From Candidatus Methylomirabilota bacterium (GTDB lineage Bacteria; Methylomirabilota; Methylomirabilia; Methylomirabilales; CSP1-5), in NCBI GenBank assembly GCA_027293415.1, contig JAPUFX010000083.1, forward strand, positions 1 through 39,401: DNA of 39,401 nucleotides, written 5' to 3'. A model generated the notes under the pieces. That model saw only the letters and a list, made by a program, of their open reading frames with translations. It did no database searches and had not been told where the DNA came from. Shown here in pieces: positions 1-39,401 of the stretch. The position numbers and the translations under genes are program-made. Each line of letters starts with the position of its first letter. Positions within the stretch are counted from its first letter, which is position 1.

Positions 1-2
1 TG

Positions 3-578
3 ACCCTGCACGCTGCCCGATCACGTCACACCAGACTACGAGCGATTGGGGCCGATGCGCGTCGTCTGCCCTTTGCCGATGACGTGTTTGACATCATCAT
101 CTCCAATTCAACGCTGGATCATTTCGAATCACCGTATGAAATCATTGGCAGTTTGTGTGAACTGCGTCGAGTACTACGGCCGGGTGGGCAACTGCTCCTG
201 ACGCTTGATAATCTCGCGAACCCGGTCATCGCTTTGCGCAACGTGTTGCCTTTTCGCCTGCTGAATCGCATGCGTATCGTGCCGTACTACGTCGGGGCCA
301 GCTGCGGCCCACTTCGTTTGCGGCGTATCGTGCAACAGGCCGGGCTAAAGGTGCTTGACGTCAGCGCCGTCATGCACTGTCCGCGTGTGTTCGCCGTAGC
401 CATAGCCCGCATGCTAGAAAAACACGCTGGTCAAGAGACACACAGACGCTTCTTGCGCTTTTTGATGACTTTCGAGCGCCTATCACGTTGGCCCACGCGC
501 TTTTTGACCGGCCATTTTGTTGCCGTCAGGGCCATTAAAGTTAAGGCACCTAGTGTCCCTCCAACTAAATCTCCCTAA
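3..578 (+). CDS. class I SAM-dependent methyltransferase, C-terminal part (5' end outside window)
   Basis: The frame is open from the first bases of the window, so the true start lies upstream. An in-frame ATG at 84 falls in the middle of the fold and is unlikely to be the start. The visible part has the core of a Rossmann methyltransferase of the ubiE/COQ5 (Methyltransf_11) kind: an acidic motif II (ADARRLPFADDVFDIIIS), then LDHF, and the post-motif LRRVLRPGGQLLLTLDN, where 'LRPGG' is a hallmark of the family. The N-terminal glycine-rich SAM loop is missing because it would lie before position 1. The substrate cannot be told. No downstream partner gene follows; a 573-base non-coding stretch comes next. 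Confidence 0.8.
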   Translation, partial: TLHAARSRHTRLRAIGADARRLPFADDVFDIIISNSTLDHFESPYEIIGSLCELRRVLRPGGQLLLTLDNLANPVIALRNVLPFRLLNRMRIVPYYVGASCGPLRLRRIVQQAGLKVLDVSAVMHCPRVFAVAIARMLEKHAGQETHRRFLRFLMTFERLSRWPTRFLTGHFVAVRAIKVKAPSVPPTKSP

Positions 579-1151
579 GCACAGCAAGCTTCCGCGAGGG
601 GCACTGAGGGGTTGTAGGGGAGAGACTCCCCTACGCTTGGGGGGTGCTCAGCGAGGCGAACGTCGAGCGCCGAATCCCGAAGGCTTTCGGGACTAGCGGA
701 AGTGACGCACCAAGGGGGATTGTTAGCGGGAAATAGTTGGTGCGGCACTAGTTGGCTCTTCGCACGTAACCCTTGGCAAGTGTTAACGAGGACAAGATGC
801 GATAGTCTCCGAGCGGTGCTAACATTTCATGGTCATGCAAGCCCTTCATCCGATATTCTCGACCTATCAGCGCCACTCCACATCGGTCGATTCGCAACAA
901 CTCCTTACAAACAAAAGACCTAATTGATTAGGCGGGACGCTCCGATCCATGCTGGCACTTGGTCTGCACTACCAGGTCGATGTCCTGGAGTCTCTGACCC
1001 TGGTAGGTTGCATTTTGAGTTACCAGTATCCGTCACAACCAAGGCCTTCCAGTGGGAGCGGATACGGTTCGCCGATGAGACTGGCGTCATACACAGCAGC
1101 AGGACATCCGGGGGATCAAAGACCGATCGTTTCACACATGAGAGGGCAACG
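579..1151. other. 573-base intergenic region with hairpins and the prepilin leader
   Basis: No convincing coding frame. It holds a perfect 9-bp hairpin at 614-634 (arms GTAGGGGAG and CTCCCCTAC, loop AGA) and a 6-bp hairpin at 676-691 (CCCGAA/TTCGGG), both after the methyltransferase stop. Neither is followed by a T run, so they are structured but not clear terminators. The right third holds the sigma-54-type promoter at 953-968 and a leader of about 170 bases running to the prepilin start. Confidence 0.6.
953..968 (+). promoter_or_regulatory. sigma-54-type promoter for the prepilin gene
   Basis: TGGCACTTGGTCTGCA contains the invariant GG (954-955) and GC (966-967) separated by exactly 10 bases, with the full TGGCAC -24 block and TGCA at -12. 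The predicted transcription start is about 979, giving a leader of about 170 bases to the ATG at 1152. Sigma-54 control of type IV pilin genes is well known in other bacteria (for example PilA of Pseudomonas). No activator-binding site was identified. Confidence 0.6.
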
Positions 1152-1523
1152 ATGAACAGACGATTGGATGATCGAGGCATGAGCCTCATCGAGGTGCTGA
1201 TCGCGTCGGTAATCCTTGCGTTTAGCATGGTAAGTCTCCTGAGTGCCTTCCCCGTTGCCTACGTGAATGTGGTCGTCGGCGGAGGTAGATCGAAGGTCAC
1301 GACCTATGCGCAGCAGATGATGGAACAGCTAAAGAATCAGCCTTTCAATCCTGGCCCCGTGAACCAGACGGACACCCCCGAGCCCAGGTACACCCGGACG
1401 TTGACGATCACGCAGGAGCCGGACACCAGCGCGCCGAACCGCCTGGCGAGGGTCACCGTGACTGTGAACTGGAGGGGCAGCCGGCCGCAGACCGTTACGT
1501 TTGAAACAATGCGGGCGGAGTAA
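1152..1523 (+). CDS. type IV prepilin-like protein (PilV/GspI-type pseudopilin)
   Basis: The 123-residue product starts with a short basic leader (MNRRLDDRG) followed by MSLIEVLIASVILAFS, the class III signal of type IV prepilins and pseudopilins. Prepilin peptidase would cut after Gly9, and the mature protein has the required Glu at +5 in front of a hydrophobic helix. The rest is a small globular tail ending in beta strands (TVTVNWRGSRPQTVTFE), typical of minor pilins. The frame is open further upstream, but ATG 1152 is chosen because it places the leader correctly and has AGAGGG about 6 bases before it. No pilus assembly genes are nearby, so it is an isolated (pseudo)pilin that must use machinery encoded elsewhere. 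Confidence 0.82.
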   Translation: MNRRLDDRGMSLIEVLIASVILAFSMVSLLSAFPVAYVNVVVGGGRSKVTTYAQQMMEQLKNQPFNPGPVNQTDTPEPRYTRTLTITQEPDTSAPNRLARVTVTVNWRGSRPQTVTFETMRAE

Positions 1524-1643
1524 ACGTGAGGTGATCTCGGTCATAGTAATAGATGACTGGCGTCATTGTCCGCAGGGGACATTCACGAGATATTATATAT
1601 AAGGATATGGATATGAAGGATGGTGGAATCGGCGAGGAAGGAC

Positions 1644-1862
1644 ATGCGTTGGGTAAGGTTGCGCCACGAGAGCTCCTGCGAGCAGTGTGGAGCGAATGTG
1701 GAGCGCTTTGTTGGCCTGATGAGAGACGGACGTCGGGCGGCCGAGGTCACCTTCTGTAGCGTTTGCTGCCCCGAAGTGAAGAGGGTAGTGGACATTGCCC
1801 GTGACCGACGGATCCGGAGGCGTCGCGCCCGGAAGGGGCAGGGCCTCGCACTAGCCTCTTGA
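1644..1862 (+). CDS. small cysteine-rich hypothetical protein
   Basis: A 72-residue basic protein, not recognised. It has a CEQC pair and a later CSVCC cluster about 30 residues on, spacing that could hold one zinc ion in a zinc-ribbon-like fold, and an Arg/Lys-rich C-terminus (RDRRIRRRRARKGQG) that could contact nucleic acid. ATG 1644 follows GAGGAAGG, although the gap is short (2 bases). An in-frame ATG at 1620 would add 8 residues. It lies 120 bases after the prepilin gene in the same direction. Coding status is plausible, not certain. Confidence 0.42.
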   Translation: MRWVRLRHESSCEQCGANVERFVGLMRDGRRAAEVTFCSVCCPEVKRVVDIARDRRIRRRRARKGQGLALAS

Positions 1863-1937
1863 GGCTGGCCGCCGCCTGGTCCGAGCTGAATCCTTTCTGA
1901 TCCCTGTCACAATCGACGGCGCACCAAACAGTCAGAC

Positions 1938-1980
1938 GCCTTCACGGGCGGAGCATAGTCCGCGAAGGCTTTTTGCTTTT
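1938..1980 (+). other. hairpin with GGAGCATA loop and T-rich tail (copy 1)
   Basis: Arms GCCTTC (1938-1943) and GAAGGC (1964-1969), then one A-C mismatch, then a 5-bp inner stem (1945-1949 with 1958-1962) closing the 8-base loop GGAGCATA, followed by TTTTTGCTTTT. Taken alone it resembles an intrinsic terminator. Its 5' arm and loop are nearly identical to those of the hairpin at 38661-38694, with different 3'-arm bases that keep the pairing. The sequence just upstream (from about 1904) aligns with the sigma-54 promoter of the distant copy, but its -24 GG is changed to GT, so this copy looks decayed. Confidence 0.6.
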
Positions 1981-2403
1981 GTGCGATTGGTGTTCAGAAG
2001 AGTAAGTCGAGTGGTCAATAAAGATTCCAGCGGAGTATTCCGGCCAGGTCAGTTTCGACTCGCGAGCAGGTGAAGAGTTAAAAGCGAGAGCAGATCCTGA
2101 ATCGATTCCTGCAAAGGGCCGTCCTCGCCGAGGTTGCGCACCAAGTTACGCAAGAGACTAGTCCCAGGCCAGAAGTATCCCTGTTCGACGAGGTTCATGA
2201 CGGGAACATGCTTCATGTCGTCACCCGTACTAAATTTCTCGCACCGAATGGTCGGCGCCGAGGTCCACATCCCTTCATCCCATGCAACGACAATGCCATG
2301 CGCTGGGCAAGCTAGGCAGCGCGGCCTTCGCGGAAGGTCTGGCGAGTTATATTCCGCGCTCTTGACATCCCTGGACGGGTAAGAGATGCTTCGGCTCTTT
2401 TCA

Positions 2404-2467
2404 AGTGACCCGGGGATGTAACCGGAGCAGGTATGACAGGCTGCCCACCTCCGGCACAGCCATTGCA
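2404..2467 (+). promoter_or_regulatory. sigma-54-type promoter with conserved upstream box
   Basis: CGGCACAGCCATTGCA at 2452-2467 carries GG (2453-2454) and GC (2465-2466) exactly 10 bases apart. Upstream, GTGA-CCCGGGG-GTAACC (2404-2423) and AGGC..CCCACCTC (2438-2451) are also found in the same order ahead of the promoter at 38629-38644, which suggests a shared activator site. The distance from GTAACC to the -24 GG is 29 bases here and 20 there, a difference close to one helical turn. Confidence 0.6.
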
Positions 2468-2468
2468 A

Positions 2469-2513
2469 CGCTTTCTCCGGTACGGTGCGGCCCCGGGAGG
2501 GCGTCTTTCATTT
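2469..2513 (+). terminator. leader hairpin with T-rich tail after the 2453 promoter
   Basis: CGCTTTCTCCGG (2469-2480) pairs imperfectly with CCGGGAGGGCG (2493-2503) and is followed by TCTTTCATTTT. It starts almost at the predicted transcription start (about 2478), so it would be an attenuator-like or 5'-protective hairpin rather than an end-of-gene terminator. Its loop lacks the GGAGCAYA found in the hairpins at 1938 and 38661. Confidence 0.4.
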
Positions 2514-2566
2514 TGATTGAGTTGCAGGGGTTGTGGGACCTATAAAACTGTAAGGAAGAGAAGGGC

Positions 2567-2803
2567 ATGAAAGAGTACACAAGTAGCCATCCAGTGACAC
2601 GGCCGGAGGCCACCCCTTCCCACTATGGCAACCCCGTGGGACATTATGGCAGAGTCTTACAAGTCTTGCGCACACTCGGTCTTTGGGCAGCCATCGGCTG
2701 TACCGCGTTCGGCCTCGTGTCCCTTTTCACTCCCGAACCTGCCTGGAGCTTACTCTATCTAGTTGGCTTCCCCGTTCTCTGCTTGATGCTCTTTGTATTC
2801 TAG
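2567..2803 (+). CDS. small two-helix membrane protein, unknown function
   Basis: The 78-residue product has a polar N-terminal tail of about 30 residues and two hydrophobic segments (about residues 36-54, LGLWAAIGCTAFGLVSLF, and 60-78, ending LCLMLFVF). AAGGAAG about 9 bases before the ATG gives a good ribosome binding site. It is the first frame downstream of the sigma-54-type promoter at 2452-2467, with a leader of about 90 bases containing a hairpin. No family recognised. The combination of promoter, leader and ribosome binding site is the main support. Confidence 0.55.
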   Translation: MKEYTSSHPVTRPEATPSHYGNPVGHYGRVLQVLRTLGLWAAIGCTAFGLVSLFTPEPAWSLLYLVGFPVLCLMLFVF

Positions 2804-3424
2804 TGCCGTTCCCACTTGAGAGGTGGTTCTACAGGGCTTCGACGGTGAGCTCAGCCGAACCGCTCACCACCCCGAGGAAGATCGAGGGGCCGAATGTGAG
2901 CAGTCTGCGTTGTTGCAAGGGTCGTGATCGAGGGGAGCGAGAAAGTTGGCGCGAATAGTTGGAACGGCACTAGGCGGCGAAGTCACGCGCTTTTAACTAA
3001 ACCTGATGGGGGCTGTGTATGTCTTGGAAATGTAAATGTGGGAGCATCGGATTTCGGGGCTTCACGAAAGAGAGAAAAATGGTGGTAGAAGAATCTCTGA
3101 AGAGCAATGACATATGGAGGAGGAGCGACGGTTAGACTCATGTACTGCGTGAACCGCCGTGAAGACATTTGACCCGAAGATTTCCGCAGGTATTGGCAAG
3201 ACGAGATATACGCTTCCTTGCTAAGCAAGTTCATCAAAATGTATCGAGCTGCTCGGTACGACCGGAATCTGACACTGAATATCCAGATGAACGCACAGAT
3301 CATGGGGAGGCAAGGAACGGGAACACCCTTCGATGGGATCATAGAGATACTGTAGTCGAGCCCCTCCTTCGAGATTCTTTGGAGGCGATCATATCTAGAT
3401 AACCACGTGGATCGAGGCTGACGA
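2804..3424. other. 621-base gene-poor region with possible coding debris
   Basis: No intact gene is supported. A 38-codon frame at 3019-3135 begins MSWKCKCGSIGFRGF. A frame at 3173-3355, with a TGA just before it at 3170-3172, encodes a protein-like stretch without a start (DEIYASLLSKFIKMYRAARY... ending DGIIEIL). Base composition is poorer in GC than in the metabolic genes. A long minus-strand frame over 2983-3525 overlaps the CPBP gene start and looks spurious. Confidence 0.4.
3140..3355 (+). pseudogene. possible remnant of an unidentified gene (in-frame stop)
   Basis: From ATG 3140 the frame gives MYCVNRREDI, a TGA stop at 3170-3172, then a 60-residue stretch with balanced composition (PEDFRRYWQDEIYASLLSKF and onward) ending at TAG 3355. 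The post-stop part has no start codon near its beginning. This may be the degraded 3' end of a transferred gene. Family not recognised; coincidence cannot be excluded. Confidence 0.22.
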
Positions 3425-4216
3425 GTGAATCCGGACGGACATATCGACATCGCGGGCGAGTCCGACGCCCACTCCACTTCTCCCTTGGGCGCGACACGAG
3501 CGCTGCTCATCTTTGCCGTGTACATCGCTTCTCAATTTGTCGCGAGTGTTCTCCTTGGAGTTGTGGTCGGTCTCACCTATGCGCTCAGCGGGGTGCAAGA
3601 TCCCGATGCAATTTCCGTAATCAGCAGCTCCGTACAAGGCCCCGCTCTTGTTATTGGATTGATCGTCAGCGCGCTGATCGTTGTTCAGATGGCACGGAGG
3701 TTCGCCCCCGGATCGATTAAAGGCAGGTCCAAGGACGGTATCGGTTGGTCACTCGGTGAGCCAGCGTATCTGCTGAGTGGGCTGGTCATCGGCATCACTC
3801 TTGGTCTTGGGTATCTGTCCGTCGCCTCGGTGCTCGTCCCACCCGATCCGGAGATGTCTCGGGGTCCACTGGCGGAGCTGGCGATCACCCCCGGGCTATC
3901 GCAATTATCTTGGGTCTTCATTGCGATCATCGTGGCTCCGCCTCTCGAGGAGTTCCTCTTTCGCGGCGTGCTATTCTCGGGAATCGCGCGATCCTGGGGG
4001 CAATCGATCGCCGCGCTGCTGGTGACCGCTCTCTTCGTGATCATCCACTTTCCAGAAACGATCCACTACTGGCCGTCGATGATCGCAGTCCTATTACTTG
4101 GGATCACCACACTCCTTATGCGCATCAAATCGGAGTCGCTAGGTCCCGCGGTCACATTACACGTCGCGTACAACCTCGTATTGGTTATTACGGTATTCCT
4201 TATTCCAATGGGCTAA
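3425..4216 (+). CDS. CPBP family intramembrane glutamic endopeptidase (CAAX protease/Abi)
   Basis: A 263-residue multi-pass membrane protein. The CPBP (Rce1/Abi) signatures are present: motif 1 EEFLFRG with Glu175-Glu176 and Arg180, motif 2 a phenylalanine/isoleucine-rich helix ending in His208, and motif 3 HVAYN with His246 and Asn250. These residues form the catalytic site inside the membrane. About seven hydrophobic segments are visible. The start is GTG 3425, with GAGG about 7 bases upstream. Bacterial members process peptides or modify membrane proteins, and the substrate here is unknown. The signal peptidase gene begins 17 bases after the stop, so the two may be co-transcribed. Confidence 0.85.
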   Translation: MNPDGHIDIAGESDAHSTSPLGATRALLIFAVYIASQFVASVLLGVVVGLTYALSGVQDPDAISVISSSVQGPALVIGLIVSALIVVQMARRFAPGSIKGRSKDGIGWSLGEPAYLLSGLVIGITLGLGYLSVASVLVPPDPEMSRGPLAELAITPGLSQLSWVFIAIIVAPPLEEFLFRGVLFSGIARSWGQSIAALLVTALFVIIHFPETIHYWPSMIAVLLLGITTLLMRIKSESLGPAVTLHVAYNLVLVITVFLIPMG

Positions 4217-4233
4217 CCCTGGATTACCAGCTC

Positions 4234-4755
4234 ATGAAGAGATCTGATGATGTCATACGCAATTTAGGATCCATGGTAAGAAAAATGTGTGTCGGATCGA
4301 GTTGGCGCCATACCTTGGTGCGGACTACAATTCTAGGCGCCTTGGTATACGGAATTTGCACGACGGTTTTCCTCCCCATCAGGGTACAGGGTGACAGCAT
4401 GCTCCCGGTGTATAAAACGGGTGATTACGGCTTCATGAATACCCTCGCCTACCGCTGGCCTAACCCAGAGCGTTTCGACGTTGTCGGCATCCGTATGGCG
4501 GGAAAGAGCGTGATGTATCTCAAACGCATTATCGGCTTGCCAGGTGAAACCGTACAGATCCATGACGGTATTGTTCACGTTGATGGACAGGTTCTTTCCG
4601 AACCGCATCTTCAACGCAGAGGTCACTGGGACTTGGAAGAACAATCCCTGAGCAAAGATGAGTATTTTGTTGTCGGCGATAACCGAGCAGTGCCCATGCA
4701 CCTCCATACGTTTGGTAAAGTGAAACGTTACAGAATTATTGGAAGGATGTGGTGA
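4234..4755 (+). CDS. signal peptidase I (S26 family)
   Basis: The 173-residue product has one N-terminal membrane anchor (about residues 31-48) followed by the S26 catalytic domain on the outer face. The nucleophile Ser55 is in GDSMLP and the general base Lys97 in MYLKRIIGLPGE; the YFVVGDNR box is at 144-151. After GDNR the usual SxDSR is replaced by AVPMHLHTFGKV, so box E is degenerate and this is probably a specialised (TraF/conjugal-like or lineage-specific) peptidase rather than the housekeeping LepB. Start ATG 4234 is uncertain; ATG 4273 or 4285 are alternatives. The stop overlaps the next gene (TGATG), indicating translational coupling. Confidence 0.85.
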   Translation: MKRSDDVIRNLGSMVRKMCVGSSWRHTLVRTTILGALVYGICTTVFLPIRVQGDSMLPVYKTGDYGFMNTLAYRWPNPERFDVVGIRMAGKSVMYLKRIIGLPGETVQIHDGIVHVDGQVLSEPHLQRRGHWDLEEQSLSKDEYFVVGDNRAVPMHLHTFGKVKRYRIIGRMW

Positions 4756-5252
4756 TGAAAAATCCCGTTGCGATAGCCGCAGTCGTACTCGGAATTCTGG
4801 TCGTTATTTGGCTTGTCTATCCGAAAAACGAAGAGTATCGCATTCGCCAACGTCTCCACGAGTTAGCCGACGTAGTATCCTCAACGCAACAGCAGAGAGA
4901 TGCAGCCCGCCTCATTCATATAGCCGGATTAAAGGAATTCTTTACAAAGGATGTAACCGTCCAACTCAACGGCAATATTCCAAGAGTCAAGGATCGCAAT
5001 ACTCTGCTTCAAATTGCACATGTTGCTCTGCAACAAGAACCGGGATTGACCGTTGCTTTCACAGACATTGCCGTGACTCACGATGATGGAACGCAGCAGG
5101 CTCGGGTGAATACGACGGTTGTTGTGACAGGGGTCCACAGTCCCAGAGCCAAATCCGTCGATGCGCAGGAACTGGAAATGGACTTGCTGAAGGCCGACGG
5201 CGAATGGCGCATCAGGGGCGTCCGGCCTGTGGAGGTCATGAAACTCGATTAA
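4755..5252 (+). CDS. membrane-anchored protein with an NTF2/SnoaL-like domain, unknown function
   Basis: A 165-residue protein: an N-terminal transmembrane helix (residues 6-22, AIAAVVLGILVVIWLVY), then an exported domain. Its helix-rich first half and beta-rich end (TVAFTDIAV, QARVNTTVVVTG, ADGEWRIRGV) resemble the cone-like NTF2/SnoaL fold. ATG 4755 overlaps the stop of the signal peptidase gene and sits 8 bases after GGAAGG. An upstream in-frame GTG at 4749 is less likely. The pairing with a signal peptidase suggests a role in envelope processing or a substrate of that enzyme; this is inference. Confidence 0.6.
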   Translation: MKNPVAIAAVVLGILVVIWLVYPKNEEYRIRQRLHELADVVSSTQQQRDAARLIHIAGLKEFFTKDVTVQLNGNIPRVKDRNTLLQIAHVALQQEPGLTVAFTDIAVTHDDGTQQARVNTTVVVTGVHSPRAKSVDAQELEMDLLKADGEWRIRGVRPVEVMKLD

Positions 5253-5293
5253 GGACCCGAAACCTCGCTGCAGTGTTGTAGAAATCAGCGCGC

Positions 5294-5461
5294 TTGACAC
5301 TACCAGGGATCCGGCCTTTAGTGCGACGGGAAAGCTACACGTGGCCGAGACGGCTACAGGCCGGATCCTCAGGTACCGTGGCGATTGTTAGGGGGCTTAT
5401 GAGTCCTAAACCCCCTGGCACAAGCGGTGCAAGGTCTTTTCGGGATCTCGGTGGTTTTTTT
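5294..5461 (+). ncRNA. candidate structured RNA with its own promoter
   Basis: TTGACA (5294-5299), a 17-base spacer and TTTAGT (5317-5322) form a possible sigma-70 promoter with a start near 5329. The following 130 bases include the right arm of the GGATCCGGCC inverted repeat, an AGGGGG/CCCCCT stem that competes with a TTAGG/CCTAA stem, GCAC/GTGC around AAGCG, and a T7 run at 5455-5461. No known RNA family was recognised. Whether it is transcribed is unknown. Confidence 0.28.
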
Positions 5462-5529
5462 AAGCCGCGCTACACCTCGTTCACGCCCCCCTTCTGGTAA
5501 GGATTTACAAGGTCGATTCCGGACGTCGC

Positions 5530-5558
5530 TTGACAGTCCTACCGCCTTACCCTAGACT
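5530..5558 (+). promoter_or_regulatory. sigma-70-type promoter
   Basis: A perfect -35 TTGACA (5530-5535), a 17-base spacer and TAGACT (5553-5558) as -10. The predicted start near 5565 lies ahead of the ATG at 5604 and rules out the TTG at 5559 as the start of the downstream gene. Confidence 0.65.
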
Positions 5559-5603
5559 TTGCCCGCCAGTATTAATTCGAGATCCCCGGAGGGCTTGCGC
5601 AGG

Positions 5604-5924
5604 ATGCCGTTACAGCGCCAGGACGCCGATGGTTCGCATATTGATGCGCTGGTGAAGAAGCACTTCGGCAGCGAATTTACGTGCTTTGTGACGCGCAATC
5701 ACCCTTTGGGGAGGTACGTCAAGGGGGAGATCCCTGACGTGATTGGCCGGCCCCGAAAGGTCCTCGTGCTGCCCTTGGGTTACGAGGTGATCGGACAGTT
5801 CAGGTGCGAGAGTGGTGATGTCCTGGAGTTTTATCGAGATCACGAGCAAGAAAAGGCGCGAGCCTTTGTGGAGGAGTACAAGAGTGCCTTTCAGCGGGAT
5901 CTTCGATTACAAGTCATCCCCTGA
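5604..5924 (+). CDS. hypothetical protein, 106 residues
   Basis: Not recognised. A soluble protein with mixed alpha/beta character: HIDALVKKHFG, then strands around FTCFVTRNHPLGRYV and KVLVLPLGYEVIGQF, and a charged C-terminal helix (HEQEKARAFVEEYKSAFQRDL). ATG 5604 is chosen because GGAGGG lies 10 bases upstream and a good sigma-70 promoter ends at 5558; the same frame is open back to a TTG at 5559, which would overlap the promoter. It is convergent with the glycolate oxidase genes, 39 bases apart. Confidence 0.6.
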   Translation: MPLQRQDADGSHIDALVKKHFGSEFTCFVTRNHPLGRYVKGEIPDVIGRPRKVLVLPLGYEVIGQFRCESGDVLEFYRDHEQEKARAFVEEYKSAFQRDLRLQVIP

Positions 5925-5963
5925 GGGACGACCAACGCAGCGCGCCACATCGACTTTCTGTGA

Positions 5964-7301
5964 TCAGGACCGAGGCGCAATCCCCGCCTGATAGGCCATA
6001 TCGAGGAGCTCGATCGGATGGAGGACTTTCATCGTGATGTTGCGCTTCCGGAGGCCCATCGCGATCTGCAGCTCACACCCCGGGTTGGCCGTTGTGACAA
6101 TCTCGGCTCCGGTCGCAACGATGTTATCCACCTTCCGTTCTAGAAAGCGCACGCCGTATTCCGGCTCCAGTAGATTGTAGATGCCCGCCGAGCCGCAGCA
6201 GAAGTCCGATTCCTTTAGTTCGACCAGCTGAAGGCCAGGGATGGATCGTAAGAGGGCCCGGGGTTCGTTCCGAATCTGCTGGCCATGAACCAGGTGACAG
6301 GCATCGTGGTAGGTCACCTTGAGCGGGAGTGGGCCATACCGGCCATTGGCGCCAACCTGGTGAAGGAACTGGAGCGCATCCCGGACCCGCTCCCCGAACG
6401 TCTCGGCCTTGTGGGCATACTGGGGGTCTCCCTTGAGGAGCTCAGGATAGCCCTTCATCATCGATCCGCAGCCGGCGGCGTTGGCGATCACATAGTCCAC
6501 CTTTGCCTGCTCGAAGGCGTCAATGGTCTTTCGGGCAAAGGCCTTGGCAGGTTCCAACCCTCCCTCGTGGGAGTGAAGAGATCCACAACAGCCCTGTTCC
6601 TGCGGGATCACCACCACGCATCCGTTCCTGGCCAGGACCCGGACCGTTGCGGCGTTGACCTGGGGGTACAAGACCCGCTGGACACAGCCGGTCAGGAGGC
6701 CGACGCGGAACTTCGGGGTCCCTTGGGCCGGGGTCACGCGTGAGAGCGGAATATCCGCCGGAACCTCATCAGGGGGTGGCAAGAGTTCTTCCATGATCTG
6801 CAGGCTCTTGGAGAGACCGCCGTGGATGACGAGTCTCCGCAGTCCCAACCGTTGGGAAGACCTCCCCAACTTCAGCATGGCTCGTACCCGATCCGGGTAG
6901 GGGAAGACGGATAAGATGAATCGGCGCAAGAGTTTTTGCGACAACCGCCGTTTATATTTCCGCTCCACCTGGCCCCGCGCCTTCTCCATCAAAGAGCCGA
7001 ACTGCACTCCTGAAGGGCAGGCAGTCTCGCAGGCCCGGCAGAGAAGACAGGCATCCATATGTTTGACAAAGCTGTCGGTGATGCCGATCTTTCCCTCATC
7101 GGCCATCCGGATGAGATAGATCCGGCCCCGGGGGGAATCCATTTCGTTGCCCATCTCGAGATAGGTCGGGCAGGTGGGGAGGCAGAGGCCGCAATGGATG
7201 CACTCGAGATACTTTTTCTCTTCGGGAGGGTCAGCGGCGTCGAAAGCGCTTTGACGTCGTGTCTGGTTGACCGGTCCGGACGACACGCTATATCCCTCCA
7301 A
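5964..7301 (-). CDS. glcF: glycolate oxidase iron-sulfur subunit GlcF
   Basis: The 445-residue electron-transfer subunit of glycolate oxidase (GlcDEF), which oxidises glycolate to glyoxylate and passes electrons to the quinone pool at the membrane. Two 4Fe-4S ferredoxin motifs are visible: Cys34/37/40/44 (CIHCGLCLPTC) and Cys85/88/91/95 (CLLCRACETAC). Two CCG (DUF224) domains follow, with GCCGSLHSHEG and DFCCGSAGIYNLL as cysteine-rich cores. The start overlaps the end of glcE by 14 bases, so it is the last gene of a glcD-glcE-glcF operon. Length matches the family (about 410-450). Confidence 0.92.
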   Translation of the reverse strand: MEGYSVSSGPVNQTRRQSAFDAADPPEEKKYLECIHCGLCLPTCPTYLEMGNEMDSPRGRIYLIRMADEGKIGITDSFVKHMDACLLCRACETACPSGVQFGSLMEKARGQVERKYKRRLSQKLLRRFILSVFPYPDRVRAMLKLGRSSQRLGLRRLVIHGGLSKSLQIMEELLPPPDEVPADIPLSRVTPAQGTPKFRVGLLTGCVQRVLYPQVNAATVRVLARNGCVVVIPQEQGCCGSLHSHEGGLEPAKAFARKTIDAFEQAKVDYVIANAAGCGSMMKGYPELLKGDPQYAHKAETFGERVRDALQFLHQVGANGRYGPLPLKVTYHDACHLVHGQQIRNEPRALLRSIPGLQLVELKESDFCCGSAGIYNLLEPEYGVRFLERKVDNIVATGAEIVTTANPGCELQIAMGLRKRNITMKVLHPIELLDMAYQAGIAPRS

Positions 7302-8670
7302 CGAATCTCCCGGGGTTTAAGGTCTGGCGAGGATCAAACCGCTCTTTAATTCCTTGCATGACCTCCAAACCCCTGACGGGTCCCCAGACATCGATGCGGG
7401 TCTTCAACGCGGCGTCCGCTTCCAAGATGATCAGGCTTCCCTCCTGGGCCTCACAGGTGCTGCGAATCCGCTCAACGGTTGACACCATTCCCTCGACGAA
7501 CTCCTGGAGGCTTCGGTCCTCTGCGCTGACATAGTACCGAACGATCCCGGAACCCGCCTCAGCCACGATGCAGAGGTCGAGGCCCTGTGTCTTTGCCTCC
7601 TCCTCTCCCACGCGAAACGCGTCCGCCACCTTCGAAATAAGGACACCCCCCTTCATGACGGCCCGAAGATGGCGTGGAGCCGTGCCGTTCGTGCCAGGGG
7701 TGATGTCTCGGACTTCACGCCAGAAGGTATGATGGGGCTCGTCATGAAGCAGGTTTCCTCCGGGACTGCCCACCTTCCGGCTGATCCGACCGATCTCTTC
7801 GATCTGGGTATCGACTGCCATTTCGGCCACGCTCCCCACGGACGTCGCCAGGGCGTACTGCCCATCCGTCCACCCGATGCCGGCCCTGGTCGTGACGCGC
7901 CGGGCTGCCGCCTTATCCAAGAGTTCTAAGGCGTTCGGGACGAGGGAGGAGTCCATGATCTGGGCAATTGCCTCCTCTGCGTGATCCAGGGTCAAGAAGG
8001 GGGCCAGCCAGGTTTTCTCCCAGGCGATTCGGGGATACACGCGGAAGGTCGCCTCCGCGATGATTCCCAGGGTCCCCAGCGACCCTATGTACAGTTTATT
8101 CATGTCATAGCCGGTGACGTTCTTGACCACCTTCGCTCCGCCCTTGGTGACGGTACCGTCGGCATGGACCACTGTGGTGGCGATGAGGAGGTCTCGGGCA
8201 GTCCCGTACAAGAGGCGGCGGGGTCCACTCGCATTGGTCGCCAAAAGACCGCCCACCGTCGCCTGGTCGGCGAAAGGCGGATCCAAGGGGAGAAACTGCT
8301 GATGCTGGCCCAGCGCCTGCTGAAAGTCTTTCAGGCGCATACCTCCCTGGACTGTGGCGGTCATATCCCCCCACTCGTGATCCACAAGGTGATTGAGATG
8401 TTTCAATGCCACGACTAGGTCGACCCGCGCGGGGATTGCCCCCAAAGCCATCTGGGAGCCTGCCCCCCACGGAATGGTCTTTAAGGCCGCCTCAGAAGCG
8501 ATGGCCATGACAGAGGAGGTCTCTTCGACTGTCCTCGGAAAGACCACCGCCCGAGGCGCCTTCCCATCTACCGCGAAAGTACCGGCCTCGGACCCACTGA
8601 TGACATGATCGGCCCCGACGACTTTTTCCAGGGCGTGTATCCACTCGGTATGCGCCATGGCATGACTCAC
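7288..8670 (-). CDS. glcE: glycolate oxidase FAD-binding subunit GlcE
   Basis: A 460-residue FAD-binding (PCMH-type) subunit. FAD-contacting motifs are visible: PRTVEETSSVMAIASE, a WGAGSQ loop and FADQATVGGLLATNASGPRRLLYGTARDLLI-type region (about residues 115-170) with a following VKNVTGYDMNKLYIGSLGTL. It pairs with GlcD, which carries the other FAD. It is longer than E. coli GlcE (about 350 residues), as in many non-enteric GlcE proteins. The start could be the first Met or the second (MAHTEW, four codons in). It sits between glcD and glcF, with a 90-base spacer upstream holding a TTCGAAATT palindrome. Confidence 0.88.
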   Translation of the reverse strand: MSHAMAHTEWIHALEKVVGADHVISGSEAGTFAVDGKAPRAVVFPRTVEETSSVMAIASEAALKTIPWGAGSQMALGAIPARVDLVVALKHLNHLVDHEWGDMTATVQGGMRLKDFQQALGQHQQFLPLDPPFADQATVGGLLATNASGPRRLLYGTARDLLIATTVVHADGTVTKGGAKVVKNVTGYDMNKLYIGSLGTLGIIAEATFRVYPRIAWEKTWLAPFLTLDHAEEAIAQIMDSSLVPNALELLDKAAARRVTTRAGIGWTDGQYALATSVGSVAEMAVDTQIEEIGRISRKVGSPGGNLLHDEPHHTFWREVRDITPGTNGTAPRHLRAVMKGGVLISKVADAFRVGEEEAKTQGLDLCIVAEAGSGIVRYYVSAEDRSLQEFVEGMVSTVERIRSTCEAQEGSLIILEADAALKTRIDVWGPVRGLEVMQGIKERFDPRQTLNPGRFVGGI

Positions 8671-8696
8671 AGATTATCGGTGGGCGATGACCGGCC

Positions 8697-8728
8697 AATT
8701 TCGAAATTCGAATTTCGAAATTCGAAAT
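8697..8728. repeat. TTCGAAATT palindromic repeat between glcE and glcD
   Basis: The short word TTTCGAAATTCG recurs in both orientations (AATTTCGAAATTCG, AATTTCGAAATTCGAAATT), so the 32 bases can fold in several registers. It lies in the 90-base glcD-glcE spacer, where the transcript of the minus-strand operon would pass through it. It has no T run and is AT-rich in a GC-rich setting. Confidence 0.7.
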
Positions 8729-8760
8729 TTTGCGTGCTGCGGACCGTCAACCATGAGCCG

Positions 8761-10239
8761 TTAAAAGCGTTGAGCCAATCCTTCCCTCTCAATCCGATGA
8801 GGCTCGTAGCGGATCCGGTCCCGCTTATGCTGTCCCACCTCGACGCAGGACTTAGAGGTCGGGAAGATCTTACCGGGATTGAGGATTTGGTCGGGGTTGA
8901 AGGCACACTTGACCTTCATCATGGCCTCAAGGTCATCCTCGGTGTACATGAGGGGCATGAAATCCTGCTTCTCCAGTCCCACCCCGTGTTCGCCCGTGAT
9001 GCTTCCCCCCATCTCGATGCACCGGGTCATGATCCTGGCCCCCAGCTCTACTGCCTTGCGGATTTCTTCCTCGTAGCGGCCATCGTAGAGGATGAAGGGA
9101 TGGAGATTGCCGTCACCGGCGTGGAAGACGTTGGCCACCGGGAGGCCATACTCTTGAGAGAGTTCCTCGATCTCTTTGAGAATGATCGGCAGCTTGGTTC
9201 GGGGGATGACCGCGTCCTGGAGGTAGCAGTCTGGGCGGATCTGGCCCATGGCAGCCAAGGCGGCCTTCCGACCCTTCCAGAGCAGCTCGCGTTCCTCATT
9301 GTTTTTGGCGACGCGGACCTCCCGGACCCGCTGTGCCTGAAAGACCTCGACGACGAGGTCGGCGAGCGCCTCCACCTCTGCCTTCGGTCCATCCAGCTCC
9401 ACGAGAAGCACCGCCCCGGCATCCATGGGGTAACCGGCCTTCGCCCATTTCTCGACCGCCTGGATGCTCAGGTTATCCATCATCTCGAGGCAGGCGGGGA
9501 TGATCCCCCGGGCAACAATGCCCGAGACGGCGTTGCTGGCATCCTCGATGTTGTGAAAGATCCCCATCAGAGTCTTGACGGCTTCCGGCTTATGCAGGAT
9601 GCGTACGGTGACCGTGGTGGCAATGGCAAAGGTTCCCTCTGACCCAACGAAGACCCCAACAAGATCGTAGCCTGGAGGATCGAGAACCTTCCCGCCGATC
9701 TCGACGGTTTCACCATTCGGCAGGACCACCTCCAGGCCGAGGACGTGATTGGTGGTCACCCCGTACTTGGGGGTGTGGACGCCCCCCGCGTTCTCAGCCA
9801 CGTTTCCTCCAATGGTACACGCGGCTTGGCTAGCGGGGTCAGGGGCGTAGTAATATCCATCGCCACTGATCTTTTGCGCAAGCCAGACGTTCACCACGCC
9901 CGACTCGACCACGGCCCGTTGATTCGGGACATCCGTCTCGAGGATACGAATCATCCGATTTAATCCGATGATAATCCCGCCTTGGCTTGCCAAAGCTCCA
10001 CCGGAGAGACCTGTCCCGGCACCGCGCGGGACAAAATAGATCCGCTCCCGATGACACACCTTGACGATCTCCGCGACCTGGTGGGTGGTGGCAGGGAGGA
10101 CGACCATATCCGGCAGGGCTCGGAAGATCGTCGCGCCATCGCACTCATACACCCGAAGCTCCTCCTCCGTGTGGATGACTGCATTGGGGCCGACAATCTT
10201 TTCGAGTTCCCTCACAATCCGAGTCTTGCCTTGAATCAT
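8761..10239 (-). CDS. glcD: glycolate oxidase subunit GlcD (FAD-linked)
   Basis: A 492-residue FAD-linked oxidase of the GlcD/D-lactate dehydrogenase family. Seen: the PCMH FAD domain with VVLPATTHQVAEIVK, PRGAGTGLSGGAL and DPASQAACTIGGNVAENAGG-type motifs (about residues 45-160), and a C-terminal FAD-oxidase domain ending with HAGDGNLHPFILYD, GSITGEHGVGLEKQ and FNPDQILNPGKIFP, all family hallmarks. It is the first gene of the glcDEF operon and probably the catalytic subunit. Some homologues act on D-lactate, but the linked GlcE and GlcF argue for glycolate. Confidence 0.93.
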   Translation of the reverse strand: MIQGKTRIVRELEKIVGPNAVIHTEEELRVYECDGATIFRALPDMVVLPATTHQVAEIVKVCHRERIYFVPRGAGTGLSGGALASQGGIIIGLNRMIRILETDVPNQRAVVESGVVNVWLAQKISGDGYYYAPDPASQAACTIGGNVAENAGGVHTPKYGVTTNHVLGLEVVLPNGETVEIGGKVLDPPGYDLVGVFVGSEGTFAIATTVTVRILHKPEAVKTLMGIFHNIEDASNAVSGIVARGIIPACLEMMDNLSIQAVEKWAKAGYPMDAGAVLLVELDGPKAEVEALADLVVEVFQAQRVREVRVAKNNEERELLWKGRKAALAAMGQIRPDCYLQDAVIPRTKLPIILKEIEELSQEYGLPVANVFHAGDGNLHPFILYDGRYEEEIRKAVELGARIMTRCIEMGGSITGEHGVGLEKQDFMPLMYTEDDLEAMMKVKCAFNPDQILNPGKIFPTSKSCVEVGQHKRDRIRYEPHRIEREGLAQRF

Positions 10240-10308
10240 CGCCCCCCTCCTTTGCCTCCCCTGGTGGGCGTCGGGGAGTTGTGAAGGTTCCGTGAAGAAC
10301 TTCGGAAG

Positions 10309-10341
10309 GAAAAATCGGGGTCGAGACTCCGCGATTCCCCC
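10309..10341 (-). terminator. possible terminator downstream of the DnaJ-family gene
   Basis: Read on the minus strand after the stop at 10349: GGGG, an inner GAG/CTC, CCCC, then GATTTTTCC. A G/C hairpin followed by five T residues, placed in the 109-base gap before glcD. The stem is imperfect. Confidence 0.4.
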
Positions 10342-10348
10342 GCAGGGG

Positions 10349-11170
10349 TTAGGATGCCTCTTCGACGCGAATAGTGAGATAGAGGTCTCCCGGAGTCCTG
10401 TCGGGTCCAGAGGCGCCCTTCGCCCGAAGACGCAAGCGGGTGCCCGTTCGAACCCCGGGAGGGACGGTCACCAGCAGCTCTTCCCGCCGTCCGTCTCGGC
10501 GGACCGCAACTGGTTTCTTCGTCCCCCGGCGAGCCTCCTCGCTGGTGACGGAGAGCTCCGCGTATTGATCTGGTCCCTGGGTCGTGACCCAATCTCCCCG
10601 CAAGAGACCTGTCAAAAACTTTTTGAGCCTTTTCCCGGCCTCCTTGAGCACACCGCCGGTGAGCGCGGGCCGATCCTGCGTCTGCGTCTCAACTGGCCGG
10701 TGCCGGAAAGTTCTGGAGAAGACGGAGCCCCCGGGCCCCATGACGAAAACGCCGCCAAAGACGAATCCACGGCCACCGAAGAACGTTTGATTGAAGAACC
10801 GGTCATCAAAACGGAAACCCATCCGCTGGAAATCTCGACGGAGCTCGTCGAAAATGGCGCTGGCGGTCGGGTCGGTAAAGACATCCCGGAAAATGTCCTC
10901 CTGGCGATAGCGGAACCCCGCATCCCCTGGAGGAAAGCCCGCCCGGCGGAACGTGTCATACTGGCGGCGCTTTTCCGGATCGACCAGGACACCATAGGCC
11001 TCGCTGATCTCCTTAAATCGCTCCTCTGCCTGCCGGTCTCCCGGGTTCCGGTCCGGATGGGCCTCGAGGGCCAGGCGACGGTAGGCGCGCTTGATCTCCT
11101 CGGGACTCGCCTCGGGCGAGACCCCCAGGACACGGTAATAATCCTTCGTCGCTGCATTTCTCCAGGCCAT
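10349..11170 (-). CDS. DnaJ-family co-chaperone (J domain plus C-terminal peptide-binding domain)
   Basis: A 273-residue protein. The N-terminal J domain (about residues 9-72) has DYYRVLGV, the essential HPD (EAHPDRNPG) and a [14 protein letters not shown] helix IV end. A Gly/Phe/Arg-rich middle ([19 protein letters not shown]) follows, then a DnaJ C-terminal (CTD) segment: [21 protein letters not shown] and GDLYLTIRV. There is no cysteine zinc-finger domain, so it resembles CbpA/type II Hsp40 rather than DnaJ itself. Long in-frame sequence lies upstream, but ATG 11170 fits the J domain and the promoter at 11181-11209. No dnaK is nearby; the partner must be elsewhere. Confidence 0.85.
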
Positions 11171-11180
11171 CGTATGTGTG

Positions 11181-11209
11181 ATTGTACCCTCGTCCCGGGG
11201 ACGGGTCAA
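11181..11209 (-). promoter_or_regulatory. sigma-70-type promoter for the DnaJ-family gene
   Basis: On the minus strand TTGACC (11209-11204), a 17-base spacer and TACAAT (11186-11181). Only 10 bases separate the -10 box from the ATG at 11170, so the transcript would have almost no leader. Confidence 0.6.
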
Positions 11210-11236
11210 GGTGGGGGAGGAGATTCCATTAAGGGA

Positions 11237-11266
11237 TTGGAGGGGGGACGGCCGATAATGTATACT
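11237..11266 (+). promoter_or_regulatory. possible promoter for the lipA cluster
   Basis: TATACT at 11261-11266 is a strong -10 match; TTGGAG at 11237-11242 is a weak -35 with an 18-base spacer. It lies 34 bases before the lipA start, on the opposite strand to and diverging from the DnaJ promoter. Confidence 0.45.
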
Positions 11267-11300
11267 GAAGGTATCGGGTCCGGTTTTTCGTGAGGGAATC

Positions 11301-12230
11301 ATGGCCTGCGATGGAAGACTCTCCTTAGTCAGCCCGCTCCAGGTGGCTCGAAAGCCGCAGTGGCTGAAGGTTAGAGCCCCCGGCGGTGAAAACTTTGTGC
11401 GTCTCAAGGGATTGATGCGGACGCTGAACCTGCACACGGTCTGCGAGGAGGCCCGGTGTCCGAACATTGGCGAGTGCTTCCAGAATCTGACCGTGACTTT
11501 TATGATCCTGGGCGATATCTGCACCAGGCGCTGTGGATTCTGTGCGGTGACGCATGGGCGGCCGACGGGCCTGGATCAAGAAGAGCCTCACCGGGTTGCT
11601 CAGGCGGTCAAGGTCATGGGGCTGGAGCATGCGGTAGTCACCTCGGTGAACCGGGACGATCTGCCTGACGGGGGGGCGGGCATCTTCGCCGCCACGATCC
11701 GTCGGATCCGGGAGACTTCCCCAGGCTGCACGGTCGAAGTGCTCATCCCGGATTTCAAGGGAAACTGGCAGGCGCTGGAGTCCGTTCTGGTGGCGAAACC
11801 GGATATCTTGAATCATAACACCGAGACGGTTCCCCGCCTCTACCGGCAGGCGCGAGCCGGGGCGAAGTATGAGCGGTCGCTCGAGCTGCTGGAACGGGCC
11901 AGGCGGTTCGACAGCACCGTCCTGACCAAGTCCGGCCTCATGTTGGGCCTGGGTGAGGAGCGGGAAGAGCTTCTCGCCACCATGCACGACCTGGCCCGAG
12001 TCGGCTGTGACATCCTCACCCTCGGACAGTACCTCCGGCCGACCATGCATCATCTGCCGGTTGTGCGTTACGTTCATCCCGATGAGTTTCGGGAGCTCAA
12101 GGTGACCGGGGAGGCGATTGGCTTCAAGCATGTGGAGTCGGGGCCGCTGGTTCGCAGTTCGTATCATGCCGGTCAGCAGGCCCGAGCCCTTGAAGACTGG
12201 ACCCCCTCTCCCTCCGAAAAGTTCGCATGA
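11301..12230 (+). CDS. lipA: lipoyl synthase LipA
   Basis: A 309-residue radical SAM enzyme that inserts two sulfurs into octanoyl groups on E2 and H proteins to make lipoyl cofactor. The auxiliary cluster motif CX4CX5C is Cys48/53/59 ([12 protein letters not shown]), the radical SAM motif CX3CX2C is Cys74/78/81 (CTRRCGFC), and the C-terminal RSSYHA box that ligates the auxiliary cluster is present. Length is normal (about 290-320). It overlaps nuoC by 4 bases (ATGA). Its partner lipB is 7.7 kb downstream, and the lipoylated PDH E2 is encoded between them, so the cluster makes both the complex and its cofactor. Confidence 0.95.
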
Positions 12231-12736
12231 GCCCGAATCAGCTTAGCTCCCCAGATGCCCATCCAGCGGTATGTCTCTTGCGTGAGGATTTTCCGGGGGC
12301 GGTTCAGGAGGCCGTCTCCTTTCAGGACGAGGTCACGATTACCGTCGACCGGGAGGCGATCGTCCCCATCTGCCGCTTCCTGAAAGAGGAGGCGGAGCTC
12401 CGATATGACTTCCTGGCCGATCTCTGTGGTGTGGACTGGCAGGGAAAACGGGAACCGAGGTTTGAGGTGGTCTATAACCTCTATTCGATCCCGCGCGCGG
12501 ATCGGATCCGGGTGAAGATCCGGGTGCCCGAGGAGGAGGAGGTCCCCTCGGTGACCGGTGTGTGGCCGACTGCCAACTGGCACGAGCGGGAAGTCTTTGA
12601 TATGTTCGGGCTCCGCTTTACGGGGCATCCCGACCTGCAACGGATCCTCATGCCAGAGGACTGGGAAGGATATCCCCTCCGCAAGGATTATCCGGTGGAA
12701 GAGATGCCCCGGTGGTGGGAAGTGAATAAGCCGTAA
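12227..12736 (+). CDS. nuoC: NADH-quinone oxidoreductase subunit C
   Basis: A 169-residue subunit of the peripheral arm of complex I (30-kDa subunit family). The family signature is clear: [22 protein letters not shown], then [44 protein letters not shown], in which [10 protein letters not shown] and the GYPLRKDYP end are diagnostic. Its start overlaps the end of lipA (ATGA), so it is translationally coupled to it. No nuoA, B, D or later genes adjoin; only nuoI follows after a repeat-filled spacer, so complex I genes are scattered here. Confidence 0.92.
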
Positions 12737-12739
12737 ACG

Positions 12740-12894
12740 GTTCAGGGTTCAGAGTTGAGAGTTGACGTTGAGACTTTAGGAATCACAGTTCAAGGTACAG
12801 AGTTCAGCGCAGAGAGCAAAGGGTTCAGCGTTCATGGTAGATGGTTCAGAGGTCATGGCGGACCCGAGCTATAAACTCTGAACCCTCAACGAGG
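12740..12894. repeat. sloppy GTTCAG-word repeat spacer
   Basis: The 166-base gap between nuoC and nuoI is built from imperfect copies of GTTCAGGGTTCAGAGTT, GTTCAAGGTACAGAGTTCAG, GTTCAGCGTTCATGG and GGTTCAGAGGTCATGG, closing with the opposite orientation (AACTCTGAACCCTCAAC near 12875-12893). Left GGTTCAGGGTTCAGAGTT can pair with right AACTCTGAACCCT. No gene in it. Confidence 0.75.
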
Positions 12895-12902
12895 GACTAT
12901 AT

Positions 12903-13391
12903 ATGATTACCGCCATTGCGAAAGGGATGTTCACCACCTTCAAGCACATGTTCCGGAAGGAGGTGACCGTCCCTTACCCTGAAGAACGGCTCCCCGTTGC
13001 TCCTCGGTTTCGGGGACTCCACTTTCTGGTGGTCGATGACGACGGCCTGGAGCGGTGTGTCGGGTGTGAGCTCTGTGCAGTGGCCTGTCCCGCGGATGCC
13101 ATTTACATCGAGGCGGCAGAGAATACCGACGAGGAGCGCCACTCACCCGGTGAGCGGTACGCCAAGGTTTACATGATCCACATGTTCCGGTGCATCTTTT
13201 GCGGATATTGTGAAGAGGCCTGTCCTGAGGACGCCATCTTTCTGGGGAAAGAATACGAGATGGAAACTTACACCCGGGATGGCTTCATCTACGACAAGAA
13301 CAAGCTCAATCTCAATGTTCTGGAGGCAGCAAAGCAGCGGCCCGAAGTGCTGGATCGGCTGCACGAGGACCTGTCCAAATACCACGGGTAG
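12903..13391 (+). CDS. nuoI: NADH-quinone oxidoreductase subunit I
   Basis: A 162-residue ferredoxin-like subunit that carries clusters N6a and N6b in complex I. Two CX2CX2CX3C motifs are present: Cys52/55/58/62 (CVGCELCAVAC) and Cys97/100/103/107 (CIFCGYCEEAC). The stretch between them (MIHMFRCIFCGYCEEACPEDAIF) is characteristic of NuoI/TYKY. Length matches NuoI (about 140-180). It is separated from nuoC by a repeat-rich 166-base spacer and from apgM by an inverted-repeat spacer. Only these two complex I subunits are encoded in the window. Confidence 0.92.
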   Translation: MITAIAKGMFTTFKHMFRKEVTVPYPEERLPVAPRFRGLHFLVVDDDGLERCVGCELCAVACPADAIYIEAAENTDEERHSPGERYAKVYMIHMFRCIFCGYCEEACPEDAIFLGKEYEMETYTRDGFIYDKNKLNLNVLEAAKQRPEVLDRLHEDLSKYHG

Positions 13392-13467
13392 GGTCCAAAG
13401 TCCAACGTCCAAGGTCGAAAGCCTGAACCAAGGAAATAACAGGGGGCTTTGGACCTTGGCCCCTTGA
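13389..13467. repeat. GTCCAAAG-word inverted repeat spacer
   Basis: GGGTCCAAAGTCCAACGTCC (13389-13408) is a short direct repeat of GTCCAA-type words, and GGCTTTGGACCTTGG (13445-13459) is its reverse complement in part (GGTCCAAAG/CTTTGGACC, 9 bp). The spacer between nuoI and apgM can thus form a hairpin. It has the same architecture as the other word-repeat spacers but uses a different word. Confidence 0.7.
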
Positions 13468-13477
13468 AAGACAAGAC

Positions 13478-14680
13478 ATGGATCTCGAGACGCTGAAGAA
13501 TCTGGCAGTTAAGGCAGAGACCAAGATCGTTCTCCTCGTTCTGGATGGTCTGGGTGGGTTGCCCGGGGAACCGGGAGGTCCCACAGCCCTCGAGGCGGCG
13601 CGGACTCCCAACCTGGATGCGCTCGCTGCGGGGGGCGTAACAGGGCTCGTGGACCCGGTCGGCGTCGGGATCACGCCCGGCAGTGGCCCGGGTCACCTGG
13701 CTCTTTTCGGCTACGACCCGGTGAAATACCTGATCGGCCGGGGGGTGCTCGAGGCCCTGGGAATTGACCTTGAGCTCTCCCCGAATGACGTCGCCGCCCG
13801 GGGCAACTTCTGCACCATCGACGAGACGGGACGGGTCACCGATCGCCGGGCCGGGCGGCTCACCACCGAGCTCTGCACCGAGCTCTCAGCCGTGCTGGAC
13901 AGCATCAGGGTCGAAGGCGCCGAGGTGGTCGTCCGCCCGGTCAAGGAGCACCGGTTTGTGGTCCTGTTCCGGGAGCAGGGGCTCTCGGATCAGTTGACCG
14001 AGTCGGACCCGCAGCGGCTTAAGGAGGCCCCACTGAAGGTCGAGGCGAGGGTCCCCGAGGCGGAGCGGACCGCAGGAATCGTTAATGCCTTCATCAAACA
14101 GGCACAGGTTCTGCTGAAGGAGAAGCACCCCGCCAACATGATTCTCCTTCGGGGCTTTGCCAAGCATCCCAACCTGTGCACCTTTCAAGAGCTGTATCAG
14201 CTGCGGGCTGCGGCCATCGCGGTCTATCCCATGTACCGGGGGCTGGGAAAGCTGGCCGGGATGGAAGCGTTAGCGACTGGACCAACGGTGAAAGAAGAGT
14301 TTGAGGTCCTGCGGCAGCACTGGCAGGTGTACGATTTCTTCTACCTGCACGTCAAGGGGACCGACAGCGCCGGGGAGGATGGGAATTTTGCAGGCAAGGT
14401 GGCGGTTATTGAAGATGTAGACCGTGAGATTCCAACGCTTGTGGGGCTCAGGCCGGATGTGGTGGTGGTCAGCGGAGACCACTCCACCCCGGCAGCCCTG
14501 AAGTCCCACAGCTGGCATCCGGTTCCCCTGCTGCTCGCGTCCCGATGGTGCCGGCCGGATGGAGTGCAGGAGTTTTCAGAGCGGGGATGTCTCCAGGGAG
14601 GTCTGGGACGTCTTTTCGGAAAGCAGATTCTCCCCTTGGCGTTAGCCCATGCGGAGCGCCTGACCAAGTTTGGGGCCTGA
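13478..14680 (+). CDS. apgM: 2,3-bisphosphoglycerate-independent phosphoglycerate mutase, archaeal type
   Basis: A 400-residue metalloenzyme of the alkaline phosphatase superfamily (ApgM/ThrH-unrelated iPGM of archaeal type), interconverting 3- and 2-phosphoglycerate in glycolysis. Seen: the N-terminal metal site VLLVLDGLGG, then PNLDALAAGGVTGLVDPVG, the nucleophilic serine region TPGSGPGHLALFGYDP, and the C-terminal metal sites VKGTDSAGEDGN and VVSGDHSTPAALKSHSWHPVP. Length fits the archaeal type (about 400) rather than GpmI (about 510). A start at 13478 is natural, although no strong Shine-Dalgarno is seen. It lies upstream of the pyruvate dehydrogenase genes, supplying the lower glycolytic route to pyruvate. 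Confidence 0.92.
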   Translation: MDLETLKNLAVKAETKIVLLVLDGLGGLPGEPGGPTALEAARTPNLDALAAGGVTGLVDPVGVGITPGSGPGHLALFGYDPVKYLIGRGVLEALGIDLELSPNDVAARGNFCTIDETGRVTDRRAGRLTTELCTELSAVLDSIRVEGAEVVVRPVKEHRFVVLFREQGLSDQLTESDPQRLKEAPLKVEARVPEAERTAGIVNAFIKQAQVLLKEKHPANMILLRGFAKHPNLCTFQELYQLRAAAIAVYPMYRGLGKLAGMEALATGPTVKEEFEVLRQHWQVYDFFYLHVKGTDSAGEDGNFAGKVAVIEDVDREIPTLVGLRPDVVVVSGDHSTPAALKSHSWHPVPLLLASRWCRPDGVQEFSERGCLQGGLGRLFGKQILPLALAHAERLTKFGA

Positions 14681-14767
14681 GGGAGGGAAGGGAAGAACGC
14701 TCCACGGTTGGCATGGGGCCTGCAGGGTTTTGCGGACGGGGTGAGCAGTGGTCCATGGAGGGGGTCG

Positions 14768-15766
14768 ATGGAAGCAAGTACGGTAGCAAAGATTGCAGGA
14801 CCTGGCCTCGATAAAAAGACCCTCCTGAACTTTCTCCATCAGATGCTCTTGATCCGAAAGTTCGAGGATAAGTCCGGGGAGCTTTACGCGCGCGGCAAGA
14901 TTGCCGGCTTTCTGCACCTGTACAATGGCCAGGAGGCATCAGCCGTCGGGGCCATCTCCACGTTAGCAGAGCACGATTTGCTCATCACGCATTATCGGGA
15001 TCACGGCTATGCGATTGCCAGAGGGCTGGATCTGAATCGGTGCATGGCCGAGCTGTTGGGCAAGGCCACCGGTATCGTCAAAGGTCACGGCGGTTCGATG
15101 CACTTCTTTGACGTCTCCCTAGGGATGCTGGGGGGATGGGCCATCGTGGCCGGTCATTTGCCGCTTGCGGTAGGGCTGGGTCTGGCAAGTAACTATCTGG
15201 GGAAGCAGCAGGTGGTCCTCTGTGTCTTTGGCGACGGCGCGACGAACAACGGGTACTTTCATGAAGCCTTGAACATGGCGAAGCTGTGGAAGGTCCCGGT
15301 CGTCTTTCTGTGCGAGAACAATCTCTATGGCATGGGAACCGCTGTTCATCGGGCCTCAGCAACACTGGAGATGTCCCGAAAGGCCGCGCCCCACGGCATC
15401 CCTGCCCAGCGGGTGGACGGGATGGATGTCCTGGCCGTGCGCGAGGCCACAACCAAAGCGGTCGAGCATGCGCGACGGGGGGACGGCCCCTTTTTCCTCG
15501 AGGTCCTGACCTACCGCTTCCGGGGTCACTCCATGGCCGACCCGATCCTGTACCGGGACAAGGCCGAGGTGGAGGAGTGGAAGCAGCGGGATCCCATCGT
15601 GATCTTTCGACAGCGGCTCGAGAAGGAAGGCCTATTGAGCCCGCAGGAAATGGAGCAGATCGAGCGGGAAACCGATGAGCTGGTCGTCGAGGCGGTCCGG
15701 TTTGCCGAAGAGAGTCCGGACCCACCGCTCACCGATCTGTACAAAGACATTTATGCCGATCCCTGA
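14768..15766 (+). CDS. pdhA: pyruvate (or acetoin-type) dehydrogenase E1 component, alpha subunit
   Basis: A 332-residue TPP-dependent E1-alpha. The TPP motif runs from GDGATNNG (residues 155-162) to CENN (182-185). The phosphorylation-loop region reads YRFRGHSMADP, as in PdhA/AcoA. The long form of heterotetrameric E1 is excluded by the separate beta gene 17 bases downstream. ATG 14768 is chosen because GGAGGGGG lies just upstream; the frame is open 20 codons earlier. With E1-beta, E2 and E3 downstream it converts pyruvate to acetyl-CoA, CO2 and NADH in the cytoplasm. Acetoin dehydrogenase is closely related and cannot be ruled out from sequence, but the lipA/lipB/apgM setting favours pyruvate. 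Confidence 0.88.
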   Translation: MEASTVAKIAGPGLDKKTLLNFLHQMLLIRKFEDKSGELYARGKIAGFLHLYNGQEASAVGAISTLAEHDLLITHYRDHGYAIARGLDLNRCMAELLGKATGIVKGHGGSMHFFDVSLGMLGGWAIVAGHLPLAVGLGLASNYLGKQQVVLCVFGDGATNNGYFHEALNMAKLWKVPVVFLCENNLYGMGTAVHRASATLEMSRKAAPHGIPAQRVDGMDVLAVREATTKAVEHARRGDGPFFLEVLTYRFRGHSMADPILYRDKAEVEEWKQRDPIVIFRQRLEKEGLLSPQEMEQIERETDELVVEAVRFAEESPDPPLTDLYKDIYADP

Positions 15767-15783
15767 GGCGGGGAGGATGTAGG

Positions 15784-16770
15784 ATGCCGATAATCACCTA
15801 TCGGGAAGCGCTGAATCACGCCCTCCGCGAGGAGATGACTCGGGACGAGCGCGTCCTGATCTTTGGCGAGGACGTGGTGGCGTATGGTGGAGCCTATGGG
15901 GTCACTTCAGGCCTTGTCAACGATTTCGGGGACAAGCGAGTGATGGATACCCCCATCGCCGAAGGGGGGATTGGCGGCGCCGCGGTCGGAGCAGCCATGG
16001 GGGGGCTTCGTCCTGTGGCCGAGCTGATGACGATTAATTTTGCGCTTCTCGCCTCTGATGCGATCATCAATCATGCCGCGAAGGTCCTGCACATGTTTGG
16101 GGGGCAGATGTCGGTCCCCGTCGTGTTTCGGATGACGGGGGGTGGGGGTGCCCAGCTCGCCTCGACCCATTCACAGAGCCTTGAGGTCCTGTTCGCCCAT
16201 GTTCCGGGTCTGAAGGTGGTCACCCCGGCGACGCCTGCCGATGCCAAGGGGTTGTTGAAGAGCGCTATCCGGGATAACAATCCGGTCCTCTTCATCGAGC
16301 ACGCCCTCCTCTATCGAGTTCGGGGAGAGGTCCCGGAGGGGGAGTATCTGATTCCCCTGGGCCAGGCCGAGGTAAAGCGAGAGGGGAAAGATATCACCCT
16401 CGTGGCTTACTCCAGGATGGCGTTGGTGGCACTCGAGGCGGCGGATCGCCTCAGTCAGGAGGGGATCGAAGCCGAGGTGGTCGACCTCAAGACGCTGCGG
16501 CCGCTCGACATGGAGACGGTGCTGACCTCCGTCAGGAAGACCAACCGAGCCGTCACCGTTGAAGAGACCTGGCGCACCTACGGGATCGGTGCAGAGATTG
16601 CGAGCCGGATTCAAGAGGAAGCTTTCGATTACCTGGATGCACCCATCCATCGCGTGGCCGGTGTGGAGGTCCCGTTGCCTTACGCCAAGAATTTGGAACA
16701 GGCGGCGATCCCGGATGCTGGGCGGGTAGTGGAGGCGGTCAAGCAGCTCTTTGTCCGGACCGGTGTCTAG
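15784..16770 (+). CDS. pdhB: pyruvate dehydrogenase E1 component, beta subunit
   Basis: A 328-residue transketolase-like E1-beta subunit. Family motifs seen: YREALNHALREEM, FGEDVVAYGGAYGVTSGL, DTPIAEGGIGGAAVGAAMGGLRP-type region, QSLEVLFAHVPGLKVVTPATPADAKGLLKSAI, and the C-terminal VEETWRTYGIGAEIASRI. It begins 17 bases after pdhA with GGGGAGG as ribosome binding site. Its TAG stop (16768-16770) is the first part of the hairpin-rich 198-bp element that separates it from the E2 gene. Confidence 0.93.
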   Translation: MPIITYREALNHALREEMTRDERVLIFGEDVVAYGGAYGVTSGLVNDFGDKRVMDTPIAEGGIGGAAVGAAMGGLRPVAELMTINFALLASDAIINHAAKVLHMFGGQMSVPVVFRMTGGGGAQLASTHSQSLEVLFAHVPGLKVVTPATPADAKGLLKSAIRDNNPVLFIEHALLYRVRGEVPEGEYLIPLGQAEVKREGKDITLVAYSRMALVALEAADRLSQEGIEAEVVDLKTLRPLDMETVLTSVRKTNRAVTVEETWRTYGIGAEIASRIQEEAFDYLDAPIHRVAGVEVPLPYAKNLEQAAIPDAGRVVEAVKQLFVRTGV

Positions 16771-16964
16771 CCCGGATTATTCACTTAGAGGTGAATAAAC
16801 CACCCTCCGGGCTTCGACTCCGCCCCGCGTTTGCGGGGCGTCGCTCAGGGCTAGCCTTGAGCAGGCCGTGGGAGCGGCCAGTCGAAACCTGCCGGTGCGG
16901 CGGAGCCCGCACCAGCAGGCGCATTATTCACGAAGACACTCCGTTCGTGAATAATGCGGGCTAG
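16767..16964. mobile_element. 198-bp MITE-like hairpin element, copy A
   Basis: Ends are inverted: CTAGCCCGGATTATTCAC at the left and GTGAATAATGCGGGCTAG at the right (one mismatch in 18). Inside, successive hairpins are visible: TTATTCAC/GTGAATAA at the left end nested in CCCGGA/TCCGGG; GCCCCGC/GCGGGGC; GCTCAGGGCTAGCCTTGAGC; CCTGC..GGTGCGG/CCCGCACC..GCAGG; and GCATTATTCACGAA/TTCGTGAATAATGC at the right end. No coding frame or transposase. It shares about 188 of 198 bases with copy B at 30249-30446. It is bounded on both sides by CTAG, possibly a 4-bp target duplication, and the left CTAG contains the pdhB stop codon. It sits inside the pdh operon. Confidence 0.85.
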
Positions 16965-17012
16965 ACAACAGGTCTTCCGACCCCCGGTATGGTCAGAGGG
17001 AAAAGGGGGGGA

Positions 17013-18251
17013 GTGTTGGTAAACGAAGTCGTGATGCCAAAAATGGGCTACGACATGACCGAGGGGACCATCGTCCGTTGGCGGAAGGACGAGGGGGATG
17101 AGGTCACGCGCGGGGAGGTTATCGCCGAAGTCGACACCACCAAGGTGACGGTGGAGGTGGAGGCCTACACCACTGGTGTCCTGCGAAAGATCCTGGTCCC
17201 TGAGGGACAAACGGTCCCAGTCGGGCACGTCATCGCCGTCATCGCGGACCGGGACGAGCCGATCCCGGGGCTGGAGGCAAAGGCGGCTCCCGCGGAGAAG
17301 GCGGCTCCGGTGGCCACAGGGGCACCGACACCGACGGCCGCCGTCGCTGTCACAGGAGATGAGGCTCCCCGGATTGCCGCGTCACCCGTTGCCCGACGCA
17401 TTGCACGCGGGCAAGGGGTAAACCTCAACCTGATCCGCGGGACCGGACCGGGTGGCCGGATTGTCAAAGACGACGTCGAGACCTTTCTCGCGAAAGGGCC
17501 TGTGGAAGCTCCCAGACCAGCGCCGACCCCCGTGGTGGCTGCACCGGCCGCAGCACCTCATGACATTCCGTACGAGGATCGCGATCTTTCCCGCATCCGG
17601 CAGACCATGGCCCGCCGGATGGCCGAAAGCAAGCGCGTTGCTCCTCACTTCTATCTTACGTCGGATATTAACATGACCGAGGCCTTGAAACTTCGGAAGG
17701 GTTTAAACGCACTCATCGGGGAGGGAGCGCGCATCTCGGTTACCGACATGTTGGTGAAGGGGGTGGGCAAGACCCTTCAGGACTTTCCGGAGGCGAACGC
17801 CTCCTTTGCCGAGGGGAAACTCCGTGTCTACCAGCGTATTAATATCGGCATCGCGGTTGCGTTGGAGCAGGGATTGGTGACACCGGTCATTCCCGATTGC
17901 GACAAAAAACCCCTCAGCCAGATCGCCCAGGAGGCGAAGGAATTGGTGGAGCGGGCCCGGACGGGGCGGCTGCGGCCGGATGATTTCAGCCCTGGCACTT
18001 TCACCATCAGCAATCTGGGCATGTTCGACGTGGAGGAGTTTGTCGCTATCATTAATCCGCCCGAAGCGGCAATTCTGGCCGTGGGCTCGGTCATCCCTCG
18101 ACCGGTGGTAGTGGATGGTGAGGTGAAGGCAGCCGAGCGGATGCGGGTGACCCTCTCCGCGGACCACCGCGTCCTCGATGGAGTGACGGCTGCGCGATTC
18201 CTCCAGCGCTTCAAGGTCTATCTCGAGCAACCCCTCCACCTGGTCACTTAA
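17013..18251 (+). CDS. pdhC: dihydrolipoamide acetyltransferase (pyruvate dehydrogenase E2)
   Basis: A 412-residue E2. The order of domains is one lipoyl domain (residues 1-80, lipoyl lysine Lys44 in VDTTKVTVEVEA), an Ala/Pro-rich linker, a peripheral-subunit-binding domain (ASPVARRIARGQGVNLNLIRGTGPGGRI), a second Pro/Ala linker, and the catalytic acyltransferase domain ending with HRVLDGVTAARFL, whose His and Asp (HxxxD) are catalytic. The start is uncertain: ATG 16989 has no ribosome binding site, and GTG 17013 or TTG 17016 just after AGGGGGGA gives the expected N-terminus VNEVVMPKMG. The 198-bp element between it and pdhB adds about 200 bases to the operon. Confidence 0.9.
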   Translation: MLVNEVVMPKMGYDMTEGTIVRWRKDEGDEVTRGEVIAEVDTTKVTVEVEAYTTGVLRKILVPEGQTVPVGHVIAVIADRDEPIPGLEAKAAPAEKAAPVATGAPTPTAAVAVTGDEAPRIAASPVARRIARGQGVNLNLIRGTGPGGRIVKDDVETFLAKGPVEAPRPAPTPVVAAPAAAPHDIPYEDRDLSRIRQTMARRMAESKRVAPHFYLTSDINMTEALKLRKGLNALIGEGARISVTDMLVKGVGKTLQDFPEANASFAEGKLRVYQRINIGIAVALEQGLVTPVIPDCDKKPLSQIAQEAKELVERARTGRLRPDDFSPGTFTISNLGMFDVEEFVAIINPPEAAILAVGSVIPRPVVVDGEVKAAERMRVTLSADHRVLDGVTAARFLQRFKVYLEQPLHLVT

Positions 18252-18301
18252 GATCATACTTCCAGAGGCATCTCAAGTCCGCCTCAATGAAAGGGGACGT
18301 C

Positions 18302-19696
18302 ATGGGGGAGCGGTATGACCTCGTGGTAATCGGGAGCGGTCCCGGCGGCTATGTCGGTGCCATCCGGGGTGCCCAGTTGGGGATGAGGGTTGCCATGGTG
18401 GAGCGCGACAGGTTGGGAGGGGTCTGTCTCAACTGGGGTTGCATTTCCACGAAGGCACTCCTCCGGAACGCCGAGATACTCTCCTTGCTTCGCCGAGCCG
18501 AAGAGTTCGGCTTCAGCTTTGACAATCTGCGGGTGGACTTCTCGGTCGCGGTAAAGCGAAGCGAGCGGGCAGCCTGGAAGCTTTCCAAGGGTGTCGAGTA
18601 TCTCATGAAGAAGAACAAGGTGACAGTGGTGCTCGGAGAGGCGAGGCTCGCTGGCAAAGGTCAGATCCTGGTCACCAAGGATGGTACAGAGACTGCGCTA
18701 CAGGCAGAACGAGTCCTGCTGGCCACCGGGTCCCGCCCTCGAGAGATCCCCGGGGTTGCTGTGGATGGAAAGCGGGTGATCACGAGCACCGAGGCCTTGA
18801 GCCTGCCTCAGGTTCCACGATCACTCCTGATCATTGGCGCGGGGGCAGTCGGGGTGGAGTTTGCCGACATCTATGGAACCTATGGCTCCGAGGTGACAGT
18901 CATCGAGATGTTGCCTCGCCTGGTACCGGCAGAGGACGCTGAGGTATCCAGCCTGCTGGAGAAGATTTTTGCGAAGCGCGGGATGAAGATTTGGACCAAT
19001 ACCACGGTGGAGGGAGTAGCGGTCAAGGGAGAGCAGGTCCACCTTCAGCTGTCAAGAGAGGGGAAGCAGAAAGAAGTTGCTGGAGATGTTGCGTTGGTCG
19101 CGATCGGCCGGGTACCCAATGTCGAATCGGTGGGACTTGAAGGGTTGGGGCTGAAGCGGGGCCCGGGCGGGTTTATTGAGGTCAACGACCAGTGCGAATC
19201 CTCGGTTCCAGGAATCTATGCGATTGGCGATGTGGTCGGTGGGCCCCTGCTCGCCCACAAAGCGATGGCCGAGGGAATTGCCGCAGTGGAGACCATGGCT
19301 GGTATCAAAACCAAACGGCCGGATCGCTCGAAGATCCCGAACTGCATTTACTGCTCTCCCCAGGTAGCCAGCGTTGGTCTGACCGAGGAGCCGGCCAAGG
19401 AGACGGGCCGGCTGGTCAAGGTGGGTCGCTTCTCTTTCCAGGCCAGCGGGAAGGCGGTGGCGCTGGGAGACACCGAGGGCTTTGTCAAGGTCGTGGCGGA
19501 TGCGGAGTATGGAGAGATCCTGGGACTTCACATCATCGGTCCGGAGGCGACGGAGATGATCGCCGAGGCAACGATGGCCCGCACGCTGGAGGCGACACTC
19601 GAAGATCTGCACAACTCGGTCCATGCCCATCCGACTCTCTCGGAGACAGTGGCGGAGGCGTGTTTGGCCGCGCTGGGCCGTGTCATCCACATGTGA
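18302..19696 (+). CDS. lpdA: dihydrolipoamide dehydrogenase (E3)
   Basis: A 464-residue flavoprotein disulfide reductase that reoxidises lipoyl groups with NAD+. Seen: N-terminal FAD-binding GSGPGGYVGAI, redox-active Cys42/Cys47 (GGVCLNWGCIST), a second dinucleotide fold (LLIIGAGAVGVEFA), the FAD motif YAIGDVVGGPLLAHKAMAEG and the C-terminal catalytic His443-Glu448 pair in HAHPTLSE. ATG 18302 is preferred to the one five codons earlier because AAAGGGG sits about 6 bases before it. It follows E2 by 50 bases and completes the pyruvate dehydrogenase gene set. Confidence 0.94.
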   Translation: MGERYDLVVIGSGPGGYVGAIRGAQLGMRVAMVERDRLGGVCLNWGCISTKALLRNAEILSLLRRAEEFGFSFDNLRVDFSVAVKRSERAAWKLSKGVEYLMKKNKVTVVLGEARLAGKGQILVTKDGTETALQAERVLLATGSRPREIPGVAVDGKRVITSTEALSLPQVPRSLLIIGAGAVGVEFADIYGTYGSEVTVIEMLPRLVPAEDAEVSSLLEKIFAKRGMKIWTNTTVEGVAVKGEQVHLQLSREGKQKEVAGDVALVAIGRVPNVESVGLEGLGLKRGPGGFIEVNDQCESSVPGIYAIGDVVGGPLLAHKAMAEGIAAVETMAGIKTKRPDRSKIPNCIYCSPQVASVGLTEEPAKETGRLVKVGRFSFQASGKAVALGDTEGFVKVVADAEYGEILGLHIIGPEATEMIAEATMARTLEATLEDLHNSVHAHPTLSETVAEACLAALGRVIHM

Positions 19697-19823
19697 GATA
19701 TGGGTAATATGGCTTCGGGAGGGGCTTCGGCAGAAATCCTTGGCTCAGTGGGCTGCAAATTCTCTGGGTTGGTGGGGCGGACGATTTTCGTTCCGCGCAG
19801 CCTCTTGTGTTGTAAGTAGATGT

Positions 19824-19846
19824 GCCGGCCTGTACAACAGGCCGGC
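19824..19846. repeat. 10-bp perfect inverted repeat between lpdA and lipB
   Basis: GCCGGCCTGT and ACAGGCCGGC are separated by ACA. It is a stable hairpin on either strand but has no T run after it on the plus strand, so it is not a classical terminator. It lies in the 211-base spacer that ends the pdh operon and may still act at the RNA 3' end. Confidence 0.6.
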
Positions 19847-19907
19847 TTCACGCAAGCCAGTTGCAGCCTAACTTCGCCGAGGGACCCCTCCCTCAGCTCA
19901 GTGGGCG

Positions 19908-20606
19908 ATGGAAGAACAAGAGGTGATACGAGAGTTCGAGGTGTACTGGCTCGGACGGGTAGACTACGGGGAGGCGCTCAAGCTTCAGCGAGAGCGCGCC
20001 ACGGCGAGGATACGAGGCGAGGTGGAGGACTGCCTCTTGCTCGTCGAACATCCGTCGGTGATCACCCTCGGTCGAGGCGCGAAGCGCGAGCATCTCCTCA
20101 GTGACGAGCAGATTTTGAAGGCGCGGGGGGTTGAGGTTTGGGAGATCGAACGGGGGGGCGATGTTACCTTCCACGGTCCAGGGCAGCTGGTCGGATACCC
20201 TGTTGTCGACCTCACCCGTCATGGAAAAGACCTCCACCTCTTTATGCGCCATTTGGAAGAAATGTTAATCCGGACCTTGGAGACGTATGATATTCGGGCC
20301 GAGCGAAGCCCCAAGCAGACCGGGGTCTGGGTTCAGGAGTCCAAGATTGCATCCATGGGTGTGCACGTGAGCCGGTGGGTGAGCCGGCATGGTTTTGCCT
20401 TGAACGTGAGCACCGATCTCAGCCTCTTCGATCTGATCGTTCCTTGCGGCCTTACCGGAGTTCGCATGACGTCCATGACAGCCCTCCTCGGACAGGGGGT
20501 GCCGATTCAAGCGGTGGCCGAGTCTGTTACCCGTGAGTTCGGGCGGGTCTTCGACTGTGTCCCTAGGTGGAAGGCTCGTTCTGAGGTAGCCTTGTCCTTG
20601 CCGTGA
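19908..20606 (+). CDS. lipB: octanoyltransferase LipB
   Basis: A 232-residue enzyme that moves octanoyl groups from acyl carrier protein to apo E2 and H proteins, the step before LipA. Family motifs: RGGDVTFHGPGQLVGYPV (His89 region), the catalytic Lys146 in KIASMGVHVSRWVSRHGFALNV, and the acyl-thioester Cys180 in IVPCG. Length fits (about 210-240). The ATG is 302 bases after the lpd ATG-stop block of the pdh genes ends at 19696 plus a 211-base spacer. With lipA at 11301 and E2 in between, all de novo lipoylation steps are encoded in this cluster. Confidence 0.94.
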   Translation: MEEQEVIREFEVYWLGRVDYGEALKLQRERATARIRGEVEDCLLLVEHPSVITLGRGAKREHLLSDEQILKARGVEVWEIERGGDVTFHGPGQLVGYPVVDLTRHGKDLHLFMRHLEEMLIRTLETYDIRAERSPKQTGVWVQESKIASMGVHVSRWVSRHGFALNVSTDLSLFDLIVPCGLTGVRMTSMTALLGQGVPIQAVAESVTREFGRVFDCVPRWKARSEVALSLP

Positions 20607-20618
20607 GGAAAGGGAAAG

Positions 20619-20936
20619 ATGAGTACACGGGATCAGTTCTATAGTCAGGGGCTTAGCCACTTTGCCAAGAAGGAGAGTGACGAGGCGCTTGCTGCCTTCA
20701 AGAAGGCCGTGGGGGTCGACGCGAACTTTGCGGATGGGTATCTGGCATTGGCCCAGACCTACGATCAAAAGGGAATGATTGATGACGCCATCGCCAATAT
20801 CAACAGAGCGATCGCATTGAATCCCAAGGAACCTCTCTACCACACCAGCCTCTCCGTCTTTTTTCGGAAGAAGGGGATGATCCCCGAGGCCGAGGCAGAG
20901 ATGGCGGAGGCGATAGCGCTACAGCGCGGCTCGTAA
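20619..20936 (+). CDS. small tetratricopeptide repeat protein
   Basis: A 105-residue soluble protein made of about three TPR units: AFKKAVGVDANFADGYLALAQTYDQKG, then DDAIANINRAIALNPKEPLYHTSL, and a final partial repeat EAEAEMAEAIALQ. The consensus residues (Ala8/Gly/Ala20/Pro32) are well kept. GAGGAAAGGGAAAG precedes the ATG, 12 bases after the lipB stop, so it is probably co-transcribed with lipB. No signal peptide. Its partner is unknown. Confidence 0.8.
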   Translation: MSTRDQFYSQGLSHFAKKESDEALAAFKKAVGVDANFADGYLALAQTYDQKGMIDDAIANINRAIALNPKEPLYHTSLSVFFRKKGMIPEAEAEMAEAIALQRGS

Positions 20937-21095
20937 TCCCCCTCTAACACGCTTGCCATTCCGGCCGCTTTGCCCTAAGGTGAAGCGGCTCCACTGGTCT
21001 TGCCTTTCGCTCACAATTCGTTCATGCCGCCCGAATACTATGGTGATATCCCAAGCCGGGGAAGGGATCGCCGCGGAAGACGTGGAGGGGAAGTT

Positions 21096-21638
21096 ATGAA
21101 ACCCAAGCAGTGCATCATAGTGATACTCGCCGTCCTGGTGAGCCTGAGCCTCGTTGATATGGCAAGGGGAGTCGAGCAGATTGTGGCGACGGAACGGAAG
21201 CCCGAGCGCTTTACCCGTGAAAGTCTCGCCGGGCTCTCGGGCGTGTTTGTCGACGTCACGGGGGTTATGCCGCCGGGACAAAGCGATGTGACCAGGGCAG
21301 GTCTGAAAACGGATATTGAACTGCAGCTCCGACGGGCTGATATCCGCGTCGTCAACCGAGTAGAAGTCATGAGCACCCCCGGTATCCCACATCTGGTCCT
21401 CAAGGTGACTACGCACAAGGATGTGGCGGGTTACATCTACGCCTTCGGCATTGAACTGAACTTGGTCCAAGACGTGGTCCTCCTTCGTGATTCCAAGTTA
21501 GTGGGGCGTGGAACAACGTGGGGTACAGGGGCAGTTGGTCTCGTGGGGGCACAGAGCTTGCTCCGCATTCTCCCAAGTGTGTGGGATAGGATGGATCAGT
21601 TCGTCAAGGACTACCGTACGGCCAATCCAAAGCAGTAG
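21096..21638 (+). CDS. exported hypothetical protein
   Basis: A 180-residue protein with a signal peptide (MKPKQCIIVILAVLVSLSLV, cleavage probably near residue 25). The mature part has alternating strands and helices: GLSGVFVDVTGV, DIELQLRRADIRVVNRVEV and HLVLKVTTHKDVAGYIYAFGIELNLVQDVVL. It resembles a small periplasmic domain of unknown function. ATG 21096 has GGAGGGGAAG just upstream; the longer frame from 21000 lacks a signal peptide and was rejected. It precedes azlC by 20 bases, but a functional link is not evident. Confidence 0.62.
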   Translation: MKPKQCIIVILAVLVSLSLVDMARGVEQIVATERKPERFTRESLAGLSGVFVDVTGVMPPGQSDVTRAGLKTDIELQLRRADIRVVNRVEVMSTPGIPHLVLKVTTHKDVAGYIYAFGIELNLVQDVVLLRDSKLVGRGTTWGTGAVGLVGAQSLLRILPSVWDRMDQFVKDYRTANPKQ

Positions 21639-21658
21639 GAGAAAAGAGAACAAAATCA

Positions 21659-22363
21659 GTGCAGACGCGTGAGAAGTTTGCCAGCTTCCGGGAAGGAGCC
21701 CGCGCGGCGGTCCCGGTCTGTTTCGGGTTTTTTGGCATCACGATGGCCCTCGGGATCGCGGCCCATACCGCGGGTCTCTCCCTAGGCGAGGGCGTGCTCA
21801 TGTCAGCGATCGTCTTTGCTGCTCCAGCGCAGTTCCCTGCCCTCGAGCTCATTCCCCTTGGGGGCCAGGCCGTGCAGATCCTTCTGAGTACCTTCGTCAT
21901 CAACCTTCGCTTTGCCATTATGAGCTTTACCCTTGCACCACATTTCGGCCGCGTTCGAAAGGCGGCATTGATGCCGGCGGCACATCTCATCAGTGTCAGT
22001 ACCTTTACCGTCTCCTTTCTCGGTTTTCAGAAGAAATCGGAGCAGGATAAGTTCCTGTACTTTCTGGGAGTAGCGATCCCCAGTTACACCTGCTACGTAC
22101 TGGGAACCGCGGTGGGATACCTCTTTGGAGTTCGAATCCCAGGGGGATTTCAGGAGGGTATCCAGTTCGTCTTTCCCGCCTACCTGAGCGCGCTGTTAGC
22201 CGCAGAGCTCAAGGAGCGGCAATCAATCCTGCTGGTCGGGGTAGCCTTTCTGACCACACCGGTGGTTGAAAGGCTGGTGCCGGGATGGGGGCTCATTCTC
22301 AATGCGGTCATCGTGGCCACGGGGGCCATCGGGGTGGAGATATGGTGGGAGAGCAGGTCGTAA
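21659..22363 (+). CDS. azlC: AzlC family branched-chain amino-acid exporter, large subunit
   Basis: A 234-residue inner-membrane protein with about 6-8 hydrophobic segments. The AzlC signature is seen: GFFGITMALGIAAHTAGLSLGEGVLMSAIVFAAPAQFPALELI and VINLRFAIMSFTLAPHF. It works with AzlD to export branched-chain amino acids or analogues. The start is GTG 21659, with AGGAG further upstream than usual. It overlaps the next gene, azlD, by 22 bases, a standard arrangement for this pair. Confidence 0.88.
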   Translation: MQTREKFASFREGARAAVPVCFGFFGITMALGIAAHTAGLSLGEGVLMSAIVFAAPAQFPALELIPLGGQAVQILLSTFVINLRFAIMSFTLAPHFGRVRKAALMPAAHLISVSTFTVSFLGFQKKSEQDKFLYFLGVAIPSYTCYVLGTAVGYLFGVRIPGGFQEGIQFVFPAYLSALLAAELKERQSILLVGVAFLTTPVVERLVPGWGLILNAVIVATGAIGVEIWWESRS

Positions 22364-22653
22364 TCATTCTGGGGATGGGGCTGGCGACATATCTGATCCG
22401 GATCTTTCCCTTCCTGCTGGTCCCGCGCTTCCATCCCCGCATGATTCGATGGTTTCAATTCCTCTCCTACTCGATCATCGCGAGTTTCGTGTGGTATGGG
22501 CTCGCCAAGGGGGCTCCAGCCCCTGTCACGTTGAGCTTTCGGAGTCTGGCTCTGGCTCTGACGGTCCTCGTCGCGGTTCGTTCGAAGAACGCTGTGATGG
22601 GGATGGGGGCCGGGATCGTGGCCGTATTGGTCTTGTCGCGGATAGGATTGTGA
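22342..22653 (+). CDS. azlD: AzlD family branched-chain amino-acid exporter, small subunit
   Basis: A 103-residue protein with three to four transmembrane helices (GMGLATYLIRIFPFL, WFQFLSYSIIASFVWYGLA, LALALTVLVAVRS, MGAGIVAVLVLSRIGL). The TYLIRIFPF and FLSYSIIASFVWYGL motifs are characteristic of AzlD/YgaH. ATG 22342 follows GTGGAGAT. It is the obligatory partner of AzlC encoded immediately upstream. Confidence 0.86.
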   Translation: MVGEQVVIILGMGLATYLIRIFPFLLVPRFHPRMIRWFQFLSYSIIASFVWYGLAKGAPAPVTLSFRSLALALTVLVAVRSKNAVMGMGAGIVAVLVLSRIGL

Positions 22654-22882
22654 GGGCCGTCGTCCTCGGACCCTGTGGAAGACCTGGCAAGCGGACTGAC
22701 CGACCCCTGTGGTTTTCTTTCAACAGATGGAACTGGCAGAGTTGCAAAAAAAAGACAAGGGTGTAAGATACCCCTGGTTACGATCTCGTATCTAATTGAA
22801 TTCAAATGTCTTTTATGAGTGAGGAGACATTCGTCTTGTTGGAATGGGCCTTGCTATGGCTTTCTAGTTCTAGAGGGGGGTT

Positions 22883-23701
22883 GTGGAGAAAACGCGAGTA
22901 GACATCAGGAAGGGTGCCATCGCCTATGTCCAGCAGGGGGAGGGTGAACCAATCGTCCTGATTCACGGCATCCCCACGTCCACGTATCTCTGGCGGAACG
23001 TGATTCCCTTGCTCGCCACGGACTTTACCGTGTATGCGATTGACTTGCTGGGATACGGAGATTCTGACAAACCGGTAAAGGCGGATCTCTCGATCCCGGC
23101 CCAGACCGGGTACGTCGCAGAGTTCATGATGAGAGTCGGACTGACACATGCTACGGTCGTGGGCAATGATATCGGCGGTGGAGTAGCCCAGCTCCTCGCC
23201 CTGGATCGACCTGAGCTGGTGAGACGCCTCATCTTGGTGGGTACGGTGGCATACGATTCATGGCCGCTTCACGAGATCGAGCAGCTTAAGGACCCGGCCT
23301 GGGATCCCAAGACACTCGATCTGCGCACCGGCTTCAAGGAGGTGCTCTTTAAGGGGATTTTCCACAAGGAGCGGGTGACGGACGCCCTGGTCGGGGAATA
23401 TGCCAGTCACTTTGTTGGTTTGCAGGGAAGAGAGGCCTATCTTCACTGTGCTCGCGCTCTCAATAACCGGGACATCCTCATCCGCGCTGCCGAGATCGAA
23501 CGCCTGACTGTTCCGGTGCTCATTCTCTGGGGGAAGGCCGATGACTTCCAGGGGGTCATGATCGGGCAGCGCCTCGCTGATCAGTTGCCGTCGGCCCGGC
23601 TGGTGGTTGTGAAGGACGCAGGGCATTTCCTCCCTGAGGACCAGCCAGAGGAAGTTGCCCGTCTGATGCGAGCGTTCATCAAAGAGACACCCCCCCTGTA
23701 A
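22883..23701 (+). CDS. alpha/beta-hydrolase with Asp nucleophile (haloalkane/haloacetate dehalogenase-like)
   Basis: A 272-residue alpha/beta-hydrolase. Oxyanion-hole HGIPTSTYLWRNV is at 28-40, the nucleophile elbow is GNDIGG with Asp96 instead of serine, an acid lies in WGKADD, and the catalytic histidine is His248 (DAGHFLPEDQP). An Asp nucleophile is the mark of dehalogenases and related C-X or epoxide-type hydrolases (GHDxGG/QDWGG), so esterase activity is less likely. The physiological substrate is unknown. Start GTG 22883 follows GAGGGGGG. The gene stands alone. Confidence 0.78.
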   Translation: MEKTRVDIRKGAIAYVQQGEGEPIVLIHGIPTSTYLWRNVIPLLATDFTVYAIDLLGYGDSDKPVKADLSIPAQTGYVAEFMMRVGLTHATVVGNDIGGGVAQLLALDRPELVRRLILVGTVAYDSWPLHEIEQLKDPAWDPKTLDLRTGFKEVLFKGIFHKERVTDALVGEYASHFVGLQGREAYLHCARALNNRDILIRAAEIERLTVPVLILWGKADDFQGVMIGQRLADQLPSARLVVVKDAGHFLPEDQPEEVARLMRAFIKETPPL

Positions 23702-23793
23702 AGCTTATTGACGCCAGGGGTGAAACCCTCTATATTGCGGGGTTAGGCTTTCACAGTGCTGATTGAACGTAGACTGGCGGGCCTGGCGTGCTC

Positions 23794-24279
23794 ATGGCAT
23801 TTCTGCATACCGTGGCAGTCGTGGCCTACTTGGGTGGGACTGTGTTCCTGGGGGCAGTCCTGATCCCGGCACTCAAACGGCGAGGGCTCGATGCGGAGGG
23901 GCTACACTTTTTGGCAGGGGTGATTCGGATCTTTCATCCTGTGAGCCTCGCAAGCTTGGGCCTCGCGATCCTGACAGGAGCAATCGCGCTGACACCGGTC
24001 AAGGAAACGCTGGGACCTGAGTACGTCCCCAGGCTTTTTGAGGTGCTGGCCCTCAAGCTTCTCTTCGTGTTCATCCTGGTCATGGTGAGTTGCTTTACAT
24101 TCTTTGCGCTTGGTCCGAGGCTGCTCCGGGCGCTTCCCGGAGCAGACGAGCAGCCCGACGCGGAGGGTGCCGCCAAGGGAATGCAACTTGTCAAGCCGTT
24201 GCAACGGTGGTATCTGGTCGCTGCAACGTTGGGGGCCGTCATCGTCTATCTTGGAGTGAGAATGAGTCACGCAGGATGA
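23794..24279 (+). CDS. membrane protein, four helices, unknown function (CopD/DUF4149-like)
   Basis: A 161-residue protein with four hydrophobic helices: FLHTVAVVAYLGGTVFLGAVLI, HPVSLASLGLAILTGAIAL, LALKLLFVFILVMVSCFTFFAL and WYLVAATLGAVIVYLGV. The pattern resembles small CopD-like/DUF4149 membrane proteins that carry conserved His residues in the first helices (His6 and His in FHPVS), possibly for haem or copper, but this is only a resemblance. An in-frame GTG at 23788 is an alternative start. It precedes yjbQ by 25 bases. Confidence 0.6.
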   Translation: MAFLHTVAVVAYLGGTVFLGAVLIPALKRRGLDAEGLHFLAGVIRIFHPVSLASLGLAILTGAIALTPVKETLGPEYVPRLFEVLALKLLFVFILVMVSCFTFFALGPRLLRALPGADEQPDAEGAAKGMQLVKPLQRWYLVAATLGAVIVYLGVRMSHAG

Positions 24280-24304
24280 TGCCAACAACGTGGAGGAAGA
24301 TTGC

Positions 24305-24733
24305 ATGAGAATTGCCTTTGAGACGATCCCGGTCGAGACCAAGGAGCCGATGCAGTTGTTAGACATTACCCAGATGGTCCGGGACTGTCTGATCAAGCAC
24401 CCGATTCGTGAGGGTGTGTTGCTCTTGAACACCTTGCACACGACTGCCGCCCTGTTCATTAATGAGTTTCAGTCCGCCCTCATCGAGGATATGAAAAACA
24501 TCCTCGCCCACCTCGTCGAGGAGAACGGCGACTACCGACATAACGATCCCCGGTATTCCGACTGTACCCGGGGTAACGCCGGTTCACACCTGCGATCGAT
24601 GTTGCTGGCCCGAACCCTGACCCTTCCGGTTCGCGCTGGAGATGTGGTCCTCGGTCGTTGGCAGAGTATCATCTTTGCGGAACTGGATGGCCCGCAAGAG
24701 CGGAGCGTTCAGTTCCAGGTTCTTGGCGAGTAA
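24305..24733 (+). CDS. yjbQ: YjbQ/UPF0047 family protein (secondary thiamine-phosphate synthase)
   Basis: A 142-residue protein of the YjbQ family. Signatures: LNTLHTTAALFINEFQSAL (with His and Asn), HNDPRYSDCTRGNAGSHLRSMLL with the conserved His/Asp and GNAGSH, and a C-terminal GRWQSIIFAELDGPQER. Some members have been reported to have weak thiamine-phosphate synthase activity, but the physiological role is unsettled. ATG 24305 follows GTGGAGGAAG; the frame opens five codons earlier at GTG 24290. It stands between a membrane protein and mqnE. Confidence 0.85.
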   Translation: MRIAFETIPVETKEPMQLLDITQMVRDCLIKHPIREGVLLLNTLHTTAALFINEFQSALIEDMKNILAHLVEENGDYRHNDPRYSDCTRGNAGSHLRSMLLARTLTLPVRAGDVVLGRWQSIIFAELDGPQERSVQFQVLGE

Positions 24734-24752
24734 GATCGTTCACAGTGCACCG

Positions 24753-24788
24753 TTCATGGTTCACGATCCCTGAGCGGTGAACCATGAA
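24753..24788. repeat. 12-bp inverted repeat over the mqnE start codon
   Basis: TTCATGGTTCAC (24753-24764) and GTGAACCATGAA (24777-24788) are exact reverse complements separated by 12 bases. The ATG at 24784, the likely mqnE start, lies in the right arm. The words GTTCATGG/GTTCAC recall the GTTCAG-word repeat at 12740-12894. In the mRNA this hairpin would hide the ATG at 24784. Confidence 0.7.
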
Positions 24789-25899
24789 TCGCGAGGTCGA
24801 GGTGGAAGTACTAGTTGCTCGGGCCGGCCTGACGGACCTGTACGGAAAGATCCTGAAAGGGGAGCGCCTTTCTTACGAGGATGGCCTGCGGCTCTATCAG
24901 ACACCAGACCTCACCGCCGTGGGAGCCTTGGCCAACCACGTCCGGGAACGCATGAACGGCTGTGCCACTTACTATGTCCGGAACCTCCATATCAATTACA
25001 CCAACATTTGTAATAAGCTCTGCAAATTTTGCTCCTTCTACGCCAAGCCAGGGGACCCCAGGGGCTACGTGCTGACTGCGGACAATATCATCGCCCGTTT
25101 GGATGAGTACCGCCATCAGGCGATCCGGGAGATCCACATGGTGGCGGGAATCAACCCCAAGCTTCCGTATGAATATTACCTGGACATTCTGAGGGCGGTC
25201 CGGATGGCCCGTCCTGATGCCCAGATCAAGGCCTTTACGATGATTGAGCTGGCCCAGATCGCCCGAGTTGCGAAAAAACCTCTGGCGGACGTCCTCGAAG
25301 ATCTCAAGGATGCGGGACTGACCTGCTGTCCGGGAGGCGGAGCTGAGGTCTTCAGCGAGCGGGTCCATGAGGAGCTCTTCCGAGCCAAACTGGATAACGA
25401 AGGGTGGTTTGAGGTGTCCCGGGAGGTCCACCGCGCGGGGCTCAAGTCGAACGCAACGTTGCTTTACGGTCATATTGAGACGGTGGAGGAAAAGGTCAAG
25501 CATCTCCTCCACATCCGGGAGCTGCAAGATGAGACCAAAGGGTTTCAATGCTTTGTCCCCTTGGCCTTCGACCCCGCCCGGACTGAGCTCGAGCATATCC
25601 CGCTGACCACAGGGCAACAGAATCTCCGGGAAATTGCGATCGCTCGTCTGCTCCTGGATAACTTTCCTCACATCAAGGCCTTCTGGATCATGATCACGCC
25701 CCAGGTTGCCCAGCTGGCCCTCTGGTACGGGGCGGATGACCTCGACGGGACGGTGAATCACTACGAGATTACCCATGCCCTGGGAACCACGTCCGATCAC
25801 CAGGTTTTGAACCATCAGGAGCTCCTCCATCTGGTCAACGAAGCGGGACGGGTGCCGGTGGAGCGCGATGCACTCTATAACGTGATGGTAGCCGCGTAG
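24784..25899 (+). CDS. mqnE: aminofutalosine synthase MqnE
   Basis: A 371-residue radical SAM enzyme of the futalosine route to menaquinone. It makes aminofutalosine from 3-[(1-carboxyvinyl)oxy]benzoate. The radical SAM motif CX3CX2C is Cys76/80/83 (YTNICNKLCKFCSFY), and KILKGERLSYEDGLRLY is the typical N-terminal feature of MqnE/MqnC. PGGGAEVFSERV, HIKAFWIMITPQVAQLAL and DDLDGTVNHYEITHALG match MqnE rather than MqnC. The ATG lies in an inverted repeat; GTG 24802, after GAGGTCGAG, is an alternative start. mqnC follows 44 bases later. Confidence 0.9.
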   Translation: MNREVEVEVLVARAGLTDLYGKILKGERLSYEDGLRLYQTPDLTAVGALANHVRERMNGCATYYVRNLHINYTNICNKLCKFCSFYAKPGDPRGYVLTADNIIARLDEYRHQAIREIHMVAGINPKLPYEYYLDILRAVRMARPDAQIKAFTMIELAQIARVAKKPLADVLEDLKDAGLTCCPGGGAEVFSERVHEELFRAKLDNEGWFEVSREVHRAGLKSNATLLYGHIETVEEKVKHLLHIRELQDETKGFQCFVPLAFDPARTELEHIPLTTGQQNLREIAIARLLLDNFPHIKAFWIMITPQVAQLALWYGADDLDGTVNHYEITHALGTTSDHQVLNHQELLHLVNEAGRVPVERDALYNVMVAA

Positions 25900-25943
25900 G
25901 CAGCCTTCAGCGAGGTGCTGAGGGGTCCGGGCGAGGAAATTGC

Positions 25944-27020
25944 ATGTCGGGGAACGGAGCAGAACGATTCAAAGAGGTTGAGACGAAGGTCCTGGCTGGA
26001 GAGCGGCTCACGACTGAGGACGGCCTGACCCTCTTTGGGGTAACCAACCTCCCGGCTTTAGCCTTCCTGGCCGATACGGTGCGGCGAAGGAAGCGTCCGG
26101 ACCGGGAGGTGACCTATGTCATTGGCCGGATCGTCAACTATACCAACATCTGCTGGGTAAAGTGCTCGTTCTGCGCTTTTTACCGCCTGCCCGGTCACCA
26201 CGAGGGCTACGTCCTCTCCCGAGAGGAGATCTTCGAGAAGATCCAGGAACTCGTCGATCACGGCGGCACCGAGGTTCTCTTTCAGGGAGGCTTGAACCCG
26301 GCGCTCAAGATCGACTACTATGAGGACACTTTTCAGGCTATCAAGGAGCGTTTTCCGGTCGACATCCACGGCCTCTCACCGGCCGAGCTGATCTACCTGG
26401 CCAAGATCTCTCAGCTTTCGCTCAGGGAGACCCTCCTGCGATTGAAGGCGGCCGGCCTTGGGTCGATCCCCGGAGGGGGGGCAGAGATCCTGGTGGAAGA
26501 AGTGCGGCAGGTCATTTCCCCTTTGAAGGACACGGTGCAGGAATGGCTCGACTGCATGCTGACGGCCCATCAGGTCGGGATCCCGTCGAGCGCCACGATG
26601 ATGTTTGGGTCGGTCGAGACGGCGGAGCAGCGGGTGGAGCATTTCCTCCGGCTCCGGTCCCTGCAAGACGAGACACGCGGGTTCACCGCCTTCGTGGCCT
26701 GGAACTTCCAGCCCGAGGGGACCACATTAAACGGGAAGAGGGCTTCGGCGTTTGACTACCTCCGGACCATGGCGGTGGCTCGGCTGATGCTGGATAACTT
26801 TGACAATATCCAGGCTTCTTGGCTGACCCAGGGGCCCAAGGTGGCCCAGATCGCGCTCCACTACGGGATCAGCGACCTGGGGAGCACGATCTTCGAGGAG
26901 CGGGTGGTCTCCGCCGGTGGGGCAAAATTCATGGCCTCTCGGGAGGAGATCGAACGGGTGATCAGGGACGCCGGGTATGTCCCCCGCGTCCGGAATACAC
27001 GATACGAGATCCTGGGATAA
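25944..27020 (+). CDS. mqnC: cyclic dehypoxanthine futalosine synthase MqnC
   Basis: A 358-residue radical SAM enzyme that cyclises dehypoxanthine futalosine in the futalosine menaquinone route. Its radical SAM motif is Cys70/74/77 (YTNICWVKCSFCAFYR), and VLAGERLTTEDGLTLF mirrors the MqnE N-terminus. MqnC-specific stretches: GTEVLFQGGLNPALKIDYYED, GSIPGGGAEILVEEVR and AWNFQPEGTTL. GCGAGGAAATTGC gives the ribosome binding site before ATG 25944. MqnE and MqnC are encoded in tandem; other mqn genes are not in this window. Confidence 0.92.
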   Translation: MSGNGAERFKEVETKVLAGERLTTEDGLTLFGVTNLPALAFLADTVRRRKRPDREVTYVIGRIVNYTNICWVKCSFCAFYRLPGHHEGYVLSREEIFEKIQELVDHGGTEVLFQGGLNPALKIDYYEDTFQAIKERFPVDIHGLSPAELIYLAKISQLSLRETLLRLKAAGLGSIPGGGAEILVEEVRQVISPLKDTVQEWLDCMLTAHQVGIPSSATMMFGSVETAEQRVEHFLRLRSLQDETRGFTAFVAWNFQPEGTTLNGKRASAFDYLRTMAVARLMLDNFDNIQASWLTQGPKVAQIALHYGISDLGSTIFEERVVSAGGAKFMASREEIERVIRDAGYVPRVRNTRYEILG

Positions 27021-27066
27021 TTCATCCGAACCATTCGGGAGTTCGGCACGAAAAAGGAGGTACCAC

Positions 27067-29364
27067 GTGGGCCCTGCACCGCTGCCTGTCATTGACGCTT
27101 CCCCCGAGCTTCAGAGCTCGGAGTATATTGATCTTTTGCCCCAGACCAAACAGTACCGAACCGTGCACGTCGTTCTGATCAAGCCGTCGAAGTATGACGA
27201 TGATGGGTATGTGATCCGGTTTTGGAAAGGGGTGTTGCCGAGCAACACCCTCAGTGTCTTGAACGGCTTGACCGAGGATGTCAAAAGGCGTGGGCTCTTC
27301 GGCGACATCGAATTTGCGGTAGATACCTTTGATGAGACGACGGAAAAAGTCCCTGTCAAGAAAATCGTTCAATGGGGCCGCCGCCCTGCCACGAAGTTGA
27401 TCGTGTGTCTGGTCGGCGTGCAGACGAACCAGTTTCCGAGGGCGCTCGACCTGGGGAAGCAGTTCCGCGCTCATGGGATTGATGTGATCATGGGCGGCTT
27501 CCATACCAGTGGGACGGTCAACATGCTCGGCCCGCAGGAGCCGGACATCCAGGAGCTCATACGCGAGGGAATCGTTGTCGTGTCCGGCGAGATCGAGGGG
27601 AAATGGGAGGGCATTCTGGCCGATGTCGTCAATGGGCAAGCCAAGCCTCTGTACTCCTTTGCCCAGGACCTCAAGAGTCTCGTAGATATCGAGAAGGCCC
27701 CCCACCCGGTCATGAGTCCCAAAACGATGCAGCACTTCGCGCGACCTACTTTCGGGACCGTGGACACCTCCCGCGGCTGTCCCTTTGCGTGTACCTTTTG
27801 CACCATTATCAATGTGCAGGGCCGGACGATGCGGGAGCGGAGTTCTGAGGAGATCGCCGAGCTCGTGCGGCGCAACCATCGGGAACACGGGGTCGATTTT
27901 TACTTCTTCACGGACGACAATTTTGCCCGGAAGAAGCTGTGGCGTGAGACCTTCGAGGTACTCATCCGAATTCGGCAGGAAGGCATTCCTTTCTCGTTCG
28001 CGATGCAGGTGGACCTGGCGCGCAAGCCGAAGGACTTTGTGCGCCTGGCCGCCGAGGCCGGCTGTAGTCAGGTGTTCATCGGCATGGAAAGCGTGAATCC
28101 GGAAAATCTCAAAGCCGGCGGGAAGCCGCAGAACAAGACCGAAGAGTATGCGAGCATCATCCGCGAGTGGCACGAGGCGGGTGTATATGTTCACGCCGGG
28201 TATATCATCGGCCTTCCCTTCGATACCAAGGAACAGGTCCCCCGTGATGTCCAATATCTCATGGACGAGATTCATGTGGATATGGCGTCGTTCTTTATGC
28301 TGACGCCGTTGCCGGGCTCTCACGATCACTTGGAGATGAAAAAGCGAGGGGAATGGATGGATCCTGATTTCAACAAGCGGGATTCGTTTCATCCGACGGT
28401 CCACCATCCCCATATGACTGCTGAGGAATGGACCGAGGTGTACGAGAACGCATGGAAAACGTTTTTCAGCAAGGAAAATCTCATCAAGATCCTGTCACGG
28501 TGGAGCCACAACCCCGGCGTCTACTGGAACCTGTTCGTGAACCTCATTTGGTACAAGAATGCGGCCCTGATCGAGAAGGAACACCCGATGATTGCCGGAT
28601 TTTTCCGTCTGAAGGACCGGCGATCCCGGAGACCCGGGTTCTCCATCGATTCGTTACCGGTCCATCTCTGGAAGCGGACGAAGGAGGTCACACGTCTCTT
28701 TGTCTCCTGGGCCCGCTATCTCAAGGAGTTGGAGGAAGTTTGGCTCCAGACCCGTCCGAGGAGTGAGGCGGAAAAGCGATTTTCCGAGGAGATTCAGCAT
28801 ATTCAAGGTGAGATTTGGCAGACCTTGAAGATTGCGGAGTGGCAACAGGCGTATAATAATGCCAAGACGACCCTCCCGGCCAGGGCGAGGGCGTTGCTCG
28901 ATCCATTTGATGACCTTGCCTCGAAGATACTGATCAGTCGCAAAGATCTGGATGCGTTCCTGCACAAATGGGGAGGTATCCAGACCAGGATCCAGAAGAT
29001 TCGTGGACGTCTTGTGGCGGAAGATGGGACCACCAGGAGGTGGCTCGACCAGCTGGGCGACCTTCACAAAGAGGCCTGGAATGGTCTGAAGATTCAAGAA
29101 TGGCGAGAGGCTTACTCGAGCTTCAGAGAGGGGCTTCCGTCAAAGTTCGACCTCCGGTACATCAGGTTCGATCCCCTGAGTAACAGGGTCATCTATTCTC
29201 GGCAGGACCTGCACAGATTGTGGGTCAGAACGTGGGAGCAGGTCCGTAGCTGGCGATTCTGGAATATCCGTCCCTTGCGGCTCGCGGTTGCATTTTTCAG
29301 GGATCTTTTCCTGACAGCATCCTTTGCCCGGAGAGCCATGACCATGTTCTTCAATTACCAATAA
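27067..29364 (+). CDS. radical SAM protein with B12-binding-like N-terminus and a duplicated C-terminal region
   Basis: A 765-residue protein. Residues about 20-190 form a Rossmann-like B12-binding-type domain (HVVLIKPSKYDDDGYVIR, GIDVIMGGFHTSG), although the classical DxHxxG cobalamin ligand is not obvious. The radical SAM core (about 230-430) carries Cys238/242/245 (CPFACTFC), then FFTDDNFAR, GMESVNPENL and YIIGLPFDTKE. The last 270 residues are not a known domain and contain a direct duplication of about 55 residues (from 582 and from 669; LKIAEWQQAYNN and LKIQEWREAYSS). The start is GTG 27067, six bases after a perfect AAGGAGGT. The reaction is unknown. The next gene encodes a cobalamin-binding protein, which fits a B12 link. 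Confidence 0.8.
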   Translation: MGPAPLPVIDASPELQSSEYIDLLPQTKQYRTVHVVLIKPSKYDDDGYVIRFWKGVLPSNTLSVLNGLTEDVKRRGLFGDIEFAVDTFDETTEKVPVKKIVQWGRRPATKLIVCLVGVQTNQFPRALDLGKQFRAHGIDVIMGGFHTSGTVNMLGPQEPDIQELIREGIVVVSGEIEGKWEGILADVVNGQAKPLYSFAQDLKSLVDIEKAPHPVMSPKTMQHFARPTFGTVDTSRGCPFACTFCTIINVQGRTMRERSSEEIAELVRRNHREHGVDFYFFTDDNFARKKLWRETFEVLIRIRQEGIPFSFAMQVDLARKPKDFVRLAAEAGCSQVFIGMESVNPENLKAGGKPQNKTEEYASIIREWHEAGVYVHAGYIIGLPFDTKEQVPRDVQYLMDEIHVDMASFFMLTPLPGSHDHLEMKKRGEWMDPDFNKRDSFHPTVHHPHMTAEEWTEVYENAWKTFFSKENLIKILSRWSHNPGVYWNLFVNLIWYKNAALIEKEHPMIAGFFRLKDRRSRRPGFSIDSLPVHLWKRTKEVTRLFVSWARYLKELEEVWLQTRPRSEAEKRFSEEIQHIQGEIWQTLKIAEWQQAYNNAKTTLPARARALLDPFDDLASKILISRKDLDAFLHKWGGIQTRIQKIRGRLVAEDGTTRRWLDQLGDLHKEAWNGLKIQEWREAYSSFREGLPSKFDLRYIRFDPLSNRVIYSRQDLHRLWVRTWEQVRSWRFWNIRPLRLAVAFFRDLFLTASFARRAMTMFFNYQ

Positions 29365-29436
29365 AAGTTCCCCATCCCTTCCGCGTCCGTCGCAGCCCCC
29401 CGTGGGGACCATGGTGCGTAGAAGGGGGGTCGGCTT

Positions 29437-30252
29437 ATGTCGATTGACGTCGTGGATGCAGCGGGGAGGCGCGTGTGCCTTCCCGTTTTCCCTTCCCGAA
29501 TCATCTCCCTCGTCCCTAGCATCACTGAGACCCTTTTCGTCCTGGGCCTTGGCGAACGTCTGGTGGGCGTGACCCGCTACTGTACTGAGCCGTCGGCCGG
29601 TGTCGCTCAAAAGCCCAAGGTCGGTGGGCAGAAGGATCCAGACCTCAAAACGATTCAATCCCTCCGGCCTGACCTGATCGTAGCCAATGTGGAGGAGAAC
29701 CGTCGCGAAGATGTTGACGCCTTGGCGGCGATGGGGATTGCCGTCTACACGACCTATCCTCGGACAGTGGAGCAGGGAGTCGCGATGATTCTGGACCTTG
29801 GTCGTGTGACCCGGACCGAGGAGGAGGCAGGGGCGATCGCTCGATCCCTTGAGGAGGTGTATCGGGGAATCTCCGCCGAGGCCACGAGACAAGGACCGGT
29901 GCGGATCTTCTGCCCCATCTGGCGCAGGCCGTACATGTCCATCAATCGAGATACGTATATCCATGACGTGCTCCGGACCTGCGGGGGGGAAAATATTTTC
30001 GCCGGCAAGAGCGAGCGTTACCCTCAAATCTCGTTAGCGGAAGTTGCAGATCTCAAGCCGGAAGTCATCCTCCTTCCCGACGAGCCGTATCGTTTCCTCC
30101 CCAGGCATCTGGAAGATTTCAAACCGTTTGAAGACGTCATCCCAGCGCTCATGACCGGTCGCGTTCACTTCATTGACGGCAAGCTCCTCTCCTGGTACGG
30201 TCCCAGAATCGGAGAGAGCCTTCATGCACTTTGGCCATTCCTGCTTTCCTAG
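29437..30252 (+). CDS. cobalamin-binding protein, BtuF/TroA-like
   Basis: A 271-residue periplasmic-binding-protein fold of the helical-backbone metal/cobalamin receptor family. Seen: VFPSRIISLVPSITETLFVLGLGERLVGVTRYC, the conserved block at 201-232 (ISLAEVADLKPEVILLPDEP) and SWYGPRIGESL near the end. No clear signal peptide is visible in the first residues, so it may be cytoplasmic or the start may be elsewhere. BtuF is the usual assignment; it could bind another corrinoid or metal chelate. Neighbours include the B12-type radical SAM gene just upstream. The TAG stop (30250-30252) lies in the left CTAG of the 198-bp element. Confidence 0.8.
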   Translation: MSIDVVDAAGRRVCLPVFPSRIISLVPSITETLFVLGLGERLVGVTRYCTEPSAGVAQKPKVGGQKDPDLKTIQSLRPDLIVANVEENRREDVDALAAMGIAVYTTYPRTVEQGVAMILDLGRVTRTEEEAGAIARSLEEVYRGISAEATRQGPVRIFCPIWRRPYMSINRDTYIHDVLRTCGGENIFAGKSERYPQISLAEVADLKPEVILLPDEPYRFLPRHLEDFKPFEDVIPALMTGRVHFIDGKLLSWYGPRIGESLHALWPFLLS

Positions 30253-30446
30253 CCCGGATTATTCACATGGAAGTGAATAATCTGCCCTCCGGGCTTCGAC
30301 TCCGCCCCGCGTTTGCGGGGCGTCGCTCAGGGCTAGCCTTGAGCAGGCCGTGGGAGCGGCCAGTCGAAACCTGCCGGTGCGGCCGAGCCCGCACCTGCAG
30401 GCGCATTATTGACGAAGACACTCCGTCCGTGAATAATGCGGGCTAG
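30249..30446. mobile_element. 198-bp MITE-like hairpin element, copy B
   Basis: Same length, ends and hairpins as copy A at 16767-16964. About ten differences were counted by eye, mostly in loops and in spacers between stems (CACATGGAAGTG versus CACTTAGAGGTG at the left tip; TCTGCCC versus ACCACCC), so the folding pattern is kept. It is bounded by CTAG on both sides, and the left CTAG contains the TAG stop of the cobalamin-binding protein gene. It lies just upstream of the DEAD-box helicase gene. Confidence 0.85.
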
Positions 30447-30494
30447 GTTGATGCCCTCAAACAAGCCAAGGTGTGAACGGAAAAGAAACAGGTG

Positions 30495-31724
30495 ATGGGC
30501 AAACCGGTCGCATTTCAGACTCTCAACCTTCCCAAACCGGTGCTGAGAGGTATCGAGGCGGCCGGATTCACCCATTGCACCCAAATTCAGGAGCTGACCC
30601 TGCCCCTGATCCTCGAGGGGAAAGATGTAGCCGGGCATGCCCAGACAGGGACCGGGAAGACGGCGGCCTTCCTCATTGCCTGCTTCACTCGTCTCCTTCG
30701 AAGTGATCGGGTCACCGCACCAGCTCTCCCCAGGGCCATTGTCGTCGCCCCTACCAGGGAGCTCACGGTGCAGATCTATGAGGACGCCCGGCTTCTGGGA
30801 CAGTTCACCCGCCTGAATATCCTCGCTGTCTATGGGGGGATCGACTACCACAGGCAGCGGGAGGCCCTGCGCCAGAAGGTGGACATTGTGGTGGGAACGC
30901 CCGGGCGTCTCATCGATTATTCGAGACAGCGCGTGTACAGCCTCAAGGCTATCGAGGTGGTAGTGATCGACGAGGCGGATCGAATGTTCGACATGGGGTT
31001 CATCAGGGATATCCGGTACATCATGCGGCGCCTTCCGCCTTACCACCTCCGCCAATCTTTCCTCTTCTCGGCTACATTAGGCTATCGGGAGATGGAACTG
31101 GCCTACGAGTTCATGAACAATCCTGTCAAAGTCTCCGCCACGCCAGAACAGCTAACCGTCGCGCAGGTGGAAGAGGTTCTGTACCATGTGTCTCGAGAGG
31201 AGAAGCTTCCCCTTCTTCTGGGGCTATTGAAGCGGGAGCGGGGAGAACGGATTCTGATCTTCACCAACACGAAGCGGGGTGCCCAGGGGCTCGCCGACCG
31301 ACTTACCCTCTACGGCTACCAAAGCCGGGCCATCACCGGCGATATCGATCAGAGAATACGACTCAAAGTGATCGAAACCTTCAAAAGAGGGGAACTCCCG
31401 ATTCTGGTGGCGACAGATGTTGCCTCCCGAGGTCTCCATATCGAAGGGGTGACTCATGTGGTCAACTACGATGTGCCACAGGATCCCGAAGACTATGTCC
31501 ATCGGATAGGTCGGACTGCCAGAGCAGGGGCCTCGGGGAAAGCCATCACCTTGGCCGACGAAAAGTATGTCCTTGCCCTGCCCGCTATCGAGGCCCTGGT
31601 CGGTTACAAGATCCCAGTGGAGTGGCCTGAAGATGAACTCTTTCTCAAGACCGCCCCTCCGTCCCGGCCACCTGCGGCCAAGCGGCCCGGCCATCGCAGA
31701 ACAACCCGCCGTTCTTTTCCTTGA
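30495..31724 (+). CDS. DEAD-box ATP-dependent RNA helicase (RhlE-like)
   Basis: A 409-residue superfamily 2 RNA helicase. In order: Q motif region (FQTLNLPKPVLRGIEAAGF), motif I AQTGTGKT, Ia PTRELT, GG, GTPGRL, motif II DEAD (VIDEADRMFDMGF), motif III SAT, motif IV IFTNTKRG, motif V TDVASRGLHIEGV and motif VI HRIGRTARAG. The C-terminal tail is short and basic (RPGHRRTTRRSFP). It unwinds RNA duplexes in ribosome or mRNA turnover. A start at GTG 30492 would add one residue. The 5' region holds the 198-bp element, so its leader may contain those hairpins. Confidence 0.92.
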   Translation: MGKPVAFQTLNLPKPVLRGIEAAGFTHCTQIQELTLPLILEGKDVAGHAQTGTGKTAAFLIACFTRLLRSDRVTAPALPRAIVVAPTRELTVQIYEDARLLGQFTRLNILAVYGGIDYHRQREALRQKVDIVVGTPGRLIDYSRQRVYSLKAIEVVVIDEADRMFDMGFIRDIRYIMRRLPPYHLRQSFLFSATLGYREMELAYEFMNNPVKVSATPEQLTVAQVEEVLYHVSREEKLPLLLGLLKRERGERILIFTNTKRGAQGLADRLTLYGYQSRAITGDIDQRIRLKVIETFKRGELPILVATDVASRGLHIEGVTHVVNYDVPQDPEDYVHRIGRTARAGASGKAITLADEKYVLALPAIEALVGYKIPVEWPEDELFLKTAPPSRPPAAKRPGHRRTTRRSFP

Positions 31725-32125
31725 TCCTTTCCATCTCATCTGACCTGACTCCTTCTTTCCTGGACATGTGATGACTTCCTTTTATCCAGAGAGAGGCCTC
31801 GGCATGCCGTTTGCAATTTGTCCGGAGCGTATGTGCCTGACGAAGCAAATTCCTCTTGGATCTGCGCCTTCTGTGCTTCTCCACGGAGGTCCACGCATGT
31901 GTCCGGTCCTGGAAATCCCCGAGGGGCTTTGCGTCTACCACGGCCTCTATCGAGGTGTGGGGTGCTATAGGCATACGCCTTCCCGATCCCGGGACGTAAG
32001 TTCTCTGCGGGCATGCTGCTCACCGCCGGGGGCGAGGTCTACCTTCGCATCTGTGGCGGGCAGCAGAAAGGCATTGGAAAAGCCGGTTTTCGAAAGATCG
32101 GGGATTCGGAAAGCGTGCGGGATAG
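31725..32125. other. 401-base stretch without a supported gene (region continues to thiC)
   Basis: Between the helicase stop and the thiC promoter. No intact gene. A frame around 31812-31970 contains a zinc-ribbon-like stretch (CNLSGAYVPDEANSSWICAF), which has no start codon nearby and ends at TAG 31970; it may be debris. The rest of the gap to thiC (32126-32399) is the promoter, TPP riboswitch, terminator and leader listed separately. Confidence 0.4.
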
Positions 32126-32154
32126 TTGACAAAACCAGGAGGGCGTGATAGGGA
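32126..32154 (+). promoter_or_regulatory. sigma-70-type promoter for thiC
   Basis: A perfect TTGACA (32126-32131), a 17-base spacer and TAGGGA (32149-32154) preceded by TGA (extended -10). It is placed just before the TPP riboswitch. The -10 is weak, but the -35, the spacing and the extended -10 support it. Confidence 0.55.
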
Positions 32155-32167
32155 GAAAACAACAATG

Positions 32168-32268
32168 GGGAGGACCACGGGAGCTCGCGGAAGCGAGCTG
32201 AGAGGTCCCGTTAGTCCCGGGACGACCGTCGAACCTGATCTGGATAATGCCAGCGGAGGGAGGTGTCT
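32168..32268 (+). promoter_or_regulatory. TPP (thiamine pyrophosphate) riboswitch
   Basis: The conserved core elements of the THI element are present: CTGAGAGGTCCC (32199-32210) and GAACCTGATCTGGATAATGCC (32231-32251), the latter the strongest signature of the family, followed by AGCGGAGGGAGG. The 5' hairpin GAGCTCGCGGAAGCGAGC is P3-like. It senses TPP and controls the thiC gene downstream; the terminator at 32282-32317 fits transcription control. Confidence 0.93.
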
Positions 32269-32281
32269 GAGAAAGACAGCC

Positions 32282-32317
32282 AAAGCGCGGGTAAATGAAC
32301 CTGGCGCTTTTCTTTTT
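32282..32317 (+). terminator. intrinsic terminator downstream of the TPP riboswitch
   Basis: AAAGCGC (32282-32288) and GCGCTTT (32304-32310) form the stem, extended by GGT/ACC, with loop AAATGA, followed by TCTTTTT. It lies between the riboswitch aptamer and the thiC start at 32400, as expected for the expression platform of a TPP-responsive attenuator. Confidence 0.8.
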
Positions 32318-32324
32318 GTCGTAG

Positions 32325-34271
<1,947 letters not shown>

Positions 34272-34340
34272 TAGATTTCGCCGATTGCTTCCGCGCGGTC
34301 TGGCACATTCCGTACGCCTGCTTATTGATCGTTGAGGACG

Positions 34341-35129
34341 ATGGACCAACTGGGACAGGCCTTCGTCTCTTTCCTGCACCAGGTCGCGGTTGGCGGCATG
34401 GTGGCCCTGCTCTTAATCCCGTCTGAGGCCATCAGCCGCCAATTTTATCGGATCTGTGGTCTGATTCTCCTTGCGATTGAGGGTCTTGCCCTGTGGCGTT
34501 CAATGGGGCAAGGGGGCGTCGTGCTGTGGTTAAGCGTCCTTTTTGCCGCCCTGTTGCTGGCCTTTACACTGACCTGGTTTTTCCCGAGAAGTCCTGGAGC
34601 AGGAGTCCTTCATCGGCTGGCCATCCTGGCAGGCTTGGTCCTGTTGGTCTTCGATGTTTTGCGCTATCCCATCCCCGCGGCTGGGTCGTTGGGCGTCATC
34701 ATGGGAACGACGAATGCCCTCACCTCGGCCCTCATCCTCGGGATGGCGCTGATCGGGCTGCTCTTGGGGCATCGGTACTTGAACGAGCCTCACCTGCCCG
34801 TCCGGCTTATCAAGCGCGTTTCCGATGTCTTCTGTATGGTTATCCTGCTTCAGGGTGCACTTCCGGCTATCTTCACCCTCCTGGTCTACGGATTTGGTCC
34901 TGGGAGCGGGGAGTGGGTGCGACTTTTGGGAGAGCACTGGGTCCTCCTCGTGAGCCGGATGTTCGTCGGGATTGGCGCCTCGTTAGTGGTCGCGCTGGTG
35001 ATTTTAAATTGCCTGCGTCTTCCCAATGTGCAGGCGGCCACCGGCTTCTATTACGTCGCCGTCATTACCGTCTTTCTCGGTGAATTTCTGGGCCGCTACC
35101 TGCTCGTTTCCGCATCATTGCCTTTCTAG
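34341..35129 (+). CDS. multi-pass membrane protein, unknown function
   Basis: A 262-residue protein that is almost all transmembrane. About eight hydrophobic segments are visible, for example MVALLLIPSEAIS, LILLAIEGLALW, VVLWLSVLFAALLLAFTLTW, LAILAGLVLLVFDVLRYPI, ALTSALILGMALIGLLLG and FYYVAVITVFLGEFLGRYLL. A conserved-looking GHRYLNEPHLP loop lies in the middle. No family recognised. ATG 34341 follows GAGGACG; a TTG at 34332 could add three residues. It follows thiC by 69 bases in the same direction, and a thiamine-related role is possible only by position. Confidence 0.65.
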   Translation: MDQLGQAFVSFLHQVAVGGMVALLLIPSEAISRQFYRICGLILLAIEGLALWRSMGQGGVVLWLSVLFAALLLAFTLTWFFPRSPGAGVLHRLAILAGLVLLVFDVLRYPIPAAGSLGVIMGTTNALTSALILGMALIGLLLGHRYLNEPHLPVRLIKRVSDVFCMVILLQGALPAIFTLLVYGFGPGSGEWVRLLGEHWVLLVSRMFVGIGASLVVALVILNCLRLPNVQAATGFYYVAVITVFLGEFLGRYLLVSASLPF

Positions 35130-35132
35130 GGC

Positions 35133-35236
35133 GCTAGAACGCTAGGACGCTAGCAGGCTAGCAGGCTCAAAAGGAGAACGTCGTAGAGCTCTTCAAACTT
35201 GAAAGCATTCCAGCGTGCCAGCATTCTAGCGTCCCA
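35133..35236. repeat. GCTAG-word repeat spacer before thyX
   Basis: GCGCTAGAACGCTAGGACGC, then GCTAGCAGGCTAGCAGGC run as sloppy tandem words, and near the end GCATTCCAGCGTGCCAGC and ATTCTAGCGTCCCAGC come as approximate reverse complements (GACGCTAG/CTAGCG). It can form a long imperfect hairpin and follows the same plan as the spacers at 12740 and 13389, but with another word. Confidence 0.7.
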
Positions 35237-35307
35237 GCCGGATTGGGTGGATTTCCCTTGACGGGTGGAGCTTCCGGTCATCAGAATAGCCCCGAGTGGA
35301 GGGTGTT

Positions 35308-37173
35308 ATGAAGCAGGTAGAACCGCAGATCTTTCTCCTGGCCCGGCCGGCGATCAATGATGAAGGGCTTACCGCGTATCTGCAAGCGGTGGGTGCCTCT
35401 GGCTGGGACACCGATGCCCCCTCGGGAGCTGAGAAGCTCATCGAAATCGCCGGACGGTCCTGTTATCGGTCCTTTGAGCCGGGTCTCAATCCCAATGTCA
35501 CCAAGGTCCGGGAGGGGAGCAAGGCCTACCTCGAAAACATTCTGAGCGTCAAGCACGGCAGCGTCCTGGAGCATGCTAGCTGGAGCTTTGCTTTCTTCAA
35601 TGTCAGTCGCGTGTTCTGTTATGACGCGGATACCGAGGTGTTAACCTCCGAGGGATGGAAACCCTGGCCCAAGGTGGATGGAACCGAGCTCTTCGCTACG
35701 CTCAACCCCGATACTGACAGGTTGGAGTACCAACGGGCTGAGGAACACTTCGGGTCTAAATACGATGGGCCTATGTACAGGATATGCTCCGAACAGGTTG
35801 ATCTACTTGTAACGCCACAGCATCGGATGTGGGTCAGAAAGTTTGACACGCAGGCGGCAAAGCGCGGGGAGCAGCCCTACCGAATCGAGCTAGCATCAGG
35901 GATTATGGGCAAAAGGGTCCAGTACCAGAAGACGGCGCGGTGGGAGGGCCAGGATGGAGGCGTCATTCGTGTACCTGGCACCTATCGGACATACCAGCGA
36001 CACGACCGGGATCGTACAGCAACACGTTACTATCCCGGAGCAGAGTTCCCTGCCGAGCCTTTTGCTCGATTCCTTGGGCATTGGTTGGCCGAAGGCAGTA
36101 TCAACGGGCACCAGATCGTTCTGGCCCAAAATAGAGGTCCGGCACTTGAAGCGATGGCCGAGAACATCCGGGCTATGGGCTTACCGGCCTACATTCCAGC
36201 AACTGGGCCTGGGAATGTGCGAACCCAGCATACTGCTTTGCGTGATTTTCTTGTTTCGTGCAGCGTTGGTGCTCATTACAAACGAGTGCCCGGCCTCGTG
36301 CATTCATGGGGCCCTAAACTGATTCGCATTCTCCTCGAAGCCCTAGTTGAGGGTGATGGGAGCAAACGCAAGGATGCCCATCACTGGGTCATCTACACCA
36401 CGTCTCCTGACATGGCCGATGATATCCAGGTGCTTGCCATTAAAGCGGGATGGTCAGCTAACATCCGCTTGGATGACCGAACTGGTTTGGAACGCCGGAT
36501 GAAAAGTGGCCAAGTGTTCAAGAACCTGCGTCCCTGCTATATCGTCTCTTTGGTCAAGAGACGTACTCATCCGCTCGTCAACCACGGCGGTAAACGCCAT
36601 GACAGAATCGTCTACTACAGCGGAACGATTCATTGCGTGAAGGTGCCAAACGGGCTTCTGTTTGTGCGTCGAAATGGGAAGCCGGTAGTGTCCGGGAACA
36701 CCCACGAACTTGTGAGGCATCGGGCCGGGACCGCGATCAGTCAAGAGAGCCTCCGCTTCGTGCGCCTGACAGAGATCGGGATGTGGCTGCCACCCGACAT
36801 CCGTGAGAATCCTGAGGCGCTGGCACTCTTCGAAGAGGCCGTCCGGAAGAGTGAGGAGGCTCAGCAGCGAATGGCGGACGTCCTGGCGATCGAAGGGCGA
36901 CCATTCCACGAAAAGAAGGTCCTCACCTCAGCCATGCGTCGTGTCGCCCCCGACGGGTTAGCGACCACGATCATCTGGTCGGCCAACGCCAGGACACTCC
37001 GGTGGGTCATCGAGGCCCGGACCGAGCCGGGGGCCGAGGTGGAGATCCGCCTGGTATTCGGAAAGGTGGCCGAGATCATGAAAAAAGAGGCACCACACCT
37101 GTTTGGCGACTTCAAAGAGATCCCCCTCCCCGATGGCACCTTCCAGTGGCAACCCGAGCATAGCAAGGTCTAG
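35308..37173 (+). CDS. thyX: FAD-dependent thymidylate synthase ThyX, interrupted by an intein
   Basis: A 621-residue precursor. The ThyX part is residues 1-103 plus 465-621, about 260 residues as expected. It makes dTMP from dUMP with FAD, NAD(P)H and methylene-folate. The catalytic/FAD motif lies at 470-483 (RHRAGTAISQESLR), a RHRx..SxxS-type variant; HGSVLEHASWSFAFFNVSRVF precedes the intein. The intein occupies residues 104-464. The second ThyX half ends with LVFGKVAEIMKKEAPHLFGDF. ATG 35308 follows GGAGGGTG; GTG 35296 could add four residues. Splicing is needed for a working enzyme, because the insertion sits one residue before the THELVRHR core. Confidence 0.93.
   Translation: MKQVEPQIFLLARPAINDEGLTAYLQAVGASGWDTDAPSGAEKLIEIAGRSCYRSFEPGLNPNVTKVREGSKAYLENILSVKHGSVLEHASWSFAFFNVSRVFCYDADTEVLTSEGWKPWPKVDGTELFATLNPDTDRLEYQRAEEHFGSKYDGPMYRICSEQVDLLVTPQHRMWVRKFDTQAAKRGEQPYRIELASGIMGKRVQYQKTARWEGQDGGVIRVPGTYRTYQRHDRDRTATRYYPGAEFPAEPFARFLGHWLAEGSINGHQIVLAQNRGPALEAMAENIRAMGLPAYIPATGPGNVRTQHTALRDFLVSCSVGAHYKRVPGLVHSWGPKLIRILLEALVEGDGSKRKDAHHWVIYTTSPDMADDIQVLAIKAGWSANIRLDDRTGLERRMKSGQVFKNLRPCYIVSLVKRRTHPLVNHGGKRHDRIVYYSGTIHCVKVPNGLLFVRRNGKPVVSGNTHELVRHRAGTAISQESLRFVRLTEIGMWLPPDIRENPEALALFEEAVRKSEEAQQRMADVLAIEGRPFHEKKVLTSAMRRVAPDGLATTIIWSANARTLRWVIEARTEPGAEVEIRLVFGKVAEIMKKEAPHLFGDFKEIPLPDGTFQWQPEHSKV
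35617..36699 (+). mobile_element. in-frame intein with LAGLIDADG homing endonuclease domain in thyX
   Basis: A 361-residue insertion from Cys104 to Asn464 of the precursor. Splicing-domain features: N-terminal Cys (CYDADTEVLTSEGWKPW), block B TPQH (Thr169-His172), C-terminal VVSGN with Asn as the last residue, then Thr465 as the first extein residue (+1). Endonuclease features: two LAGLIDADG-like (DOD) motifs, FLGHWLAEGSI (255-265) and LLEALVEGDG (342-351). The residue before the terminal Asn is Gly, not the usual His. The element is probably a mobile intein at a conserved site of ThyX. Confidence 0.92.
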
Positions 37174-37351
37174 ATTCGCTGAGTTCCGACAGATCATCCA
37201 TGAGATCCGCGACGGCTCCTTCGCTCGGGATCTTTTGGAAGAGCAACGGAATAACTACCCTCGGCTTCGCGCCATGACCGAGGCGGCCCGCGCCAACGAT
37301 TTGACGGGCACTGAAGCGCGCCTCCGCCAACTCCTCAAGCTCGCAGTGTAA
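37167..37351 (+). pseudogene. remnant resembling the C-terminal end of ketol-acid reductoisomerase (IlvC)
   Basis: A frame of about 60 residues ending at TAA 37351 (the same frame is open from inside the end of thyX). The readable part EIRDGSFARDLLEEQ, RPRL-type and ALTGTEARLRQLL region matches the pattern of the last helices of IlvC (EIQxGxFAxE.. and VGxxLRxMM). It has no ATG of its own at the expected place and no N-terminal dinucleotide domain, so it is best read as a broken 3' fragment or a short relic. It starts 6 bases before the thyX stop. Homology is judged by eye only. Confidence 0.4.
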
Positions 37352-37392
37352 ACTCTCTTGCTCCGATTGAAGGGACGGCGGAGGGGTTACGT

Positions 37393-38172
37393 ATGGACAT
37401 GAAAGACTTATTTGCAGCTGGGATGCCCGTTTTTCTTCATTCAATCCAAGTCCCCAAGGAGCTAGTCACGTTGGTTCTGGCCCCTCACCCAGATGATTTT
37501 GATGAAATAGGGATCACAATGCGGTTTTTCAAGGATAATGGGAACCTCATATATGTGGCCGTCCTGAGTTCTGGGGCCAGTGGAGTGGAGGATGGGTTTT
37601 GCTCTGCTCCTACTAGAAAAGCAAAAGGTGAAATAAGGGAAAGTGAACAAAGGGAAAGCTGTACATTTTTTGGATTGCCAGAATCACACCTGAGCTTTCT
37701 GAGGCTTGAGGAAGATCATATGGGCGATATCATTGAGAACGAGGTGAATGTTGATCGTGTTCGGGATCATTTTCTACAAATGCGGCCGGATGTCGTTTTT
37801 CTTCCTCACGGCAACGATACAAATATTGACCATCACAGGACGTATTCTATCTTCCGAAGAATCGCTTCAGGGGCGGGCTATTCGATTACAGCATTCTTAA
37901 ACAGAGATCCGAAGACCATCAGCATGCGCCACGATGTCTATACGGTATTTGGAGAAAAAGATGCAGAGTGGAAGGGCCAGTTGTTGCGGTTCCACGAATC
38001 CCAGCAGCAGCGGAACTTAAATACGAGAAACCATGGCCTGGATGAACGCGTTTTAAGGGTTAACCGCACAAGTGCACAAGAGAATTTACAGATGACTACG
38101 TATGCAGAAGTATTCGAACTCGAATTTTTCAGGCAGGACAGTTCTGACCGGTCTGTCCGCGTTCTCGAGTAG
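37393..38172 (+). CDS. PIG-L family deacetylase
   Basis: A 259-residue Zn2+-dependent deacetylase of the PIG-L/LmbE family. The zinc-binding and catalytic motif is PHPDDFDEIG (His32, Asp34, Asp35), and the second metal site is HGNDTNIDHH (the later His). Members remove N-acetyl groups from glucosamine-containing compounds in envelope sugar, antibiotic or thiol (mycothiol/bacillithiol) pathways. The substrate here is unknown. The gene is more AT-rich than its neighbours (KDNGNLIYVAVL, NINTIDHH-type codons), hinting at transfer. It follows the ilvC remnant; downstream is a long region without a firm gene. Confidence 0.85.
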   Translation: MDMKDLFAAGMPVFLHSIQVPKELVTLVLAPHPDDFDEIGITMRFFKDNGNLIYVAVLSSGASGVEDGFCSAPTRKAKGEIRESEQRESCTFFGLPESHLSFLRLEEDHMGDIIENEVNVDRVRDHFLQMRPDVVFLPHGNDTNIDHHRTYSIFRRIASGAGYSITAFLNRDPKTISMRHDVYTVFGEKDAEWKGQLLRFHESQQQRNLNTRNHGLDERVLRVNRTSAQENLQMTTYAEVFELEFFRQDSSDRSVRVLE

Positions 38173-38696
38173 AGGAGAGAGGGGCGGACCGAAACGGGGG
38201 CCAGCGCTACGTGCCCCAGCGGGGCCTGGCGATTCTGTTGACAGAGAAGGTGCTGGTTGCCGGAAGTATACACGGCCCTTCCCAAAACCACCTGGTTCTG
38301 GGACACACATTTTAGTCGTATAAAGCCCCGGTTCCTGGCTCCTTATTATGGTGTTTCCGCGGCAGGTTTTTGGGACACCTGTAAACAACGGGTTGTGAAT
38401 AAAGAACCGCTCAGTTGTATATGTGTTCTGGGCCTACCTTCCCATCTTCTGAAATGACCTAGATCATACGAATAGCTGCCACCCGTCATTGCGTCCCCTT
38501 TGCCATTGTCATAGGGTTATTCGTGATAGAAGCGGATCATTGACGACCCTCCACGTGGTCGCATGGGGGATAGGCTCCCCAAAGGCAGTCCAGTGAAACC
38601 GGGGTAACCATAGGCCTCGGCCCACCTCTGGCACAGTCGTTGGTGCAACACAGACTCAGACGCCTTCTCGGGCGGAGCACAGCCCAAGGGGGCGTT
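38173..38696. other. 524-base intergenic region with a sigma-54 module
   Basis: No supported gene. A GGGGA..TCCCC hairpin lies around 38564-38580. The right part holds a promoter module (38593-38644) and a hairpin (38661-38694) that lead into the TPR gene. The first 350 bases show no clear feature. Confidence 0.5.
38593..38644 (+). promoter_or_regulatory. sigma-54-type promoter with conserved upstream box, before the TPR gene
   Basis: TGGCACAGTCGTTGGT at 38629-38644 matches the -24 block TGGCAC with spacing to a -12 GG at 38642-38643 (GC in the consensus, so one mismatch). Upstream GTGAAACCGGGGTAACC (38593-38609) and AGGC..CCCACCTC (38612-38628) repeat those of the promoter at 2404-2467 in the same order. 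Predicted start about 38655, just before the leader hairpin. Confidence 0.5.
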
Positions 38697-38705
38697 TTGC
38701 TTTTT
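38661..38705 (+). other. hairpin with GGAGCACA loop overlapping the TPR start (copy 2)
   Basis: CGCCTTCT (38661-38668) pairs with AGGGGGCG (38687-38694, with G-T pairs), then a C-A mismatch, then GGGC/GCCC closing the 8-base loop GGAGCACA (38674-38681), followed by TTTTGCTTTTT. The 5' arm and loop match the hairpin at 1938-1969. AAGGGGG in its 3' arm (38686-38692) is the best ribosome binding site for the TPR gene, so the structure would hide it. A GGA in the loop is the pattern bound by CsrA/RsmA proteins; that link is inference. Confidence 0.5.
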
Positions 38706-39401
38706 AGTTGTTTCCTCCTGGTGGCCACGCTTTTAACTGCTCATGCCCAGGAAGCATTGTGGGAGGAGCTAAATGCCAGGGCTGGCACCCTCTATCAACA
38801 AGGGCGGTATGCAGAAGCGGCCAAGGTAGCCCAAGAAGCGTTGAAAGTTGCAGAGGACACATTTGGTCCTAACCATCCCAAGGCGGCCACCTCCCTGAAC
38901 AATCTGGCGGAACTGTACCGAGCCCAGGGCAAGTATGCCGCCGCTGAGCCCTTATTCAAGCGCGCCCTCGCCATAGAGGAAAACGCCCTAGGCAAAGATC
39001 ACCCTGCTGTGGCCACCACCCTGAACAATCTGGCGGAACTGTACGGAGCTCAGGGTAAGTATGCCGAGGCCGAGCCGTTACACAAGCGGGCGCTGGTCAT
39101 ATGGGAAAAGGCCCTCGGGCCAACCCATCCCCACGTGGCAGCCTCGCTGAACAATCTGGCGGTGCTGTATCATGCCCAGGGCAAATATGCGGAAACCGAG
39201 CCGCTTCTCAAGTGGGCGCTGGCCATACGGGAAAAGACTCTGGGGCCAGATCATCCCGCTGTGGCGCAATCCCTGAACAATCTGGCGGAAGTGTATTACG
39301 CCCAGGGTAAGTACACCGAGGCCGAGCCCCTGCACAAACGGGCGCTGGCAATACGGGAAAAGGTCCTGGGGCCAGTCCATCCCGAGGTGGCGCAATCCCT
39401 G
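38697..39401 (+). CDS. exported tetratricopeptide (kinesin light chain-type) protein, 3' end outside window
   Basis: The frame is open to the last base. Residues 2-18 are a hydrophobic signal segment (LFSCFLLVATLLTAHA, cleavage after AHA), followed by 42-residue kinesin-light-chain TPR units, for example LNNLAELYRAQGKYAAAEPL and LNNLAELYGAQGKYAEAEPL, with PNHPKAATS or DHPAVATT linkers. At least four full units and a partial fifth are visible. The start codon is uncertain: TTG 38697 follows AAGGGGG, while GTG 38643 in the same frame would give a better basic n-region but overlaps the promoter -12. The role is likely protein-protein scaffolding outside the cytoplasm. Confidence 0.72.
   Translation, partial: MLFSCFLLVATLLTAHAQEALWEELNARAGTLYQQGRYAEAAKVAQEALKVAEDTFGPNHPKAATSLNNLAELYRAQGKYAAAEPLFKRALAIEENALGKDHPAVATTLNNLAELYGAQGKYAEAEPLHKRALVIWEKALGPTHPHVAASLNNLAVLYHAQGKYAETEPLLKWALAIREKTLGPDHPAVAQSLNNLAEVYYAQGKYTEAEPLHKRALAIREKVLGPVHPEVAQSL
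38895..39401 (+). repeat. 126-bp tandem repeats encoding TPR units
   Basis: The string CTGAACAATCTGGCGG occurs at 38895, 39021, 39147 and 39273, exactly 126 bases apart, and the whole unit is highly similar at the DNA level. This is the coding minisatellite of the TPR gene; such arrays change copy number by recombination. Confidence 0.8.

What the first reader, a model, noticed from the sequence alone, without database searches (positions are those of the whole stretch)
35617..36699. Intein with LAGLIDADG endonuclease inside thyX, at the active-site motif
Seen: a 361-residue in-frame insertion from a Cys to an Asn followed by Thr, two DOD-type motifs (FLGHWLAEGSI and LLEALVEGDG), and a block B TPQH. 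It splits thyX one residue before THELVRHR. Known: inteins favour conserved active-site positions of nucleotide-metabolism enzymes. Inference: dTMP synthesis depends on splicing, and the endonuclease may still home, so related strains may lack the intein.
Basis: partly seen in the sequence, partly recalled or inferred. Interest (0 to 1): 0.75.

Follow-up and report, generated by a model that had tools for sequence, protein, structure and literature searches.

The report
Mobile intein inside essential thyX gene
The genome's only detectable thymidylate synthase gene carries a self-splicing protein element with its own DNA-cutting enzyme, which sister species lack and which has close relatives at the same spot in Actinobacteria; it is a clear example of a known kind of mobile element.

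Summary
ORF 35308 (or 35296)-37173 is a thyX gene interrupted in frame by a 361-residue intein (35617-36699, Cys1...Gly-Asn361, +1 Thr) carrying a two-motif LAGLIDADG endonuclease. Sister genomes of the same genus show the empty site to the base: the collinear G003 contig aligns at 93-96% on both sides and lacks only the intein. This is the only detectable thymidylate synthase in the draft genome (no ThyA, no thymidine kinase), so dTMP synthesis very probably needs splicing. A DNA pattern spanning the 3' junction found inteins at the same ThyX site in 12 of 12 matching viral contigs and 9 of 16 matching genome contigs (Nocardiopsis, Streptomonospora, Actinocorallia, Thermoleophilia MAGs, one archaeal MAG). 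Bacterial ones are 62-70% identical to this intein, while their ThyX exteins are only 53-60% identical to ours: the intein moved between phyla apart from its host gene. Among carriers the endonuclease region is under purifying selection. The penultimate residue is Gly, not His, in all relatives. ThyX inteins have been known since 2004 (Trichodesmium); that of phage P1201 sits at another site. Splicing and homing are inferred, not shown. Ordinary in kind, clean as an example.

The parts
35308..37173 (+). thyX precursor gene with intein (621 aa from ATG 35308; GTG 35296 is the longest frame)
   Evidence: open frame; PF02511 E 3.7e-35; joined exteins 107.3 bits on TIGR02170, cut-off 87.9
35298..35303 (+). 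GGAGGG, probable ribosome-binding site for ATG 35308
   Evidence: read in sequence; the four residues upstream of the ATG are not well conserved in sister genomes
35308..35616 (+). N-extein of ThyX, ends ...NVSRVF
   Evidence: 85-92% protein identity to uninterrupted ThyX of same-genus genomes
35617..36699 (+). class 1 intein with LAGLIDADG endonuclease, 361 aa
   Evidence: absent from the collinear contig of G003; family alignment; AlphaFold2 model pLDDT 90.7, best solved matches are endonuclease-bearing VMA inteins and PI-SceI
35617..35655 (+). block A, CYDADTEVLTSEG, Cys1 nucleophile
   Evidence: Cys1 invariant in 17 same-site inteins; coordinates
35797..35835 (+). block B, VDLLVTPQHRMWV with Thr66 and His69
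   Evidence: Thr66 and His69 invariant; coordinates
36070..36102 (+). first LAGLIDADG motif FLGHWLAEGSI, acidic Glu159
36331..36363 (+). second LAGLIDADG motif LLEALVEGDGS, acidic Asp247
   Evidence: PF14528 match; Asp247 nearly invariant; coordinates
36613..36651 (+). block F YYSGTIHCVKVPN
36667..36699 (+). block G RRNGKPVVSGN, penultimate Gly360 and terminal Asn361
   Evidence: Gly-Asn invariant in 17 same-site inteins
36700..37170 (+). C-extein of ThyX, begins THELVRHRAGTAISQESLRF (Thr is the +1 residue)
   Evidence: 88-96% protein identity to uninterrupted ThyX of same-genus genomes; Pfam Thy1

Best explanation
A class 1 intein of 361 residues with an embedded double-motif LAGLIDADG homing endonuclease sits in the genome's only detectable thymidylate synthase gene, thyX. 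After translation Cys1 attacks the preceding peptide bond, the N-extein is passed to Thr+1, Asn361 cyclises (with Gly, not His, before it) and the two parts of ThyX are joined into a 260-residue enzyme. The endonuclease is inferred to cut intein-free thyX alleles at the junction sequence, so that the element is copied in by repair. It entered this lineage after the split from its sister species, by horizontal transfer from a source close to actinobacterial thyX inteins. Shown here: gene structure, exact empty sites, related inteins at the same site in other phyla, purifying selection on the endonuclease among carriers. Inferred: splicing, DNA cutting, direction and vehicle of transfer.
For: Thy1 on both sides and LAGLIDADG inside; exteins joined pass the thyX equivalog cut-off; same-genus empty sites exact to the base and collinear flanks; only thymidylate synthase, no thymidine kinase; same-site inteins in viruses, Actinobacteria and an archaeal MAG; intein identity 62-70% against extein 53-60% to bacterial carriers, reversed between close carriers; intein and extein trees disagree on the window's neighbours; endonuclease dN/dS about 0.07-0.08 in close carrier pairs; confident intein fold with endonuclease-bearing VMA inteins as best matches; inteins with penultimate Gly splice (PMC5050341) and the Trichodesmium ThyX mini-intein splices about fully in E. 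coli (PMC3620165).
Against: No direct proof of splicing or cutting. The penultimate His is missing. An actinobacterial intein clade that excludes the window copy is not rejected (AU p 0.099), so the donor is open. A draft genome could hide a second thymidylate synthase.
Confidence: 0.93

Rival explanations
1. The intein splices, but its endonuclease is dead, so it is now inherited vertically and no longer homes.
For: Only one genome of the genus carries it. Some viral same-site relatives have lost an acidic residue (L039, L048 first motif; L040 second), and a decayed copy exists in G576, so decay does happen in this family.
Against: Glu159, Asp247 and Lys222 are all present in the window copy; endonuclease dN/dS is low among related carriers; the insert has not been resident in the sister species, which suggests recent arrival.
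Confidence: 0.25
2. The precursor does not splice and thyX is inactive; dTMP comes from another enzyme or from salvage.
For: The penultimate His is absent.
Against: No ThyA, no second ThyX, no thymidine kinase found; splicing residues are invariant across relatives; the exteins keep 94% identity to the intact sister protein; penultimate-Gly inteins are known to splice.
Confidence: 0.03
3. The insert is an assembly or binning artefact that joins a foreign intein to a native thyX.
For: The genome is a draft in 221 contigs with 3% estimated contamination.
Against: Both exteins are native to the genus (91% DNA identity to G003) and the flanks over about 13 kb are collinear with G003; the insert is in frame with intact ends.
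Confidence: 0.01

Closest known systems
Same-site ThyX inteins of Actinobacteria (Nocardiopsis, Streptomonospora, Actinocorallia, Solirubrobacteraceae and Thermoleophilaceae MAGs; loci L052-L063, L065-L072)
   Same: Same insertion point directly before THE(L/V)(I/V)RHR, same length, 62-70% intein identity, same GKPVVSGN end, LAGLIDADG endonuclease
   Different: Different host phylum; their ThyX is only 53-60% identical to ours. They were found here by pattern, not in any paper held
Trichodesmium erythraeum ThyX intein (Ter ThyX; Liu and Yang 2004, cited in PMC4913046; PMC3620165)
   Same: Intein in bacterial ThyX; its mini-intein splices nearly completely in E. coli
   Different: Sequence and insertion point could not be compared, the paper is not held
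Corynebacterium phage P1201 ThyX intein (gp22)
   Same: Related intein in a ThyX, LAGLIDADG type, penultimate Gly
   Different: Inserted at another point, KHH|C...N|SVLEH, 19 residues upstream; about 30% identical
Mycobacteriophage class 1 inteins without penultimate His (PMC5050341)
   Same: Class 1 with penultimate Gly; in the RDF intein Gly splices better than the His mutant
   Different: Other host proteins; two mycobacteriophage ThyX inteins are listed there but their site was not checked
PI-SceI and archaeal VMA inteins (1lwt, 7qsu)
   Same: Hint splicing domain with inserted double-motif LAGLIDADG endonuclease; best fold matches
   Different: Other host protein, 10-16% sequence identity, extra DNA-binding parts in PI-SceI

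Membership tests
Class 1 intein | In-frame insert in a conserved host protein, absent from homologues at an exact point | tested here: met
Class 1 intein | Nucleophile at residue 1 (Cys), block B Thr and His, terminal Asn, +1 Cys/Ser/Thr | tested here: met
Class 1 intein | Penultimate His | tested here: not met
   Gly360 here and in all same-site relatives; common but not required: penultimate-Gly class 1 inteins splice (PMC5050341)
Class 1 intein | Hint fold | tested here: met
   AlphaFold2 pLDDT 90.7; Foldseek E 1e-17 to a VMA intein
Class 1 intein | Protein splicing activity | not testable with these tools
   needs expression
Class 3 intein (considered) | No nucleophile at residue 1, and the Trp-Cys-Thr triplet at B12, F4, G5 | tested here: not met
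   Cys1 present; block F Cys340 is invariant, but the B12 and G5 positions read Met and Ser (positions as defined in PMC5050341)
LAGLIDADG homing endonuclease | Two LAGLIDADG motifs with an acidic residue in each | tested here: met
   Glu159 and Asp247; PF14528; profile match to PI-PkoII and PI-SceI
LAGLIDADG homing endonuclease | Cuts the intein-free allele | not testable with these tools
   only indirect: empty alleles exist, low dN/dS among carriers
ThyX, flavin-dependent thymidylate synthase | Thy1 domain above the thyX model cut-off once exteins are joined | tested here: met
   PDB ThyX matches E 7e-23

The most novel reading that the evidence does not exclude
The inteins in both DNA-precursor enzymes of this genome, ThyX and the ribonucleotide reductase on contig C17, act as post-translational switches, so that dNTP supply is set by conditional splicing rather than the inteins being neutral passengers.
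Probability: 0.05. Interest if true: 0.65.

Novelty: new member of a known kind. Interest (0 to 1): 0.3.

Why it matters
It gives an unusually clean case of intein invasion: base-exact empty alleles in sister species, one occupied allele, and 62-70% identical inteins at the same site in another phylum whose host proteins are less alike. The ThyX site before THELVRHR turns out to be a repeated target in bacteria, viruses and an archaeal MAG. Since dTMP synthesis seems to depend on splicing, the gene could serve as a growth-selectable splicing reporter in thyA-minus laboratory E. coli.

Tried and rejected
Phage P1201 as a same-site relative: rejected, its ThyX intein lies 19 residues upstream. 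Close-protein search of viral contigs: no relative; the junction DNA pattern worked instead. Same-site ThyX intein in isolated phages: none seen in two junction searches of the phage collection. Class 3 mechanism: rejected, Cys1 is present and two of the three triplet residues are missing. Assembly artefact: rejected by collinearity with G003. Structure of the precursor: model too poor to use, pLDDT 48. Naming the donor from the tree: not reached, AU p 0.099. The 2004 Trichodesmium paper is not held, so its insertion point was not compared. The remaining 7 of 16 genome-contig pattern hits are not ThyX inteins (no open frame, or short chance frames). The name of the host organism was not established.

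Full report
What is there. The frame 35296-37173 is open and encodes ThyX with a 361-residue insert at 35617-36699. The likely start is ATG 35308, preceded by GGAGGG, giving a 621-aa precursor and a 260-aa spliced enzyme. Pfam sees Thy1 on both sides and LAGLIDADG_3 inside. The joined exteins pass the thyX equivalog cut-off (107.3 bits against 87.9) while the precursor just misses it (85.9).

Empty site. Four of six other genomes of the genus have thyX without the insert, reading NVSRVF-THE(L/I)VRHR in three and NCSRVF-THELVRHR in G003, with the DNA junction exact. G003 is collinear with the window from about 25 to 38 kb; its alignment stops at window 35616 and restarts at 36699 at one and the same base of G003. 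The insert is therefore a discrete element in a native gene, not an assembly join. The other two genomes gave no ThyX match, and none of the seven has ThyA.

Anatomy. Cys1, block B TPQH, LAGLIDADG motifs ending in Glu159 and Asp247, Lys222, block F with Cys340, and GKPVVSGN before Thr. The penultimate residue is Gly here and in all same-site relatives. Such inteins splice, and in a mycobacteriophage RDF intein His in that place slows splicing (PMC5050341). The AlphaFold2 model of the intein is confident (pLDDT 90.7), and its best solved matches are VMA inteins with endonuclease and PI-SceI; a sequence profile finds the same kind of structures.

Dependence on splicing. The genome (estimated 96.5% complete) has one Thy1 gene, no ThyA and no thymidine kinase. 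The insertion lies five residues before RHR of the ThyX signature, so an unspliced precursor is unlikely to work (inference).

Relatives. A DNA pattern across the 3' junction (Gly-Asn-[Thr/Ser/Cys]-His-Glu-x-x-Arg-His-Arg) hit 12 viral contigs, all ThyX inteins at this site, and 16 genome contigs, nine of them ThyX inteins at this site: eight in actinobacterial records and one in a euryarchaeal MAG. Whole precursors were recovered from all nine genomes. The pattern asks for a Gly-Asn end, so same-site inteins with another end would be missed. Carriers are a small minority: about 4 of some 53 ThyX-bearing genomes in the order of G100, and six full-length copies among 251 genomes searched in the family of G101. 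In the window's own phylum (95 genomes held) no other ThyX intein was found; the nearest relative there (37%) sits in a class-III aminotransferase.

Horizontal transfer. Between the window and bacterial carriers the intein is 62-70% identical and the extein 53-60%; between close carriers the order is reversed (81-83% intein, 90-91% extein). The intein tree puts the window copy with Thermoleophilia copies (95/94), while the extein tree puts it next to the empty alleles of its own genus. An actinobacterial clade without the window copy is not rejected (AU p 0.099), so the donor is open. The actinobacterial carriers are not among the held genomes of the window's phylum, so the transfer crossed phyla. 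dN/dS of the endonuclease part is about 0.07-0.08 in close pairs of carriers, which fits a working endonuclease; this is not a measurement on the window copy itself.

Known or new. A ThyX intein was reported from a bacterium in 2004 (Liu and Yang, title cited in PMC4913046, and PMC4649490; the paper itself is not held). The Trichodesmium ThyX mini-intein splices nearly completely in E. coli (PMC3620165). Phage P1201 has a ThyX intein at another site. This is a new member of a known kind, at a site also used by viral and actinobacterial relatives. Whether the Trichodesmium intein uses the same site was not tested.

Side note. The same genome has a second intein, in a ribonucleotide reductase on contig C17, with a canonical His-Asn end. 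Both DNA-precursor enzymes thus seem to depend on splicing. A regulatory role is possible, but nothing here tests it.

Noticed in passing
L132 61-3708 (-), genome contig C17: A second intein in the same genome lies in a ribonucleotide reductase (...EVEATNP|CIAGDTLIST...FVVHN|CGEQPLYPNEACNLGS), so both DNA-precursor enzymes carry inteins.
   Followed up: partly
L123 1501-2326: Genome G576 holds a decayed copy of the ThyX-type intein with a frameshift, a missing first LAGLIDADG motif and a changed block B, and no ThyX match elsewhere in that genome's result: a relic after loss.
   Followed up: partly
L013 1063-2793: A relative of this intein (37%) sits in a class-III aminotransferase of a genome of the same class, ending SGN|C.
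   Followed up: partly
L014, L015, L017, L020, L028; L018, L023, L029; L032: Other genomes of the phylum carry LAGLIDADG inteins in DNA polymerase III alpha, radical SAM proteins and an SMC-type ATPase.
   Followed up: no
window 37103-37351 (+): A short frame overlapping the 3' end of thyX matches only the C-terminal part of ketol-acid reductoisomerase (KARI_C, E 6.8e-8): perhaps a fragment of ilvC.
   Followed up: no
L104 (genome G434): One actinobacterial genome has an intein-bearing ThyX and a second place matching the ThyX C-extein without the intein.
   Followed up: no
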